Of a stretch of DNA of 64,000 nucleotides, positions 1-64,000 are shown piece after piece. The first letter of the stretch is position 1; every line of letters begins with the position of its first letter. The position numbers and the translations under genes were made by a program. This DNA is from Erysipelotrichaceae bacterium (lineage in GTDB: Bacteria > Bacillota_I > Bacilli_A > Erysipelotrichales > Erysipelotrichaceae): contig JAFRBQ010000015.1 in assembly GCA_017404785.1 (NCBI GenBank), positions 1-64,000 of the forward strand, in the 5' to 3' direction. The notes beneath the pieces are model-generated. The model saw only the letters and a list, made by a program, of their open reading frames with translations, did no database searches and had not been told where the DNA came from.

Positions 1-24
1 AACCCATAGTCTCATCCTCCAAAA

Positions 25-128
25 AGTAGATTAACCACATAGAAAAATCAGAGTAAACAATGGTTTCTACTTAATCCTATCAAAGGTTAGAAAGGAATAT
101 GAGATCATGTACAGACAGGGTACATGAT
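25..128 (+). promoter_or_regulatory. Structured leader upstream of ychF
   Basis: Two inverted repeats precede ychF. An imperfect one pairs AGTAGA..AACCA (25-37) with TGGTTTCTACT (61-71). A perfect 9-bp stem, ATCATGTAC (104-112) with GTACATGAT (120-128), has a 7-nt loop and ends about 8 nt before the ribosome binding site of ychF. Neither is followed by a T-run, so they do not look like terminators. They may be mRNA leader structure or an operator; the sequence does not decide. Confidence 0.35.
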
Positions 129-147
129 TATCATACAAGGTGTAAAT

Positions 148-1251
148 ATGAGTTTAACTGCAGGTATTGTAGGCCTTCCAAATGTGGGAAAGTCAACGTT
201 GTTCAACGCTATAACAAATTCAAGAGTCGAGGCGGCCAATTATCCTTTTGCGACGATCGAACCGAATGTCGGAGTCGTCGAAGTAAAGGATGAAAGGCTG
301 ATCAATCTCAGCAGATTATTTGAACCTGAAAGGACGATCTTCACGACTTTTGAGTTTACCGATATTGCGGGCCTGGTGAAAGGAGCATCAACTGGCGAAG
401 GTCTAGGCAATAAGTTTCTGGCCAATATCAGAGAAGTTGATGCGATCTGTCATGTGGTTAGATGCTTTGAAGACAACAATATCACGCATGTCTATGACAG
501 GATCGATCCTGTAGATGATATCGAGATAATAAACTACGAACTTCAGATGGCTGATATTACAAGCTGTGAAAACAGGATCGCCAAAGTTGAAAAGAAGGCT
601 CAGAACACCAAGGAAAAGGAAGCAGTTTTTGAATACAATCTTTTAAAGAAAGTGAATGATGCTTTAGGAAAGAATCAGAACATCAGAAGTCTTTCCTTTA
701 CCAAGGAAGAAGCTGAATACCTCAAACAGTTCAATTTCCTGACTGCCAAGCCTGTAATCTATGTATGCAATATCAAGGAAGATGAAATAAACGATCCTGA
801 TTCAAACAGATACTATCAGGCTGTCAAGGAATATGCCGCCAGGGAAGGCAGCGAAGTCGTTCCTGTTTCTGCCAAGATCGAAGAGGAACTTTCCGATCTT
901 TCTAAGGAAGAAAAAGAAGAATTCCTGAAGGAGCTGGAGATCGAAAGAAGCGGTCTTGATGAACTTATAAACAAATCCTATAAAACTCTGGGTCTTGAAA
1001 CTTTCTTTACCGTTGGAAAAGATGAATGCCGCGGCTGGACTTTCAAATCAGGATATACAGCTCCTCAATGTGCCGGTATCATCCACACTGATTTTGAAAA
1101 GGGCTTCATAAAAGCGGAAGTCTATACTTATGAAGACATCATGGAATACAAGACGGAAGCCAAACTCAAGGAAGCCGGAAAGCTCAGACTTGAAGGTAAA
1201 GACTATCATCCTAAAGACGGAGATATCATGTTTTTCCGTTTCAATAACTGA
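148..1251 (+). CDS. ychF: Redox-regulated ATPase / ribosome-associated GTPase-like protein YchF (Obg family)
   Basis: This 367-residue protein is YchF, a TRAFAC-class P-loop NTPase that binds ribosomes and prefers ATP over GTP. The N-terminus carries the P-loop GLPNVGKST followed by a G2/G3 region (NYPFATIEPN, DIAGLVKGAS), and the C-terminal third is the TGS domain typical of the family (FFTVGKDECRGWTF). Length is normal. The ATG at 148 is chosen over 124 because the P-loop should begin within about ten residues and AAGGTG stands 5 nt upstream of 148. The stop TGA overlaps the tilS start (TGATG), so the two genes are translationally coupled. Confidence 0.95.
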   Translation: MSLTAGIVGLPNVGKSTLFNAITNSRVEAANYPFATIEPNVGVVEVKDERLINLSRLFEPERTIFTTFEFTDIAGLVKGASTGEGLGNKFLANIREVDAICHVVRCFEDNNITHVYDRIDPVDDIEIINYELQMADITSCENRIAKVEKKAQNTKEKEAVFEYNLLKKVNDALGKNQNIRSLSFTKEEAEYLKQFNFLTAKPVIYVCNIKEDEINDPDSNRYYQAVKEYAAREGSEVVPVSAKIEEELSDLSKEEKEEFLKELEIERSGLDELINKSYKTLGLETFFTVGKDECRGWTFKSGYTAPQCAGIIHTDFEKGFIKAEVYTYEDIMEYKTEAKLKEAGKLRLEGKDYHPKDGDIMFFRFNN

Positions 1252-2480
1252 TGAAAAAGCTTGACGAGAATAAGCGATATTTAGTTGCAGTATCAGGAGG
1301 GCCAGATTCAATGGCTCTTTTAGATATGGCCTGAAATAAGGGAGTATATCTGGAAGTTGCACATATGAACTACCATCATCGCGATAGTGCCGATCGTGAT
1401 GAAAAGATCGTACGTAACTACTGTCGGAAAAACGGGATAAGCTTTCATAAATCCGATTTCAAGGAAGAAAATTATAAAGGCAATTTTCAGGATAATGCCC
1501 GTAAAGCCAGATATGAATTTTTCAATAGACTGTGCAATAAGTTTCAACTTGACGAAGTTCTGATCGGCCATAATCTTGATGATTTCATTGAGACCTATCT
1601 GATGCAGAAACAGAAGAATATCGGTGTTTCCTATTATGGGATCAAAGAAAGAAACGAGATATATAACGTAAAAGTATACAGACCACTGCTGAATACAGAA
1701 AAAAATCAGCTGGAGAAATACTGTTTAAAAAATAACATTATCTATGGTGTCGATGAATCAAATCTTTCCGATCAGTATACCCGAAACAGGATCAGACATT
1801 CTAAGGTCGAAAAGATGTCGCTTGAAGAAAAGAAAGATCTTTACAGACAGATCATTGATCTGAATAAAGAAAATGAAAGAAGAATAAAAGAAGCAGAGAA
1901 ATATCTTAAAGGCACTGTATTTGATGTCGACTATTTCTGTAAGACACCGGATCTTCAAATATTTCTTCATCACCATTTCCCTGAAAAGTCATCAAAGACG
2001 ATTCAGGAAATGATCAGGCAGCTAAAAGAAAGTAATAACTGTGTATTTGAAGGAAAAGATCTTCTGCTGGTAAAGGAATATGGAAAGATCTCAAAAACGC
2101 TTCCAGTAAAAGAGTATGAATATATATATGACAGTCCAAAGGAAATAGAATATAAAAACTACGGTGTTTTCAGGCTTTCTGATAAAGGAAACAGTTTTGA
2201 AGGTGCTACTTTGTCTAAAGATGATTTTCCTCTTACAGTGAGGAATTACAGACCTCATGACAGGATAGAAATGACCTATGGCAAAAAGGGAATAAATCGC
2301 TATTTTATCGATAAGAAGATCCCGTATTATCAGCGCAGAATGTGGCCGATAGTGCTAAACAGATGCCAGAATATCATCCTGGCGCCGGGTATCGGTTGTG
2401 ATGTAAAGCATTATTCAAAAAAACATAATTTCTTTGTGATAAAATTAAAAAATACGGGAGGGCATTGTAATGCTGATTGA
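1251..2480 (+). CDS. tilS: tRNA(Ile)-lysidine synthase TilS, interrupted by an in-frame TGA
   Basis: TilS adds lysine to C34 of the AUA-reading tRNA-Ile, an essential step for decoding AUA. The reading frame starts at the ATG overlapping the ychF stop and encodes the PP-loop ATPase motif SGGPDS at residues 15-20. Codon 28 (1332-1334) is TGA. The same frame continues without any shift into VAHMNYHHRDSADRDEK, HNLDDFIETYLMQ, the substrate-binding region and the C-terminal domain up to 2480. An open frame restarting at ATG 1365 would lack the PP-loop and could not be active. AUA codons are common in this window, so loss of TilS is unlikely; a sequence error, a natural readthrough or a true recent mutation remain possible. 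The 3' end overlaps hpt by 11 nt. Confidence 0.85.
1332..1334 (+). other. In-frame TGA stop inside tilS
   Basis: The codon after ..LLDMA is TGA, followed directly by NKGVYLEVAHMNYHH in the same frame. The residue falls in the helix after the PP-loop, a hydrophobic position in the family. One-base changes from TTA (Leu), TGG (Trp) or TGC/TGT (Cys) would each give TGA. No selenocysteine-type hairpin is obvious just downstream. Confidence 0.85.
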
Positions 2481-3006
2481 CGATGTAAAAGAAATCCTTA
2501 TTACGCAAGAAGAAATTACGAGAAGATGCAAGGAACTTGGAGCACAGATCTCCAGTGACTACAAGGATTCCTGTCCGGTAATCATAGGACTTCTCAAGGG
2601 AAGTGTTCCGTTTATGGCTGAGCTGATAAAGTATATCGATATCGACTGCCGTCTGGAATTCATGGATGTTTCCAGCTATTCCGGAACTGAATCAAACGGA
2701 GACGTCAGGATTGTCAAGGATATCGACTGTTCGATCAAGGATCTTGATGTACTGATCGTTGAAGATATCGTCGATACAGGAAAGACCCTGGCCAAGGTCA
2801 AGGAACTGCTTTATTCCAAGGATGCCAGATCGGTAAAGGTTTGTTCATTACTCGATAAACCTGACCGCAGGATCGTTGATATCGAAGCGGAATATGTCGG
2901 TTTTACGATCCCTAATAAATTCGTTATCGGATTTGGTCTGGATTTCAATCAGAAATACCGCAATCTGCCGTATGTAGGTGTATTGAAAGAGGAGTGTTAT
3001 AAGTAA
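2470..3006 (+). CDS. hpt: Hypoxanthine phosphoribosyltransferase
   Basis: A 178-residue purine salvage enzyme that transfers the ribose-phosphate of PRPP to hypoxanthine or guanine in the cytosol. The PRPP-binding loop is EDIVDTGKT, beginning at residue 98, and the early PPi loop GLLKGS is present. Length is standard. GGGAGG lies 8 nt before the ATG. It sits in the conserved tilS-hpt-ftsH block, overlapping the end of tilS and separated from ftsH by 3 nt, so one operon is likely. Confidence 0.95.
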   Translation: MLIDDVKEILITQEEITRRCKELGAQISSDYKDSCPVIIGLLKGSVPFMAELIKYIDIDCRLEFMDVSSYSGTESNGDVRIVKDIDCSIKDLDVLIVEDIVDTGKTLAKVKELLYSKDARSVKVCSLLDKPDRRIVDIEAEYVGFTIPNKFVIGFGLDFNQKYRNLPYVGVLKEECYK

Positions 3007-3009
3007 TAG

Positions 3010-4953
3010 ATGGATAATAACAATAATAACAACAACAGAAGGTCGGTATTGAATTTCTTGCCATATATCTTTGTAGCTCTGTTTTTATTCATGATGGGCT
3101 TTTCAAGTCAGGTAAGAACTTCAAGTACTGCACTTACTTATAAGGAGTTCAATAAACTTCTTACAGAAAACAAGATCAATTCGGCCAAGGTCTCGATGGA
3201 CTATAACACGATGACCGTGACCGGAACATTCAAACAGGATAATTCCACTTATCAGTTTTCCGTTGTGATTCCAAATACGGAGAAAGCAGCTGATGAACTG
3301 GTCGAAGAACTCAAGGCCATCGACAATGTCACATTCATCGATGCCAATGCTTCAAATTATCTGCTTGAACTCGCAAGTTCAATCATTCCACTTATCCTGT
3401 TTGTCGTTGGCGGTGTGTTCATCATGAACCGTATGGGTGCGATGAATTCAAACCGTCAGGCTTTTGATTTCTCCAAATCCAGAGCTCATCTTGAAGACAA
3501 CATCAAGGTAAGATTTGATGATGTAGCCGGATGTGACGAGGAAAAGGAAGAAATGCAGGAGATCATTGAATATCTCAAGAATCCTAAGAAGTTCTCCAAG
3601 ATGGGAGCCAGGATTCCACGTGGTGTCATCATGGTCGGCCCTCCTGGAACCGGTAAGACTCTGCTTGCCAAGGCTGTTGCCGGTGAGGCAAATGTACCTT
3701 TCTATTCGATCTCCGGTTCAGATTTCGTCGAAATGTTCGTCGGTGTAGGCGCAAGCCGCGTTAGAGACATGTTCCAGAGAGCTAAAAAGACTGCTCCTTG
3801 TATGATCTTTATAGATGAGCTTGATGCCGTAGGAAGACAGCGTGGTGCTGGTCTTGGCGGTGGACATGATGAAAGAGAACAGACTCTGAACCAGCTTCTG
3901 GTCGAACTTGATGGTATGGCTGACAATGACGGTGTCATCGTCATCGCTGCTACCAACAGACCGGATGTTCTGGATTCAGCTTTATTAAGACCTGGACGTT
4001 TTGACAGACAGATCACGGTTTCTCTACCTGATTTGAAAGGAAGAGAAGCTATCTTAGGTAAGCATGCCAGAAACAAGAAGCTTGCTGCCGATGTCAATCT
4101 TGAAAATCTGGCCAAGCGTACTCCTGGTTTCTCAGGTGCCGATCTTGAAAATGTATTGAATGAAGCAGCAATTCTTACAGTCAGAGAAAAGAAGGATGAG
4201 ATCGGTACGCAGCAGATCGATGAAGCGATCGATAGAGTAATGATGGGCCCGGCCAAGAAATCAAGGACCTATGATGAATATACCAAGAAACTTGTAGCAT
4301 ACCATGAAGCTGGACATGCGATCGTCGGACTTAATCTTCCGGATGGCGCAATCGTTCAGAAAGTTACGATCATCCCACGTGGTTCAGCTGGCGGCTATAA
4401 TCTGATCACTCCACGTAAAGAAAAGATCCTCAATTCCAAGAAGGAACTGATGGATACCATTACTTCCTATATGGGAGGTCGAGCTGCTGAAGAGATCTTC
4501 TTTGGCGATGTCACGACCGGTGCTTCATCAGATATCCAGCAGGCAACAAGGATCGCCAAAGACATGGTCACTACCTATGGTATGTCTGATCTTGGCCCGA
4601 TCCAGTACAATTCAGGCAACGATTCAGTCTTCCTTGGAAGAGATTACAATTCTCCTTCAAATGCTTCTTCACAGGTTGCCTATGAGATCGATACAGCTGT
4701 AAGAAAGATCATTGAAGAATGCCATCAGAAGGCCAAGAAGATCATTACAGCCAACAGAAGTGATCTGATAAAGATCGCTGAAACATTGATCGAAAAGGAA
4801 ACACTGACTAACGAAGAAATCGAAGAGCTGCTTGGTTCAAATAAGAAAGAAACCAGAAAGACTGCAGCCAGAAAAGTGTCTGATAAGAAGGCAGCTGCCA
4901 AGAAAACAGTAAAGACAACAAAGAAAACAACTAAAGGGACGACTAAGAAATAG
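3010..4953 (+). CDS. ftsH: ATP-dependent zinc metalloprotease FtsH
   Basis: A 647-residue membrane AAA+ protease that degrades misfolded membrane and regulatory proteins. Two N-terminal membrane segments (about 15-31 and 119-140) flank an extracytoplasmic loop. The Walker A motif GPPGTGKT is at 210-217, the Walker B acid pair at 269-270, and the zinc protease motif HEAGH at 432-436. The last 36 residues form a Lys/Thr/Ala-rich tail (from about 612) that ordinary FtsH proteins lack; a similar basic tail occurs on PpdK in this window. The N-terminus has a run of asparagines. The ribosome binding site is not close: GGAG lies 15 nt upstream, so coupling to hpt is likely. Confidence 0.97.
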
Positions 4954-4967
4954 TCGTTTCTTTCTTT
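4939..4967 (+). terminator. Possible weak terminator or attenuator across the ftsH stop codon
   Basis: A 6-bp stem, ACGACT (4939-4944) with AGTCGT (4952-4957), encloses the ftsH stop codon and is followed by TTCTTTCTTT. It is short with an imperfect T-tract, so partial termination before hslO is the most that can be inferred. Confidence 0.35.
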
Positions 4968-4977
4968 AGGAGTAAGT

Positions 4978-5862
4978 ATGAACAATGTAATAATCGCAAC
5001 AGCGCTGGATAGACATGTAAGAATATATCTGTTCAATTCTAAGGAAATGGTACAGGAAGCCAGAAAGATCCATGATCTATGGCCTACATCCTGTGCTGCT
5101 TTAGGCAGAACTTTATCAGTTACCGGATTGATGGGACTGATGCAGAAAGATGAAAACGAGACTGTAACGGTAACGATCAACGGCAATGGTCCTATCGGTA
5201 CGATCCTTTGTGTAGCCAATTCGAAAGGGATCGTCAAAGGATTCTGCGGAGATCCGCATATCTATGAGACCTATCCTGATTCACATAAGCTTGCTGTAGG
5301 AAAGGCTGTGGGTACAGATGGGTATCTGAAAGTAACAAAAAATCTTAAGCTAAAACAGAACTATACCTCACAGGTATCTTTGCAGAGCGGTGAGATAGGC
5401 GATGATTTTGCCTATTATTTTTCCATCTCTGAACAGGTTCCTTCTATCGTATCTGTAGGAGTTCTTGTTGATGTAGATGATTCAGTAAAATCGGCAGGAG
5501 CCATGATCATTGAACTATTACCTAATCACACCGAACAGGATATCGAATATCTTGAAAAGCTTAACTTGAGACCGATCTCTACAGTTTTAAGTGAAAACGA
5601 TGATCTTTACGCCTATTTAAACCAGCTGTTTCCGGAAAATGAGATCCTGGAAGAAAGATACATCAGATATGAGTGCGACTGTTCCAGAGAACGTTTTATG
5701 GCATCACTCCTTGTTTTGCCTAAAAAGGATCTCTATGAATTGAGTAAAGAAGATTCCATAGAAATAAAATGTGAATTCTGTAATAAAGAATACAGGTTCG
5801 ATAAGAATGATATTGAACTTATCATGAGCTATGCAGATAGGAAAAAAGACGATCAGCAGTGA
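4978..5862 (+). CDS. hslO: Redox-regulated chaperonin Hsp33
   Basis: A 294-residue cytosolic holdase activated by oxidation. The zinc-binding C-terminus has the CxC...CxxC pattern: C233 and C235 in ECDCS, C265 and C268 in KCEFC. The N-terminal core shows the family features ATALDRHVRIY and GNGPIG. AGGAG stands 5 nt before the ATG. Gene order ftsH-hslO-dus is conserved in many Bacillota, and its last 32 nt overlap the dus reading frame, implying coupled translation. Confidence 0.95.
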   Translation: MNNVIIATALDRHVRIYLFNSKEMVQEARKIHDLWPTSCAALGRTLSVTGLMGLMQKDENETVTVTINGNGPIGTILCVANSKGIVKGFCGDPHIYETYPDSHKLAVGKAVGTDGYLKVTKNLKLKQNYTSQVSLQSGEIGDDFAYYFSISEQVPSIVSVGVLVDVDDSVKSAGAMIIELLPNHTEQDIEYLEKLNLRPISTVLSENDDLYAYLNQLFPENEILEERYIRYECDCSRERFMASLLVLPKKDLYELSKEDSIEIKCEFCNKEYRFDKNDIELIMSYADRKKDDQQ

Positions 5863-6811
5863 CATAGTAGTAGCACCGATGGCTGGTATAAGCAATGATG
5901 CCTTCAGGCAGCTCTGTTTTGAATTTGGAGCCGGTCTTGTATACAGCGAGATGGTATCAGACAAAGCCATTTACTACAGAAATCAGAGGACCATGGACAT
6001 GTTGAAGATGTCCGATGATTTTCATCCGGTCTCTTTGCAGTTATTTGGCAGTGATGTCTCATCAATGGCCTATGCGGCTAAGATCCTGGACAGAGATACT
6101 CATTGCGATTTCATTGATATAAACATGGGCTGTCCGGTCAACAAGGTCGTAAAGACCGGAGCTGGAAGTGCCATGATGAAACATGAAGATGAAACTGTAA
6201 TCATCGTCAAACAGATAATTCAGAATGTGGAAAAACCGGTTACAGTCAAGATGCGACTTGGCTGGGATCTTCAGCATATGAATTATCTATCCCTGGCAAA
6301 AAAACTGGAAGATGTAGGTGTAAATGCAATAGCTCTACATGCCAGGACCAGAAGCCAGATGTATGAAGGGCATTCAAACTGGGATCATATCAGGATCCTG
6401 AAGGAAAATCTGAGTATTCCGGTTATCGGCAATGGCGATGTGAAGTCAGTTGATGACTATCTGAAAATGAAAAAGGAAACAGGATGTGACGGCGTCATGA
6501 TCGGCCGGGCCATTGTCGGAAATCCTTTTCTTATAAAAGAGATAAGAAACTACAACGAAGGAAGAGAAAATTATATCGTAACTCCTGAAGATAAATTTGA
6601 TTACTGTCTGATCCATGCCAGAAAGCTCATGGCTCTATCATCGGAAAAACACGCGATGTCGCAGATGAGAGGATTGGCACCTCATTATATAACAGGTATG
6701 TATGGTGCTACATCTTTTAAAGAAAAAATGAATCATATGACAACATATGATGACCTGGTAAGAATAATTGATGAATACAGAGAATATCTGGAAAAACATC
6801 AGTCTTCATAA
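5831..6811 (+). CDS. dusB: tRNA-dihydrouridine synthase (DusB-type)
   Basis: A 326-residue FMN-dependent TIM-barrel enzyme that reduces uridine to dihydrouridine in tRNA D-loops. Visible landmarks are VVAPMAGISNDAFR at the N-terminus, the catalytic cysteine C101 in NMGCPVNKV, the FMN-binding stretch VKMRLGW, and GNGDV plus GVMIGRA near the phosphate site. The start at 5831 lies inside hslO and gives the usual N-terminus. The 3' end overlaps the convergent NYN gene by 13 nt, so the two transcripts overlap at their ends. Confidence 0.94.
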   Translation: MQIGKKTISSDIVVAPMAGISNDAFRQLCFEFGAGLVYSEMVSDKAIYYRNQRTMDMLKMSDDFHPVSLQLFGSDVSSMAYAAKILDRDTHCDFIDINMGCPVNKVVKTGAGSAMMKHEDETVIIVKQIIQNVEKPVTVKMRLGWDLQHMNYLSLAKKLEDVGVNAIALHARTRSQMYEGHSNWDHIRILKENLSIPVIGNGDVKSVDDYLKMKKETGCDGVMIGRAIVGNPFLIKEIRNYNEGRENYIVTPEDKFDYCLIHARKLMALSSEKHAMSQMRGLAPHYITGMYGATSFKEKMNHMTTYDDLVRIIDEYREYLEKHQSS

Positions 6812-7404
6812 AGAAGCTTTCTGAGCTCTTTTAAAGGCTGATGTTTTGCGTTTCTGGTCGTGTTTTTATGTCTTTTCTGCAGATTTTCGTATCTGTGCAT
6901 GAATTCCTTGCATGAGATACGGAATGAACTGCTGGAGAATACTTTGAGTTGTTCAAGGCCATCGGATGTGACGACAAAGATCTTGTAGCGGTCGTCAAGT
7001 TCTTCGGCTTTCTGTTCGATCCACATATCGGCTGTCTGATTCATCTTGGTATAGACGATCTCGATATTGTATTCCTTGCTGACGACCGGGATCGAAACAT
7101 TGTTTTTATAGGCGTCGAAAACAAGAACACACTCCTTTCCCACATAGCCCTGAAAGTCGCAGACGATATCGATGACTTTGTCTCTGGCACTGATAAGATC
7201 GACAGCAGCGATATTTTTTATTTCATCGATCGAATACATGAGATTATATCCATCCACCAGATAGATGACTGTTTTAGAAGTCTTGATATCTGTCGCAAAA
7301 TCCACTTTACGTGGTATCTTCTGATTGGCAGGCAAAACTCTTTCCTTTGGTTTATAAAGGGAATTGTATACCTTATCGATTTCTTCTTTCTTTATTCTAA
7401 CCAT
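6799..7404 (-). CDS. NYN-domain ribonuclease of the YacP/Rae1 family
   Basis: A 201-residue protein with a PIN-like NYN domain. In Bacillus the YacP/Rae1 family cleaves mRNA on the ribosome. Conserved acidic motifs are visible: LVDGYN (around residue 50), VFDAYK, the QTADMWIE segment and VTSDGLEQ. About 45 basic residues precede the domain, longer than the Bacillus protein. Its ATG directly follows the ung stop codon (TAGATG), so it is co-transcribed and translationally coupled with ung. The domain assignment is secure; the precise target is inferred from family knowledge. Confidence 0.82.
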   Translation of the reverse strand: MVRIKKEEIDKVYNSLYKPKERVLPANQKIPRKVDFATDIKTSKTVIYLVDGYNLMYSIDEIKNIAAVDLISARDKVIDIVCDFQGYVGKECVLVFDAYKNNVSIPVVSKEYNIEIVYTKMNQTADMWIEQKAEELDDRYKIFVVTSDGLEQLKVFSSSSFRISCKEFMHRYENLQKRHKNTTRNAKHQPLKELRKLLYED

Positions 7405-8073
7405 CTATCTGATCTGCCAGTCGATCGGCTTAATTCCTTTCCTGATAAGAAAATCATTTGTTCTGGAAAACGGTCTTGAACCAAAAAATCCGTTGTAGGC
7501 ACTGAGTGGTGAAGGATGAACTGATTCAATGATCAGATGATTCGGATTATTTATAAACTGTTTTTTACTGCGGGCATTGGCACCCCAGAGAATGTAGACG
7601 ACCGGATCAGTTTTTTCATTAAGCTTCTTTATAATAGTATCTGTAATATGTTCCCAGCCTTTGCCTTTGTGAGAGTTGGCTCTATGCGCTTGAACGGTAA
7701 GAACCGCATTCAAAAGAAGTACACCCTGTCTTGCCCAGTCGACAAGATAACCGTGATTCGGGATACTGCAACCAAGATCATTATGAAGCTCAGTATAGAT
7801 GTTGACCAGTGAAGGAGGGATCTCCACACCTTTATTGACAGAAAAGGAAAGTCCGTGAGCCTGATTTGGTTCATGATAGGGATCCTGTCCAAGAATAACA
7901 ACTTTTGTATCTTTATAGCTTGTCAGTCTTAAAGCTGAATAGATGTGCTGAGGCAACGGATATATCGTCTTTGTGGAATATTCTTCATCAAGAAAAGAGC
8001 GAAGCTTCTGATAGTCTTCACTTTCAAACACTTCACTTAAGACCTGATCCCAATCGTTGCCGATCAATTTCAT
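7405..8073 (-). CDS. ung: Uracil-DNA glycosylase (family 1)
   Basis: A 222-residue base-excision repair enzyme removing uracil from DNA. The water-activating loop GQDPYH is at 62-67 (D64 catalytic) and the minor-groove intercalation loop HPSPL at 186-190. Length is typical. There is no Shine-Dalgarno sequence: TATAAT on the minus strand (8080-8085) ends 6 nt before the ATG, which places the transcription start on the A of the start codon. It is divergent from folC with overlapping -10 elements. Confidence 0.95.
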
Positions 8074-8079
8074 GAATTC

Positions 8080-8089
8080 ATTATATAAT
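8080..8089. promoter_or_regulatory. Overlapping divergent -10 elements for ung and folC, both predicted leaderless
   Basis: The segment ATTATATAAT contains TATAAT on the minus strand (8080-8085) for ung and TATAAT on the plus strand (8084-8089) for folC. Each box ends 6 nt before the ATG of its gene. With the usual spacing between box and start site, both transcripts would begin at the start codon. No clear TTGACA-like -35 is visible on either side, so RNA polymerase could open the same region in only one direction at a time. Confidence 0.65.
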
Positions 8090-8095
8090 ATTTAT

Positions 8096-9313
8096 ATGTT
8101 TGTAAATATCGATGAGGCTCTTACCTGGATCATGAATAAACGAAACAACAACTACTCTTTTGAACATTTCAAAAAGGTAGCTGAGGATTTCGGCAATATT
8201 CAAAACAGGCTAAAAATGGTCCATGTAGCAGGGACTGATGGCAAAGGTTCAACAGTAAATTATCTGGCTGATCTTTTAAGATCACAGGGCTTTAAAGTGG
8301 GAACTTTTACTTCGCCACATTATGTGACTCACCTAGATAGGATAAGGATAAACGGTTCAAATATAACTGATGATGCTTTTATTGAGATCATAAACAGAAA
8401 CTACGATTTCTTTATTGAGAATAATCTGTCCATGTTTGAGATGGATTATCTGATCATGGCTGAATACTTCCTTGAAGAAAAAGTGGATTACGCGATCGTT
8501 GAAGTAGGTCTGGGCGGAAGACTTGATTCCACAAATGTTGTAGAAAAGCCGCTTCTGGAGATCATCACTACGATCGGCTATGACCATATGGACAGACTGG
8601 GAAATACGCTGGTCGAGATCTGTTATGAAAAATGCGGGATCATCAAGAATGGAACCGATGTACTGATCGGCCATCTGAACGATGAATGCAAAGACCTGGT
8701 CAGAAAGATCACAAAGGAAAGAGGTTGCCACTTATATGAACTTGATGAATATACCGATCTGGGTGAAAGAAGATTCAGATTCCACAATGAAGAATATGAA
8801 ATCGGTTCTTATGCTTCATATCAGCTGCATAACGCATCTTTGGCTCTCTATGGCTTTGAAATACTGAGTGATATAGAGAATTTCAATATCGATATAAACA
8901 GCGCTAAAACAGCCTTAAAATCATCACTGTGGCATTGCCGTTTTGAGATCGTTCATGAAAATCCAAGAATAATTCTTGATGGAGCGCATAATATCCATGG
9001 CATTGAAGCCTTATGTGAATCTTTCGATAAGCTTACCGGAAGCAAATGCATCATTTTTTCAGCATTAAAGCGCAAGGAATACGATAAGATGATCGAAACG
9101 GTTAAAAGACATTGTGATAAACTGATCATCACGACCTTTGAATATAATGATGTGATTGATCTTAAACAGTTCAAGGATTATAACGTTGAACAGGATTATA
9201 AAAAAGCCATTGATGAAGCGATTAGAGATTTCGACAATATCCTGATCTGCGGTTCACTTTACTTCATGAGCGATGTTGTACTTAATTATAAATTTGATAA
9301 AATTGATTTGTAG
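8096..9313 (+). CDS. folC: Folylpolyglutamate synthase / dihydrofolate synthase
   Basis: FolC ligates glutamate to folates (and in many bacteria to dihydropteroate) with ATP. The Mur-ligase-type P-loop GTDGKGST starts at residue 46, followed by FTSPHYVTHLDRI, the EVGLGGRLDSTN segment and the C-terminal ILDGAHN motif. The product is 405 residues from ATG 8096. The upstream ATG at 8057 is rejected because it lies within the divergent ung gene and before the folC promoter. No ribosome binding site precedes 8096. Folate function matches the fhs-fchA-folD-folT operon a few kb away. Confidence 0.93.
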   Translation: MFVNIDEALTWIMNKRNNNYSFEHFKKVAEDFGNIQNRLKMVHVAGTDGKGSTVNYLADLLRSQGFKVGTFTSPHYVTHLDRIRINGSNITDDAFIEIINRNYDFFIENNLSMFEMDYLIMAEYFLEEKVDYAIVEVGLGGRLDSTNVVEKPLLEIITTIGYDHMDRLGNTLVEICYEKCGIIKNGTDVLIGHLNDECKDLVRKITKERGCHLYELDEYTDLGERRFRFHNEEYEIGSYASYQLHNASLALYGFEILSDIENFNIDINSAKTALKSSLWHCRFEIVHENPRIILDGAHNIHGIEALCESFDKLTGSKCIIFSALKRKEYDKMIETVKRHCDKLIITTFEYNDVIDLKQFKDYNVEQDYKKAIDEAIRDFDNILICGSLYFMSDVVLNYKFDKIDL

Positions 9314-9331
9314 GTGTGAAGGAGAAATAAT

Positions 9332-10126
9332 ATGATCGATTATTCGGAAAACTCTGGTAAACAATACCATATTGGCGTTGGAAAGGAAGATATCGGAAAG
9401 TATGTGATCTTGCCTGGTGATCCTGGTAGATGTGCGAAGATCGCCAAATATTTCGATGATCCTCAGAAGGTTGGACAGAATCGTGAATATGTTACATATA
9501 CCGGTTATCTAAATGGTGAAAAAGTCTCTGTATGTTCTACCGGAATCGGCGGTCCAAGTGCTTCGATAGCTCTTGAGGAACTCGTTGCCAATGGGGCACA
9601 TACTTTTATTAGAATAGGTACCTGTGGTGGTATGCAGCTGGATGTCAAGTCCGGTGATGTGGCTGTTGCTACAGCTTCCATCAGAATGGAAGGCACGAGC
9701 AGGGAATATGCGCCGATCGAATTTCCGGCAATCGCCAATCTTGATGTGACAAATGCTCTGGTTCAGGCCTGCAAGAATCTTAATCAGTCATATGTTGTTG
9801 GTGTATCACAATCCAAGGATTCCTTCTATGGCCAGCATCGTCCTGAAACATTGCCTAACGGTGATGAACTCATCAGAAAGTGGAAGGCCTGGCTCGCTCT
9901 TGACTGCAAAGTTTCGGAAATGGAAAGTGCTGCCTTGTTTATTGTTGGACAATATCTCAAAGTCAGAGTCGGAGCCTGTTTCCTTGTTGTAGCAAACCAG
10001 GAAAGGGCACTTGCAGGACTGGATAATCCTCAGGTTCATGATACCGACGGAGCCATAAGAGTTACGATCGAAGCAATAAAACTTCTTATCGATGCGAATA
10101 GACAGCAGGAAAATTTTAATCGTTAA
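9332..10126 (+). CDS. udp: Uridine phosphorylase
   Basis: A 264-residue nucleoside phosphorylase that cleaves uridine with phosphate to uracil and ribose-1-phosphate. The N-terminus [11 protein letters not shown] carries the phosphate-binding Gly/Arg motif, followed by [23 protein letters not shown] and the substrate-binding MESAAL motif. The stretch [15 protein letters not shown] matches the Udp branch rather than purine phosphorylase. AAGGAG lies 8 nt before the ATG. It follows folC by 18 nt and overlaps the next gene by 35 nt. Purine-nucleoside phosphorylase is the alternative but fits the motifs less well. Confidence 0.88.
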
Positions 10127-10601
10127 TCTGATCGCTTACGTACTGTTTCTTTTGCCACTGGGCAGATTGGATCTATTCAAAGAAAACTATTCGACCCTTA
10201 GTTTAGATACTAGGGGTTATTTCTATCTGCTGTTTCTGGGTATAGTTATCGGTTTACTTCTGGCATATGAAACATATCATATTAACAATAAGGAAATGGC
10301 GACAGGTATGTTTCTTTCACTGTTTCTGGGAACGGTAATCCCTCATCATATTCCATATGATCTTCAGGGCAATCTGCATCTTCTTTTTGCGTATCTTGGC
10401 TTTGCGGGAATAATGTCGATCACTTTCATGAATCTTATAAGATATAACAATCAGTACCTTATCAATATGTATTTTCTTTCATTATTTTCATTGGCTTTTC
10501 TTTATATGCACTATGGCATGGTCAATACCTTGATGGAAGTGATAATAATGACACTGAATCTTTTCGTTAATTATTTACTATATAAAAAGAAATGCCTTTA
10601 A
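10092..10601 (+). CDS. Small integral membrane protein of unknown function
   Basis: A 169-residue protein with about five hydrophobic membrane segments. I do not recognise the family. Polar landmarks are a His pair in [11 protein letters not shown] and another His in [12 protein letters not shown], both near predicted segment ends, which could form a metal or ligand site. The frame starts 35 nt inside udp without a visible ribosome binding site, so translation probably depends on udp translation. It ends at a bidirectional terminator shared with folD. Confidence 0.7.
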
Positions 10602-10614
10602 GCATTTCTTTTAC
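10587..10614. terminator. Bidirectional intrinsic terminator between the udp unit and folD
   Basis: AAGAAATGC (10587-10595) pairs with GCATTTCTT (10602-10610) around a 6-nt loop. Plus-strand transcripts end in TTTT and minus-strand transcripts in TTTTT. The stops of both convergent genes lie inside the hairpin. Confidence 0.8.
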
Positions 10615-11449
10615 ATGATTCAATCACATGAGATATCAGTATGCATGAGGTAAGTGATCCCACGCCTCCTGGTACCGGAGTGATATCCTTTACGAGCGGC
10701 TCCACTTCTTCGAATAATACATCACCACACAGTTTCTGTTTCTTTTCATTCCAGGATATACCTACATCGATCACGGTCTGTTCTTTATTCACATAATTTC
10801 TGTTTATTGATTCCATCTTTCCTGTTGCACAGATCAGAATATCAGCATTGGATGCGATCTTTTCAATATCTTCTGTCCTGGAATGGGCGATCGTCACTGT
10901 GGCATTCAGGTTTGTAAGCATCATTGCGACCGGTTTCCCTATGACCAGTGATCTACCAAGAACGACAACATTCTTGCCTTTAGGATCGATATCGTAGTAG
11001 TTGAGTATCTCAATGACTGATTGAGCAGTACATGGAGCAAAACCCAGATCCTTGTTTATGAATATTCCCGCAAGAGAAAGGTCATTGCATCCATCGACAT
11101 CCTTTTCAGGTTTGATCATGATTCTGAGTTCATCGTCATTGAAACGCTCAGGTAAAGGTCTGAAGACCAGGATACCGTGAATGTTTTTATCATTATTAGA
11201 CTGTTCAAGCTTTTCATAGAATTCTTCAGTTGAAACATCTTCATCAAAGATATATCTGATTACATTTATTCCAGCTTTTTCCGCTTTCTTGTTGATGCCT
11301 TTTTCGTATGAGAGGTCACTGTCCTTTTCACCGATCCTGAAGATCGCCAGAGTAGGGCATAGACCCTTGCCTTTGAGTTCCTCAACAGTCTTACGATTCT
11401 TTTCCATCAGTGCATCGGCAACGATCTTGCCTTTTAAGAGTCTAGCCAT
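10598..11449 (-). CDS. folD: Methylenetetrahydrofolate dehydrogenase FolD, predicted to lack cyclohydrolase activity
   Basis: A 283-residue FolD-family protein that oxidises 5,10-methylene-THF to methenyl-THF with NAD(P). The Rossmann motif GRSLVIGKP and the C-terminal PVPGGVGSLT are intact. Two residues tied to the second, cyclohydrolase, activity in bifunctional enzymes are changed: four residues after the conserved Tyr48 stands Ile52 instead of the catalytic Lys, and VQLPLP reads VFRPLP (Phe96 for Gln). The neighbouring fchA, overlapping by 8 nt, encodes a separate cyclohydrolase-family enzyme, so this FolD is probably a dehydrogenase only. GAGG precedes the ATG by 8 nt. Confidence 0.92.
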   Translation of the reverse strand: MARLLKGKIVADALMEKNRKTVEELKGKGLCPTLAIFRIGEKDSDLSYEKGINKKAEKAGINVIRYIFDEDVSTEEFYEKLEQSNNDKNIHGILVFRPLPERFNDDELRIMIKPEKDVDGCNDLSLAGIFINKDLGFAPCTAQSVIEILNYYDIDPKGKNVVVLGRSLVIGKPVAMMLTNLNATVTIAHSRTEDIEKIASNADILICATGKMESINRNYVNKEQTVIDVGISWNEKKQKLCGDVLFEEVEPLVKDITPVPGGVGSLTSCILISHVIESCKRNA

Positions 11450-12059
11450 TGTTCAACCTCGTTTTTATTGCTTCAAATATATTCAGTGCTTTTTCTGAAT
11501 ATTCCTTAAGTAATGCATAAGCATTCTTCTCAAGAGAATCAGCATATTCTTTGTCTTTCATCAGATTGGTATTGACGATTATGTTTATATAGGCACCATA
11601 CAGTACGCCATGTGCCAGCATAACTGATGTTGCTGCATCACTGACAGATAGTTTAGAACCGATAACAGAGAGTCTTTCATCTAGTTCAATGATCATGCAG
11701 GTATGTTTCAGGATCTGATATGGTGAATCGGCAGCTGTTTTAAGACAGCTTTCCATCCTGCTTTCATAATCCGGATCATCTTTTGACATTTTATAGGTTT
11801 CAGAAAGAGGCTTAAAAGCTTCGGCGTCCTTATTTATGCATTCAAGAAGTTCTGTTCTTAAACAGGTAAGTTCAGCTTTTATCTTTTCAAGTTCTTCGTT
11901 GTATTCAAGATACTTTTTCTTGCCGATAGTAAGATTAGTGACCATTTCACCAAGTGAAGCACTTAATGCGCCAACAGCCGCACTTACACCACCGCCACCA
12001 GGAACAGGAGCACTGGATGCACTTAATTCGCTGAATTCAGCTAAGGTTTTGTTTTTCAT
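11442..12059 (-). CDS. fchA: Methenyltetrahydrofolate cyclohydrolase of the cyclodeaminase family (FchA-like)
   Basis: A 205-residue all-helical protein of the formiminotransferase-cyclodeaminase/FchA family. The N-terminal signature SSAPVPGGGGVSAAVGALSA is the family hallmark, followed by long helices. Family members hydrolyse methenyl-THF to 10-formyl-THF, or deaminate formimino-THF. No histidine-degradation genes are nearby, while fhs and folD flank it, so the cyclohydrolase role is favoured. It directly follows the fhs stop codon and overlaps folD by 8 nt, a tightly coupled operon. Confidence 0.87.
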   Translation of the reverse strand: MKNKTLAEFSELSASSAPVPGGGGVSAAVGALSASLGEMVTNLTIGKKKYLEYNEELEKIKAELTCLRTELLECINKDAEAFKPLSETYKMSKDDPDYESRMESCLKTAADSPYQILKHTCMIIELDERLSVIGSKLSVSDAATSVMLAHGVLYGAYINIIVNTNLMKDKEYADSLEKNAYALLKEYSEKALNIFEAIKTRLNNG

Positions 12060-13736
12060 TTAGAAAAGTCCTGTGATCTTTCCGTTTTCATCGACATCTA
12101 TTTTCTCGGCAGCTGGAACTTTAGGAAGGCCAGGCATCGTCATGATCTCGCCGGTCAGAGCTACGATAAAGCCAGCACCAGCTGAGACTTTAAGATTTCT
12201 GACGGAGATCCTGAAATCCTTAGGTGCTCCTAACTTGTTCTGATCATCGGAGAAAGAGTATTGAGTCTTTGCCATACAGATAGGAAGATTAGAGAAACCA
12301 AGTTCCTCCAGCTGTTTAAGCTGTTTTGGAGCATTTCCTACAAGGTCTACACCATCAGCGTGATAGATCTTCTTTGATATTGCATTGAGTTTTTCTTCAA
12401 TGGACATATCATCGCTGTAGGCAAAAGTGAAATCATTATCCATTTCACAAAGTCTTACAACTTCCTGTGCAAGAGCTTTACCACCTTCGCCACCTTTGGT
12501 GAAGACTTCCGATAAGGCGACATTGACGCCTAATTCCTTACACTTGTTTTCAATGAAATCAAGTTCTTCCTTGATATCGGTAGGGAAGGCATTTATGGCA
12601 ACAACACATGGAAGCTTATAGACTTTAGTGATATTTTCAACATGCTGAAGCAGATTAGGAAGACCGCTTTTAAGGGCTTCAAGATTCGGTTCATTAAGTT
12701 TATCTTTAGCTACACCACCGTGGTGTTTCAAAGCTCTGATCGTTGCGACCAGTACAACGGCATCAGGCTTGAGATTTGCCAGACGACATTTGATATCGAG
12801 GAACTTTTCAGCGCCTAGATCGGCACCAAATCCAGCCTCGGTAACACAGTAATCACCCAATTTCATTGCAAGTCTTGTTGCGGTTACTGAGTTGCAACCA
12901 TGAGCAATATTGGCAAAAGGTCCACCATGGACAAATGCCGGAGTTCCTTCAAGCGTCTGTACAAGATTAGGCTTGAGCGCATCCTTGAGAAGGGCAGTCA
13001 TTGCTCCCTGAGCTTTCAGATCCTTGGCTGTAACAGGTTTATTATCGTATGTATAGCCGATAACGATCTTGCCCAATCTTTCTTTAAGGTCAACGATATC
13101 TGAAGAAAGACAGAGAATAGCCATTACTTCAGAGGCAACGGTAATATCAAAACCATCCTGTCTAGGAGTTCCGTCAGTTCTGTTGCCTAAGCCATCAACG
13201 ATATTTCTCAGCTGTCTGTCATTCATATCGACAGCTCTACGCCAGGTTATTCGTTTTGGATCAATATTCAATGAATTTCCCTGCTGGATATGGTTATCGA
13301 TCATGGCAGCCAGAAGGTTATTGGCAGCACCGATCGCATGGAAATCGCCAGTGAAATGAAGGTTGATATCTTCCATCGGCACGACCTGGGCATATCCGCC
13401 TCCAGCTGCACCACCTTTGACACCGAAGACCGGACCAAGAGAAGGTTCTCTTAAAGCAACCACCGATTTCTTGCCGATCTTTCTTAGACCATCCGCGAGA
13501 CCTACTGTTGTTGTGGTCTTTCCTTCACCGGCTGGTGTAGGGTTGATGGCAGTGACCAGGATCAGCTTACCGTCTTTCTTATCCTTAAGATCCTTAAGCA
13601 ACTGATAATCGATCTTTGCCTTGTAATTGCCATACTGTTCAAGATACTTCTCATCGATATCAAGTTTCTTGGCGATATCGGTGATCTTTTCCATCCTGCA
13701 GCTCTGCGCTATTTCAATATCTGTCAACATATACAT
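12060..13736 (-). CDS. fhs: Formate-tetrahydrofolate ligase
   Basis: A 556-558 residue enzyme that makes 10-formyl-THF from formate, THF and ATP. The P-loop TPAGEGKT is at 67-74, followed by [20 protein letters not shown] and the [11 protein letters not shown] substrate region. Length is standard. GGAGG lies only 3 nt before the ATG at 13736 but 9 nt before the in-frame ATG at 13730, so translation more probably starts at 13730. It lies 9 nt after folT and abuts fchA, so formate, THF import and downstream interconversion are produced together. Confidence 0.96.
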
Positions 13737-13745
13737 AATCCTCCA

Positions 13746-14270
13746 TTAATCAATAACGTTTCTTTTCAGCAAGCTGATAAGTTTAGGCAAAGCCAGTGAG
13801 TAGATGATCGCCAGAATTATTCCGGTAATGATCTTAAGTCCCAGACTTCCGAAAACAAGAGTCGAAGAATAATAGCCGAACATTTTTGAATCAACATATA
13901 ATGCCAGCGTATTTAAAGCCGTAACTATCAGATTACTGATAATCACGATAAAGCAGGTCTGCCTGAAATCTAAAGAAAAGTTCTTAGATCTGGCATAAAT
14001 TCCAGCTACATAACCGCTTAGTGCGTGGGGTAGTACCCATAGGATCGTTGTAGCAGTAATACCATAACCTGAGAACAGTATTTGATAGATGAATGAGCCT
14101 ACACCTCCGACGATTAGACCATCAACTGGACCTAACAGTAAACTGGCTACATAGATAGGGAATGCCTCCAAAGTGAACTTGAAGTTCAGCACTTTTATTG
14201 GCGTCAGGATACTGAGCACACAATAAACAGCGATCAACATAGCTAGGCTAGTCAATCTTTTGGTATTCAT
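13746..14270 (-). CDS. folT: ECF transporter S component, folate-specific (FolT-like)
   Basis: A 174-residue membrane protein with about six hydrophobic segments, of the energy-coupling-factor S-component family. The motif NFKFTLEAFPIYVASLLLGP followed by the Gly-rich GGVGSFIYQ resembles FolT, and the operon partners fhs, fchA and folD are all folate enzymes. S components work with a shared EcfA/A'/T module, which is not in this window. The ATG at 14270 is preferred over 14300: TATAAT ends 7 nt upstream of it and the longer form would begin before the promoter. No ribosome binding site is present, so a leaderless message is predicted. Confidence 0.82.
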   Translation of the reverse strand: MNTKRLTSLAMLIAVYCVLSILTPIKVLNFKFTLEAFPIYVASLLLGPVDGLIVGGVGSFIYQILFSGYGITATTILWVLPHALSGYVAGIYARSKNFSLDFRQTCFIVIISNLIVTALNTLALYVDSKMFGYYSSTLVFGSLGLKIITGIILAIIYSLALPKLISLLKRNVID

Positions 14271-14277
14271 GAATACT

Positions 14278-14283
14278 ATTATA
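14278..14283 (-). promoter_or_regulatory. -10 element of folT, predicted leaderless
   Basis: TATAAT on the minus strand ends 7 nt before the folT ATG (14270), and no Shine-Dalgarno sequence intervenes. A start site at or one base from the ATG leaves no room for a folate riboswitch. Confidence 0.6.
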
Positions 14284-14287
14284 GTAC

Positions 14288-14314
14288 AAATCCCAGGCAT
14301 TAAACCTGGGATTT
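14288..14314. repeat. Inverted repeat between glgB and folT
   Basis: AAATCCCAGG (14288-14297) and CCTGGGATTT (14305-14314) form a perfect 10-bp stem with a 7-nt loop. It follows the glgB stop by a few bases and covers the expected -35 region of folT. The minus-strand tail is TTTGTAC, a poor T-tract, so it could be a weak glgB terminator, a binding site at the folT promoter, or both. Confidence 0.5.
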
Positions 14315-14321
14315 ACTTTTT

Positions 14322-16211
14322 CTATAATTTTGATGGGACGAGGACCATACAGGTTCTGGAAGGTAAGTAGAGACTAACATAATTTCCTTCCATGCCTGGC
14401 ACAAATGCGCTCTTAGGATCACGGGATATCCTTTCATATCCGCCATATCTTTCATCATCGGATGTGAACAGGACATAATGATCGCAGGCATGAGATACAG
14501 GGATTGTATAATCCGTATAGTCGTTGGTAGGTGAGAAGTTGAATACGAAGACCAGACCGCCTCTTTCAAAGGCTATGACGTGATCTGATTCATGGACCCA
14601 CTTGATATTCGGATAGAATTCGTTGAAAACATTGTAGTGCTTGATGGTATGGACCATATCATGATCGAAATTGTTGAGGAACTGGAATTTCAGATCGTTG
14701 TTGTAGAGCAGGCTCCATTGTCTGCGGCAGTATTTGAAACTGTTGCCGTTGCCTTCTCTTGGGAAGTCGATCCATTCCGGATGACCGAATTCATTACCCA
14801 TGAAAGTCAGATAACCCGTACCGCCAGCTGCGATCGTTATAAGCCTTATCATCTTATGTAAAGCCATGGCACGATCGATAACGAAGGTGTGAGTATCTTT
14901 ACCCATCTCGTAGTACATATTCGCATCAGCCAGTCGGAACATTATCGTCTTATCGCCGACCAGGGCCTGATCATGGCTTTCTACATAAGCTATGGTTCCT
15001 TCGTTGCGGTTGGTCAGTTGACCATAAATATTGTATAAGCCCCAGTCTTCATCCTTGACTTCCTTGATCAGTTTTATCCACATATCCGGAGTGCCCATAC
15101 CTAAACGGTAATTGAAACCGATACCGCCATTTGGAACAGGCTGACACATGCCAGGCATACCGGACATATCTTCAGCGATCGTAATGGCATCCGGTTTCAT
15201 TTTGTGTATGAGTTCGTTTGCCAGCATCAGATAGGTGACAGCTTCTGTATCGGTATCCATGGAGAAGTATTTGTCCATGTTATCGAAATCGTGTCCTAAT
15301 CCATGATGGTGATAAAGCATGGAAGTGACACCATCGAATCTGAAGCCATCAAGGTGATATTCTTCAAGCCAGAACTTAAGATTGCTCAAAAGGAAATGAA
15401 GGACTTCTGGTTTATCATAGTTGAACAGTTTTGTGCCCCAGGCTGGATGATCGCCCAGACCGCCGTCATGGAAATACTGATAGACTGTGCCATCCAACAT
15501 ATTCAGACCTTCAAGAGTATTTCCGACTGCATGGGAATGAACTAGGTCAAGCAGGACTCTGATGCCCATGTTGTGAGCCTTGTCGACGAGATATTTGAGT
15601 TCATCAGGATAACCGAAACGGCTGGAAGCCGCAAAGAAATTGGATACCTGATAACCGAATGAGCCATAGTATGGATGTTCCATGACAGCCATGAGCTGTA
15701 TCGTGTTATAGCCAAGGTCCTTTACATGAGGTAAAACGTTATCCGCAAATTCACGATAGGTGGCGATCCTGTAATCTTCGGAAGACATGCCGATATGCGC
15801 TTCATATATAAGCAATGGTTCATCACATTTGAAACCTTCATCATCCCAGTGATAATCATCTTCCCAGATCTCGGCACACCAGCTCTGGGTATTCCAGTCC
15901 TGAATCGCTCTGGTGGTGTAGGCCGGAAGGTGCTGTGTGAGCTTATCACCGTTCTTGACGATCGTCATGACCTTGCTGCCTTTATGAAGAGTATCGCCAG
16001 GAAGTTCAACTTCCCAGTCGCCATTATCGATCCTCTTTAATGGAGTATCGAGCCAATGCCATTCATTGAAGTCGCCGGTCAGATACAGCTGATCAGCTGC
16101 CGGCGCCCATTCTCTGTATACCCAACCATTTTTGGTGCGATGGAAACCATAATACTTATGTCCGTTGGCAAACGAGACGATATCTCCATCTTCACCCAAG
16201 AGCTGATTCAT
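14322..16211 (-). CDS. glgB: 1,4-alpha-glucan branching enzyme (GH13, eukaryote-like subtype), 5' end disrupted
   Basis: A branching enzyme that makes alpha-1,6 branches in glycogen. The open frame of 629 residues contains the CBM48-like N-terminal domain (EWAPAADQLYLTGDFNEW), the GH13 nucleophile region DGFRFDGVTSM, the acid/base stretch TIAEDMSGMPG and VESHDQALVGDK. FMGNEFGHPEWIDFPREGN is typical of the eukaryote-like subfamily. The same frame continues upstream to an ATG at 16295 with a strong GAGGTG site, but a TAG at 16218-16220 separates the two parts. ATG 16211 has no ribosome binding site of its own and lies 6 nt after that stop, so reinitiation or coupling is needed. Confidence 0.93.
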   Translation of the reverse strand: MNQLLGEDGDIVSFANGHKYYGFHRTKNGWVYREWAPAADQLYLTGDFNEWHWLDTPLKRIDNGDWEVELPGDTLHKGSKVMTIVKNGDKLTQHLPAYTTRAIQDWNTQSWCAEIWEDDYHWDDEGFKCDEPLLIYEAHIGMSSEDYRIATYREFADNVLPHVKDLGYNTIQLMAVMEHPYYGSFGYQVSNFFAASSRFGYPDELKYLVDKAHNMGIRVLLDLVHSHAVGNTLEGLNMLDGTVYQYFHDGGLGDHPAWGTKLFNYDKPEVLHFLLSNLKFWLEEYHLDGFRFDGVTSMLYHHHGLGHDFDNMDKYFSMDTDTEAVTYLMLANELIHKMKPDAITIAEDMSGMPGMCQPVPNGGIGFNYRLGMGTPDMWIKLIKEVKDEDWGLYNIYGQLTNRNEGTIAYVESHDQALVGDKTIMFRLADANMYYEMGKDTHTFVIDRAMALHKMIRLITIAAGGTGYLTFMGNEFGHPEWIDFPREGNGNSFKYCRRQWSLLYNNDLKFQFLNNFDHDMVHTIKHYNVFNEFYPNIKWVHESDHVIAFERGGLVFVFNFSPTNDYTDYTIPVSHACDHYVLFTSDDERYGGYERISRDPKSAFVPGMEGNYVSLYLPSRTCMVLVPSKL

Positions 16212-16217
16212 ATTGAT

Positions 16218-16295
16218 CTAGTATAGATCTACACGCAGATTAAGATCGTTTTCGTAAGGAGCCAAATAAGGAAAGTCTTTGATAATTTTTAACAT
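16218..16295 (-). other. 25-codon frame upstream of and in frame with glgB, ending in TAG
   Basis: From ATG 16295 (GAGGTG 5 nt upstream) the frame reads MLKIIKDFPYLAPYENDL... and stops at TAG (16218-16220), three codons before the glgB ATG. The text resembles the N-terminal helix of eukaryote-like branching enzymes, which begin with a D-P-Y-L-x-P pattern. It is therefore probably the true beginning of glgB cut by a nonsense codon, or less likely a leader peptide coupled to glgB. Confidence 0.7.
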
Positions 16296-16305
16296 TTCTT
16301 CACCT

Positions 16306-16869
16306 CTAGTAATCTAATTTAGGTCCCTTGACGCAATACATGTAGACCCAGTTCTTCAAGTCGTAATCTTTATCTTCTTTGTATTTTTTCAGTTTTTCAC
16401 GGAAGATATCTTTCTTGTCCTCGGTAACAGTAAGAATACCGCAGCCATTATCGATCATGAACTTGTTGGCAAAAAGCAATGCTGCTCTGACATCGCCATC
16501 CGCAAAAAGTCTCTTGTCCAGGATATAGAGCAGAACATCGATTGCGATCTCCAGGTTTGCCCTGGTCGGCTGATTGATCATTTCGTTAAGTTCTCTGATC
16601 TGTGTTTCATTCAATTCACTTTTAACATCGCTGTTAAGATTCTTCATCAGTACTTCATGAAGATACATCAGACACCTGTAGTCATTTTCCACATCCGGAT
16701 TATTGAGGATAAAATCATAGGCCTCTTCAAAATTCTGTTTCGCAACAGGTCTTAAAGGGTCGTCCAGTTCATACCTGGATAAAGCCAGATTGTTTTTGAT
16801 CAGAGTATCGAGATGTTTTCTGACATAGGAAACATTCTGATTTCTGCTTAGCGTGTATTTATTGATCAT
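16306..16869 (-). CDS. Fic/Doc-fold family protein with an atypical active-site motif
   Basis: A 187-residue helical protein. Residues 121-145 read LFADGDVRAALLF then ANKFMIDNGCGIL, which lines up with the Fic motif region (F-x-D-G-N-[GK]-R followed by a LLxANxxxxxNG helix). The catalytic His is Arg120 here, Asn is Asp126 and the Gly/Lys is Val127, so AMP or phosphate transfer by the usual mechanism looks doubtful. YLHEVLMKNL and the C-terminal WVYMYCVKG also fit gut-Firmicute Fic-like proteins. It lies 10 nt upstream of the glgB reading frame in the same direction and has an AGGAAGA site. Function is unknown. Confidence 0.6.
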   Translation of the reverse strand: MINKYTLSRNQNVSYVRKHLDTLIKNNLALSRYELDDPLRPVAKQNFEEAYDFILNNPDVENDYRCLMYLHEVLMKNLNSDVKSELNETQIRELNEMINQPTRANLEIAIDVLLYILDKRLFADGDVRAALLFANKFMIDNGCGILTVTEDKKDIFREKLKKYKEDKDYDLKNWVYMYCVKGPKLDY

Positions 16870-16889
16870 AGTCTTCTTCCTTTAAGAAT

Positions 16890-16913
16890 ATTATAAACCA
16901 GAACGGGTATAAT
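16890..16913. promoter_or_regulatory. Divergent -10 elements between the Fic-like gene and the DUF218 gene
   Basis: TATAAT occurs on the minus strand (16890-16895), 20 nt before the Fic-like ATG, and on the plus strand (16908-16913), 36 nt before the DUF218 gene. Both genes would have short leaders; -35 elements are not convincing. Confidence 0.45.
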
Positions 16914-16949
16914 ATTTATAGGTGATTTTACACAAGAATATCTGTTGAA

Positions 16950-18179
16950 ATGAAAAAGATCAGATTCAATTCCCGTAACACAAAACCAAAAATATACAAT
17001 ATTCTGCTTCTGAGTATTGTTTTTGTCCTGATTCTGTTCTTATATTGGCTGATTAAACCTTTTGATGCATATTATTTATCTTATATATTTGCGGGATATC
17101 TGATCCTTGTGATCGTCTTTCTGATCGAGGCGTACATCAAACAACTGCAATATAATCCATATTCATATAATTCGATATACTATCTGAGCTTTGCGATCTT
17201 TGTGTTGACAGTTCTGATGACCACGCTGTATTTTATATATTTTTACGGATATTACAGTTCTCAGCCTTTCTTTAATGGATTTTATTCGTTGCTGTCAATA
17301 ATCCTTGATTCCGCAAAATATTACATGATTTATTCAAGTCCGGTCATTTTGATCGTATCGTTGATCATGGTGATATCAAATATCATTCTGATCAGAAAAG
17401 AAGGTTTCAGTTTTCCCAACAGTCTAAGTATCATAATGTCTTTTTTCCTGATCGGCGGAATTGTTTTCATGTATATATTCAATTACTACGTTTCAGGATC
17501 ATTTGCCTATGTTGTCTTTCACGAAGTTGTTTCTAATTCTTTTGCGGCGATCTATCTGTATTTTGAATGCATGCTGACAGGAACGGCTTTAGTCGATCTT
17601 TATGTATCCAAATATGAACCTGATTATAATGCTGACTATATCATCGTTCTGGGCTGCGGTATCGATGACAAAGGCAGACCATATCCTTTACTGGCTTCAA
17701 GGATCGAAAGAGCTTATAGGTTCTATCTGAAACAGTTGGGAGTGAGTAATAAAGAAGCCACCTTTATCACCTCAGGTGGACAGGGTCAGGATGAAGTCAT
17801 ATCCGAAAGTATGAGTATGAAAAACTATCTTCTGAATAAAGGAATAAGCGAAGACAGGATCATCATGGAAGACAGATCATTCAACACCAGAGAAAACATG
17901 GCTAATTCGAAGAAGATAATCGAAAAAAATGATCCGCAGGCTAAAGTACTGTTCTCAACCAGCGACTTTCATGTTTTCCGCAGTGGATTGATGGCCAGAA
18001 GAGAAAAAATGAAGGCGATCGGCATCGGCGCTAAGACCAAATGGTATTTCTTTCCTAATGCGATAATCAGAGAATTTGTCGGACTCTTGACGCAGCACAA
18101 GGGAAAACAGATCGCTGTAATCCTTGGCATGATAATCATCTACATAATAGAGACGCTGATCATATACAACATCTTATAA
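16950..18179 (+). CDS. Membrane protein with DUF218 (ElyC/SanA/YdcF-type) domain
   Basis: A 409-residue protein. The first ~220 residues contain about six hydrophobic membrane segments. The C-terminal part is a DUF218 domain: DYIIVLGCGIDDKGRPYPLL, ITSGGQGQDEVISES, EDRSFNTRENM and STSDFHVFRSGLMARR. DUF218 proteins such as E. coli SanA, ElyC and YdcF are linked to envelope integrity, but their chemistry is not settled. No strong ribosome binding site precedes the ATG. A final hydrophobic segment ends the protein, followed by a terminator. Confidence 0.85.
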   Translation: MKKIRFNSRNTKPKIYNILLLSIVFVLILFLYWLIKPFDAYYLSYIFAGYLILVIVFLIEAYIKQLQYNPYSYNSIYYLSFAIFVLTVLMTTLYFIYFYGYYSSQPFFNGFYSLLSIILDSAKYYMIYSSPVILIVSLIMVISNIILIRKEGFSFPNSLSIIMSFFLIGGIVFMYIFNYYVSGSFAYVVFHEVVSNSFAAIYLYFECMLTGTALVDLYVSKYEPDYNADYIIVLGCGIDDKGRPYPLLASRIERAYRFYLKQLGVSNKEATFITSGGQGQDEVISESMSMKNYLLNKGISEDRIIMEDRSFNTRENMANSKKIIEKNDPQAKVLFSTSDFHVFRSGLMARREKMKAIGIGAKTKWYFFPNAIIREFVGLLTQHKGKQIAVILGMIIIYIIETLIIYNIL

Positions 18180-18207
18180 AAAGAATGCTTGCGCATTCTT
18201 TATTTTG
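18180..18207. terminator. Bidirectional intrinsic terminator
   Basis: AAAGAATGC (18180-18188) pairs with GCATTCTTT (18193-18201) around TTGC, followed by ATTTT on the plus strand. It separates the convergent DUF218 and zinc-ribbon genes, and the stop codon of the latter lies at its edge. Confidence 0.75.
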
Positions 18208-18967
18208 GTTTTTTCTTGTTGAGACTTCTTTGTCCGCCGATCGGTTTGTTTATTATTCCTGTTCCGACAGGACTGCCGCCGTACATCGGTTTTTTTCTTT
18301 GGGCGTTGGAAGGCCTGAAGCTGTTTCCGGTAGGAAAGAGCTGTTGTCTGATTATTGGTCTGTAATTATGCTGGTTGATATTTCTGAAAGTAATATTTCT
18401 TGGACGGATACTTCTTCTGATATGGACTGGAGTTCTGTTTGAATAACCGAACATTGAATGAAACAGCATCTCCAGTAAAGATGGTCTTCTTGGACGGATG
18501 ATGCTTCTGATACGGTTTCTGGCTCCTAAAGTCGCCAGTATTACAGCAGCTGAAGCCAGGAATGAACCATCATAATTGAAAAGTGATGAATTTGAAGTCT
18601 GAGAAGAAATATCGGCTATTTCATCACCATTTGTTACAGAAAGTTCAACGCCATATTCTTCAAAGGCCTGAGCGATAACTGCCGCCTGTTTCAAAGAAAG
18701 ATTCCCGGCTATCTGAACCGGAATGTTGTCAACGAGATTTGTTGCCGAAGAGGTAGTATAACCCATGACATCTTCAAGCAGATCGACGACTTCAGCTTTT
18801 CTGGCTGAACCAAGTCCAGTAACGAAGACCTTATAGTCTCCATAGGTATCGCCTGTTTCTTCATTTACAGTGTAGGATCTGACTTCATTATTTAAAGATG
18901 CGCCGCAGCCAGGGCAGAAAGACATGTCGTCTGATACCTGTCTTCCGCAATATGGACAATATGACAT
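18200..18967 (-). CDS. Zinc-ribbon protein with an L7/L12 C-terminal-like domain and a basic tail
   Basis: A 255-residue protein of unknown function. Residues 1-25 form a double-CxxC zinc ribbon (C4, C7, C18, C21). Residues about 45-112 (KVFVTGLGSARKAEVVDLLE ... ATNLVDNIPVQIA ... FEEYGVELSV) follow the pattern of the ribosomal protein L7/L12 C-terminal domain: beta strand, KxxVVxxL helix, A-x-x-LVD helix and a final GVEL strand. A hydrophobic helix (around 135-148) precedes a long Arg/Asn/Pro-rich disordered C-terminus with net positive charge. AGGAAGA lies 6 nt before the ATG. Confidence 0.72.
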   Translation of the reverse strand: MSYCPYCGRQVSDDMSFCPGCGASLNNEVRSYTVNEETGDTYGDYKVFVTGLGSARKAEVVDLLEDVMGYTTSSATNLVDNIPVQIAGNLSLKQAAVIAQAFEEYGVELSVTNGDEIADISSQTSNSSLFNYDGSFLASAAVILATLGARNRIRSIIRPRRPSLLEMLFHSMFGYSNRTPVHIRRSIRPRNITFRNINQHNYRPIIRQQLFPTGNSFRPSNAQRKKPMYGGSPVGTGIINKPIGGQRSLNKKKPK

Positions 18968-19029
18968 ATTATTCTTCCTTTCTTGATTTACCTAGATAGT
19001 GATCATTATTTCTTTATCTGTATCTTTAG

Positions 19030-19035
19030 TATAAT
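19030..19035 (+). promoter_or_regulatory. -10 element of the C39-like gene, very short leader
   Basis: TATAAT ends 10 nt before the ATG at 19046 and no Shine-Dalgarno sequence is present, so the predicted leader is at most a few nucleotides. Confidence 0.45.
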
Positions 19036-19045
19036 TATAACTGAT

Positions 19046-19912
19046 ATGAAAAGGTTTTTTCTTCTTCCATTGATCTTGACGTTTGTTCTTGTTTTTGCTG
19101 TATTCAGGATCATTTTGTTTGTGGATGAAAGGAATAAAGTTCCATCGGCAACACAGACCACTGTTGAAACAGAAACAGAAGAAAAGAAAGAGGATGATCA
19201 GACAACTGAAAACAAGGAAAAACCAGCAGTTGAAAATACGCAAAAACCTGCAGATGATAAAGAACCTTCTGAAAACACTGCAGAAACCGTTGCTTATCCG
19301 GATAATGTCTATAAGATGCTGGATTTTGACCGCAGACTGATTTTAAAAGTAGGCCAGCAGGAAGAAGAAACCTGCAGCATCTACTGTCTTGCTTATGCAA
19401 GAGCGATCCTTGACAGCAATTATTCAGTTGATCCATACCGCTATTGGGATGATGGCGCCGTATGGAGAGAGGCAGGATTCAGGGATATAGCCTCTACTGA
19501 TCCTTTGGATAAGGTACTTGTAAAGGCATATGAAGAGCTTGATAAAGGAAGACCGGCAATAATCTATACAACCGGAACATATGGTGTCACATTGACGGAA
19601 AAACCGCAGGAGAGATCTGCCTATGAACACTTTATATTACTACTTGGTTATAGAGCCAATGCTGACAAAGATAATCTTAAACCGTCAGATTTCTATGGTG
19701 CCGATCCTGCAAGTTCATATAAAGGAACTGAAGAGAACTATGTTCCATGGATCAGACTAGAAGATGAAGCACCTTCCCTGATGCTGAATGAATATGCATT
19801 GTTTGTTCCTGAAGATCCTGATGTTCATGTCATGACAACATATGCTTATCCGGATACTGTCAGATGGGAAAGTGAGTCAAAGGAAATAATCACACCGAAT
19901 TATTTTCAATAG
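19046..19912 (+). CDS. Membrane-anchored extracytoplasmic protein with a C39-like cysteine peptidase domain
   Basis: A 288-residue protein. ATG 19046 is chosen because it gives a clean N-terminal signal anchor (KRFFLLPLILTFVLVFAVFR), and TATAAT lies just upstream of it. A Glu/Thr/Lys-rich linker (about 30-88) follows. The rest resembles the C39-like papain fold: Cys110 in EETCSIYCLAYAR, His195 in YEHFILLLGY and an Asp in FYGADPAS would form the catalytic set. Some C39-like domains are inactive binders. It sits 12 nt before the MEMO-AMMECR1 gene, so the two are likely co-transcribed. Substrate unknown. Confidence 0.7.
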   Translation: MKRFFLLPLILTFVLVFAVFRIILFVDERNKVPSATQTTVETETEEKKEDDQTTENKEKPAVENTQKPADDKEPSENTAETVAYPDNVYKMLDFDRRLILKVGQQEEETCSIYCLAYARAILDSNYSVDPYRYWDDGAVWREAGFRDIASTDPLDKVLVKAYEELDKGRPAIIYTTGTYGVTLTEKPQERSAYEHFILLLGYRANADKDNLKPSDFYGADPASSYKGTEENYVPWIRLEDEAPSLMLNEYALFVPEDPDVHVMTTYAYPDTVRWESESKEIITPNYFQ

Positions 19913-19924
19913 AAAGGAGCTTTG

Positions 19925-21310
19925 ATGTCGATATTAGCTGGTTTCATGGTACCTCATCCGCCAATGATAATTCCTGATGTTGGAAAAGGGGAAGAGAAAC
20001 AGATAAACAAAACAATAGTTGCATATGAAAAAGTAGCTGAAGAGATCATTTCTTTAGAGCCTGAAGTGATCATAATAAGTTCACCTCATGCGATCATGTA
20101 TGCCGATTATTTTCATATATCTCCTGGTAAAAACGCCAAAGGATCGTTTGGCAGGTTCAATGCATCCAATGTTTCGTTCTTCGAAGAATATGATACTGAA
20201 CTTCGTGACAGGATCTGTGATCTTGCAAAAGCAGATGATTTTCCAGCAGGAATATTAGGTGAAAGAGATCCTGAACTTGATCATGGAACTCTGGTACCTT
20301 TATATTTCATCAGAAAAAGATATAAACAGGCTAAAATAATCCGCATCGGTCTTTCAGGATTGGACCTTTGTGATCATTACAGAATGGGTATGTATATAAA
20401 GAAAGCTGTTGAACAGTTGAACAGAAAAGCTGTATTTATCGGCAGTGGTGATCTTTCACATAAACTTCAGAGTTATGGGCCTTATGGCTTCGCCAAGGAA
20501 GGCCCCGAGTATGATGAAAGGATTATGGATGTATGTTCCAGAGCGGCATTTGGTGAACTGTTTGATTTTTCGGAAGACTTTCTTGAAAAAGCAGCCGAAT
20601 GTGGACATCGTTCCTTTGTTATGATGGCTGGTGCTTTTGATGGCATTGATATCAAAGCTGAAAAGCTATCTCACGAAGATATTACCGGTGTAGGCTATGG
20701 CATCTGTACTTTTTATCCGATAAAAGAAGATGAAAATAGATTTTTCCTTAAACAGTACGAAGAAAAAAGAATCAAAGAAATTGAAAAGAAAAACCAGAGC
20801 TCTGATAAGTATGTAAAACTTGCCAGAAAGGCAATAGAATACTATGTTACTGATCATCGTCATCTGAAGGTAACAGACGATATTGATAAAGAACTTCTTT
20901 CAAGAAGAGCCGGTGCCTTTGTTTCTATTCATAAGCATGACAGATTAAGAGGATGCATAGGAACGATCGAAGCTGCTAAAGACAATCTGGCATCAGAGAT
21001 AATCGAGAATGCCATCAGTGCCTGTTCCAGAGATCCAAGATTCGATCCTGTTACAATAGATGAACTGAAATTTCTAGATATAAATGTTGATGTTCTGGGA
21101 GAAACAAAGAATATAGATTCCAAAGAAGATCTGGATGTTAAGAAATATGGAGTTATCGTTACCTGTGGCAACAGAAGAGGGCTTCTGCTTCCTGATCTTG
21201 ATGGAGTCGATACAGTTGATCAGCAGATCGAAATCGCTCTTAAAAAGGCTGGGATAAAGCCGTACGAGAACTACAGTCTTTCCCGTTTTGAAGTTGTAAG
21301 ACACTATTAA
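19925..21310 (+). CDS. AmmeMemoRadiSam system fusion protein: MEMO-like domain plus AMMECR1 domain
   Basis: A 461-residue fusion. Residues 1-265 are a MEMO/LigB-fold domain related to class III extradiol dioxygenases, with His11 in MVPHPPMI, SPHAIMY, DPELDHGTLVPL and GSGDLSH as likely metal-site landmarks. Residues about 290-461 are an AMMECR1 domain with the invariant LRGCIG motif at 341-346 and CSRDPRFDPV. The two families and a radical SAM partner form the uncharacterised AmmeMemoRadiSam system, whose third member follows here. AAAGGAG lies 5 nt before ATG 19925. Biochemical role is unknown. Confidence 0.88.
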   Translation: MSILAGFMVPHPPMIIPDVGKGEEKQINKTIVAYEKVAEEIISLEPEVIIISSPHAIMYADYFHISPGKNAKGSFGRFNASNVSFFEEYDTELRDRICDLAKADDFPAGILGERDPELDHGTLVPLYFIRKRYKQAKIIRIGLSGLDLCDHYRMGMYIKKAVEQLNRKAVFIGSGDLSHKLQSYGPYGFAKEGPEYDERIMDVCSRAAFGELFDFSEDFLEKAAECGHRSFVMMAGAFDGIDIKAEKLSHEDITGVGYGICTFYPIKEDENRFFLKQYEEKRIKEIEKKNQSSDKYVKLARKAIEYYVTDHRHLKVTDDIDKELLSRRAGAFVSIHKHDRLRGCIGTIEAAKDNLASEIIENAISACSRDPRFDPVTIDELKFLDINVDVLGETKNIDSKEDLDVKKYGVIVTCGNRRGLLLPDLDGVDTVDQQIEIALKKAGIKPYENYSLSRFEVVRHY

Positions 21311-21315
21311 AATAT

Positions 21316-22158
21316 ATGGCTACATGTGATGTATGCTTCAGGCATTGTGAGATTCCTGAAGGTAAATTCGGTTTCTGCAAAGCAAGGACCTGTAAAGAAG
21401 GTAAAATCATTTCTTTTAATTATGGCAAAATAACTTCCATCGCTCTTGATCCGATTGAAAAGAAGCCGCTTAGAAGATTTTATCCCGGATCAAAGATAAT
21501 CTCGATCGGCAGTTTTGGCTGTAATCTCAACTGCCCATTCTGTCAGAATTATGAGATCTCCTGGTCGGATCAGGTAGATTACATGGCCAATAGATCGCGC
21601 TATATTTCTCCAGAAGAATTATTGAATATAGCAAAACTGTATAAAGACAAAGGCAATATCGGAGTTGCCTATACATACAATGAACCTCTGATCGGATATG
21701 AATATGTCTTGGATTGTGCGAAGCTTATCCATGAAAACGGTATGAAAAATGTCCTTGTAAGCAACGGAATGGTTGAAACTAAGATTCTGGATAAAATCTT
21801 GCCATATATCGATGCAATGAATATCGATCTGAAAAGTTTCGATGAGGATTTCTATTTAAAACTATTAAAAGGAAACAGAGATCAGGTACTGAGATTTATC
21901 GAAAAAGCCAATGGTCACTGTCATATTGAACTTACTACTCTAATAATTCCTCAGGAGAACGACAGTGATGAACATATGTGCAGACTTTCATCATGGATCG
22001 CATCTTTGAATAATGGTGCTGATATTCCTTTGCATATTTCAAGATTCTTTCCAGCGTTCAAGATGCAGGATCGAAAAGCTACTGATGTCGATCTTGTCTA
22101 TCATCTGGCAGATATAGCCAGAGAAAAGCTCAATCATGTATATACAGGCAACTGCTGA
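21316..22158 (+). CDS. AmmeMemoRadiSam system radical SAM enzyme
   Basis: A 280-residue radical SAM protein related to pyruvate-formate-lyase activases. The cluster-binding motif CNLNCPFC uses C69, C73 and C76. SYNxEP-type segment YTYNEPLIGYEY and a Gly-rich strand follow. The N-terminus has additional cysteines (CDVCFRHC, FCKARTC) that may hold a second metal site. It begins 5 nt after the MEMO-AMMECR1 stop with no clear ribosome binding site, so it is coupled to that gene. Activity is unknown; glycyl-radical activation or protein/tRNA modification are only possibilities. Confidence 0.88.
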   Translation: MATCDVCFRHCEIPEGKFGFCKARTCKEGKIISFNYGKITSIALDPIEKKPLRRFYPGSKIISIGSFGCNLNCPFCQNYEISWSDQVDYMANRSRYISPEELLNIAKLYKDKGNIGVAYTYNEPLIGYEYVLDCAKLIHENGMKNVLVSNGMVETKILDKILPYIDAMNIDLKSFDEDFYLKLLKGNRDQVLRFIEKANGHCHIELTTLIIPQENDSDEHMCRLSSWIASLNNGADIPLHISRFFPAFKMQDRKATDVDLVYHLADIAREKLNHVYTGNC

Positions 22159-22177
22159 ATATCTGATAAATAAATAA

Positions 22178-22206
22178 AAAAGTACAGATGATCCTGTACT
22201 TTTGTC
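22178..22206. terminator. Bidirectional intrinsic terminator between the radical SAM gene and tRNA-Leu
   Basis: AAAAGTACAG (22178-22187) pairs with CTGTACTTTT (22194-22203) around a 6-nt loop. The minus-strand tail is TTTTTTATTTATTT, a good T-tract for the tRNA transcript. Confidence 0.82.
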
Positions 22207-22213
22207 TTTCATA

Positions 22214-22298
22214 TGGTCCCCAGAGTCGGGGTCGAACCGACATGGATTGCTCCACACGATTTTGAGTCGTGCGCGTCTGCCAATTCCGCCATCCGGGG
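22214..22298 (-). tRNA. tRNA-Leu (anticodon CAA)
   Basis: The minus strand reads CCCCGGA, then TGGCGGAATTGGCAGACGCG, an anticodon arm ACGAC-TCAAAA-TCGT with anticodon CAA, a long variable arm typical of leucine tRNA, the T arm GTCGG-TTCGACC-CCGAC, the acceptor strand TCTGGGG, and ACCA. The acceptor stem pairs over 7 bp with one G-T. CCA is encoded (22214-22216). It reads UUG codons. Confidence 0.93.
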
Positions 22299-22334
22299 AT
22301 GCTTTAATAGTATAACACAATTAATATACTTTGA

Positions 22335-22340
22335 TAAAAT
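22335..22340 (+). promoter_or_regulatory. -10-like element of recG, predicted leaderless
   Basis: TAAAAT ends 7 nt before the recG ATG (22348), with no Shine-Dalgarno sequence between them. The -35 is not convincing. Confidence 0.4.
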
Positions 22341-22347
22341 AATATAA

Positions 22348-24333
22348 ATGAATCTTGATGAACTAAAACTTACTGACAAAAGAAAAGCCATCTGTCAAAG
22401 ACTTGATCTGAATAACAGCGATGAGATTTTAAGTTATTATCCTTTTCGCTATGAGATGTTCAATGAAGTTCATTATTCCGATTTCAAGATTAATTCAAAT
22501 GTCTGTTTCAAAGGTGAACTGATCAGTTCACCAAGCACATTCCGCAAGGGAAAACTGGCCACGACCCGTTTTAAAGTTCTATATGAAGAAGAAGTTATTC
22601 TGGTTACGATCTTCAACAGACCATGGGTAAACAATGTCAGATCAAATGAAACAATAACCATCACCGGAAGATACATGGGCAATAACAAAGTTACAGCATC
22701 CAATTATTTCACAAAAGATGTTATTGGTGAAATAATACCTTACTATCCTTTAAAAGAAGGTATAAATCAGAACGAAATAAGAAAGCTGATCGAATATACC
22801 TTAAAGAAGTGTGAAGGAGAACTCAAAGATATTCTGCCTTCAGATCTTATCAGCGAACATCATCTTATCGATTATCTTACAGCGATAAGAAATATCCATA
22901 ACCCGGTAAACAGTGATCTTCTGAAAAAGGCCATAAGCAGACTAAAATATGAGGAATTCTTAAGATTTTATCTCTCTTTAGAGATCCTGAAGGGAAATAC
23001 GACTTCAGCTGATAAAAAGAAAAAAGAGTTTTCGGAAGTGAAAGTAAATGATCTGATAGATTCCTTGAATTTTGAATTGACTGAAGATCAGAAAAAAACT
23101 GTCGATGAGATCCTTGCAGATCTTTCTTCCAATAAAGTCATGTACAGACTGATACAGGGAGAAGTCGGATCAGGCAAGACAGCTGTGGCTATGATCGGAT
23201 TATATGCCAACTACCTGGCAGGGTATCAGGGAGCTTTGATGGCACCTACGGAGATACTGGCCAAGCAGCATTACCAGTCCTTAAAAGATATCCTAGAACC
23301 ATTCGGGGTAAGAGTTGGTGTACTTTACAGTTCAATGGATAAGGAAAAAAATGTAAAAAATGCGATAAAGAATGGTGATATTGATGTGATTGTTGGAACT
23401 CATGCACTGTTTTCCAAGGATGTTGTATACAGTAATCTTGGCATGGTTATCGCCGATGAACAGCATCGTTTTGGCGTCAGACAAAGACAGGCTTTAAAAG
23501 AAAAGGGTAATAATGTTGACTTTATTCTCATGTCAGCTACACCGATCCCCAGGACTTTAGCTTCGTCGATCTACGGTGATATGGATGTTTCAACAATTGA
23601 AACACTTCCTGCAGGAAGAAAAGGCTGTAAAACCTATCTGATAAAAAAGAATTCCATCGTCGACATCATGGATGATATAAGAAAAAAACTTGAAGAAGGC
23701 AGACAGATCTATATAATCGCTGCTGCGATAGAAAGATTAGATAACTATAATGCCAAGGATGTAAGTGGTCTTTATGAAGCTTTGAAAGAAGAATTTTCAC
23801 CATACAAGGTAGCTCTATTACACAGTAAGCTTTCCACAGAAGAGAAAGATTCGATCATGAAGAGTTTCAACGCAAATGAATTCCAGGTTCTGATCTCAAC
23901 AACCGTTATCGAAGTTGGTGTAAATGTAAAGAACGCAACGATGATGATCATCTACGATGCGGACAGGTTTGGATTATCACAGATCCACCAGCTAAGAGGC
24001 CGGGTCCAGAGATCGGATTATGAAGGAACATGCTACCTTCTGACTGACAGTAAGGATGAAGATGTTCTTAAACGTCTTGATATCCTCTGCAAAAGCAATG
24101 ACGGTTTTGAAATATCATATGAAGATCTCAAACTCAGAGGCCCTGGAGATATCCTTGGAACAAGGCAAAGCGGCATTCCTGCCTTTATTCTTGGCAATCT
24201 TATTGAAGATACAAGATTCATAAATGCTGCCAGAGATGATGCCCACAGGATCATGAATGATCAGCAGAAAAAGGAATACAGGATCTACTACGATAAAATA
24301 TATCAAAACGCCTCTAAAAACTTTGTGAGCTAG
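22348..24333 (+). CDS. recG: ATP-dependent DNA helicase RecG
   Basis: A 661-residue superfamily 2 helicase that remodels stalled replication forks and Holliday junctions. The N-terminal wedge domain contains an OB fold (CFKGELISSPSTFRKGKLA). Walker A is GEVGSGKT at 271-278 and the DExH box is DEQH at 370-373; SATPIPRTLA, STTVIEVGVNV and the Q-x-x-x-x-R-GRV motif (QLRGRVQRS) follow. Length is usual. It opens a recG-rnc-polC-pepT block. No ribosome binding site is visible. Confidence 0.96.
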   Translation: MNLDELKLTDKRKAICQRLDLNNSDEILSYYPFRYEMFNEVHYSDFKINSNVCFKGELISSPSTFRKGKLATTRFKVLYEEEVILVTIFNRPWVNNVRSNETITITGRYMGNNKVTASNYFTKDVIGEIIPYYPLKEGINQNEIRKLIEYTLKKCEGELKDILPSDLISEHHLIDYLTAIRNIHNPVNSDLLKKAISRLKYEEFLRFYLSLEILKGNTTSADKKKKEFSEVKVNDLIDSLNFELTEDQKKTVDEILADLSSNKVMYRLIQGEVGSGKTAVAMIGLYANYLAGYQGALMAPTEILAKQHYQSLKDILEPFGVRVGVLYSSMDKEKNVKNAIKNGDIDVIVGTHALFSKDVVYSNLGMVIADEQHRFGVRQRQALKEKGNNVDFILMSATPIPRTLASSIYGDMDVSTIETLPAGRKGCKTYLIKKNSIVDIMDDIRKKLEEGRQIYIIAAAIERLDNYNAKDVSGLYEALKEEFSPYKVALLHSKLSTEEKDSIMKSFNANEFQVLISTTVIEVGVNVKNATMMIIYDADRFGLSQIHQLRGRVQRSDYEGTCYLLTDSKDEDVLKRLDILCKSNDGFEISYEDLKLRGPGDILGTRQSGIPAFILGNLIEDTRFINAARDDAHRIMNDQQKKEYRIYYDKIYQNASKNFVS

Positions 24334-24335
24334 AG

Positions 24336-24341
24336 TATAAT
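24336..24341 (+). promoter_or_regulatory. -10 element of rnc, predicted leaderless
   Basis: A perfect TATAAT begins 2 nt after the recG stop codon and ends 7 nt before the rnc ATG (24349). There is no Shine-Dalgarno sequence. The expected start site is the first or second base around the ATG. No clear -35 is seen. Confidence 0.6.
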
Positions 24342-24348
24342 TTGAAGT

Positions 24349-25026
24349 ATGAGCATTTTTGACTTTCTGGATGAACATGAAATCCCCTATAAGGATAAAG
24401 ACCTGATCATGATGGCTTTTACCCATTCTTCATACTCCAATGAACACAATGTGGAAGGCGATAATGAAAGACTGGAATTCATGGGCGATGCGGTTTTACA
24501 GGTCTACAGTGCAGAAAGACTCTATAAGCTTGATCCGCCTCTGCCTGAAGGCCTGATGTCGACCAGACGTTCAAATCTCGTTTCAGAAAAAGCTTTGGCG
24601 GAAGTCGTAAGAGAAAACAATCTTAACAGTTTCCTGCTTTTAGGAATCGGTGAAGAAAAGACCGGAGGAAGAAACAGGGATTCGGTCATCTCCGATATGT
24701 TTGAAGCCTTTGTTGGCGCTATTTATCTTGACCAGGGTTTTGAAGTCGTCTATAAACTGCTTGATGAGCTTATGGCCAAGCATATTGCGATGATCGATGA
24801 ATCGACATATGACTACAAGACAAAGCTTCAGGAATTTGTTCAGGCCGATTCAAGAAAGTCGATAATATATGAGACTCTGGAAGCCAAAGGTCCATCAAAC
24901 AATCCTGAATTCAAGGTGGCCGTAAAGATCGATGGCCTTACCTATGGAATAGGTGTTGCCTCCAGCAAGAAACAGGCTCAGAAAAACGCGGCAAAAGATG
25001 CCTTGGAAAAACTGGCTGAACTATGA
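24349..25026 (+). CDS. rnc: Ribonuclease III
   Basis: A 225-residue double-strand RNA endonuclease for rRNA processing and mRNA turnover. The RNase III signature NERLEFMGDAVL starts at residue 39 and the second acidic site is DMFEAFVGAIYLDQG. The C-terminal double-stranded RNA-binding domain (KTKLQEFVQADSR ... GVASSKKQAQKNAAKDALEKL) is complete. The gene overlaps polC by 4 nt (ATGA). The usual smc/acpP neighbours are absent here; the pairing with polC is noteworthy. Confidence 0.97.
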   Translation: MSIFDFLDEHEIPYKDKDLIMMAFTHSSYSNEHNVEGDNERLEFMGDAVLQVYSAERLYKLDPPLPEGLMSTRRSNLVSEKALAEVVRENNLNSFLLLGIGEEKTGGRNRDSVISDMFEAFVGAIYLDQGFEVVYKLLDELMAKHIAMIDESTYDYKTKLQEFVQADSRKSIIYETLEAKGPSNNPEFKVAVKIDGLTYGIGVASSKKQAQKNAAKDALEKLAEL

Positions 25027-28000
25027 ATTTGGATATAAAGAAAGCGATTATTGACCTCTATGATTATTCAGATGAAAAACAAAGATATCTGAATAATTTT
25101 AGTGTTGTCGGTGCATTACTTAAAAAATCAAACAAGCTGCTGATCATCAAGGCTGAAAATGATGAAGTTCTGCCGTATGCCATATATGCCGATATCCTGG
25201 ATTATTTTTCATCACCGGAACTGGAAAATGTTAAGCTCTATATTAAAGCAAAGAATCAGGATCTGCCGATCAAGGAAATAAATCTTTATCTGGATGAATA
25301 CCGCAAGAGAAATGACGGTTTCAGAATGTGCGTGCCTCTGATCGATCAGGACGGTTTTACTCTGTCATATACAGATCAGAATGAATACGATCAGGACAGT
25401 GCAAATATCGAGGAGCTGATCCTTTTCTTCTATGATCTGGGATATCACAAGAATATCAGTTTGAAGCTGAACGATTCGGACAATAATCAGCCGATCGAAG
25501 TAGAAGCAAGACCACAACCGCTGAAAAGAAGCGAACCTGTCGTCAATAAAAATCCTGATAAGCCTTTCTATACCCGCAAGTCAAAAGAATATACCGAACT
25601 GAAGATCGATGATCTTATCGATACCTTATACAATGTCAAATTTACCGGTGAGATGTTCAAGATAGATGAACGCAGCACCAGGACAAATACGATCATCCAG
25701 ACCGTTTATGTAAAGGATGAATCCAATGCCGTCGTTGTAAAGTTTGTTGAAGGAAAACGATTCAATAAGGAAGCTTTAAAACAGAACAAGGAAGGTAAAT
25801 GTGCCATTTTCTATGGTAATTATCGTTTTGACAATTTTGCGAATGACTATATCTTTGAGCCTGATCAGATCGAATTTATCGATAAGATCGATGAATTGAA
25901 AGATGATGAAGCAGAAAAAAGAGTAGAACTGCATATGCATACTAAGCTCTCGGAGATGGATGGTGTATCTTCTCCTAGTGAAGTGGTAAAAGCTGCATAT
26001 GAGATGGGCCATAGAGGTCTGGCAATTACCGATCATCTGTGTCTGCAGGGCTTCCATGAAGCATATGGTGCATACAAAGGCATCATGAAATCAGCAGGGG
26101 AAAACAAACCTGATTTCAAGCTTCTTTATGGTTGCGAGATGAACATGGTCTCACCACATCTCAATATCGTCTATAACGCCAACGATGATCTTTTATCTGA
26201 GTGCGAATATGTTGTATTTGACCTGGAAACAACAGGTTTATCAACTGAATATGACTACATTATTGAATTCGGTGCCGTGGTGATGAGAAAAGGCACGGTA
26301 GTAGAAGAGAAAGACTTCTTCATAAAACCACCGATCGAATTGTCAGCCAATATCAGAAATCTAACGCATATCAGTGAAAACGATGTAAGAAATGCCAGAA
26401 CTTTTGCTGAATGCAAGGAAGAAATAAAGGATTTTGTCAAAGGAAGGGTACTTGTAGCTCACAATGCCGCATTTGACTATGGTTTTCTTAATTCTGAATT
26501 AAAGAGGATCGGCGAGGAACCGTTAAAGAATTCAGTCATTGATACTCTTGATCTTTCAAGATCACTTCTAAAAAACAGAAGAGCCTATCGTTTAGGCAAT
26601 ATGTGCCGTGCCTATAACATCCCTTACGATGAGGATATTGCCCATAGAGCCAATTATGATGCGGATGTCCTGGCGCAGGTCTTTAACTTCATGCTGAAAG
26701 ATCTTGCAAAAAACAATATCAATACTTTGAATGAACTTAAGGATTTCCAGGATGAAGATGCTTTCATCAAGAATCGAGCTTTCCATACTACTGTCCTATG
26801 CAGAAATCAGGAAGGCTTGAAGGATCTGTTTAAACTGGTTTCCATATCAAATACAGAAACACTGGCCGTTTTTGGCAAGGCCAACACCAAAGACACCAAC
26901 TCCGAATTCATTGCTGAACCAAGGATCTTCAAGGAAACGATCAACGAACATCGCAAGAATCTTCTGATCGGTTCAGCGTGTTTCAATGGTGAAGTTTTTG
27001 AGATCGCATCTACAAGATCTAAAGAAGAACTGGCTAAAACAATTTCTTTCTATGACTATATAGAAATACAGCCACTGGAGAATTATCGATTCTTATATGA
27101 AGATCGTGAACTCTTTGATAAGGAAAGACTTAAATGTTATCTGAAAGATATCATTGATGAAGCTTTAAGGCAGAACAAGATCGTTGTTGCGACTGGAGAT
27201 GTCCACTATGTAAAGAAAGAGGAAAAGATCTTAAGAGATGTCTACATAAGTGCTCAGGCGATCGGTGGTGTTCATCATCCTTTGTACATCTTTGATAAGG
27301 AAAAAAGAGCCAGACAGATAACTCCTGACCAGCGATATCTTAATACCAGGGAGATGCTGGATGCATTCTCATGGCTTAATGATCAGAAACTGATCAAGGA
27401 TATGGTCATAACCAATACGAACAAGATCTTTGATATGTGTGATAATATCAAGCCTTTTTCTGATGAACTTAGACCGCCAAAGATCGATGATGCGATCGCG
27501 GTTGCCAGAAGATGCAACATCATTGAAGAACCATTTACCAAGAGAAATGATGTCATCAATGCCGATGAATATTTAAGAGAATTTGTCTATTATAATGCAC
27601 ACAGATTATATGGTGATGATCTTCCGGAATTCATTGAAAACCGTATTGAAAAGGAACTTCATTCCATCATTTCAAACGGTTATGGCGTTATATATTTCGT
27701 CTGCCATCTGATGGTCAAAAGATCGAATGATGATGGCTATATCGTCGGATCAAGAGGTTCGGTTGGTTCCTCTCTTGTTGCGACTTTGTCAGATATTACG
27801 GAGGTAAATCCGCTTCCACCGCATTATATCTGCCCAAAGTGTCATAAGCTGATCTGGATGAAAGATGTAGCTTCCGGCTACGACCTGCCGGATAAGAACT
27901 GTCCTGATTGCGGTTCAAAGATGAATGGCGACGGTCAGAATATTCCTTTTGAGACCTTCTTAGGTTTTGAAGGAGATAAGATCCCGGATATCGACCTTAA

Positions 28001-29420
28001 CTTCTCCGGCGACTATCAGCCTAAGGCCCATCTGTTTACAAGAGAGATCTTTGGCGAAGAGAATGTCTTCAGAGCCGGCACGATTTCTACTGTCGCCGAA
28101 AAGACGGCCTTTGGTTATGTTTCTGGATATTGCGAAGAAAAAGACATCACCAATATGTCCAGAGCACAAAGACAGCGTCTTGCTTCAGGATGTGAAGGTG
28201 TCAAACGTACGACTGGCCAGCATGCTGGAGGCATCGTTGTGCTTCCTGATGATATGGAGATCGAAGATGTCACGCCGATACAATATCCGGCCAACGATAA
28301 GGATGCGGCCTGGAGATCGACCCATTTTGAATATCATGACTTCTCAGACAACCTGTTGAAATTCGATATCCTTGGCCATGTTGACCCGACAGCCATGAGA
28401 CTTTTTGAAAATATTTCCGGTATCGATGTCAAAACGATCCCGATGAATGATGAGAAAGTTCTTTCACTTTTCAATTCATCAAAGGCGCTCAATATCGTCA
28501 ATCCCAAATATCAGGAAAAGACAGGAGCCTGCGGTCTTCCGGAGTTCGGTACACTAAATACCCGTAACACTATCGAAGAGACAAGACCTAAAGTCTTCTC
28601 TGAACTCGTACAGATATCCGGTCTTTCACATGGTACCGATGTCTGGAGAGGCAATGCCCAGGATCTGATCAGAGGTGGAATCCAGCTGTCTGATGTCATA
28701 GGATGTCGTGACGATATCATGTCTTATCTGCTGTCTCACAAACTTGAGCCACTGGATGCCTTCAACATCATGGAACATGTGCGTAAAGGCAAAGGTTTAA
28801 CGGAAGATGAGGAATCCAAGATGCTGGCACATGATGTCCCGAACTGGTATATCAATTCCTGCAAGAAGATCAAATACATGTTCCCGAAAGCCCATGCGGT
28901 CGCATATTGCATCATGGCGGTCAGAGTGGCCTGGTTCAAGGTCTATCATCCTGAATACTATTATGTCTCTTATTTCTCACTGCGTTGTGATGCCTACGAG
29001 ATCGAGACTATGATAAAGGATGCAGATTCTATCTATGCCAGAATGGAAGAACTCAGAGACAAGATAAACAAGCGCGAGGCAAACAAGAAGGAAAAGGATA
29101 TCTTCGATACTCTGGAAGTCTGCTATGAAATGACTTCAAGAGGCTACAGATTGACGAATATTGATCTTTATCGTTCTTTAGCTACGGAATTCACTGTAAA
29201 TCCTGATGATCATCATGAGATAATACCACCGTTCAAGGTACTTGATGGCCTTGGTGACAACGTTGCGATTTCGATCGTTGAAGCTAGAGAAAAAGGCGAT
29301 TTCCTTTCCAAGGAAGATCTGATGGATCGTACACAGCTTTCTACGACCTTATGCAAGAAACTTGGCGATCTTGGAGTGCTTAATGGCCTTGATGAATCAA
29401 ATCAGATGACACTGTTCTAA
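25023..29420 (+). CDS. polC: DNA polymerase III PolC-type, replicative alpha subunit
   Basis: A 1465-residue gram-positive replicase. In order: N-terminal domain, OB fold (about 200-295), PHP domain start (ELHMHTKLSEMDG), inserted DEDDh proofreading exonuclease (VVFDLETTGLS with D400 and E402; VAHNAAFDYGF), rest of PHP, a zinc-binding CPKC...CPDC segment and the palm with catalytic aspartates D989 and D991 in PDIDLNFSGDY. GSRGSVGSSLVATL and TTGQHAGGIVV are family landmarks. Length is close to Bacillus PolC. Translation is coupled to rnc. Confidence 0.97.
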   Translation: MNLDIKKAIIDLYDYSDEKQRYLNNFSVVGALLKKSNKLLIIKAENDEVLPYAIYADILDYFSSPELENVKLYIKAKNQDLPIKEINLYLDEYRKRNDGFRMCVPLIDQDGFTLSYTDQNEYDQDSANIEELILFFYDLGYHKNISLKLNDSDNNQPIEVEARPQPLKRSEPVVNKNPDKPFYTRKSKEYTELKIDDLIDTLYNVKFTGEMFKIDERSTRTNTIIQTVYVKDESNAVVVKFVEGKRFNKEALKQNKEGKCAIFYGNYRFDNFANDYIFEPDQIEFIDKIDELKDDEAEKRVELHMHTKLSEMDGVSSPSEVVKAAYEMGHRGLAITDHLCLQGFHEAYGAYKGIMKSAGENKPDFKLLYGCEMNMVSPHLNIVYNANDDLLSECEYVVFDLETTGLSTEYDYIIEFGAVVMRKGTVVEEKDFFIKPPIELSANIRNLTHISENDVRNARTFAECKEEIKDFVKGRVLVAHNAAFDYGFLNSELKRIGEEPLKNSVIDTLDLSRSLLKNRRAYRLGNMCRAYNIPYDEDIAHRANYDADVLAQVFNFMLKDLAKNNINTLNELKDFQDEDAFIKNRAFHTTVLCRNQEGLKDLFKLVSISNTETLAVFGKANTKDTNSEFIAEPRIFKETINEHRKNLLIGSACFNGEVFEIASTRSKEELAKTISFYDYIEIQPLENYRFLYEDRELFDKERLKCYLKDIIDEALRQNKIVVATGDVHYVKKEEKILRDVYISAQAIGGVHHPLYIFDKEKRARQITPDQRYLNTREMLDAFSWLNDQKLIKDMVITNTNKIFDMCDNIKPFSDELRPPKIDDAIAVARRCNIIEEPFTKRNDVINADEYLREFVYYNAHRLYGDDLPEFIENRIEKELHSIISNGYGVIYFVCHLMVKRSNDDGYIVGSRGSVGSSLVATLSDITEVNPLPPHYICPKCHKLIWMKDVASGYDLPDKNCPDCGSKMNGDGQNIPFETFLGFEGDKIPDIDLNFSGDYQPKAHLFTREIFGEENVFRAGTISTVAEKTAFGYVSGYCEEKDITNMSRAQRQRLASGCEGVKRTTGQHAGGIVVLPDDMEIEDVTPIQYPANDKDAAWRSTHFEYHDFSDNLLKFDILGHVDPTAMRLFENISGIDVKTIPMNDEKVLSLFNSSKALNIVNPKYQEKTGACGLPEFGTLNTRNTIEETRPKVFSELVQISGLSHGTDVWRGNAQDLIRGGIQLSDVIGCRDDIMSYLLSHKLEPLDAFNIMEHVRKGKGLTEDEESKMLAHDVPNWYINSCKKIKYMFPKAHAVAYCIMAVRVAWFKVYHPEYYYVSYFSLRCDAYEIETMIKDADSIYARMEELRDKINKREANKKEKDIFDTLEVCYEMTSRGYRLTNIDLYRSLATEFTVNPDDHHEIIPPFKVLDGLGDNVAISIVEAREKGDFLSKEDLMDRTQLSTTLCKKLGDLGVLNGLDESNQMTLF

Positions 29421-29434
29421 AAAAGGAGAAAAAC

Positions 29435-30646
29435 ATGCTGATAGATAAATTACTTGATTATGTATCTTATGAAACAACGAGCCATGAGGAATCGGATGCT
29501 TCACCAAGCACCGAATGTCAATGGGATCTGGCCAGACACCTCAAGGAAGAACTTGAGAAACTGGGACTTCAAAAAGTTCAACTGGATGAACACTGTTATG
29601 TTTATGGCTTCCTTCCGGGAGACGATGATTATCTGACCATCGGTTTCAATGCTCATATGGATACATCAGAACAGGCTTCTGATAAGGATACTAAACCAAG
29701 AATCATTGAAAATTACGATGGTTCGGATATTAAACTGAATGATAATCTTTATACAACAGTAGAAAGATTCCCTAATCTCAAGGATTATATCGGCAAGACT
29801 ATCGTTGTTACAGATGGAAATACCTTGCTTGGAGCTGATGATAAAGCCGGAATTGCCTGCATCATGGAAACATTAGAGACTCTGATCAAGAATCCCGATA
29901 TCAAACATGGTCCGATCTGGGTATGTTTCTCTCCTGATGAAGAGATAGGCAGAGGCACAAAATACTTCAATTACGATCTGTTTAAAGTCGATTTTGCCTA
30001 TACGGTAGATGGCGATAAACCACAGAATATCGAATATGAAAACTTCAATGCAGCTACAGCTTATGTAAAAGTCAATGGTATCTCAGTTCACCCGGGATCA
30101 GCCAAGAACAAGATGGTCAATGCGATCGAAGTGGCTCATGAATTCCATTCAATGATGGATCCTGATGCCAAACCGGAAAAGACTGAAGGCTATGAAGGTT
30201 TCAACCTTTTGCTTGGTATCAAAGGTGAAGTTGCTCAATGCAATATGCAATATATAATCAGAAACCATGATTTTGATCTTCTTAATAAGCAGAAACATGA
30301 TTTCGAGATCATCAGAGACAGACTCAATGAAAAATATGGCTATGAAGTCATTGAACTGGAGCTTGTTGATTCATACCGAAATATGAAAGAAAAATTCATC
30401 GGACACGAAGAACCGATTGAACTTGTCAAGAAAGCCATGGGTGAAGTTGGACTTGAATTCAACACTGTCGCCATAAGAGGCGGAACTGATGGTGCAGCTT
30501 TGACATGGAATGGTATCCTATGCCCGAATATTGGAACCGGAGGTCAGAATTTCCATGGCGTTCATGAGTTCTGGTGCAAGGAAGATGGTGAAAAGGTAGT
30601 TGAACTGATGCTTAAAATGCTCAGTTTAGCGAAAAAATCTGCTTAA
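29435..30646 (+). CDS. pepT: Tripeptide aminopeptidase (peptidase T)
   Basis: A 403-residue M20-family zinc peptidase that removes N-terminal residues from tripeptides. Metal-site motifs are NAHMDTS, LGADDKAGIA, SPDEEIGRG, the VDGD segment and NFHGVHEF at the end; the dimerisation domain lies between. Length is standard. AAAAGGAG lies 6 nt before the ATG and the gene follows polC by 14 nt, so it can be transcribed with it. Confidence 0.95.
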   Translation: MLIDKLLDYVSYETTSHEESDASPSTECQWDLARHLKEELEKLGLQKVQLDEHCYVYGFLPGDDDYLTIGFNAHMDTSEQASDKDTKPRIIENYDGSDIKLNDNLYTTVERFPNLKDYIGKTIVVTDGNTLLGADDKAGIACIMETLETLIKNPDIKHGPIWVCFSPDEEIGRGTKYFNYDLFKVDFAYTVDGDKPQNIEYENFNAATAYVKVNGISVHPGSAKNKMVNAIEVAHEFHSMMDPDAKPEKTEGYEGFNLLLGIKGEVAQCNMQYIIRNHDFDLLNKQKHDFEIIRDRLNEKYGYEVIELELVDSYRNMKEKFIGHEEPIELVKKAMGEVGLEFNTVAIRGGTDGAALTWNGILCPNIGTGGQNFHGVHEFWCKEDGEKVVELMLKMLSLAKKSA

Positions 30647-30649
30647 CTA

Positions 30650-30679
30650 TTGAAAATAAGCGGTAAATAATAATATAAT
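30650..30679 (+). promoter_or_regulatory. Promoter of the rimP-nusA-infB operon
   Basis: TTGAAA (30650-30655) and TATAAT (30674-30679) are separated by 18 bp. The predicted start near 30686 lies immediately before the leader hairpin. Confidence 0.6.
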
Positions 30680-30691
30680 CATAAAGTAAAT

Positions 30692-30713
30692 AAGGAGCGA
30701 GAGATCGCTCCTT
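30692..30713 (+). promoter_or_regulatory. Hairpin with GAGA tetraloop in the rimP-nusA leader
   Basis: AAGGAGCGA (30692-30700) pairs perfectly with TCGCTCCTT (30705-30713) around a GNRA-type GAGA loop. It would sit at the very 5' end of the operon mRNA. The tail AATTATT is not a good T-tract, so it could be a weak pepT terminator, an mRNA-stabilising cap, or a regulatory element for NusA feedback. Confidence 0.5.
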
Positions 30714-30732
30714 AATTATTGCCAGGAGGAAT

Positions 30733-31170
30733 ATGAATCTAGAAAAAATAAATCATGCCTTGGAAAAGTTCTGTGAAGAAAAGAAGATCAGACTGTTTGA
30801 AGTTTCCTATCACAAGAGTGATCAAACTTTAAGTGTTCTGCTTGATGAAAAACTTAATATGGATGAGCTTGAACTTATCTCAAAGGATCTTTCCGATTAT
30901 CTGGATAAGTATGAGGATGAATTCGAAGACAACTACTTTCTTGATGTATCAAATGTCGGAGCTGAAAGGCCGATCAGGAACGAAGAGGAACTTGAAGCTG
31001 CGATAGGTGAATATATCTATGTCAAGACAAAGACTGAAGAGTATTATGGAACGCTCAAATCCTATACAAATGGAGTATTAAGTCTGGATGTCAAGGAAAA
31101 AAACAGAACCAAGAATGTTTCCCTGGAATACAAAAACATTAAAAAAGCGCGTTATGCCGTTAAATTCTAA
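30733..31170 (+). CDS. rimP: Ribosome maturation factor RimP
   Basis: A 145-residue factor for 30S subunit assembly. The N-terminal alpha/beta domain ends in YFLDVSNVGAERPIRNEEE, a variant of the family LEVSSPGxxRPL motif, and the C-terminal SH3-like domain carries GTLKSYTNGVLSL. AGGAGGAAT precedes the ATG. It leads the standard rimP-nusA-rnpM-ylxQ-infB-rbfA operon. Confidence 0.93.
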   Translation: MNLEKINHALEKFCEEKKIRLFEVSYHKSDQTLSVLLDEKLNMDELELISKDLSDYLDKYEDEFEDNYFLDVSNVGAERPIRNEEELEAAIGEYIYVKTKTEEYYGTLKSYTNGVLSLDVKEKNRTKNVSLEYKNIKKARYAVKF

Positions 31171-31182
31171 AGGAGAGAAAAT

Positions 31183-32937
31183 ATGAGTGGCATTAGTTTA
31201 AAAAACAAAAACTTTATCGATGGTATGAGACTTTTCGAAGAAGATCGAAAAGTTGATCCGGAATTTGTCCTTGATACATTAAAGGAGGCCATCGCCAAGA
31301 CTTATCAGAAGCACATTGATGCGCCAGAAGCAGCTGTCAGAGTAGCTATTGAAAAAAATGAACTTCATGTCTATCATCAGCTGATCGTTGTTGATGATGA
31401 GACTGAGACTTTTGATGAGACTCTGGATATTCTTTATTCCGAAGCTGTCAAGCTAAATCCTGATGTAAAAGTCGGTGATGTGATCGAAGAAGAAGTCGAT
31501 TTCAAGGAGATCGGCCGTACTTCCATCAACGTAGCCAAGCAGATGCTCAAACAGAGGATCAAGGAATATGAAAAACAGCGCGTCTATGATGAATACAAGG
31601 ACAAGGAATCAGATCTTATCTCCGGTATCATCAAGACGATTGAAGACAAGTTCATTCTTGTTGACATCAAGAATACAATCGGTATCCTGCTCAAGTCTGA
31701 ACAGATCCCTGGAGATGTCTATCGTGAAGGTCAGTCTATCAGATGCATCATCAAGGAAGTTTCCAAGAACTCCAAGGGTTCACAGGTTGTTTTGTCACGC
31801 GCTGATGCCATGTTTGTTAGAAGACTCTTTGAAAAGGAAGTTCCGGAAATCGCTCAGGGTCTTGTAGAGATCAAGGCAATCGCCAGAGATGCCGGTGAAC
31901 GTACCAAGATGGCTGTCTATTCAAGAAATGACGATGTTGATGCCATCGGTGCCTGCATCGGACCTAGAGGTTCAAGAGTTCAGGCCGTCATCGGTGAAAT
32001 CAAGGGTGAAAAAGTCGATGTCTTTGAATGGAATGACGATATCGGTGAACTGGTCAAGAATGCTTTAGCTCCTGCTGAAGTTAAAGCGTGTTTCTATGCC
32101 AATCAGATAACTGATCCAGAACTTACAGATGAAGCTATTGAAGAATACGAAAAATACAATAAACGTCCGCTTGTCGTTGTTGTAGATGATGATAAACTTT
32201 CAGTTGCCATCGGCAAGCGCGGTAAGAACGCCAAACTGGCTGTCAAACTTACCAATCGCAAGATCGATATCAAGACACAGTCCGAGATCGATGAATTAGG
32301 TCTTGATGTAGATGCTCTGGTTGAAGAATTCAAAGTTGATCAGGTAAGGATCATCAAGGAAAGAGAACAGAAGAAGTTCCTTGAACTGCAGGAAGAAGCT
32401 GCCAAGAGAAAGGCTGAATTTGATGAAGCCATGGCTGCCAATGATACAGGTTTCGATGAGACTACACTTGAAGAGATGGACGAAGGAAAAGTCGAGGAAG
32501 TCGTACAGATCCCTAACGAAAATCTAGCGAAAGCCGATGTAGCTGAAACCAAAGCTGAAGAAACTGTCAAGGAAGAAAAGGCTGAACCTAAAGCTGAGGA
32601 AAAGGTCGAAGAAGAACCTAAAACTAAGAAGGAACCTAGAAAACCTCTTACTCCTAAGACAGAATACAAGTCAAAGTTTGAAGAATTCGCTGATTCCAGC
32701 AAGAAGGAAGAAACCAAGACTGAGACCAAGAGAAGAAAGAAGAAAGATGATGAAGATCGTCGTGTAAGAGCAGAAGATCTCGAAAAGAAGGAATATGATG
32801 AGAACTTCCGTCCTGTATATACGGATGAAGAACTCGAAGAGATCGAGGCTCAGGAAGCTGAAGAAATGGAAAATTCATGGATCAACGACGATGACATCGA
32901 TTTCGATGAATACGAAGATTACTACGAGGAGAACTAA
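31183..32937 (+). CDS. nusA: Transcription termination/antitermination factor NusA with a long charged C-terminal tail
   Basis: NusA binds RNA polymerase and nascent RNA to control pausing and termination. The N-terminal domain (1-125), S1 domain (about 140-205) and two KH domains (IGACIGPRGSRVQAVIGE and SVAIGKRGKNAKLAVKL) cover roughly 385 residues. The remaining ~200 residues are Glu/Lys/Thr-rich with EEKAEPKAEEKVEEE-type repeats and an acidic end (DDIDFDEYEDYYEEN). Bacillus NusA ends near 370, so this tail is an addition. AAAGGAG lies 7 nt before the ATG. Confidence 0.96.
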   Translation: MSGISLKNKNFIDGMRLFEEDRKVDPEFVLDTLKEAIAKTYQKHIDAPEAAVRVAIEKNELHVYHQLIVVDDETETFDETLDILYSEAVKLNPDVKVGDVIEEEVDFKEIGRTSINVAKQMLKQRIKEYEKQRVYDEYKDKESDLISGIIKTIEDKFILVDIKNTIGILLKSEQIPGDVYREGQSIRCIIKEVSKNSKGSQVVLSRADAMFVRRLFEKEVPEIAQGLVEIKAIARDAGERTKMAVYSRNDDVDAIGACIGPRGSRVQAVIGEIKGEKVDVFEWNDDIGELVKNALAPAEVKACFYANQITDPELTDEAIEEYEKYNKRPLVVVVDDDKLSVAIGKRGKNAKLAVKLTNRKIDIKTQSEIDELGLDVDALVEEFKVDQVRIIKEREQKKFLELQEEAAKRKAEFDEAMAANDTGFDETTLEEMDEGKVEEVVQIPNENLAKADVAETKAEETVKEEKAEPKAEEKVEEEPKTKKEPRKPLTPKTEYKSKFEEFADSSKKEETKTETKRRKKKDDEDRRVRAEDLEKKEYDENFRPVYTDEELEEIEAQEAEEMENSWINDDDIDFDEYEDYYEEN

Positions 32938-33195
32938 ATGAAGAAGATCCCAATGCGCAGATGTTTGGCTACCAATGAATCATTTCCAAAGAAGGAACTT
33001 TTGCGTATTGTAAGAACTCCTGAAGGGGAAGTCAGAGTAGATCAGACAGGTAAACTAAATGGTAAAGGTGCTTATATTTCCAGAAGCAAAGAAGCTCTGG
33101 AGATAGCCAGAAAAAAGAAAGTTTTCGATCGGGCTTTGGAAATCGCAGTACCTGAAGAAATATATGAGGAGATTTCAAGGATCATAAATGGATAA
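32938..33195 (+). CDS. rnpM: RNase P modulator RnpM (YlxR family)
   Basis: An 85-residue RNA-binding protein of the YlxR family, reported in Bacillus to bind and modulate RNase P. The family sequence is clear: MRRCLATNESFPKKELLRI, RTPEGEVRVD and NGKGAYISRS. The ATG follows the nusA stop directly, with GGAG inside the end of nusA; the end overlaps ylxQ by 8 nt. Confidence 0.92.
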   Translation: MKKIPMRRCLATNESFPKKELLRIVRTPEGEVRVDQTGKLNGKGAYISRSKEALEIARKKKVFDRALEIAVPEEIYEEISRIING

Positions 33196-33475
33196 TATCC
33201 TTAATATCCTTGGTTTGGCCTACAGGGCCAAGAAAGTCGTTCTAGGCGAAGAAGTATTGAACAGGATCAGTAAGGTCAGGATCATGTTTCTGGCTTCTGA
33301 TCTGTCTGTAAAAAGCCGGGAACGCTATGAAAAAAAGTGTTTTTATTACAATATCGAACATATTGATTCTTACAGTGGTGGAGAACTGTCTTCAGCAATG
33401 GGAAGAAACAATATCAAGGTTCTGGGCATCACTGATGAAGGTTTTGCTCAAAGCATAAGAAAGAAGATCAGGTGA
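33188..33475 (+). CDS. ylxQ: L7Ae-family RNA-binding protein YlxQ
   Basis: A 95-residue protein of the ribosomal L7Ae/L30e/S12e family that binds kink-turn RNA. Visible features are [33 protein letters not shown] and ALGIT-like [13 protein letters not shown]. Length and operon place match YlxQ. Its exact role in translation is not established. AAGGAG-type sites occur before both this gene and infB. Confidence 0.88.
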
Positions 33476-33488
33476 AGGAGGAAATAGT

Positions 33489-35324
33489 ATGGCTAAACAG
33501 ACTTATAAAAAACATTTGAATAGAAAATCTAATAAACCAAACAATCAGATTTTTGAAAAGAAAAAAGAAGATAAGGTAACAGCTATTACTTATGAAGAAG
33601 GAATCACTGTCGGTGATCTGGCTAATAAACTGCACAGGAATTCCGGTGAAATAATCAAAATCCTGTTCATGCTAGGAAAGATGGTTACGATAAACTCTTC
33701 ACTGGATGATGAAAATGTCGAACTCATCTGTATGGAATACAATGTCGATGCAACTAAAGAAGAACCTAAAGAGGATGAAACTCTTCTGGATACAGAAGAA
33801 GATGATCCTACGGATCTTGTTGAAAGAGCACCGATTGTTACGATCATGGGTCACGTTGACCATGGTAAGACAACTTTACTGGACTATATCCGTAATTCAA
33901 GAGTTGTTGAAGGCGAATTCGGTGGTATCACTCAGCACATTGGTGCCTATCAGGTAAAGGTCAATGATAAACTGGTAACCTTCCTTGATACACCGGGACA
34001 CGAAGCTTTCACAGCCATGAGAGCCCGTGGTGCATCAGTCACCGATATTGCGATCATTGTTGTTGCGGCTGATGACGGTGTCATGCCTCAGACGATCGAA
34101 GCTGTTGACCATGCCAAGGCGGCTGGTGTTCCGATCATTGTTGCCGTAAACAAGATGGATAAACCTGGTGCCAATCCGGAAAAAGTCAAGAATGCCATGT
34201 CCGAACTTGGACTGATGCCAGAAGAATGGGGCGGCGATACGATCTATGTTGAATGTTCAGCAAAGACCGGTATGGGCGTCAAGGATATTCTGGAAACGAT
34301 CCTCGTCGTTGCGGAAGTTAGAGACCTCAAAGCTAATCCTAAAAAGCTCGCTACAGGCACAGTTATTGAAGCTAAGCTCGATAAGGGCAGAGGACCTGTT
34401 ACGACCTTGCTTATTCAGAATGGCTGTCTCAGACAGTCAGATTCAGTTGTCGTAGGTACATGTTACGGTAAAGTCAGAAAGATGACCAATGACCTTGGTC
34501 AGGAAATAACTGAGGCTTTGCCAGGCACACCAGTAGAGATCATCGGTCTTAATGATGTTCCAGTCGCTGGCGATAATTTCAAGGTCTTTGAAGATGATAA
34601 GGATGCCAGAGCTGTAGCTCAGGCCAGAGCCCGTGCAAAGTTGGAGAAAGATAGAAATGCCAGTGCAGCGATGACTCTTGATGATCTTAAGGCGCAGATC
34701 GATGCCGGCGATGTAAAAGAGATCCCGGTCATCGTTAAGTCCGATGTAACAGGTACAGCAGAAGCTGTTGCCTCATCTTTAAGCAAGATCGACGTAGGTG
34801 GTGTAAAGGTCAATGTCATAAGACATGCCGCCGGTACGATAAATGAATCAGATGTCATTCTGGCTTCTGTTTCGCATGCTGTGATCTATGGCTTTAACGT
34901 CAGGCCTGATGCCAATGTCAGAAAGAAAGCTCAGGATGAAGGCGTCGATATCAGACTTCACAACATCATCTATAAGGCTGTTGAGGAAATGGAAGCTGCC
35001 ATGAAGGGTATGCTGGCACCGGTCTACAAGGAAGTCATCATCGGCCAGGCCGAAGTAAGAAAGACCTATAAGGTATCAAAGATCGGTACGATCGCTGGCT
35101 GTATGGTCACTGAAGGAAAGATTCAGAGAGATTGCGGTATCAGACTGATCAGAGACGGTATCGTCATCTATACCGGCAAACTTGGTTCACTTAGAAGATT
35201 TGAAAATGATGCAAAGGAAGTTGCTGAAGGATATGAATGTGGTATGACCATTGAAAACTTCAACGACATCAAGGAAATGGATATCATCGAAGGCTATGTT
35301 GACCAGGAGGTCAAACCTGAATAA
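33489..35324 (+). CDS. infB: Translation initiation factor IF-2
   Basis: A 611-residue GTPase that places fMet-tRNA on the 30S subunit. The N-terminal region is short (about 115 residues) with the IF2-N motif [21 protein letters not shown]1 is GHVDHGKT at 121-128, with DTPGHEAF (G3) and NKMDKPGA (G4). The C-terminal domains and the final beta barrel are complete. The ATG follows GAAGGAGGA. The stop overlaps rbfA (TAATG). Confidence 0.97.
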
Positions 35325-35650
35325 TGGCGCGTATCAATAAAATAGATTCGATCCTGCAAAGAGAGATCTCTGTTATAATCTCGCAGGAAATAAATGACCC
35401 TAAGCTTGGCTTTCCAACAGTAACGGAAGTTGATGTAGCTCCGGATCTAAGGACTGCCAAAGTCTATGTCTCATTTCTGGGTAAGAACTATATGAAAAGA
35501 GATGGTCTGGATGCTTTAAGAAGGGCCAAGGGTCATATCAAATCCGAGTTGGCTAAAAGAGTAAGCATGCGCAGGATCCCGGATCTTACATTCATTGTTG
35601 ATGATACTCTTGATAAGGCCGAAAGAATCGACAATATCTTAAGTAAATAA
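35324..35650 (+). CDS. rbfA: Ribosome-binding factor A
   Basis: A 108-residue KH-like factor for 16S rRNA 5' maturation and cold adaptation. Family motifs are LQREISVIISQEINDPKLG, VTEVDVAPDLRTAKVYVSFLG and RRIPDLTFIVDDTLDKAERID. The start overlaps the infB stop by 1 nt. It ends the operon and is followed by a strong terminator. Confidence 0.95.
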   Translation: MARINKIDSILQREISVIISQEINDPKLGFPTVTEVDVAPDLRTAKVYVSFLGKNYMKRDGLDALRRAKGHIKSELAKRVSMRRIPDLTFIVDDTLDKAERIDNILSK

Positions 35651-35672
35651 AGTGCTTTTAAGCACTTTTTTA
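35650..35672 (+). terminator. Intrinsic terminator of the nusA-rbfA operon
   Basis: AAGTGCT (35650-35656) pairs with AGCACTT (35661-35667) around TTTA, followed by a run of T to 35671. It starts at the rbfA stop codon. Confidence 0.85.
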
Positions 35673-35686
35673 ATGAAAGGAAAAGT

Positions 35687-36679
35687 ATGAACACTGCTAA
35701 AATCGATCTGCATCTTCATCTTGATGGTTCACTTAATATCATGTGGGCCTATAAAAAGGCAATTCAAAGAAACGTAGTTGAAAAGAATACTACCTTTGAA
35801 GAATTCTATGATCTGTTGTTTTCCAATAATGGTTTTCATTCCGCTCAAAGCATCAGGAAGTTTGAACTGGTCTGTGATCTTTTACAGGATTATGAAGATC
35901 TGGAAGATGCTTCATATGATCTCGCCAGAAGAATGAATGATCTTGGCATTATCTATACAGAGATAAGATTTGCATCGCAACAGCACTGTAAAAAAGGTTT
36001 AAGTCAATATGAAGCCTTGAAGGCAGTGATAGATGGCGCCAATAGAGCCATGAATGAATATCCGATCAAAGTTGGTATTATAAACTGTCTGATGCATAAG
36101 GGCGACAGCGCTTCCTTCAACTATAAAGAAAATATGGAAACGATCGAAGTGACTGAACAGCTTATTGGCAAAGGAGCTGTCGGACTCGATCTGGCAGGTT
36201 TTGAAAACAACTGTGATTACAATGAATATGCACCATTATTCAAAATCGCAAAGAAAAAAGGTATTCCTTTCACGATGCATGCAGGAGAGATGGGCATCGG
36301 TGAACATATACTCGATGCCTTGAAAATGGAACCAGACCGCATAGGCCATGGCATAAACTGCATTCAGGATGAAAGATACATCAGAGCCTTGTATGAAAGA
36401 CAGATTCCTTTGGAGGTATGTGTATCTTCAAATGTAAAAGTTGACAGAAATTATGCTTCTCATCCGATCAGAGAAATGATCGAAAGGGGACTTAAAGTCA
36501 CAATAAATACCGACAACATGATTTTCTCAAGAACCGATACAGTGAACGAACATAATCAATTGAGAATGATCGGTCTTGATGATGAAACACTTATGAAGTG
36601 TACAATGAATGCTTTAGATGCTGCATTCTGTGATGAAAAGACAAAACAGGAACTTAAAGACAAGATCTTATTACCATAA
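35687..36679 (+). CDS. add: Adenosine deaminase
   Basis: A 330-residue zinc-dependent TIM-barrel enzyme that converts adenosine to inosine, feeding Hpt salvage. Zinc ligands H9 and H11 are in DLHLHLDGS, H198 is in MHAGE with E201 as the proton shuttle, RIGHGINC gives the next His, and INTDN carries the final Asp. Length fits. AAAGGA lies 6 nt before the ATG. Confidence 0.93.
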   Translation: MNTAKIDLHLHLDGSLNIMWAYKKAIQRNVVEKNTTFEEFYDLLFSNNGFHSAQSIRKFELVCDLLQDYEDLEDASYDLARRMNDLGIIYTEIRFASQQHCKKGLSQYEALKAVIDGANRAMNEYPIKVGIINCLMHKGDSASFNYKENMETIEVTEQLIGKGAVGLDLAGFENNCDYNEYAPLFKIAKKKGIPFTMHAGEMGIGEHILDALKMEPDRIGHGINCIQDERYIRALYERQIPLEVCVSSNVKVDRNYASHPIREMIERGLKVTINTDNMIFSRTDTVNEHNQLRMIGLDDETLMKCTMNALDAAFCDEKTKQELKDKILLP

Positions 36680-36748
36680 GTAAAACAAAAAATATTTATG
36701 ACAATTAAGTAGCAATCCTTAGTCAAAGATAGAGAATTCTATAGACAG

Positions 36749-38059
36749 TTGCTGACGCTATCACTACCGCTGGTCTTTCAGCAGCTTTTGAAAGTGTCTG
36801 TAAATACCGTCGATTCTTTACTGTTGGGACGTATTGATCAGCTTCAGATGTCCGCTGTTTCGCAAGCCAATCAGGTCTTTTTTATCTATTATTGTATCTG
36901 TTGCGCTCTGGCGATCGGGGCAAGCGTTCTAGTCTCTCAATACTATGGCAAGAACGATACTGATTCAATAAGGACCATTAATGCTTATGGTATAAAGACG
37001 ATATTTATTTTCGGGATCATCTACACTTTGCTTGTTTTTCTATTTCCTGATTTTTTCATGCGTCTGTATTCATCTGATGAACTAATCGTTACTTTAGGTT
37101 CTGAATACCTTAGAAAAGTATGTCTGATGTATCCTTTATGCGGCATGTCAGTAATGATTTTCTTTCTTTGCCAGGGAGTAGGCAAAGTAAGGATCGTTTT
37201 ATTTACCAACATTATTTCCTATAGCGTAAATATACTACTGGATTATTTACTGATATATGGAAGATTAGGTTTTCCTAAAATGGGAATCAATGGGATCCCT
37301 ATCGGTACTATCAGTGCCAGATTGATAGAACTTCTTATCTGTTTGACCTATTTTCTAAGATCGATGAATATCAGCTTTTCCATAACGGATATCAAGAGAA
37401 CAGATCCCGAAATTGCCAGAAAGATATTCAATAATACATTGCCAATACTGGGACACGAACTGGTATGGTCTTTGGGAACTTCGAGCGGTTCTGCGATATT
37501 GGGACAGATGGGAAAAGATGCGGTAGCTGCATACAATATAAGTTCGGTGATGTATGATCTTTTTGTAGGTATAGGTAATGGTATTGGCGGAGCTGTCTCA
37601 ATAATGATCGCCATGTTGCTGGGAAAAGGGGAGATCGAAAAAGCGATAGACAGTTCAAGGAAGATCATACGTCTGGCTTTTGGAATCGGTTTGATCGTTG
37701 GAGTTATCACGTTCATAAGTAAGGATCTTTTTATCAATCTATACAATCTCAATGAGAAAACAAGGATCTATGCGCAACAGTTTCTTACGATCATAAGTTT
37801 CATCTGGCCTTTCTCTTACATGGAAATAGTCACGATGATCGGTATTTTAAGAGCCGGAGGAGATGGAAAGATCGGCTTTTACACGGATATAATCGCCATG
37901 TGGATGATCTGTATTCCACTTGCTTCATTATTTGCGTTCAGACTCCATAAAGAGCCATTTATTGTTGTAGCGACTATAAAATTCATAATAGTTCTGGAAT
38001 CATTTTCTGGAGCTCTTCGAGTCCTGTCCAATAAATGGGCAAAAAATCTTACGAAATAA
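36749..38059 (+). CDS. MATE family efflux transporter, start codon uncertain
   Basis: A multidrug-and-toxin-extrusion type transporter with about twelve membrane segments over 436 residues (LPLVFQQLLKVSVNTVDSLLLGRID in short pieces, ANQVFFIYYCICCALAIGASVLVSQYYG, and the mirrored second half). The only standard start is TTG at 36749, without a ribosome binding site. The coding text continues upstream as KDREFYRQ, matching the usual MKDxxFY start of the family, but the expected start codon position (36722-36724) is GTC and a TAG lies at 36710. A mutated start, a non-canonical start or a sequence error are all possible. Substrate unknown. Confidence 0.85.
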   Translation: MLTLSLPLVFQQLLKVSVNTVDSLLLGRIDQLQMSAVSQANQVFFIYYCICCALAIGASVLVSQYYGKNDTDSIRTINAYGIKTIFIFGIIYTLLVFLFPDFFMRLYSSDELIVTLGSEYLRKVCLMYPLCGMSVMIFFLCQGVGKVRIVLFTNIISYSVNILLDYLLIYGRLGFPKMGINGIPIGTISARLIELLICLTYFLRSMNISFSITDIKRTDPEIARKIFNNTLPILGHELVWSLGTSSGSAILGQMGKDAVAAYNISSVMYDLFVGIGNGIGGAVSIMIAMLLGKGEIEKAIDSSRKIIRLAFGIGLIVGVITFISKDLFINLYNLNEKTRIYAQQFLTIISFIWPFSYMEIVTMIGILRAGGDGKIGFYTDIIAMWMICIPLASLFAFRLHKEPFIVVATIKFIIVLESFSGALRVLSNKWAKNLTK

Positions 38060-38086
38060 AAAACACTGATATATAAGAAGAATAAT

Positions 38087-38118
38087 AAAAGCTCAAACCT
38101 TGTTGATTTGAGCTTTTT
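38087..38118. terminator. Bidirectional intrinsic terminator between the MATE gene and ppdK
   Basis: AAAAGCTCAAA (38087-38097) pairs with TTTGAGCTTTT (38107-38117) around a 9-nt loop, with T-runs on both strands. Confidence 0.85.
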
Positions 38119-38138
38119 TACTGTATTAATCTGAACGA

Positions 38139-40841
38139 TTATTTAGCTTTTTTAGCAGCCTTCTTTGCAGGCTTCTTAGCTGTTTTCTTGGCAGTCTTCT
38201 TAGCTGCTGGTTTAACAGAATTCTTGATAGCAGCCTGAGCAGCAGCTAATCTAGCGATAGGAACTCTATATGGTGAGCAAGAAACATATGTTAAGCCAAC
38301 CTTATCGCAGAATTCGATTGAAGCTGGATCACCGCCATGTTCGCCACAGATACCAAGTTTGATATTTGGACGTGTCTTTCTGCCTAATTCAACAGCAGTC
38401 TTGATCAGGATACCAACACCATGCTGATCCAATCTTGCAAATGGATCCTGTTCATAGATCTTAGCATCGTAGTAAGAATTCAGGAACTTGCCGGCATCAT
38501 CTCTGGAGAAACCGAATGTCATCTGAGTCAGGTCGTTTGTACCGAATGAGAAGAATTCAGCTTCCTTGGCGATCTCATCAGCCAGTAAAGCAGCACGTGG
38601 GATCTCTATCATTGTACCAACATGATATTCAAGTTTAGTCTTGGCTTTCTTGATTTCTTCATCAGCTGTAGCAACAACGATATCCTTGACAAACTTAAGT
38701 TCAGCAACATCACCTACAAGCGGGATCATGATTTCAGGAACAACATGCCACTTAGGATGTTTCTTGTTAGTTGCGATGGCAGCTCTGATTACAGCCTTGG
38801 TCTGCATTTCAGCAATTTCCGGATAGGTAACTGCAAGTCTGCATCCTCTATGGCCCATCATCGGATTGAATTCATGTAATCCATCACAGATGTTCTGGAG
38901 TTTTTCCAAGGTGATACCCATTTCCCTAGCCAGTTCCTTCTGTTCATTCAGACCATTAGGTACGAATTCATGTAGAGGTGGGTCTAAGTAACGGATCGTT
39001 ACAGGGAAGCCCTTCATAGCTTCGTAGATGCCCTCGAAGTCTTTCTGCTGTAATGGCAGAACTTTTTCAAGAGCTCTCTTTCTCTGTTCTGTTGTTTCAG
39101 AGACGATCATTTCTCTGATAGCCTTGATCTTGTCTTCCTGGAAGAACATGTGTTCAGTTCTGACAAGACCGATACCTTCAGCACCGAATTCGACAGCCTG
39201 AGCTGCATCCTTTGGTGTATCGGCATTTGTTCTGATCTGGAGTCTTCTTCTTTCATCAGCCCACTTCATGAACTTCTTGAAGTCGCCGGAAATGGAAGCC
39301 GGAACTGTCTTGATAGCTTCGCCATAGATGTTTCCTGTAGAACCATCCAATGAGAGCCAGTCAAATTCCTTATAGATCTTACCGTTTAATTCAAACTGTT
39401 TCTTAGCATAGTCGATCTTGATGTCGCCGCAACCGGATACGCAGCATTCGCCCATACCTCTGGCTACAACGGCAGCGTGAGAAGTCATACCACCACGAAC
39501 GGTGAGAACGCCTTCAGCAGCAGCCATACCTTCGATATCTTCCGGAGAAGTTTCGAGTCTGACCAGGATGACTTTCTTGCCATTTTTGTGTTCTCTGATA
39601 GCATCTTCAGCATTGAAGACGATCTGACCGCAGGCAGCACCTGGAGAAGCAGGCAGAGCGCTGGCGATCGGTTTTGCAGCCTTTAAGGCAGTTGCATCAA
39701 ACTGTGGATGTAACAAAGCGTCGAGCTGCTTAGGTTCAACCATCATGAGAGCCTGATCAACTGTTACAACACCTTCCTTGACCATGTCGCAGGCGATCTT
39801 GAGAGCAGCAGTAGCAGTTCTCTTGCCATTCCTTGTCTGCAGCATGAACAGTTTCTTTTCCTGGATCGTGAATTCCATATCCTGCATATCATGGTAGTGA
39901 TTTTCCAGAGTATTGCAGATCTTTACAAAATCCTTGTATGCACCAGGCATTACTTTCTTCAGCTGATCGATCGTCTGAGGAGTTCTGACACCAGCAACGA
40001 CGTCTTCACCCTGAGCGTTCATCAGGAATTCACCGAACAGTTTCTTTTCACCTGTAGCAGGGTTACGTGTGAAGGCAACACCTGTACCGCAGTCATCACC
40101 CATGTTACCGAAGACCATCATCTGGACGTTAACGGCAGTGCCCCATGAAGAAGGGATATCGTTTTCCTTGCGGTAGAAGATAGCACGTGGGTTGTTCCAA
40201 GATCTGAAGACAGCTTCAATAGCTCTTTCCAGCTGGACTTTAGTGTCCTGAGGGAAGTCTTCCTTCAGTTCTTTCTTGTAGAAAGCCTTGAATCTTCTTA
40301 CGAGTTCCTTCATATCTTCAGCATCAAGTTCAGTATCAAGCTTGACGCCTTTCTTTTCCTTGAGTTCATCGATGATATCTTCGAATCTCTTCTTTGAGAG
40401 TTCCATAACGACATCAGAGAACATCTGGATGAAACGACGATATGAATCATATGCGAATCTTTCGTTATTTGTTTTCTTGGCGATAGTTTCAGCAACATCG
40501 TCATTGATGCCGAGGTTGAGGATGGTATCCATCATACCAGGCATACTGGCTCTGGCACCTGATCTTACAGATACTAACAGCGGTTTCTTGGCATCGCCAA
40601 GTTTGGCTCCAGCCTGTTTCTCAAGTTTGCCTAAAGCTACATTGATCTGTTTCATGATATCCTTGTTGATCTTCTTGCCATCATCATAGTAAGCATTACA
40701 AGCTTCTGTAGTGATAGTAAAACCATAAGGTACTGGTAAACCTAAGCTGGCCATTTCTGCCAGGTTGGCACCTTTACCACCAAGGAGTTCACGCATGTTT
40801 GCATTTCCTTCAGCAAACATATAAACGTATTTCTTGCTCAT
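38139..40841 (-). CDS. ppdK: Pyruvate, phosphate dikinase with a polybasic C-terminal tail
   Basis: A 900-residue enzyme that interconverts pyruvate, ATP and phosphate with PEP, AMP and pyrophosphate; in anaerobes it often works glycolytically. The N-terminal ATP-grasp region has LLGGKGANLAEM, the phospho-carrier His is H455 in GGMTSHAAVVARG, and the PEP-binding barrel has C832 in GICGEHGGDP. The last 24 residues (877-900) are a Lys/Ala/Thr repeat (KKTAKKTAKKPAKKAAKKAK), absent from the common enzyme. AAGGAAG lies before the ATG. Confidence 0.97.
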   Translation of the reverse strand: MSKKYVYMFAEGNANMRELLGGKGANLAEMASLGLPVPYGFTITTEACNAYYDDGKKINKDIMKQINVALGKLEKQAGAKLGDAKKPLLVSVRSGARASMPGMMDTILNLGINDDVAETIAKKTNNERFAYDSYRRFIQMFSDVVMELSKKRFEDIIDELKEKKGVKLDTELDAEDMKELVRRFKAFYKKELKEDFPQDTKVQLERAIEAVFRSWNNPRAIFYRKENDIPSSWGTAVNVQMMVFGNMGDDCGTGVAFTRNPATGEKKLFGEFLMNAQGEDVVAGVRTPQTIDQLKKVMPGAYKDFVKICNTLENHYHDMQDMEFTIQEKKLFMLQTRNGKRTATAALKIACDMVKEGVVTVDQALMMVEPKQLDALLHPQFDATALKAAKPIASALPASPGAACGQIVFNAEDAIREHKNGKKVILVRLETSPEDIEGMAAAEGVLTVRGGMTSHAAVVARGMGECCVSGCGDIKIDYAKKQFELNGKIYKEFDWLSLDGSTGNIYGEAIKTVPASISGDFKKFMKWADERRRLQIRTNADTPKDAAQAVEFGAEGIGLVRTEHMFFQEDKIKAIREMIVSETTEQRKRALEKVLPLQQKDFEGIYEAMKGFPVTIRYLDPPLHEFVPNGLNEQKELAREMGITLEKLQNICDGLHEFNPMMGHRGCRLAVTYPEIAEMQTKAVIRAAIATNKKHPKWHVVPEIMIPLVGDVAELKFVKDIVVATADEEIKKAKTKLEYHVGTMIEIPRAALLADEIAKEAEFFSFGTNDLTQMTFGFSRDDAGKFLNSYYDAKIYEQDPFARLDQHGVGILIKTAVELGRKTRPNIKLGICGEHGGDPASIEFCDKVGLTYVSCSPYRVPIARLAAAQAAIKNSVKPAAKKTAKKTAKKPAKKAAKKAK

Positions 40842-40942
40842 TTTTTCTTCCTTTCAGTCTAATTTTGACTTAATAATTTTATCATAAAAAGAGGCTTAAT
40901 AAATTAGTAATAGTTCGCATTTTATTCAAAATGGTTATTTGT

Positions 40943-40948
40943 TATAAT
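40943..40948 (+). promoter_or_regulatory. -10 element upstream of yloU
   Basis: TATAAT in GTTATAATT lies 25 nt before the yloU ATG, leaving a short leader with CGGAGG as ribosome binding site. The -35 is not clear. Confidence 0.5.
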
Positions 40949-40973
40949 TAAATAGTTAATCGGAGGTATAAAA

Positions 40974-41333
40974 ATGCCTATTAATAGAAAAACCAAATTC
41001 GGTCAGATCAATATTTCAGATAACGCGATCGCTTCATTAGCCGGTACGACCGTCAATGAATGCTATGGTGTTGTAGGAATGATCTCCAAGAATTATCTTG
41101 TTGATGGCTATTCTGCATTACTCAAGAAAGAGAACTATGCCAAGGGCGTTGTTATCAGAGACAGAAAAGAGGGCATTCAGGTCGATGTCTATGTCGTCAT
41201 TTCCTATGGAGTCAAGATTTCTGAAGTCGTTATCGGTTTACAGCAGAGAGTAAAATACTCACTTGAAAACAGTTTGAATATCGATATTGATAGCGTGAAC
41301 GTTCACGTAGAAGGAATACTTGTCAATGGATAG
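40974..41333 (+). CDS. yloU: Asp23/Gls24 family protein (YloU-like)
   Basis: A 119-residue member of the Asp23/Gls24 family. Visible family features are GQINISDNAIASLAGTTVNECYGVVGM, in pieces, and DVYVVISYGVKISEVVIGLQQRV. The family includes alkaline-shock and envelope-stress proteins; the YloU branch always sits next to fakA and may influence fatty acid kinase, though this is not settled. CGGAGG lies 9 nt before the ATG. It overlaps fakA by 8 nt. Confidence 0.88.
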   Translation: MPINRKTKFGQINISDNAIASLAGTTVNECYGVVGMISKNYLVDGYSALLKKENYAKGVVIRDRKEGIQVDVYVVISYGVKISEVVIGLQQRVKYSLENSLNIDIDSVNVHVEGILVNG

Positions 41334-42975
41334 ACTAGATGTAAATCAGTTTAAGGAGATGCTCAGATCAGGTTGTGCCAACCTGGAAAACCATTCAGCA
41401 GAGATCAATACACTGAACGTCTTCCCGGTACCTGATGGAGACACTGGTACGAATATGTCCATGACCTTCACAAACGGCTACAATGAAGCCATACGTTGCA
41501 ATTCAGATAGTCTGTCTGATGTTGCCAAGGCTTTCTCTAAGGGCCTACTGATGGGTGCCAGAGGAAACTCCGGTGTTATCACTTCCCAGATCTTCAGAGG
41601 CTTTTATCAAAGTATAGAAGGTCAGGAATTCATTGATACAAGAGAAATAGCTGAAGCTTTCGAAAACGGCGCCAGAGTAGCCTATAAGGCGATCATGAAG
41701 CCGGTAGAAGGTACGATCCTTACCGTCATCAGAGAAGCTAGCTGGTATTGCAATCACGATTACGAGGAAGCACCGTTTGATCTCAATACCTATTTTGATA
41801 AGCTCTGTGCCTATTCAAAGGAATCACTAGATCATACACCTGACTATCTGCCTGTACTTAAAGAAGTAGGTGTTGTGGACTCCGGTGGTTCGGGTCTTTT
41901 AAGGATCTTTGAAGGCTTTAAGGCCTATATCGATGGCAATCCTATCGATTTTGAAGAAAAGAAAGAAGAAACAGAGGTTAATCCTGCTCTGTTGCTCGAA
42001 AACGAGGAATTCGGTTACTGTACAGAATTCATTGTCAGACTTGATGAGAGTTTTGTAAGCACTTTTGATGAGAAGATTCTAAAGAAAAAACTTACTGATA
42101 TGGGTGGCGAATCCCTGGTTGTTGTCAAGGATGATGACCTCGTAAAGGTCCATGTTCATACGCTGAAACCTGGTGATGCATTGAATATCGGTCAAAGATA
42201 TGGCGAATTCATCAAGCTGAAGATCGAAAACATGCAGGAGCAGCATTCCCACATCATCAATAAGGCCGCTCCATTAAAGGCAAAGCAAGAGCCTAAGGAA
42301 GAAAAGCCTAAGCAGAAATACGGTCTTATAGCAGTTGCCGCCGGAGATGGCGTATGCAAGCTGTTCAAGGATCTTGGCGTCGATGTCATAGTATCTGGTG
42401 GTCAGACCATGAATCCTTCGACTGAAGATTTCGTCAAGGTCATCAAGGATCTCTCATATTGCGATAACATTTTCATTCTGCCAAACAATTCGAATATCAT
42501 CCTGGCTGCTCAGCAGGCCAAGGATGTATGTGAAGATCGAAATGTCTATGTTCTGGAAACCAAATCCATTCAGGCTGGTCTATCAGCTGCAGGCATGTTC
42601 GATCGAAACGGTGAAGTTGAAGCCAACATTGAAGAACTCAAGGATGTTATCTCCAACGTTCTGGCTGCCAGTGTGACATATGCGATCAAGGATACGACAT
42701 ATGAAGGTGTTGAAGTCAAGGAAGGCGACTACATGGCTATTGCCAACAAGGGCATCGTAGCCTGTGAAAAAGACAGACTCGATGTCATGTTGAAACTGCT
42801 TGACTATCTCTTCAAGAACGAAGACAAGGATCTTATCACTATCATCGTCGGTGAAAACCGCAATGATGAAGAAGTTGAAAAGATCTCAAAGTACATCGCT
42901 GATAATTCATCACTTGAATGTGAGATTATCGATGGCAACCAGCCGGTATATTCATATCTGGTAGGTCTTGAATAA
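41326..42975 (+). CDS. fakA: Fatty acid kinase ATP-binding subunit FakA (DhaL-DegV type)
   Basis: FakA phosphorylates FakB-bound exogenous fatty acids so they can enter phospholipid synthesis. The N-terminal DhaL domain shows FPVPDGDTGTNMSMT, with the metal-binding aspartates, and GARGNSGVITSQIFRGF. The middle and C-terminal DegV-like domains follow (VSGGQTMNPSTEDF, LPNNSNIILAA). ATG 41326 inside the yloU end gives the standard N-terminus MDRLDVNQF; length from there is 549. The convergent neighbour is an acyl-CoA synthetase, also acting on fatty acids. Confidence 0.92.
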   Translation: MDRLDVNQFKEMLRSGCANLENHSAEINTLNVFPVPDGDTGTNMSMTFTNGYNEAIRCNSDSLSDVAKAFSKGLLMGARGNSGVITSQIFRGFYQSIEGQEFIDTREIAEAFENGARVAYKAIMKPVEGTILTVIREASWYCNHDYEEAPFDLNTYFDKLCAYSKESLDHTPDYLPVLKEVGVVDSGGSGLLRIFEGFKAYIDGNPIDFEEKKEETEVNPALLLENEEFGYCTEFIVRLDESFVSTFDEKILKKKLTDMGGESLVVVKDDDLVKVHVHTLKPGDALNIGQRYGEFIKLKIENMQEQHSHIINKAAPLKAKQEPKEEKPKQKYGLIAVAAGDGVCKLFKDLGVDVIVSGGQTMNPSTEDFVKVIKDLSYCDNIFILPNNSNIILAAQQAKDVCEDRNVYVLETKSIQAGLSAAGMFDRNGEVEANIEELKDVISNVLAASVTYAIKDTTYEGVEVKEGDYMAIANKGIVACEKDRLDVMLKLLDYLFKNEDKDLITIIVGENRNDEEVEKISKYIADNSSLECEIIDGNQPVYSYLVGLE

Positions 42976-42981
42976 TTAAGT

Positions 42982-43005
42982 AGGAGGTCGTAAGACCTCC
43001 TTTTA
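42982..43005 (+). terminator. Intrinsic terminator of yloU-fakA
   Basis: AGGAGGTC (42982-42989) pairs with GACCTCCT (42994-43001) around a GTAA tetraloop and is followed by TTTATAATT. Confidence 0.85.
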
Positions 43006-43023
43006 TAATTAATGGCAATAATA

Positions 43024-43045
43024 AAGGCATGGATCTCCATGCCTT
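43024..43045 (-). terminator. Intrinsic terminator of the acyl-CoA synthetase gene
   Basis: AAGGCATGG and CCATGCCTT form a perfect 9-bp stem with a 4-nt loop (43024-43045). On the minus strand it is followed by TATTATT; on the plus strand GAGTTTTT also gives a partial T-tract. Confidence 0.75.
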
Positions 43046-43051
43046 GAGTTT

Positions 43052-44815
43052 TTATGCATTTTCTTCCTGAGCTTTGATCTTGGCCAGTTCTTCTTCTTCA
43101 AGCTGTCTATATGCGACTTTACCGACTAATGTCTTAGGCATTTCGGTTCTGAATTCGATGTCATAAGGCATTTCATACTTCGCCAGATGCTTGCGGCAAT
43201 GAGCCATGATGTCTTCCTTGATCTCATTGCTTGGGGTAATGCCATTCTTTAAAGTAACGAAGGCTTTGACTTTCTGCATCTTGTAGGAATCTGGAACACC
43301 GATTACACATGACATTTCAACTGCTTCGTGTGCATCCAGAACATTTTCCAGCTGTGCAGGGTAGATGTTATAGCCGGAAGAGATGATCATTCTCTTTGAA
43401 CGGCCCTTGAAGTAAATGAATCCTTCATCATCCATATAGCCAAGGTCTCCGGTATGAACCCAGATAAGTCCATCAGTATCGGATCTGACCAGCGTTTCAG
43501 CTGTTTCTTCTTCATTGTTCCAGTAATACTGCATTACTGTAGGACCAGCAAGCAGGATCTCGCCTTCAGTGAAGTAAGGAACTTCGTTATCAGTACCAGG
43601 TTCCGTGATCTTGATGTAGGTATCAGGGAATGGGATACCGATCGATCCTTCCTTGTACATTGCAGGTGGAGTAAGACAGCAGGCAGTAACAGTTTCAGTT
43701 GTGCCATATCCTTCTCTTACCTGAATGCTGGCATTGTGGTCATAGAGGAATTTATCGAATTTCTTTTTTAGTTCAATTGAAAGTGAATCGCCGCCGGAGA
43801 AGACACCCTTCAGGAATGAGAGGTCTTTTCCTTCCATTGAAGGAAGTCTCAGCAATGCTTCAAACAGTGTAGGTACACCGGCGATGAAGTTGCATCTGTA
43901 TTTGACGATCTGCTTTGCGTATGATTTAGCCGTGAAACGCGGAATAAGGATGCAACGTCCGCCGTTTGCCAGCATTGAATGGATGCAGACACCCAGGCCG
44001 AAGCCATGGAAGGTAGGCATTGCTGCCAGCATCTTATCGCCGACTCTATACATCGGATTGGTTGCTACGATTTGTTTTGAAAGGGCATTGAAGTTGCCAT
44101 TGGAAAGAACGATACCCTTGGTCGTTCCGGTAGTACCACCGGAATACAGCATTACAGCCGGATCATCGCCTTTTCTTTCCTTGCGGTAGTTGTAGAAGCA
44201 ACTTCTTGAGATCTTCATGAAGTCATTCCATCTTATTACTGGCGCATCTTTAGGGATCGGTCTCATCTTGCGACCTTCTGTAAGCATATAGCCGGCCTTG
44301 ATCGGTCTGCTCAATTCATCCTTGATCGAAGCAATGATGATATTGACGACATTGGTATTGGCTCTGATGTTTTCAAACTTGTGATAGAACTGATCCAGAG
44401 TTACTGCAGTTACTGAATTTGAAGCAACCAGATAGTGTTCAATTTCCTTTTCAGCTGAAAGAGGATGGATCATGTTGGCAATAGCTCCAACCATATTGAC
44501 CGCATAGAACATGTAAAGTGCCTGCGGACAGTTAGGCATGGCGATTGTGACACAGTCATTTTCTCTGACGCCGATCGTTCTCAAGGCTTTTGCACATTTT
44601 GTGATGTTCTCCATGAACTGTCTATAGTTGGTAGAACGGCCCATAAAGTCAAAAGCGATATTGTTTGGATACTGTTTTGCTACTTTTTCAAGAGCTTCAA
44701 CCATTGAACAGTCATCATAATCAAGATTAAGAGGAATGTCCGAATTCAATGAAGCCTTTGCCCAAGGGATACGTTCGGTAATTGGTGTATCGAATGCATT
44801 TGCGTTTTCAGGCAT
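43052..44815 (-). CDS. AMP-forming acyl-CoA synthetase (long-chain fatty acid-CoA ligase-like)
   Basis: A 587-residue ANL-superfamily enzyme. Motifs are the P-loop MLYSGGTTGTTKGIVLS, REGYGTTETVTACC, the hinge-region TGDLGYMDDEGFIYFKGR and the C-terminal lysine loop PKTLVGKVAYR. Adenylation then thioesterification to CoA is the family reaction; the chain length is not readable. ATG 44815 is preferred because AAGGAG stands 9 nt upstream, whereas the ATG at 44872 has none. It is divergent from ligA. Confidence 0.88.
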   Translation of the reverse strand: MPENANAFDTPITERIPWAKASLNSDIPLNLDYDDCSMVEALEKVAKQYPNNIAFDFMGRSTNYRQFMENITKCAKALRTIGVRENDCVTIAMPNCPQALYMFYAVNMVGAIANMIHPLSAEKEIEHYLVASNSVTAVTLDQFYHKFENIRANTNVVNIIIASIKDELSRPIKAGYMLTEGRKMRPIPKDAPVIRWNDFMKISRSCFYNYRKERKGDDPAVMLYSGGTTGTTKGIVLSNGNFNALSKQIVATNPMYRVGDKMLAAMPTFHGFGLGVCIHSMLANGGRCILIPRFTAKSYAKQIVKYRCNFIAGVPTLFEALLRLPSMEGKDLSFLKGVFSGGDSLSIELKKKFDKFLYDHNASIQVREGYGTTETVTACCLTPPAMYKEGSIGIPFPDTYIKITEPGTDNEVPYFTEGEILLAGPTVMQYYWNNEEETAETLVRSDTDGLIWVHTGDLGYMDDEGFIYFKGRSKRMIISSGYNIYPAQLENVLDAHEAVEMSCVIGVPDSYKMQKVKAFVTLKNGITPSNEIKEDIMAHCRKHLAKYEMPYDIEFRTEMPKTLVGKVAYRQLEEEELAKIKAQEENA

Positions 44816-44894
44816 AAATAAAATCTCCTTTTTTACGTACTTATCAATTATATCCCATATTTTGAAATACAAATAGATAAAAATCGATTTGTAA

Positions 44895-46886
<1,992 letters not shown>

Positions 46887-46917
46887 AGTATGTTAAGATA
46901 ATTAATGGAGATTTTTT

Positions 46918-47568
46918 ATGAGCGAAGTTAAAAAAGAGAAAAAAGTTAGAAAGAAAAAGAAATTATCACGTTCTGCGATCGTTCTTATCGTAGGTCTTAT
47001 CATAATCGCAATTCCGATCCTGATCTTCCTTGGCATTTTAGGTATATCTGCTTTACATACCGGTACACCAAGAGATGGTTCCAGATTTGAAAATGACCTT
47101 GATCCGGCGATCACATCTGAACATGTAAGTGCTCTGAAAAGCGAGATCGAAGCTATTGGTTCGATTGATTCTGTAGAAGTCATCTGTTCAGAAGGACAAT
47201 TGAAGATCTATATTGATACAAATGACAATCTAAGCGAAGCACAGGTCGATTCGATCCTTACTAATGCCTATACAAAGGTCAATTCGAAGTTACCTGTATC
47301 CACTTACTTTACTTCTTCTTCAGGAAAGAAGATGTATGACCTGCAGATAAACGTCTATACGTCACCTGAAGCAAGTCCGATCGGTTCTTCAAATCCTCGA
47401 CAGTATAAGCTGCTTCATAAGAATTCCTATGAGGAGACTTATCAGATTGACAATCTGGCTCAGCCTAAGGATCCAGCCCTGGCTGCAGAACTTGAAGGTC
47501 TTACGCCTGAGACAACAACTGCAGAACCTGGCGAAGAAGAAACTGATGTCGATACATCCAACCAGTAA
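46918..47568 (+). CDS. Single-pass membrane protein with an extracytoplasmic domain, unknown function
   Basis: A 216-residue protein. A Lys-rich cytosolic N-terminus (VKKEKKVRKKKKLSR) precedes a membrane helix (about 20-44), so the remaining ~170 residues are outside. The outer part has a compact alpha/beta-looking region (VEVICSEGQLKIYIDTND, LSEAQVDSILTNAYTKV) and ends in a Glu/Thr-rich acidic tail. I do not recognise the family. TGGAG lies 8 nt before the ATG and it follows ligA by 31 nt, so it may be co-transcribed. Confidence 0.75.
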   Translation: MSEVKKEKKVRKKKKLSRSAIVLIVGLIIIAIPILIFLGILGISALHTGTPRDGSRFENDLDPAITSEHVSALKSEIEAIGSIDSVEVICSEGQLKIYIDTNDNLSEAQVDSILTNAYTKVNSKLPVSTYFTSSSGKKMYDLQINVYTSPEASPIGSSNPRQYKLLHKNSYEETYQIDNLAQPKDPALAAELEGLTPETTTAEPGEEETDVDTSNQ

Positions 47569-47594
47569 AACTTCATGGAAACATGAAGTTTTTT
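47569..47594 (+). terminator. Intrinsic terminator after the ligA unit
   Basis: AACTTCATG (47569-47577) pairs with CATGAAGTT (47582-47590) around a GAAA tetraloop and ends in TTTT. The next gene starts only 5 nt later. Confidence 0.85.
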
Positions 47595-47599
47595 AAATC

Positions 47600-48883
47600 A
47601 TGAAAAACGAAATAGTAAGATGCAAATGTGTTGATATGTCAGTCGATGGACACGGAATTGCCAGAGCAGGTGATCTCGTGATTTTTGTCAAAGGCATGAT
47701 AAAAGGTGAAGAAGCAGATGTCAAGATCATTTCCGAAAAGAAGAACTATTCCTTTGGCATTATTGATAAACTGATCGATCCATCACCCTACAGAATTGAA
47801 AGTGATTGTCCAATTTCATACAAATGTGGAGGCTGCGATTACCGCTATATCGATTACGATTATCAACTTCTTCTTAAAAAGGAAGTTCTCATAAATACTT
47901 TCAGAGATTTTGAAGTTAACGACATCATCGAAGATGATCATCCTAATCACTACCGGAATAAGGTTCAGATACCAGTAAGAGATGGCAAAATGGGTTTTTA
48001 CCGCAAATTTTCCAATGATATTGTGGAATTTGACGACTGTAAGATAGAATCCATTAAAGCCAATCAGATAATAAAAGATCTGAAGAGTTTGCTGATAGGG
48101 AAAAAGATCGATAAGTATTTCCGTCATATTCTGATCAAACATGCCCAGGGGACAGATGAGATCATGCTGGGATATATCGTCAATAACTTTGATCTGGATC
48201 TTAATGATATAAATGAATTCATAATAAACAAGTATCTAAATATCAGATCGATAATACTTAATCTGAATGATAGGGATACCAATGTCATTCTGGGCTATAA
48301 GGAGAAGCTTCTTTATGGAAGAGATTTTATCTATGACATATATGATGGCATTAAAGTAAAAATCTCTCTGAAATCCTTCTATCAGGTCAATTACGGACAG
48401 ATGCTGAAGCTTTACGCAAAGATCAGAGAATTGGCTGATCTTAAGGGTAATGAAACAATACTTGACCTATACTGTGGCATAGGAACCATTTCCCTGTATC
48501 TTGCCCGTTACGCCAGAAATGTAATAGGTGTAGAGATCGTTGATCAGGCTATCATAAATGCCAAGGATAATGCAAAGATCAATAACATAAATAATGTGTC
48601 TTTTATTTGTGCTGATGCTTCTAAGGGAATGGATGAATACATAAAAGACAAAGATATCGTTGTTGTAGATCCGCCAAGAAAAGGAATCAGTAAAGAACTC
48701 ATAGATACATTTATTAGACTGAAAACAGAAAAGATCATATATGTCTCATGTAATCCGGCAACTTTAAACAGAGATCTTCTCTTACTTAAAGATCACTATC
48801 ATATAAGTTCTATACAGCCTGTAGACATGTTTCCATATACGACACACGTCGAGACAGTAACATTGTTGTCAAGAAAATCGTAA
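47600..48883 (+). CDS. rlmD: 23S rRNA (uracil-5-)-methyltransferase, RlmD/RlmCD family, with TRAM domain
   Basis: A 427-residue SAM-dependent RNA methyltransferase. An N-terminal TRAM domain (about 1-55) is followed by the iron-sulfur cysteines CPISYKCGGCDY, the SAM motif LDLYCGIGTISLYLA, VVDPPRKGI and the catalytic cysteine in YVSCNPATL. The exact uridine targeted (1939 or 747-type) cannot be read. The ATG lies directly after a terminator with no ribosome binding site or obvious promoter, so its expression signal is unclear. A shorter paralogue is at 52870. Confidence 0.92.
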   Translation: MKNEIVRCKCVDMSVDGHGIARAGDLVIFVKGMIKGEEADVKIISEKKNYSFGIIDKLIDPSPYRIESDCPISYKCGGCDYRYIDYDYQLLLKKEVLINTFRDFEVNDIIEDDHPNHYRNKVQIPVRDGKMGFYRKFSNDIVEFDDCKIESIKANQIIKDLKSLLIGKKIDKYFRHILIKHAQGTDEIMLGYIVNNFDLDLNDINEFIINKYLNIRSIILNLNDRDTNVILGYKEKLLYGRDFIYDIYDGIKVKISLKSFYQVNYGQMLKLYAKIRELADLKGNETILDLYCGIGTISLYLARYARNVIGVEIVDQAIINAKDNAKINNINNVSFICADASKGMDEYIKDKDIVVVDPPRKGISKELIDTFIRLKTEKIIYVSCNPATLNRDLLLLKDHYHISSIQPVDMFPYTTHVETVTLLSRKS

Positions 48884-48886
48884 TTT

Positions 48887-49432
48887 ATGAATAGTGATAA
48901 GAACAGGATAAAAACAGAAAGACTATTTCTGAGAGACTATTCAATAAATGATTTTGATGCACTTTATGACATTATGTCTGATACAGAAACGATGCAGCAT
49001 TATCCGGAACCTTTTGATGCAGAGAAGACAAGAAACTGGATCAAATGGAATCTTGAAAACTATGAAAAGTATGGATTTGGACTCTGGGCCATTGTTTTAA
49101 GAGAAACTGGTGAATTCATTGGTGATTGTGGCATTACTATCCAAAATATTGATGGAGAATTGCTCCCTGAACTCGGCTATCACATTAACAAGAAATATTG
49201 GAGACAGGGATTCGCTAAAGAAGCAGCTCAGGCTGTGCGGGACTGGGTGTCCCAAAACACAAATTATGACAAGATATATTCCTATATGAAATATACCAAC
49301 ATTGCTTCCTGTTCTACAGCAATTTCCATTGGTATGAAAAAAGTGAAGGAATATCCAGACCCGAAAAATACTATTTCCTATGTGTACGCAATTACTCGAG
49401 CAGAATGGGAAACGTTGAAAAATTTCGAATAG
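48887..49432 (+). CDS. GNAT N-acetyltransferase, RimJ/RimL-like
   Basis: A 181-residue acetyltransferase. The family start IKTERLFLRDYSINDF, GDCGITIQ, ELGYHINKKYWRQGFAKEAA (acetyl-CoA loop) and SIGMKKVKEYPDP are visible. Relatives modify ribosomal protein N-termini or small molecules; the substrate is unknown. It starts 3 nt after rlmD without a clear ribosome binding site. Confidence 0.88.
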   Translation: MNSDKNRIKTERLFLRDYSINDFDALYDIMSDTETMQHYPEPFDAEKTRNWIKWNLENYEKYGFGLWAIVLRETGEFIGDCGITIQNIDGELLPELGYHINKKYWRQGFAKEAAQAVRDWVSQNTNYDKIYSYMKYTNIASCSTAISIGMKKVKEYPDPKNTISYVYAITRAEWETLKNFE

Positions 49433-49433
49433 A

Positions 49434-49460
49434 TTGATTATAAAAAAATAATGATATAGT
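49434..49460 (+). promoter_or_regulatory. Promoter upstream of the GyrI-like gene
   Basis: TTGATT (49434-49439) and TATAGT (49455-49460) are spaced 15 bp apart, and the ATG follows the -10 by 10 nt. The leader would be only a few bases, so the AGAAG before the ATG may not be fully transcribed. Confidence 0.4.
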
Positions 49461-49470
49461 TAGAAGAAAT

Positions 49471-49950
49471 ATGGTTCAATACGAAATAATTGATTTACCT
49501 CAAATTGCAATCATTGGCAAGGAAGGGTTATGTACAAAAGAAAAGAACATAGTTCAAGATCTTTGGCTGCAAGCCAATTCAAATTTCAGTGATGTTGCAG
49601 ATCTAGGAATGAAAAACGTTGATGGGTCTTTTACTGGCTTTTGGGGAGCCATGAGTGACGAATCGATGTCTTTTATGTCATGGACAGACGATTTTTCCAG
49701 AGGAATGTATCTGGCAGGTATTGAAGTAAATGAGGATACGGCAGTTCCTGATGGATGGGTGAAGTGGGTTATGCCGGCAAGAAAATATCTTGTGACTGAA
49801 GTAACTCCAGAAAGCTATAAAGAGACATTTGAAACTGTGATCAACAGTCTTATTCCAGAACTTGGGATGAAACTTGCGGGTGCAGTATGCGATTTTACAG
49901 AAACATCAACGGGACAGAATAAATTGTTTTTTCCAGTAAAAAGAGATTGA
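49471..49950 (+). CDS. GyrI-like / effector-binding domain protein
   Basis: A 159-residue stand-alone protein of the AraC effector-binding (SOUL/GyrI-like) fold. Typical features are the N-terminal YEIIDLPQIAIIGKEGLC, the middle YLAGIEVN strand, VPARKYLVTEV-type MPARKYLVTEVTPESY and the final TGQNKLFFPVKR. Such proteins bind hydrophobic small molecules or cations and may neutralise toxic compounds; without a DNA-binding domain it is not a regulator by itself. It sits between two GNAT genes. Confidence 0.82.
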   Translation: MVQYEIIDLPQIAIIGKEGLCTKEKNIVQDLWLQANSNFSDVADLGMKNVDGSFTGFWGAMSDESMSFMSWTDDFSRGMYLAGIEVNEDTAVPDGWVKWVMPARKYLVTEVTPESYKETFETVINSLIPELGMKLAGAVCDFTETSTGQNKLFFPVKRD

Positions 49951-49956
49951 GTTGTT

Positions 49957-50469
49957 ATGAATAGAGAAGAAGGAAACATAAGACTTGTAAAGATCGATCC
50001 ACAGAATTTTGATGAAATGATCAATCTTCAGGTTAATGAAATACAGAAAGAATTTGTCGCACCAAACATTTACAGTCTTGCAGAAGCGTACGCGAATTTA
50101 GCTGCTGGAAAATATGCGCAGCCTTTTGGTATCTATGATGGAGAAATCCCTGTAGGTTTTCTGATGATTGGATATGATTGTTTTGAAAATGAAGATGATC
50201 TCTTGAAATATCCGATCATCAAAGATAACTATGTGATATGGCGCTTTATGATCGATAAGAATTGTCAGAAAAAAGGCTATGGTACAGCAGCAATGAAACT
50301 TGCCCTGGATTTTATAAGAACATGGCCATGTGGCAAAGCAGAATACTGCTGGCTGTCATATGAACCTGAAAATGTGATCGCCAGAAAACTGTATCAGTCT
50401 TTTGGCTTTGTGGAGGAAAGCAAGATACCAGAAGACTGGGATGAAATTCCAGCTGTTTTGAAACTGTAA
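49957..50469 (+). CDS. GNAT N-acetyltransferase (spermidine acetyltransferase-like)
   Basis: A 170-residue acetyltransferase. IYDGEIPVGFLMIGYD, WRFMIDKNCQKKGYGTAAMKLAL (acetyl-CoA binding) and LSYEPENVIARKLYQSFGF form the standard GNAT core. The pattern resembles BltD/SpeG-like polyamine acetyltransferases, which is only a similarity by eye. It follows the GyrI-like gene by 6 nt, so both are probably one unit. Confidence 0.87.
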   Translation: MNREEGNIRLVKIDPQNFDEMINLQVNEIQKEFVAPNIYSLAEAYANLAAGKYAQPFGIYDGEIPVGFLMIGYDCFENEDDLLKYPIIKDNYVIWRFMIDKNCQKKGYGTAAMKLALDFIRTWPCGKAEYCWLSYEPENVIARKLYQSFGFVEESKIPEDWDEIPAVLKL

Positions 50470-50536
50470 AAACATGTGTTCAAATATTTTTAACTTGTTG
50501 AAAAAATCTTAAAACAAAATAAAAGGAAATGATGAA

Positions 50537-51295
50537 ATGATTCAAAGATTATTATTGATTATATTTATATGTATCTGCATGACCGGATGTATTAAAGATG
50601 AAAAAACATTAGATGGAGAATTAATGGAAAATTCATATACTCAGATAAGTCAGGATGAAGCAAAAAGGATGATGAAAGAGCTTGACGATTACGTCATCGT
50701 TGATGTCAGAAGAAAAGATGAATATGATGAAGGCCATATTCCAGGAGCTGTACTGATTCCAAACGAATCGATAAATGACAGCCGCCCTCAAGAACTTGAA
50801 GATCTTGATCAGGTTATTCTGATCTATTGCAGAAGTGGAAACCACAGTAAACAGGCTGCTCAGAAACTATCTGATATCGGTTATACAAAGATATATGAAT
50901 TTGGTGGCATAAATACCTGGGATGGGGAGATCGTAAAAGAAAATATTGAGGAAGATAGCAAAATGAAACTGTTTATTAATGAAAGAGAAGTTCCTGTCAG
51001 CTGGGAAGATAACGATTCTGTAAAAGAGTTCTCAAAGCTTTTACCTCTTGAAATCAATATGTCCATGTATGGCGGTTTTGAACAGGTAGGCCATATCGGT
51101 CAGAAAATAAGCAGCAATGATGTACAGTTGACGACCAGTTATGGAGATATCGTATTGTATTCAAGTGATCAGATCGTCATCTTCTATGGTTCCAATTCCT
51201 GGGCATATACAAAGCTGGGTCACATCGATCTTTCAAAGGAAGAAATGAGTGATCTGCTGGGCAATAGTGATGTCAACATAAGACTGATGAAATGA
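50537..51295 (+). CDS. Lipoprotein with rhodanese and cyclophilin-like domains
   Basis: A 252-residue secreted lipoprotein. The signal peptide ends in the lipobox MTGC (lipidated C18). Residues about 36-130 are a rhodanese domain with VIVDVRRKDEYDEGHIPGA and the active-site loop CRSGNHS (C98), suggesting sulfur transfer or persulfide handling outside the membrane. From about 142, MKLFINEREVPVSWEDN ... YGDIVLYSSDQIVIFYGSNSW matches the small bacterial cyclophilin-like fold. An AAAGGAAA site lies before the ATG. The two-domain combination is uncommon. Confidence 0.85.
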   Translation: MIQRLLLIIFICICMTGCIKDEKTLDGELMENSYTQISQDEAKRMMKELDDYVIVDVRRKDEYDEGHIPGAVLIPNESINDSRPQELEDLDQVILIYCRSGNHSKQAAQKLSDIGYTKIYEFGGINTWDGEIVKENIEEDSKMKLFINEREVPVSWEDNDSVKEFSKLLPLEINMSMYGGFEQVGHIGQKISSNDVQLTTSYGDIVLYSSDQIVIFYGSNSWAYTKLGHIDLSKEEMSDLLGNSDVNIRLMK

Positions 51296-51381
51296 TCGGC
51301 TTATTTTGTGAAAAATAAGTGTTTTAAAGTTTAAATCCATTAGTGATAGAATGTTAAAGTAAATTATTTGAGGATAGATAT

Positions 51382-52761
51382 ATGAGAAAAGAAAGAAAAG
51401 GTTTGATAGAGCTGATCTTCATTGTTTCACTGGTACTGATCTTTTTGGTATTCGCCATAAGTGAGATCAAAACGAACAACTATAACAACGAAACACATAA
51501 AGCTGCCTTTTCCGGTTCAGCTCTTTTCTCAAATGAAGAAAATGAAAATGAAGGTGTAACTGTTAAGGCCATTCCACGAAGCAGTACCTGGGGCAAGATC
51601 TTTGACCTGTATGATGAAGGCCTTACCGAGAACAACTATCAGGCTTATACCTATGATTTTACTGTCTCTAATAACACCAAAGATGAACTGGATGATTTTA
51701 CATTCAAGCTGACATTCAGCAAGGATGTCTTCCTTGCATCGGCTTGGAATGGTGCTCTGGAAGTACATCAGACTGTCAATGGACAGGAAGTTGTTTCAAC
51801 AGTTCCAGATCTTCGAGAATTCAAACCTTCTGATCATCCGCTAGAAACTGTTACATTTGATGGTGAGAATTTCATCTATATGAAGGCAGGGGATTATTTT
51901 ATCTATATTCCTAGCTCGACAATGAATGCCATGGAGATCCCGATCGAACCATATGAAGGTACAACACCTGGTTTTATCATGTATATCCTGATAGGTGAGT
52001 CGATCGAAGATTCCGTACTTGATCTTGATTATTCATTCAACAGAGCGATCACAAGCGAACCGCTTTTCTGGGTCTCTGTTATCGGACTTGCGATCTGGCT
52101 GATAGCCCTGATCGTCTATTCGATCACTTCTGCACAGATCAAAATGTACAACGATCGTCATGAAAGAGACAACGAGATAATCAACGAATCGATCGAAACA
52201 TTTACCGGTTTCATCGATGCGAAGGACCCGTATACAAACGGTCACTCAAAACGTGTTGCGACATATACAAGACAGATCGCCAAGAAGATGGGTTATGAAG
52301 GTGAAGATCTGGATAATATCTATTACATTGCCTTGCTTCATGACTGTGGCAAGATCGGTGTTCCGGACAACATCCTTGGCAAGCCTGGCAAACTGACTGA
52401 TGAGGAATTCAAGGTCATCAAATCCCACACTGTACAGGGTGGTGAGATCCTTCATGCCTTCAAGAGTCTGGATCATGTGGAAGACGGTGCCCGTTTCCAT
52501 CATGAAAGATATGATGGAAAAGGCTATCCTGAAGGAAGATCCGGTGATGATATACCTCTGATCGCCCGTATGATCTGTGTTGCCGACTCATTTGATGCGA
52601 TGAATACAAACCGTGTCTACAGAAACAAGCTGAGCAAGGAAAAGATCATTGATGAGATCGAGACCAATAAGGGTCGTCAATTCGATCCTGAGATCGCTGA
52701 TATCATGCTGTCATTGATCCGATCAGGTGAAATTCCTATCGGTGATCAGCAAGCTCAATAA
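51382..52761 (+). CDS. Membrane HD-GYP domain protein, predicted cyclic-di-GMP phosphodiesterase
   Basis: A 459-residue sensor. A membrane helix (about 8-28) and a second (about 228-250) enclose an extracytoplasmic region of ~200 residues rich in beta strands (YTYDFTVSNNTKDELDDFTF ...), resembling a carbohydrate-binding-like sandwich. The cytosolic HD-GYP domain has HD at 320-321 in LLHDCGKIGVPD and HHERYDGKGYP at 373-383, both intact, so hydrolysis of c-di-GMP to GMP is likely. It opens the c-di-GMP island and is followed by a terminator. Confidence 0.92.
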   Translation: MRKERKGLIELIFIVSLVLIFLVFAISEIKTNNYNNETHKAAFSGSALFSNEENENEGVTVKAIPRSSTWGKIFDLYDEGLTENNYQAYTYDFTVSNNTKDELDDFTFKLTFSKDVFLASAWNGALEVHQTVNGQEVVSTVPDLREFKPSDHPLETVTFDGENFIYMKAGDYFIYIPSSTMNAMEIPIEPYEGTTPGFIMYILIGESIEDSVLDLDYSFNRAITSEPLFWVSVIGLAIWLIALIVYSITSAQIKMYNDRHERDNEIINESIETFTGFIDAKDPYTNGHSKRVATYTRQIAKKMGYEGEDLDNIYYIALLHDCGKIGVPDNILGKPGKLTDEEFKVIKSHTVQGGEILHAFKSLDHVEDGARFHHERYDGKGYPEGRSGDDIPLIARMICVADSFDAMNTNRVYRNKLSKEKIIDEIETNKGRQFDPEIADIMLSLIRSGEIPIGDQQAQ

Positions 52762-52805
52762 AAACTGACCTGATAAGTTGAACTTCCTAATCTAAAATTC
52801 ATTCA

Positions 52806-52833
52806 AAAGAGAGTTTATGATAACTCTCTTTTT
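52806..52833 (+). terminator. Intrinsic terminator after the HD-GYP gene
   Basis: AAAGAGAGTT (52806-52815) pairs with AACTCTCTTT (52822-52831) around TATGAT and is followed by TT. Confidence 0.8.
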
Positions 52834-52858
52834 GATAATCAAATATAATTAATTTAGT

Positions 52859-52864
52859 TATAGA
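52859..52864 (+). promoter_or_regulatory. Possible -10 element of the short RlmD-like gene
   Basis: TATAGA ends 5 nt before the ATG and no Shine-Dalgarno sequence is present. A TATAAT further upstream (within AAATATAATTAA) is an alternative. Confidence 0.3.
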
Positions 52865-52869
52865 TTTAA

Positions 52870-54003
52870 ATGAATAAATGTCCTGTAAGTGAATTCTGCG
52901 GAGGATGTCAGTTCCAGGGGATTGACTATGCTACGCAACTGGAGATCAAACAGAAAAAAGCGGAAGATCTGCTTAAGGATTTTCATAATGTGGAAAAGAT
53001 CATAGGTATGGAAGATCCTGATCATTACCGTAACAAGATCCAGATCAGTTTTGCCTGTGATGAACATAAAAATACGATCAGCGGTTACTATATTCCATCA
53101 TCACACATGATCGTTCCGGTAAATGAATGTCTGTTGTGTGATGAAAAGCTTAACGAGATCTATATCTCAGTAAGAAAGATCCTGAAGAAATACAGAGTAT
53201 CGGTATTTGATGAAAGAAATATGAAAGGCTGTATCCGTCATCTTCTGATCAGATCAACAAACCTCAACGAATACATGCTCGTATTGGTTACAGGAACATC
53301 TTCAATAATCAATCAGGATCAGATCGTAAAAGAGATCATCAAATATAATCCAGATATAAAGACCATTATTCAGAACGTAAACAATCGTTTTACATCCGCG
53401 ATTCTTTCAAACAGAAATAATATTCTTTATGGCAAAGGCTATATAACTGATGAATTATGCGGATTAAGATTTAAGATTTCAGCTAATTCCTTTTATCAGG
53501 TCAATAAAAGACAGACGGAGATCCTTTACAATACGGCTTTGGATCTTTGTGATCTAAAAGAAAATGATACAGTGATCGATGCCTATTGCGGTACAGGTAC
53601 GATCGGTATGGCTGCCAGCAGATATGTAAGAAAAGTCATTGGGGTAGAATCCAACGAATCTGCTGTCAAGGATGCATTGAACAACAAAAAGACAAATAAT
53701 ATTGAGAATATTGATTTCGTATTGGATGATGCCGGAAGATATATGGATAATCTGAGCAGCCATGATGCCAGAATAGATGTCGTAATAATGGATCCTCCAA
53801 GGGCAGGATCGAGCACCAAGTTCATGTCATCTATGGTCAGACTTTCTCCAAAAAGAGTAGTCTATATCTCTTGTAATCCGATTACCTTGGCTAATGATCT
53901 GAGGTACTTAAGCAGATACTACAAGATAAAAAAGATCCAGCCGGTCGATATGTTCTCATATACGCAACACATTGAAACGATAGTTCAACTTTCCAGAAGA
54001 TGA
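52870..54003 (+). CDS. 23S rRNA (uracil-5-)-methyltransferase family protein lacking the TRAM domain
   Basis: A 377-residue paralogue of the protein at 47600. It starts directly at the iron-sulfur cysteines (CPVSEFCGGCQF, C4, C10, C13), with no TRAM RNA-binding domain. The methyltransferase is complete: IDAYCGTGTIGMAASR, VIMDPPRAGSS and the catalytic cysteine in YISCNPITL. Gram-positive bacteria often have one dual enzyme for U747 and U1939; two paralogues here suggest divided targets. It lies within the c-di-GMP island but is unrelated in function. Confidence 0.88.
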   Translation: MNKCPVSEFCGGCQFQGIDYATQLEIKQKKAEDLLKDFHNVEKIIGMEDPDHYRNKIQISFACDEHKNTISGYYIPSSHMIVPVNECLLCDEKLNEIYISVRKILKKYRVSVFDERNMKGCIRHLLIRSTNLNEYMLVLVTGTSSIINQDQIVKEIIKYNPDIKTIIQNVNNRFTSAILSNRNNILYGKGYITDELCGLRFKISANSFYQVNKRQTEILYNTALDLCDLKENDTVIDAYCGTGTIGMAASRYVRKVIGVESNESAVKDALNNKKTNNIENIDFVLDDAGRYMDNLSSHDARIDVVIMDPPRAGSSTKFMSSMVRLSPKRVVYISCNPITLANDLRYLSRYYKIKKIQPVDMFSYTQHIETIVQLSRR

Positions 54004-54082
54004 TTTCACAAGCATATTACTGGATTAAATTTTTCAAATCATCAGGATCCATTTCTGGAACGAATTACATTGACTTATTTAA

Positions 54083-54112
54083 ATGACTTAATAATGAAAC
54101 ATAAGATATAAT
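54083..54112 (+). promoter_or_regulatory. Probable promoter of the three-gene c-di-GMP operon
   Basis: ATGACT (54083-54088) and TATAAT (54107-54112) are spaced 18 bp, giving a leader of about 95 nt before ATG 54216 with CGGAGG as ribosome binding site. The leader is AT-rich; I see no riboswitch consensus in it. Confidence 0.4.
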
Positions 54113-54215
54113 ATTTATAACAAAATATTAATTTTTACTGTTTATTTTATTAAATGAACTAATCAGTATTTTGTTCTATTATGATCCGCAACGATGATGA
54201 ATACGGAGGCTTATT

Positions 54216-57113
54216 ATGAATCTCAAGAAAACAGCAATCATTCTGTCACTTTCCTTGATCGCTTTTATTGGTATATTGATGCCTAATATAATAAAAGCTC
54301 AGGATCAGGATAGAAAAGTTGTCAAAGTAGGATGGTATGAATCTTCCTATAATAGTTTAGATGAGAATGGCTTCCGTTCAGGATATGCCTATGAATATCA
54401 GTTAAAACTATCAGCCTATAATGGCTGGACTTTTGAATATATCGAAGGCAGCTGGCCTGAGCTCTTACACAAACTGGAAACCGGAGAGATCGATCTGATG
54501 AGTGATATCTCCTATACACCTGAAAGAGCTGAAAAGATGCTTTACTCTTCGCTTCCTATGGGAACTGAGGAATACTATCTTTTTACTGCGCCTGAAAGAA
54601 GTGATATCTCTCCCTTTGATCGGTCAACCCTTAATGGCAAAAAGATCAGCGTCAATGAGGACAGTTATCAGCTGCAGCTTTTTCTTGAATGGATAAAGGA
54701 GAATGATATCGATTGCGAAGTATATGAAGTTTCATGCACTGAAGATGAATCACTGCAGATGCTTGAAAATGGAACATATGATGGATATGTGACAGTTGAT
54801 TCATTCATGGATACAAGCCGTGCTGCGCCGGTATACAAGATAGGTTCCTCCGATTACTATTTTGCAGTAAATATGAACAGACCTGATCTTTATGAAGAAC
54901 TTGAATATGCGATGAGTAAGATCCAGGATGAAAACCGTTTCTATAACAACGAAATGTATGAAAAATATATCAGAAGATCTGGAGCCAATGCTTTTCTGTC
55001 TCCTCAGGAAAAGGAATGGTTGAAATTCCATCCAACGATAAAAATCGGTTATCAGGATAACTATCTGGCATTCTGTGCCAGGAATCCCGAGACCGGTGAA
55101 CTTGATGGCGTCCTGAAGGAATATCTGGAATATGCTTCTGATGCAATTTATAATGTGCGTATCAATTTCAAACCGGTCTGTTATGCAACTGCCGAGGAAG
55201 CTTTAGATGCTTTGCATAACGGTGAAGTTGATTGTGTATTCCCGGCCAATTTCAGCGGCTATGAAGCTGAGTCATTAAATATCGTAATGACTCCTGCACT
55301 TATGAATACCGAGATGTATGCGGTGGTCAGAATGAGCGATCCCGGTATTTTTAACAAGGACAACAATGTCGTTGTTGCCGTTAATGAAGGAAACCCTAAC
55401 TATGAAGCTTTTCTGGTTAAACACTTCCCTGAATGGAAAAAGGTCTATTTCGCCAATTCTGAAGCCTGCCTTAAAGGTGTAGCCGAAGGCAAGGCGGATT
55501 GTCTTATCATAAGCAACTACCGCTATAACAATATCGCCAGAATGTGCAAGAAGTATCATCTTACGACTTTTTCTATCGGAGTGGAACTTGATTACTGCAT
55601 GGCTGTTACAAGAGGACGGGTCGAACTGTATTCCGTACTTGCCAAAGTCATCAGTATGGTTCCTGATGCTGCAGTACACGCTTCATTTTCACACTATATA
55701 ACTGAGGAATCACAGCTTACTTTCACCGATTTCATCATTGATAATCTCGGTGTTTTTATCGTAATTACTTCGATCATCATGCTTACGATACTGTTTCTGC
55801 TTTTCAGAAGTATCACTTCGGAAAGAAAGGCCAATTCCCTTATTCAGGCTACCGAGCTTGATGATCTGACTGGTTTATATAACCGTAAGTATTTCTTCCA
55901 GTATGCCTACCGTATGTATCGAGATCATCCGGATAAGCCTCTTGATGCGATCGTTCTGAATATCGAACATTTCCGTTCCGTCAACGAACTGCATGGCCGT
56001 GAACTGGGCGATGAGATCTTGAGAGGCCTTGGAATCGAGATTAAAAAGATCGCTGATGAAGAAAATGGCATTGCTGGAAGATTTGAAGCTGACCGTTTTG
56101 ATATCTATTGTAATCATAAAGAAGATTATGAAGCCATTTTTGACAGACTTCAGACAGTAGTTAACCAGCTGGCTTTTAATGCCAACGCAAGACTGCGTAT
56201 GGGTGTAATGCCTTGGCAATCAGGCATGGAACCGATCGAACTGTTTGACCGTGCCAGAACAGCCTGCAATATGGCAAGAGGAAACTATAAGAAACACCTC
56301 ATCATCTATGATGAAACTGTCAGCAAGCGCGATATCTTTGAACAGCGTTTGCTCAACGACCTGCGTCAGGCACTGGACAATGAAGAATTTGAAGTTTTCT
56401 ATCAGCCTAAATTCAATATTCAGAATGAACCGTTCAAACTCGTCAGTGCCGAGGCTCTTGTGCGCTGGCATCATCCGGACCTCGGTCTGATTGAACCTGG
56501 TGATTTCATTCCTTTATTCGAAAACAATGGGCAGATCACACTTCTGGATAAATATGTCTGGGCAAAAGCAGCGCGGATGATCGCTTGCTGGAAGGAAAAA
56601 TACGGCGTAACACTTTCAATATCTGTCAACCTCTCACGAGTTGATATCTTTGATCTGGGACTTGAAGAGACGCTTTACGATATCATGGAGACCAATAATC
56701 TCAATTATGACGATCTGAAACTTGAGATAACCGAATCGGCATATACCGAAAATGCCGACCAGGTGATCCAGGTCATTGGCAGACTTCGCAATAAAGGTTT
56801 CAAGGTTGAAATGGATGACTTTGGCAGCGGTTATTCTTCTTTGAACATGCTTTCATCAATGCCGATTGATGTCCTGAAGATGGACAGAGAATTCATCAGA
56901 AATATCGACCACGACCAAAGAGGTCAGCAGCTTGTTGAATTGATCATCGATATTGCCAAAAATCTGAAGATCCCGGTAATCGCTGAAGGTGTTGAAAGAG
57001 AGACCCAGATCCAGATCCTCAAGAAGATGGGCTGCGATATCGTTCAGGGCTTCTATTTCTCAAGACCTTTGCCGGTCGATGAATTTGAAAAAAGATTTCT
57101 TATAACAGAATAG
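54216..57113 (+). CDS. Double periplasmic-binding-domain sensor with degenerate GGDEF and intact EAL domains
   Basis: A 965-residue membrane receptor. Signal peptide (1-29), two SBP-family-3 ligand-binding domains (about 37-260 and 272-500), a membrane helix (about 510-532), GGDEF domain (545-690) and EAL domain (715-960). The GGDEF signature is replaced by EADRF at 624-628, so cyclase activity is not expected. EAL is intact: E746 in SAEALVRW, EMDDFGSGYSS and AEGVERE. Predicted role: ligand-controlled c-di-GMP phosphodiesterase, built like BvgS-type tandem flytrap sensors. It is 15 nt upstream of its cyclase counterpart. Confidence 0.92.
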   Translation: MNLKKTAIILSLSLIAFIGILMPNIIKAQDQDRKVVKVGWYESSYNSLDENGFRSGYAYEYQLKLSAYNGWTFEYIEGSWPELLHKLETGEIDLMSDISYTPERAEKMLYSSLPMGTEEYYLFTAPERSDISPFDRSTLNGKKISVNEDSYQLQLFLEWIKENDIDCEVYEVSCTEDESLQMLENGTYDGYVTVDSFMDTSRAAPVYKIGSSDYYFAVNMNRPDLYEELEYAMSKIQDENRFYNNEMYEKYIRRSGANAFLSPQEKEWLKFHPTIKIGYQDNYLAFCARNPETGELDGVLKEYLEYASDAIYNVRINFKPVCYATAEEALDALHNGEVDCVFPANFSGYEAESLNIVMTPALMNTEMYAVVRMSDPGIFNKDNNVVVAVNEGNPNYEAFLVKHFPEWKKVYFANSEACLKGVAEGKADCLIISNYRYNNIARMCKKYHLTTFSIGVELDYCMAVTRGRVELYSVLAKVISMVPDAAVHASFSHYITEESQLTFTDFIIDNLGVFIVITSIIMLTILFLLFRSITSERKANSLIQATELDDLTGLYNRKYFFQYAYRMYRDHPDKPLDAIVLNIEHFRSVNELHGRELGDEILRGLGIEIKKIADEENGIAGRFEADRFDIYCNHKEDYEAIFDRLQTVVNQLAFNANARLRMGVMPWQSGMEPIELFDRARTACNMARGNYKKHLIIYDETVSKRDIFEQRLLNDLRQALDNEEFEVFYQPKFNIQNEPFKLVSAEALVRWHHPDLGLIEPGDFIPLFENNGQITLLDKYVWAKAARMIACWKEKYGVTLSISVNLSRVDIFDLGLEETLYDIMETNNLNYDDLKLEITESAYTENADQVIQVIGRLRNKGFKVEMDDFGSGYSSLNMLSSMPIDVLKMDREFIRNIDHDQRGQQLVELIIDIAKNLKIPVIAEGVERETQIQILKKMGCDIVQGFYFSRPLPVDEFEKRFLITE

Positions 57114-57128
57114 AGGTTATTTTCTGTA

Positions 57129-59279
57129 ATGAATAGACTAATAAGATCAAAAATAATCAGACTTACCATCTTCTTTTTGACTGTTATGATCGTTACGGCA
57201 GCTTTTAATCCGATGATTTTAAAGGCCGATGATGATCACAAGGTTGTCAAAGTAGGCTGGCACGAAGAGCCTTATTTCATCGAGGATGATCTGGGTCGCT
57301 GGTCTGGCTATACCTATGAGTATCAGCGTAAGATCGCTGCCTATACCGGCTGGAAATTCGAGTATGTACATGGAAGTTTCTCTGAACTTCTGCAGATGCT
57401 CAAAGATGGACAGATCGATATGATGGGAAATATTTCATATACTGAAGAGCGTGCCAATGATCTTCTATATGCCTCATCACCAATGGGAACGGAATCATAT
57501 TATCTTCTTGTCTCAACAGATAATAAAGAGATCAGGCAGGAAGATTATTCAACTCTTAACGGCAAAAAAGTTGGTGTAGCCAAGGGATCCATACAGGAAG
57601 AAATTTTCAGACAGTGGGTCGATACCCATAATGTTTCACCAGTGATCCTTGAACTTACCTCTACCGAGGATGATTCTTTAATGATGCTGGGAAACAGACT
57701 GGATGCTTTTGTCACAGTCGATGTCTATGGCGATCTTGAAGAAACAGCTGCTGTATGGAAGATCGGTTCATCCGATTACTTTTTCGCATTGAACAAGGAA
57801 AGAAATGATCTGCTGATCGATCTTAACAATGCAATGACTTCCATCCTTGAAGAGAATGTCTATTTCAATGAACAGCTTCACCAGAAATATCTGATGAACA
57901 AGAAGACCATATTCTATCTGAACAACGAAGAAATTGAATGGTTGGATAAACATCCTGTCATCAGAGTCGGTTATCAGGACAATTATCTGGCTTTCTGTGC
58001 ACAGGATAAGGAAACCGGTGAATTGACCGGGGCCTTGAAAGATTATCTGGAATATATATCTCAGGGTTTTGAGAATGCGACGATCAGTTTTGAAACTGTA
58101 TGTTATCCATCAGCCAAAGAAGCGATCGAAGCTTTAAAAAATAATGAGATCGACTGTATGTTCCCGGCAAACTTCAGCGATTATGAAGCGGAGATGGAAG
58201 GGATCGTTCAGACTCCGGCATTCATGGCAAGTGAAATGGATGCGGTCGTAAGAGCTGCTGATCAGAAGGAGTTCATCAAACAGGAAGATATCACTGTTGC
58301 TGTAAACGAAGGCAATACCAATTACGAGATCTTTCTGAAAGATAATTTCCCTGGCTGGAAAGTAAGATATTTCAAAGATACACCGAAAGGACTTGAGGCT
58401 ATCGCCAATAATGAAGCTGATTGCATCATCATCAGTAACTATCGTTTCAGTAATATTGCCAAACAGTGCGAGAAACTGCATCTGACAACGATATATACTG
58501 GTGTAAACCTCGATTACTCGATCGCCATTAAAGAGGGCAATACTATACTTTATTCGATCCTGACCAAGGCTTCAGGATTGGTCCCCGACAGTGTCATGCA
58601 CTCAGCTCTTGCATATTATTCGACCGAAGATGCAAAAATGACATTTGTCGATTTCATCAAGGACAATCTTATTGAAGCACTTATTGCGATTATAATCATT
58701 ATTTCTCTGATCATGTTCCTGATAGTAAGAGATATCAGAGCAGAAAAAAAGATAATTGAAGAAGAAAAACTTGTCAATGTTTTGAATAAACAGGTATTCG
58801 TCGATGCTTTGACTTCTGTCAGAAATAAAGGAGCTTTCGCAAATTATGTTCAGGAGTTGCAAAACAGACTTGATAATGATGAAAAACTGAAATTTGCGAT
58901 CGGTGTTTTTGACTGCAATGATCTCAAGAATATCAATGACCGATACGGTCATGATAAGGGTGATATTTATCTGAAAACCGCCAGCCGTCTTATCTGCAGG
59001 ATATTTGAACATTCGCCGGTCTTCAGGATCGGTGGTGATGAATTTGCTGTTATCATGGAAAATGATGATTTCATAAATAGAGACAAACTTGTTGAAAAGT
59101 TCAAAGAAAGCGAAAAAGAGATCAATGCCAAAGCGGAAAATGGCTGGGAAGAAGTCCATGTTGCATTCGGTATAGCTGTAAATGACAAAGAAGATGATGA
59201 TACTGTTAACGATACTGCCAGACGCGCTGATAAGATCATGTACGAAAACAAGAAGATAGACAAAGAAAAAGGTGATTGA
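57129..59279 (+). CDS. Double periplasmic-binding-domain sensor diguanylate cyclase
   Basis: A 716-residue receptor. Signal peptide (1-30), two SBP-family-3 domains (about 38-258 and 270-500), membrane helix (about 515-535), a short coiled linker and one GGDEF domain with intact GGDEF at 635-639 in FRIGGDEFAVI, DCNDLKNINDRYGHDKGD before it. No RxxD inhibitory site is evident. The sensor half is closely similar to that of the upstream protein (compare KVVKVGW, YQDNYLAFCA, NYR-N-IA), so the pair arose by duplication. Predicted role: ligand-controlled c-di-GMP synthesis. Confidence 0.93.
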   Translation: MNRLIRSKIIRLTIFFLTVMIVTAAFNPMILKADDDHKVVKVGWHEEPYFIEDDLGRWSGYTYEYQRKIAAYTGWKFEYVHGSFSELLQMLKDGQIDMMGNISYTEERANDLLYASSPMGTESYYLLVSTDNKEIRQEDYSTLNGKKVGVAKGSIQEEIFRQWVDTHNVSPVILELTSTEDDSLMMLGNRLDAFVTVDVYGDLEETAAVWKIGSSDYFFALNKERNDLLIDLNNAMTSILEENVYFNEQLHQKYLMNKKTIFYLNNEEIEWLDKHPVIRVGYQDNYLAFCAQDKETGELTGALKDYLEYISQGFENATISFETVCYPSAKEAIEALKNNEIDCMFPANFSDYEAEMEGIVQTPAFMASEMDAVVRAADQKEFIKQEDITVAVNEGNTNYEIFLKDNFPGWKVRYFKDTPKGLEAIANNEADCIIISNYRFSNIAKQCEKLHLTTIYTGVNLDYSIAIKEGNTILYSILTKASGLVPDSVMHSALAYYSTEDAKMTFVDFIKDNLIEALIAIIIIISLIMFLIVRDIRAEKKIIEEEKLVNVLNKQVFVDALTSVRNKGAFANYVQELQNRLDNDEKLKFAIGVFDCNDLKNINDRYGHDKGDIYLKTASRLICRIFEHSPVFRIGGDEFAVIMENDDFINRDKLVEKFKESEKEINAKAENGWEEVHVAFGIAVNDKEDDDTVNDTARRADKIMYENKKIDKEKGD

Positions 59280-59281
59280 AG

Positions 59282-60955
59282 ATGAAGAAAGCGCAATATA
59301 CGGCCAAAGAAATGAATGAGCTTCTGAAGAATATGTCTGGCATGTACGATCTGGCAAGAGTTGTCGATCCTATTGAATGTCGAATCATCAGAATAAATGA
59401 TGATGGCACGGTAAACATGAATCAGAAGTGCTATGGCATCTGGAACGCCGGAACCAAGTGCAGTCACTGTTCCAGTGCTGTTGCCTGCAAGACCAGCTGT
59501 CATCAGGAAAAATCCGAATACTTTGATAATAAAGTATTCCATATTCAATCCAATCCTGTAACTCTGACTTTACCGGATGGCGAAGCCTATGAGGCAGTCG
59601 TTGAACTGGTAAATATCGATGATGATGTAAGCGATCATTCTTCAATAAACGACAGGGCAGATGAAAACATCGACTACAAGGCAGCCCGTTATCAGCTGGT
59701 CCACGATGAAATGACCAAACTGCTTAATCCCGGACCATTCTATGAAATGTCCCGTCAATTGATCGTTGATAATCCTGAAACTTCCTGGATTATGATCAGC
59801 GGCGATATCATGAACTTCCGTCTGGTAAATACACTGTTTGGCGAACAGAAAGGTAATGAACTGCTTGTATCTACAGCTCAGGCATTAAATAAGATCGCTT
59901 CCTCGAGCAAAGGACTTTGCGGAAGACTGGGCGGAGATCACTTCGCCTTGCTTATAAGACAGGACGACTACAATGAAGAGTCACTGTTGGATATTCAGAA
60001 GGAGCTTTCTGCACAGTTCAACTGTGGTATCTATTCATACATCATTCATTTTGGCGTATACAGGATAAGCGATTCATCGCTTCCTATCTCTGTAATGTGT
60101 GGAAGAGCCAATTCGGCACTCAAGACTATCAAGGAAAGCCTTATTGAGACTGTTGCTTACTTCGACAGCGAGATGCAGCATCGCGCTTTGTTTGAACAGG
60201 AGATCATCAGCGGCTTTGCCAAAGCTATAGAAGAAGAACAGTTCAGGATGTATCTGCAGCCTTTATCCGATAATGAAGGTCATGTTTTCGGTGCTGAAGC
60301 ATTGGCCAGATGGGTTAGACCAGATGGTTCTATGATCATGCCAGGGGATTTCATCGAGATCCTGGAACAAGCCAATCTAATCCATGAACTTGATGCCTAT
60401 ATCTGGGAATGTGCTGCAAAACAGCTGTCTTTGTGGAAAAACAGCAGATACAGAGATTTTTTCATTTCGGTAAATATGTCAGCCAAAGACTTTTTCAGTA
60501 TGGATGTCTATGATGTACTTACAAAACTCGTTGATAAATATCATATTGAACCTGAAAAACTGAGGCTTGAGATAACTGAGACATGTCTTCTTGAAGAACC
60601 TAGAGAAAGTGATAAGATCATCACCCGTCTGAAAGATAAAGGTTTCCTGGTAGAGATCGATGATTTCGGCAAAGGCTTTTCATCTATATCCATGCTTAAA
60701 CAGATCCATGCGGATGTGCTCAAGGTCGATATGTCTCTTCTGCAGGAGATCAACAGCAAGTCCCGCAGCAAGATCATTCTCAAATCGATAATCAATATGG
60801 CCTACGAGTTAGGTATGGATGTCATAACTGAGGGCGTTGAAACAAAAGATGAGCTTGATGAGCTCATTTCCATGGGTTGCAACCATTTCCAGGGTTTCTA
60901 TATCTCAAGACCACTGCCGATAACTGATTTTGAAAGTCGGTTTTTAATACAGTAG
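59282..60955 (+). CDS. Cytosolic GGDEF-EAL protein with a cysteine-rich N-terminal sensor domain
   Basis: A 557-residue soluble protein. Residues 1-115 resemble a PAS-like sensor with six cysteines (C33, C50, C60, C63, C69, C73) in CYGIWNAGTKCSHC and CKTSC, suggesting metal, iron-sulfur or redox sensing. The GGDEF domain carries GGDHF at 217-221, probably a poor cyclase. The EAL domain has E339 in GAEALARW, EIDDFGKGFSS and TEGVET, so phosphodiesterase activity is likely. ATG 59282 overlaps the previous stop region and follows AAGGTG; it completes the three-gene operon. Confidence 0.9.
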   Translation: MKKAQYTAKEMNELLKNMSGMYDLARVVDPIECRIIRINDDGTVNMNQKCYGIWNAGTKCSHCSSAVACKTSCHQEKSEYFDNKVFHIQSNPVTLTLPDGEAYEAVVELVNIDDDVSDHSSINDRADENIDYKAARYQLVHDEMTKLLNPGPFYEMSRQLIVDNPETSWIMISGDIMNFRLVNTLFGEQKGNELLVSTAQALNKIASSSKGLCGRLGGDHFALLIRQDDYNEESLLDIQKELSAQFNCGIYSYIIHFGVYRISDSSLPISVMCGRANSALKTIKESLIETVAYFDSEMQHRALFEQEIISGFAKAIEEEQFRMYLQPLSDNEGHVFGAEALARWVRPDGSMIMPGDFIEILEQANLIHELDAYIWECAAKQLSLWKNSRYRDFFISVNMSAKDFFSMDVYDVLTKLVDKYHIEPEKLRLEITETCLLEEPRESDKIITRLKDKGFLVEIDDFGKGFSSISMLKQIHADVLKVDMSLLQEINSKSRSKIILKSIINMAYELGMDVITEGVETKDELDELISMGCNHFQGFYISRPLPITDFESRFLIQ

Positions 60956-61011
60956 ATAATAATTCAACTGATTTTATATATAAGGTGTAACATTGAAAAT
61001 AGAGGAAATCT

Positions 61012-62175
61012 GTGAATAATTTTTTTATACATTATACAGAAGCCAATATTGTATGTATCATTATCTTCCTGATCCTGCTTGTGCATGATCTTTTAGGCAT
61101 CGACAGACAGGAAAAGCAGATCAAATACGATAATGCATTGATTTCTTTTATTTTTTATTTTGCCGTTGATTCCTTATGGTCGGCTCTGGTATCCAATACC
61201 ATTAAACCTACACGTTTTCTGGTCGTTCTTGATACGTTCCTTCTGTATCTTGGCATGGTGTTCATCACTTATTTCTGGCTGGAATATGCACTGTCTGTTG
61301 AACAATACGAGAAAAGAAACGATCCGCGCTTCAGATTTCTGTTAATGACACCGTTCATCATTTCCACTCTGATCCTGATAATAACTTATTTTGTCAATCC
61401 TGGTTTTCTGATCAACGATGCATTCGAGGTTCAGGATGGATTTAATTATTTCCTTGTAACAGCTCCATATATAAACCTGGCTGCAGTCCTTTATTATTCA
61501 GTCAGAAAAGCCATCAGCGAGGAAAATCCGGTCGAGAAACGCAAATTCCTTCTTATCGGTCTGTTTCCGCTCATGGTAGTAATAGGAGGTCTGATTGAGA
61601 CATTTTTCTTCCCATATGAACCTTTCTTTGCCTACAGTTCCACGATCTTGATGCTGGTATTCTTCATCCAGATGATCCAAAGACAGATTTCTGCCGACCC
61701 ATTGACCGGTTTGAACAACCGTGGTCAACTTTTACGCTATACCTCGCAGAAATCCAATATGCGCAAGGATAAAAGGCTCACATATGTTGTAATGATCGAT
61801 ATAAATGACTTTAAATCTATAAATGATACTTATGGTCATGCCCAGGGCGATAAAGCTCTGATCATTCTGGCAGATTCCTTCAAGAAGGTCATCAATCATC
61901 ATAATTTCCCGGTATTCCTGGCCCGCTATGGCGGCGATGAGTTCATCATGATCGTTCATCCGACCAGCGAATCGGAACTTCTTCCATTGATCGATGACAT
62001 CAGAAGCGAACTGAGAAAACAGTGCATAGAAAATAATATCGGTTTCATCTTTACAGTAGGCATCGGTTATGATCAGCTTAAAGAAGAACCGGATACTTTC
62101 CAGAGATGTCTGCAAAGAGCTGACAAGAAACTCTATCTGAACAAGAGACAGGCCAAACAGGAGCTGTATTCCTGA
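61012..62175 (+). CDS. Polytopic membrane diguanylate cyclase
   Basis: A 387-residue protein. The N-terminal half has about seven hydrophobic segments (residues 10-225), a sensor of the 7TM type. The C-terminal GGDEF domain is intact, with DINDFKSINDTYGHAQGD and RYGGDEF (GGDEF 307-311). Translation starts at GTG 61012 with AGAGGA 5 nt upstream. It lies 56 nt after the preceding gene and ends at a terminator, closing the c-di-GMP island. Confidence 0.9.
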   Translation: MNNFFIHYTEANIVCIIIFLILLVHDLLGIDRQEKQIKYDNALISFIFYFAVDSLWSALVSNTIKPTRFLVVLDTFLLYLGMVFITYFWLEYALSVEQYEKRNDPRFRFLLMTPFIISTLILIITYFVNPGFLINDAFEVQDGFNYFLVTAPYINLAAVLYYSVRKAISEENPVEKRKFLLIGLFPLMVVIGGLIETFFFPYEPFFAYSSTILMLVFFIQMIQRQISADPLTGLNNRGQLLRYTSQKSNMRKDKRLTYVVMIDINDFKSINDTYGHAQGDKALIILADSFKKVINHHNFPVFLARYGGDEFIMIVHPTSESELLPLIDDIRSELRKQCIENNIGFIFTVGIGYDQLKEEPDTFQRCLQRADKKLYLNKRQAKQELYS

Positions 62176-62202
62176 CAGTTTAAAATCAATTAATCGCCAG
62201 AT

Positions 62203-62232
62203 AACAGGAAGACTAACAGTTTTCCTGTTTTA
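62203..62232 (+). terminator. Intrinsic terminator after the polytopic cyclase gene
   Basis: AACAGGAA (62203-62210) pairs with TTCCTGTT (62222-62229), with an inner ACT/AGT pairing, followed by TTA. Confidence 0.7.
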
Positions 62233-62243
62233 GATAAAAGAAT

Positions 62244-62747
62244 ATGAATAATGTACATAAAGAAAATACAACAATACGAAAACTGACGATCGATGAATAT
62301 GAACACGCGATGGATTTTGTGTTCAAGGTATTCAGCGAATCTGAAGCGATCAATTACTCAATGGAGGGCATAACTGAATTCTTTAATACGATCCATAACA
62401 ACAAATTCCTTTCATCTTTGGACATATATGGTGCCTTTGACAACGATGAACTTATTGGTCTGATAGCCACAAGAGACTCTGGAAGTCATATCGCCTTGTT
62501 TTTTGTTGATGGAAAACAGAAGAGAAAAGGTATTGGAAAACAGCTTTTCTCATATATTCTTCCAAAGACCGATTCCAGGATCATAACAGTAAATTCATCC
62601 ATTTATGCCAGAAGAATCTATAATAGACTGGGATTCAGGGAAACTGACAGCGAAAAGAATGTAAATGGAATAAGATTCATACCGATGGAATATCTGAAAG
62701 ATGGTTCTGAATGGTTACCATGCACAAATAAAGGATACACAATATGA
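62244..62747 (+). CDS. GNAT N-acetyltransferase
   Basis: A 167-residue acetyltransferase with IYGAFDNDELIGLIATRD, ALFFVDGKQKRKGIGKQLF (acetyl-CoA site) and SSIYARRIYNRLGF. Substrate unknown. It starts 12 nt after a terminator without a strong ribosome binding site, and overlaps the next gene by 4 nt (ATGA). Confidence 0.85.
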   Translation: MNNVHKENTTIRKLTIDEYEHAMDFVFKVFSESEAINYSMEGITEFFNTIHNNKFLSSLDIYGAFDNDELIGLIATRDSGSHIALFFVDGKQKRKGIGKQLFSYILPKTDSRIITVNSSIYARRIYNRLGFRETDSEKNVNGIRFIPMEYLKDGSEWLPCTNKGYTI

Positions 62748-63367
62748 ACTACTATGAAGAGATCATAAAAGAAATAGAAGAAAATATCGATAAAGGGGAT
62801 TACAGTGAAGCGGAAAGGCTGATCAGAAATGAGCTGAGTGTTTCCTATGTTCCTAGAGATGTGGAAAGCAGGCTCAACGAACTGCTTGATAAGGTAAAAA
62901 GGGATTCCTACCAGCAGAAAAGTCTGAGTGATGAGCAGATAGAAGAATATCTGTGTAAGGATGAGATTCATCAGCTGTTGGCTGTAGATGAACTCAACAG
63001 GAAAAATCTTCGCAATTATATCGATACTGTTCAATCATATCTGTCAGGAGATGGCTATCTCAATTCCAAAGTACTGCTGATAGATTCCCTGATAAGACAA
63101 GAAGTGAATTGCGATTTCATATACAATGGCGAGACGTTCAATCCATGCAAAGTTATTCTACCTGAAAAAAGTCCTGGCTTTTTAAGCGCATTAGAGCTCA
63201 TCAGAGAAAGATTCATGAAAGACCCATCAATGATGGCTATGGCTGAACAACTTCTCTATAAGGAGGTCCTTATGGCTTTACCTGATACTTTAAGCAAGGA
63301 TGAAGGCTTCATGGCGGCAGATAAGATCATAGCTTATATACTCAAGGCGTTTGAAAGTGCTAATTGA
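62744..63367 (+). CDS. Conserved helical protein of unknown function (DUF3196-like) upstream of tig
   Basis: A 207-residue acidic, all-helical soluble protein. The N-terminus (YYEEIIKEIEENIDKGDYSEAERLIRNEL) and repeated helix pairs resemble TPR-like DUF3196 proteins of Mollicutes and relatives; this match is from memory of the pattern and only moderate. No catalytic motif is visible. It is translationally coupled to the GNAT gene and lies 83 nt before trigger factor. Confidence 0.65.
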   Translation: MNYYEEIIKEIEENIDKGDYSEAERLIRNELSVSYVPRDVESRLNELLDKVKRDSYQQKSLSDEQIEEYLCKDEIHQLLAVDELNRKNLRNYIDTVQSYLSGDGYLNSKVLLIDSLIRQEVNCDFIYNGETFNPCKVILPEKSPGFLSALELIRERFMKDPSMMAMAEQLLYKEVLMALPDTLSKDEGFMAADKIIAYILKAFESAN

Positions 63368-63450
63368 GTGCTTTAATAAAGGTGTTTTTATAGAAAATCA
63401 GGATCATTAATGTTAAAATTATCTAGTCTGTAATAAGGAGAAGAAAGAAT

Positions 63451-64000
63451 ATGTCTGAGTACAAAAAAGTAGAAAATGCCAAAGCTGAAATGACAGTTAC
63501 CCTGGAAGGTGATAGCTGGAAGAATGCGATCGATTCAGCATTCAACAAGCTGGCAAGGAAAGTAGAAGTAAAAGGTTTCAGAAAAGGTCAGGCTCCTAAA
63601 CACCTGGTTGAAAAATATATCAGTCATAATGAAACGCTGCTCGATGCAGCTGAATCATTGGCTCAGAAAGCTCTGGAAGATGGAATTGCCGAACACGATG
63701 TCACACTGATAGATCGTCCAGAACTGAAGGTCGATGAATTATCCGATGACAAGTGTGTTCTCACGTTCATCTGTCCGGTTCTTCCTGATGTAAAACTTGG
63801 CGACTACAAGAAGATCAAGTATGAGGAAGAAGAGTCAAAGGTCGATGAAAACGAGATCAATGATCAGATCGTTACGCTGTTGAACCAGAAAGCTGATCTT
63901 GAACTCAAGGAAGATGGCGAAGTAGAAGACGGCGATACAGTCGTTATCGACTTTGAAGGATTCAAGAATGGTGAACCGTTTGAAGGCGGAAAAGCTGATA
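63451..64000 (+). CDS. tig: Trigger factor (5' part, cut by the window end)
   Basis: Ribosome-bound chaperone and peptidyl-prolyl isomerase. The visible 183 codons cover the ribosome-binding domain with the signature VKGFRKGQAPKHLVEKY (around 37-53) and the start of the FKBP domain (VEDGDTVVIDFEGFKNGEPF). ATAAGGAG lies before the ATG. The gene is incomplete only because the window stops. Confidence 0.95.
   Translation, partial: MSEYKKVENAKAEMTVTLEGDSWKNAIDSAFNKLARKVEVKGFRKGQAPKHLVEKYISHNETLLDAAESLAQKALEDGIAEHDVTLIDRPELKVDELSDDKCVLTFICPVLPDVKLGDYKKIKYEEEESKVDENEINDQIVTLLNQKADLELKEDGEVEDGDTVVIDFEGFKNGEPFEGGKAD

Follow-up and report, generated by a model that had tools for sequence, protein, structure and literature searches.

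The stretch of DNA analyzed here, referred to as the window, comprises 64,000 nucleotides of contig C7 from an incomplete metagenome-assembled genome (MAG; 1.31 Mb, 76% complete) of an Erysipelotrichaceae bacterium. Two adjacent genes within it, named A and B, had been placed within 54216-59279 by the initial annotation, and the open reading frames (ORFs) bear out this placement, with 15 bp separating the two. Together with their neighbors, all of which are encoded on the same strand, they make up the following features:

51382..52761, plus strand: HD-GYP-type gene (ORF, Pfam).
54216..57113, plus strand: gene A, 965 aa (ORF, Pfam, catalytic residues); the sensor half consists of a signal/first transmembrane segment (TM1), a tandem SBP_bac_3-type sensor with domains S1 (residues ~30-255) and S2 (~256-500), and a second transmembrane segment (TM2), and the output half of a degenerate GGDEF domain (EADRF, residues ~548-688) and an EAL domain (714-951).
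57129..59279, plus strand: gene B, 716 aa (ORF, Pfam, BLAST switch point, GGDEF tree); a homologous tandem sensor and TM2 (residues 1 to ~545), then an intact GGDEF domain of the dCache-HAMP-cyclase type (residues ~552-716).
58762..58784, plus strand: approximate position of the fusion within B, at codons ~545-552 (BLAST ranges, junction alignment).
59282..60955, plus strand: gene C, a GGDHF-EAL protein (ORF, Pfam), whose ortholog also lies behind A in the closest relative, G016.
61012..62175, plus strand: gene D, an N-terminal membrane region and an intact GGDEF domain (ORF, Pfam; weak HisKA_7TM match).

Pfam matches to SBP_bac_3, GGDEF, and EAL are found in A and to SBP_bac_3 and GGDEF in B, with the SBP_bac_3 match falling on sensor domain 1, and in both proteins two consecutive SBP-fold domains are followed by a transmembrane segment and the output, which is the layout of a tandem Venus-flytrap receptor. 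The ATG of C lies 2 bp past the stop codon of B, and purine-rich, ribosome-binding-like sequences precede the starts in the run of A, B, and C. This tight spacing and these sequences fit with a single transcript, so that A and B are probably co-transcribed and B and C probably share a transcript as well. Genes C and D and the HD-GYP gene, none of which was included in the initial annotation, surround the pair and make it part of a wider c-di-GMP cluster, in a genome that is rich in such enzymes (18 GGDEF and 7 EAL matches). No c-di-GMP riboswitch was found near A or B in the window using Rfam, the sole Rfam match of the window being a tRNA gene (22217-22298, minus strand), and no PilZ effectors were found in the window genome, which at 76% completeness does not imply their absence. 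Promoter-like matches in the window are fewer than in shuffled sequences and terminator-like matches fall mostly within genes, and both are hence uninformative. Two RumA/RlmC-like methyltransferase genes, named by eye, lie within ~6 kb (47600-48883 and 52870-54003), and a homolog of the latter is also found close to A in genome G029 (L035).

The catalytic residues point to different outputs for the two proteins. In A, the first metal-site Asp is an Asn and EADRF, within GRFEADRF, replaces the GGDEF motif; each of the five A-clade proteins has the same GRFEADRF, indicating that the degenerate state is old and has been retained. As the GG(D/E)EF active-site motif is missing, A is not classed as a cyclase. 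Its EAL domain scores 228 bits against a Pfam cut-off of 31.3, the EAL signature (EAL, N, E, DDFG, K, EGVE) is invariant in A orthologs, and A is thus predicted as a likely EAL-type c-di-GMP phosphodiesterase. Activation of an EAL domain by a degenerate, GTP-binding GGDEF domain of the same protein has precedent (reviewed in PMC10333796), and the dead GGDEF of A would probably regulate the EAL domain of A. In B, neither the GGDEF motif nor the first metal-site Asp is altered (FDCN...RIGGDEF), both are kept in all eight B orthologs, and B is likely a GGDEF diguanylate cyclase. The canonical RxxD inhibitory I-site, which is common and not essential, is absent from B, where the residues before RIGGDEF are FEHSPVF. 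The residues and Pfam matches therefore agree with the initial annotation, which had assigned EADRF and an intact EAL domain to A and an intact GGDEF domain only to B, and opposite c-di-GMP outputs are likely.

The same annotation had described the sensors of A and B as near-identical, a description that does not hold. The two proteins are 46% identical over 605 aa (526 bits, E=2e-179, far above chance), with 48% identity in sensor domain 1 and 53% in domain 2, and the ortholog of either gene in a congener is closer to it (68-72%) than A is to B. The motifs quoted as shared (KVVKVGW, SGY-YEYQ, ISYT-ERA, and YQDNYLAFCA) do occur in both genes. All A and B sensors keep four cysteines in domain 2 (C287, C340, C429, and C444 in A, window codons 55074, 55233, 55500, and 55545; C290, C343, C432, and C447 in B), two of which are kept in 21 of 21 aligned homologs, and a disulfide or metal site in this extracytoplasmic domain is possible.

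How the two genes arose can be read from trees of homologs collected across congeners, the phylum, and Clostridia-labelled genomes. The sensor tree places the A clade (all with a degenerate GGDEF and an EAL domain) and the B clade (all with GGDEF) as sisters with 98-100% support. The GGDEF tree disagrees with it, in that the GGDEF domains of A and B are not sisters: those of B fall in one marked clade (100/99), far from those of A, together with the GGDEF domains of two dCache_1-HAMP cyclases, one encoded in the window genome (contig C15) and one in G840. BLAST of B gives a corresponding picture, with A matching to ~residue 541 and showing weak GGDEF similarity, and the dCache cyclases matching at 57-59% identity from residue 549-552 to the end, such that the similarity switches at ~residues 545-552, the end of the TM2/signalling helix common to A and B. 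The BLAST switch and the GGDEF tree together identify B, on sequence evidence, as a chimera of an A-like sensor and an unrelated cyclase GGDEF domain of the dCache-HAMP type. The initial annotation had proposed duplication followed by an output swap and had named a phylogeny of sensor versus output domains as a check; the two trees conflict, and an exchange of outputs after duplication is well supported.

The exchange is old, earlier than the species of this genus and than those Clostridia-labelled genomes in which B is present, and A-B is thus not a fresh tandem duplicate. Recent tandem duplication was also rejected directly, as the log-likelihood falls by 262 when the A and B of the window are constrained to be monophyletic (p-AU 8e-35). 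That B derives from A, having lost the EAL domain and restored EADRF to GGDEF, is ruled out by the position of the GGDEF domain of B in a different clade. In one genome, G840, an A-type gene lies 38 bp upstream of a dCache-HAMP cyclase of the same GGDEF clade as B, and it is plausible that this single case retains the arrangement that preceded the fusion. An ancestor resembling this one locus may have had the sensor copied onto the cyclase domain of its neighbor, giving the A-B tandem. The window genome holds a second cyclase/phosphodiesterase pair on contig C15 (L142:2523-6381), in which a dCache-HAMP-GGDEF gene overlaps a gene for a single SBP domain with a degenerate GGDEF and an EAL domain; the GGDEF domain of the former is the closest relative of that of B found in the window genome.

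Further-out homologs of the sensor carry a degenerate GGDEF with EAL, hybrid histidine kinases, GGDEF, or GGDEF-REC-GGDEF as outputs, the last (L088:8143-11250) in an unusual order. At least six output changes are seen across the 25 tips of the sensor tree, indicating that this sensor switches partners often. The linker, measured from the sensor end to the DxLT of the GGDEF domain, is 46 residues in all five A proteins, 53 in all eight B proteins (exactly one heptad more), and 49 in four further homologs of the EAL type; a second GGDEF fusion (L038, L088) has 67, exactly three heptads above A. Coiled-coil register is known to control GGDEF domains linked by coiled coils (PMC12805367), and the heptad fit seen in these sequences is exact, although based on two fusions only.

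The distribution of the two genes has to be read with the caveat that the genomes compared are incomplete MAGs in which contigs may be misbinned. Only the window genome (G000) and its congener G014 were seen to have A and B in tandem. G029 has both genes on different contigs, with a D homolog directly 3' of A; G016 (IF2 98% identical) has A and C with B missing between them; A is found alone in G496; and G032 and MAGs with a Clostridia or Lachnospiraceae label have B without an adjoining A. As each gene occurs without the other in several genomes, neither appears to need the other. In UBA4263, a B homolog adjoins a broken EAL gene just upstream (L029:4026-4752), which looks to have been broken by a frameshift or an assembly error. 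At the thresholds used, relatives were present in 3 genomes of an even sample of 392 from the phylum and in 4 of an even sample of 391 from the class of G437, making the family patchy. The tree of A agrees with that of IF2 where the two are comparable (G000 with G016), and the Clostridia-side B genes nest among those of the window genome's genus, which suggests transfer of B between classes. At 98% IF2 identity to the window genome, the A sensor of G016 is only ~70% identical (L036 versus 54216-57113), and this receptor is either evolving very fast or has been exchanged. G014 additionally carries two identical copies of another gene for a sensor with a degenerate GGDEF and an EAL domain, with the same neighbors on two contigs (L039:7849-10794 and L040:8573-11518), a result of recent duplication or an assembly artefact.

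The sensor pockets bear on what the two receptors may recognize. The S1 anchors (the TxER Arg, a preceding Ser, a Glu on the following strand, and an S/TxQ motif) show little or no variation across A, B, and the outgroups, and by alignment their counterparts in LAO/AncQR-type proteins and in CdgH (PMC5431781) contact the ligand. The carboxylate-binding Arg with a Ser/Thr five residues earlier, the residue pair of amino-acid-binding SBP_bac_3 domains, is present in both proteins (S99/R104 in A, S103/R108 in B) and invariant in all rows examined. S1 of both A and B should still bind a putative amino-acid-like ligand. Loop 1 of the S1 pocket, at positions that align with ligand side-chain contacts in related proteins, reads WY(E/D)S(S/T)YN in A, near the outgroup W(Y/F)(E/D)S(A/S)F, whereas most B have WH(E/D)(A/E)P(Y/F). 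Beside the anchor, the position preceding (I/V)S holds Asp in A and the outgroups but Asn in the majority of B, and the earliest-branching B (G029) is intermediate. The S2 loop GYQDNYLAFCA, in contrast, is nearly identical in the A and B clades. Given that the S1 loop has diverged in B and the S2 loop is common to both, specificity has probably shifted in S1 of B and stayed unchanged in S2. An AlphaFold model of B (mean pLDDT 79.5) shows tandem flytrap domains, with BvgS, the SBD1-SBD2 tandem of GlnPQ, EvgS, and CdgH as its best Foldseek matches (4q0c, 9ilw, and 5gzs among the tandems), and domain 2 of B aligns to VFT2 of BvgS over 230 residues (Z 23.3, rmsd 3.1). The model of A is too poor in S1 (pLDDT mostly under 50 to low 50s), and the pocket comparison is therefore based on alignment.

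Pairing of a cyclase gene with a phosphodiesterase gene is seen with dosC and dosP in E. coli, where DosC and DosP have unrelated sensor domains. A cyclase and a phosphodiesterase that answer one kind of stimulus have been described for DosP (PMC4263535) and, with light as the stimulus, for SesA/SesB/SesC of Thermosynechococcus (PMC8846402, PMC5871770). A and B differ from both systems in that their sensors are paralogs placed on outputs of separate origin. CdgH of Vibrio cholerae (PDB 5gzs) resembles B in having two periplasmic PBPb domains, a transmembrane segment, and GGDEF; its domain 1 binds Arg/Lys/Orn, and the domain-1 Arg and strand Glu have apparent counterparts in B. However, its sensor is only ~16% identical to that of B in the structural match, and it has no described paralogous phosphodiesterase partner (PMC5431781). 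RmcA of Pseudomonas aeruginosa (SBP_bac_3, PAS, GGDEF, EAL) senses arginine through SBP_bac_3 (PMC8846402) and, like A, places an SBP_bac_3 sensor on a phosphodiesterase, and its PBP domain (7ejg) is among the structure matches of the B sensor; unlike A, with tandem SBP domains and no PAS detected, it has four PAS domains and, as far as described, one SBP domain. BvgS and EvgS (PDB 4q0c, 9ilw) come first among the profile and structure matches to the tandem sensor, and closer homologs of the A/B sensor are also found on hybrid kinases (L091, L092), whereas A and B have c-di-GMP enzymes as outputs. In NspS-MbaA of V. cholerae, two closely related ligands push c-di-GMP in opposite ways (PMC8079147), much as in a related-cue reading of A-B, but through a single bifunctional enzyme and a separate binding protein instead of two receptors. 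Literature searches, covering mainly papers open without subscription, turned up no description of paralogous tandem SBP sensors on a paired cyclase and phosphodiesterase. The parts are thus of known kinds (CdgH, RmcA, BvgS/EvgS), and what is new is the documented capture of a sensor giving a paired phosphodiesterase and cyclase.

The observed anatomy, sisterhood of the sensors, separate origin of the GGDEF domain of B, linker lengths, and conservation of catalytic residues lead, on balance, to a somewhat favored reading in which one ancestral tandem flytrap sensor gave rise to A, a phosphodiesterase, and B, a chimeric cyclase, that compare related extracellular cues. The activities, the ligands, the sign of regulation, and the joint action of A and B are the inferred part of this reading. 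A would be a ligand-regulated c-di-GMP phosphodiesterase, and in B an A-like sensor with its transmembrane helices would have been fused, where the signalling helix ends, to the GGDEF domain of a dCache-HAMP cyclase that was possibly encoded next to it. Probably co-transcribed and in the same membrane, the two would set c-di-GMP by the balance of receptor-phosphodiesterase and receptor-cyclase. The occurrence of A and B apart in several genomes, and the lack of B in G016, count against such a paired explanation. A more specific form, in which a duplicate sensor captured the neighboring cyclase in coiled-coil register and the pair reads the ratio of two related domain-1 ligands alongside a common domain-2 cue, is put forward only tentatively and seems doubtful.

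The initial annotation had offered two alternatives, in that one ligand might act at different concentrations or two related ligands might oppose each other. A strict push-pull in which one ligand raises and lowers c-di-GMP by concentration, through differing affinities of A and B, would be in keeping with the homologous sensors, the same S1 anchors and S2 loop, and the probable co-transcription. The changed loop 1 and the Asp to Asn change beside the anchor in most B speak against it, as does the frequent separation of the genes, and the probable shift in S1 lowers the same-ligand reading and favors related ligands. A single shared ligand is not supported and strict push-pull is rather improbable; the opposition of two related ligands fits the sequences better, and the most likely input is cues that are related but differ, weighed against one another. 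It is also conceivable, and would be unlikely, that A and B are independent receptors of unrelated cues that act separately, their adjacency a leftover of duplication and of c-di-GMP gene clustering. Movement of B between lineages, the genomes with either gene alone, the difference at about half of the sensor positions, and the A-type genes that elsewhere adjoin other cyclases are all in line with independence, whereas the shared S1 anchors and S2 loop, the tight spacing, and the probable co-transcription are not. Mixed A-B dimers, with a single pair of sensors controlling the two enzymes, could draw on homologous sensors and transmembrane helices, on linkers that are constant within each clade and exactly one heptad apart, and on the dimers formed by the tandem-flytrap receptors CdgH and BvgS (PMC5431781). 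Where A and B occur apart, however, each must act as a homodimer, and cyclases need GGDEF homodimers, making mixed dimers very improbable.

To our knowledge, most c-di-GMP receptors have no known ligand, and how networks of dozens of cyclases and phosphodiesterases gain specificity is unsettled. A-B is a case of receptor rewiring and not a new kind of system, and its history is readable, as one can make out the sensor, the output domain that received it, the point where they were joined, and how long the linkers are. It thus offers a ready system for testing how a sensor keeps control over a new output, to which the homologs of the same sensor on hybrid kinases add, and is also suited to asking if gut Firmicutes compare related cues by means of paralogous receptors whose outputs are opposite.
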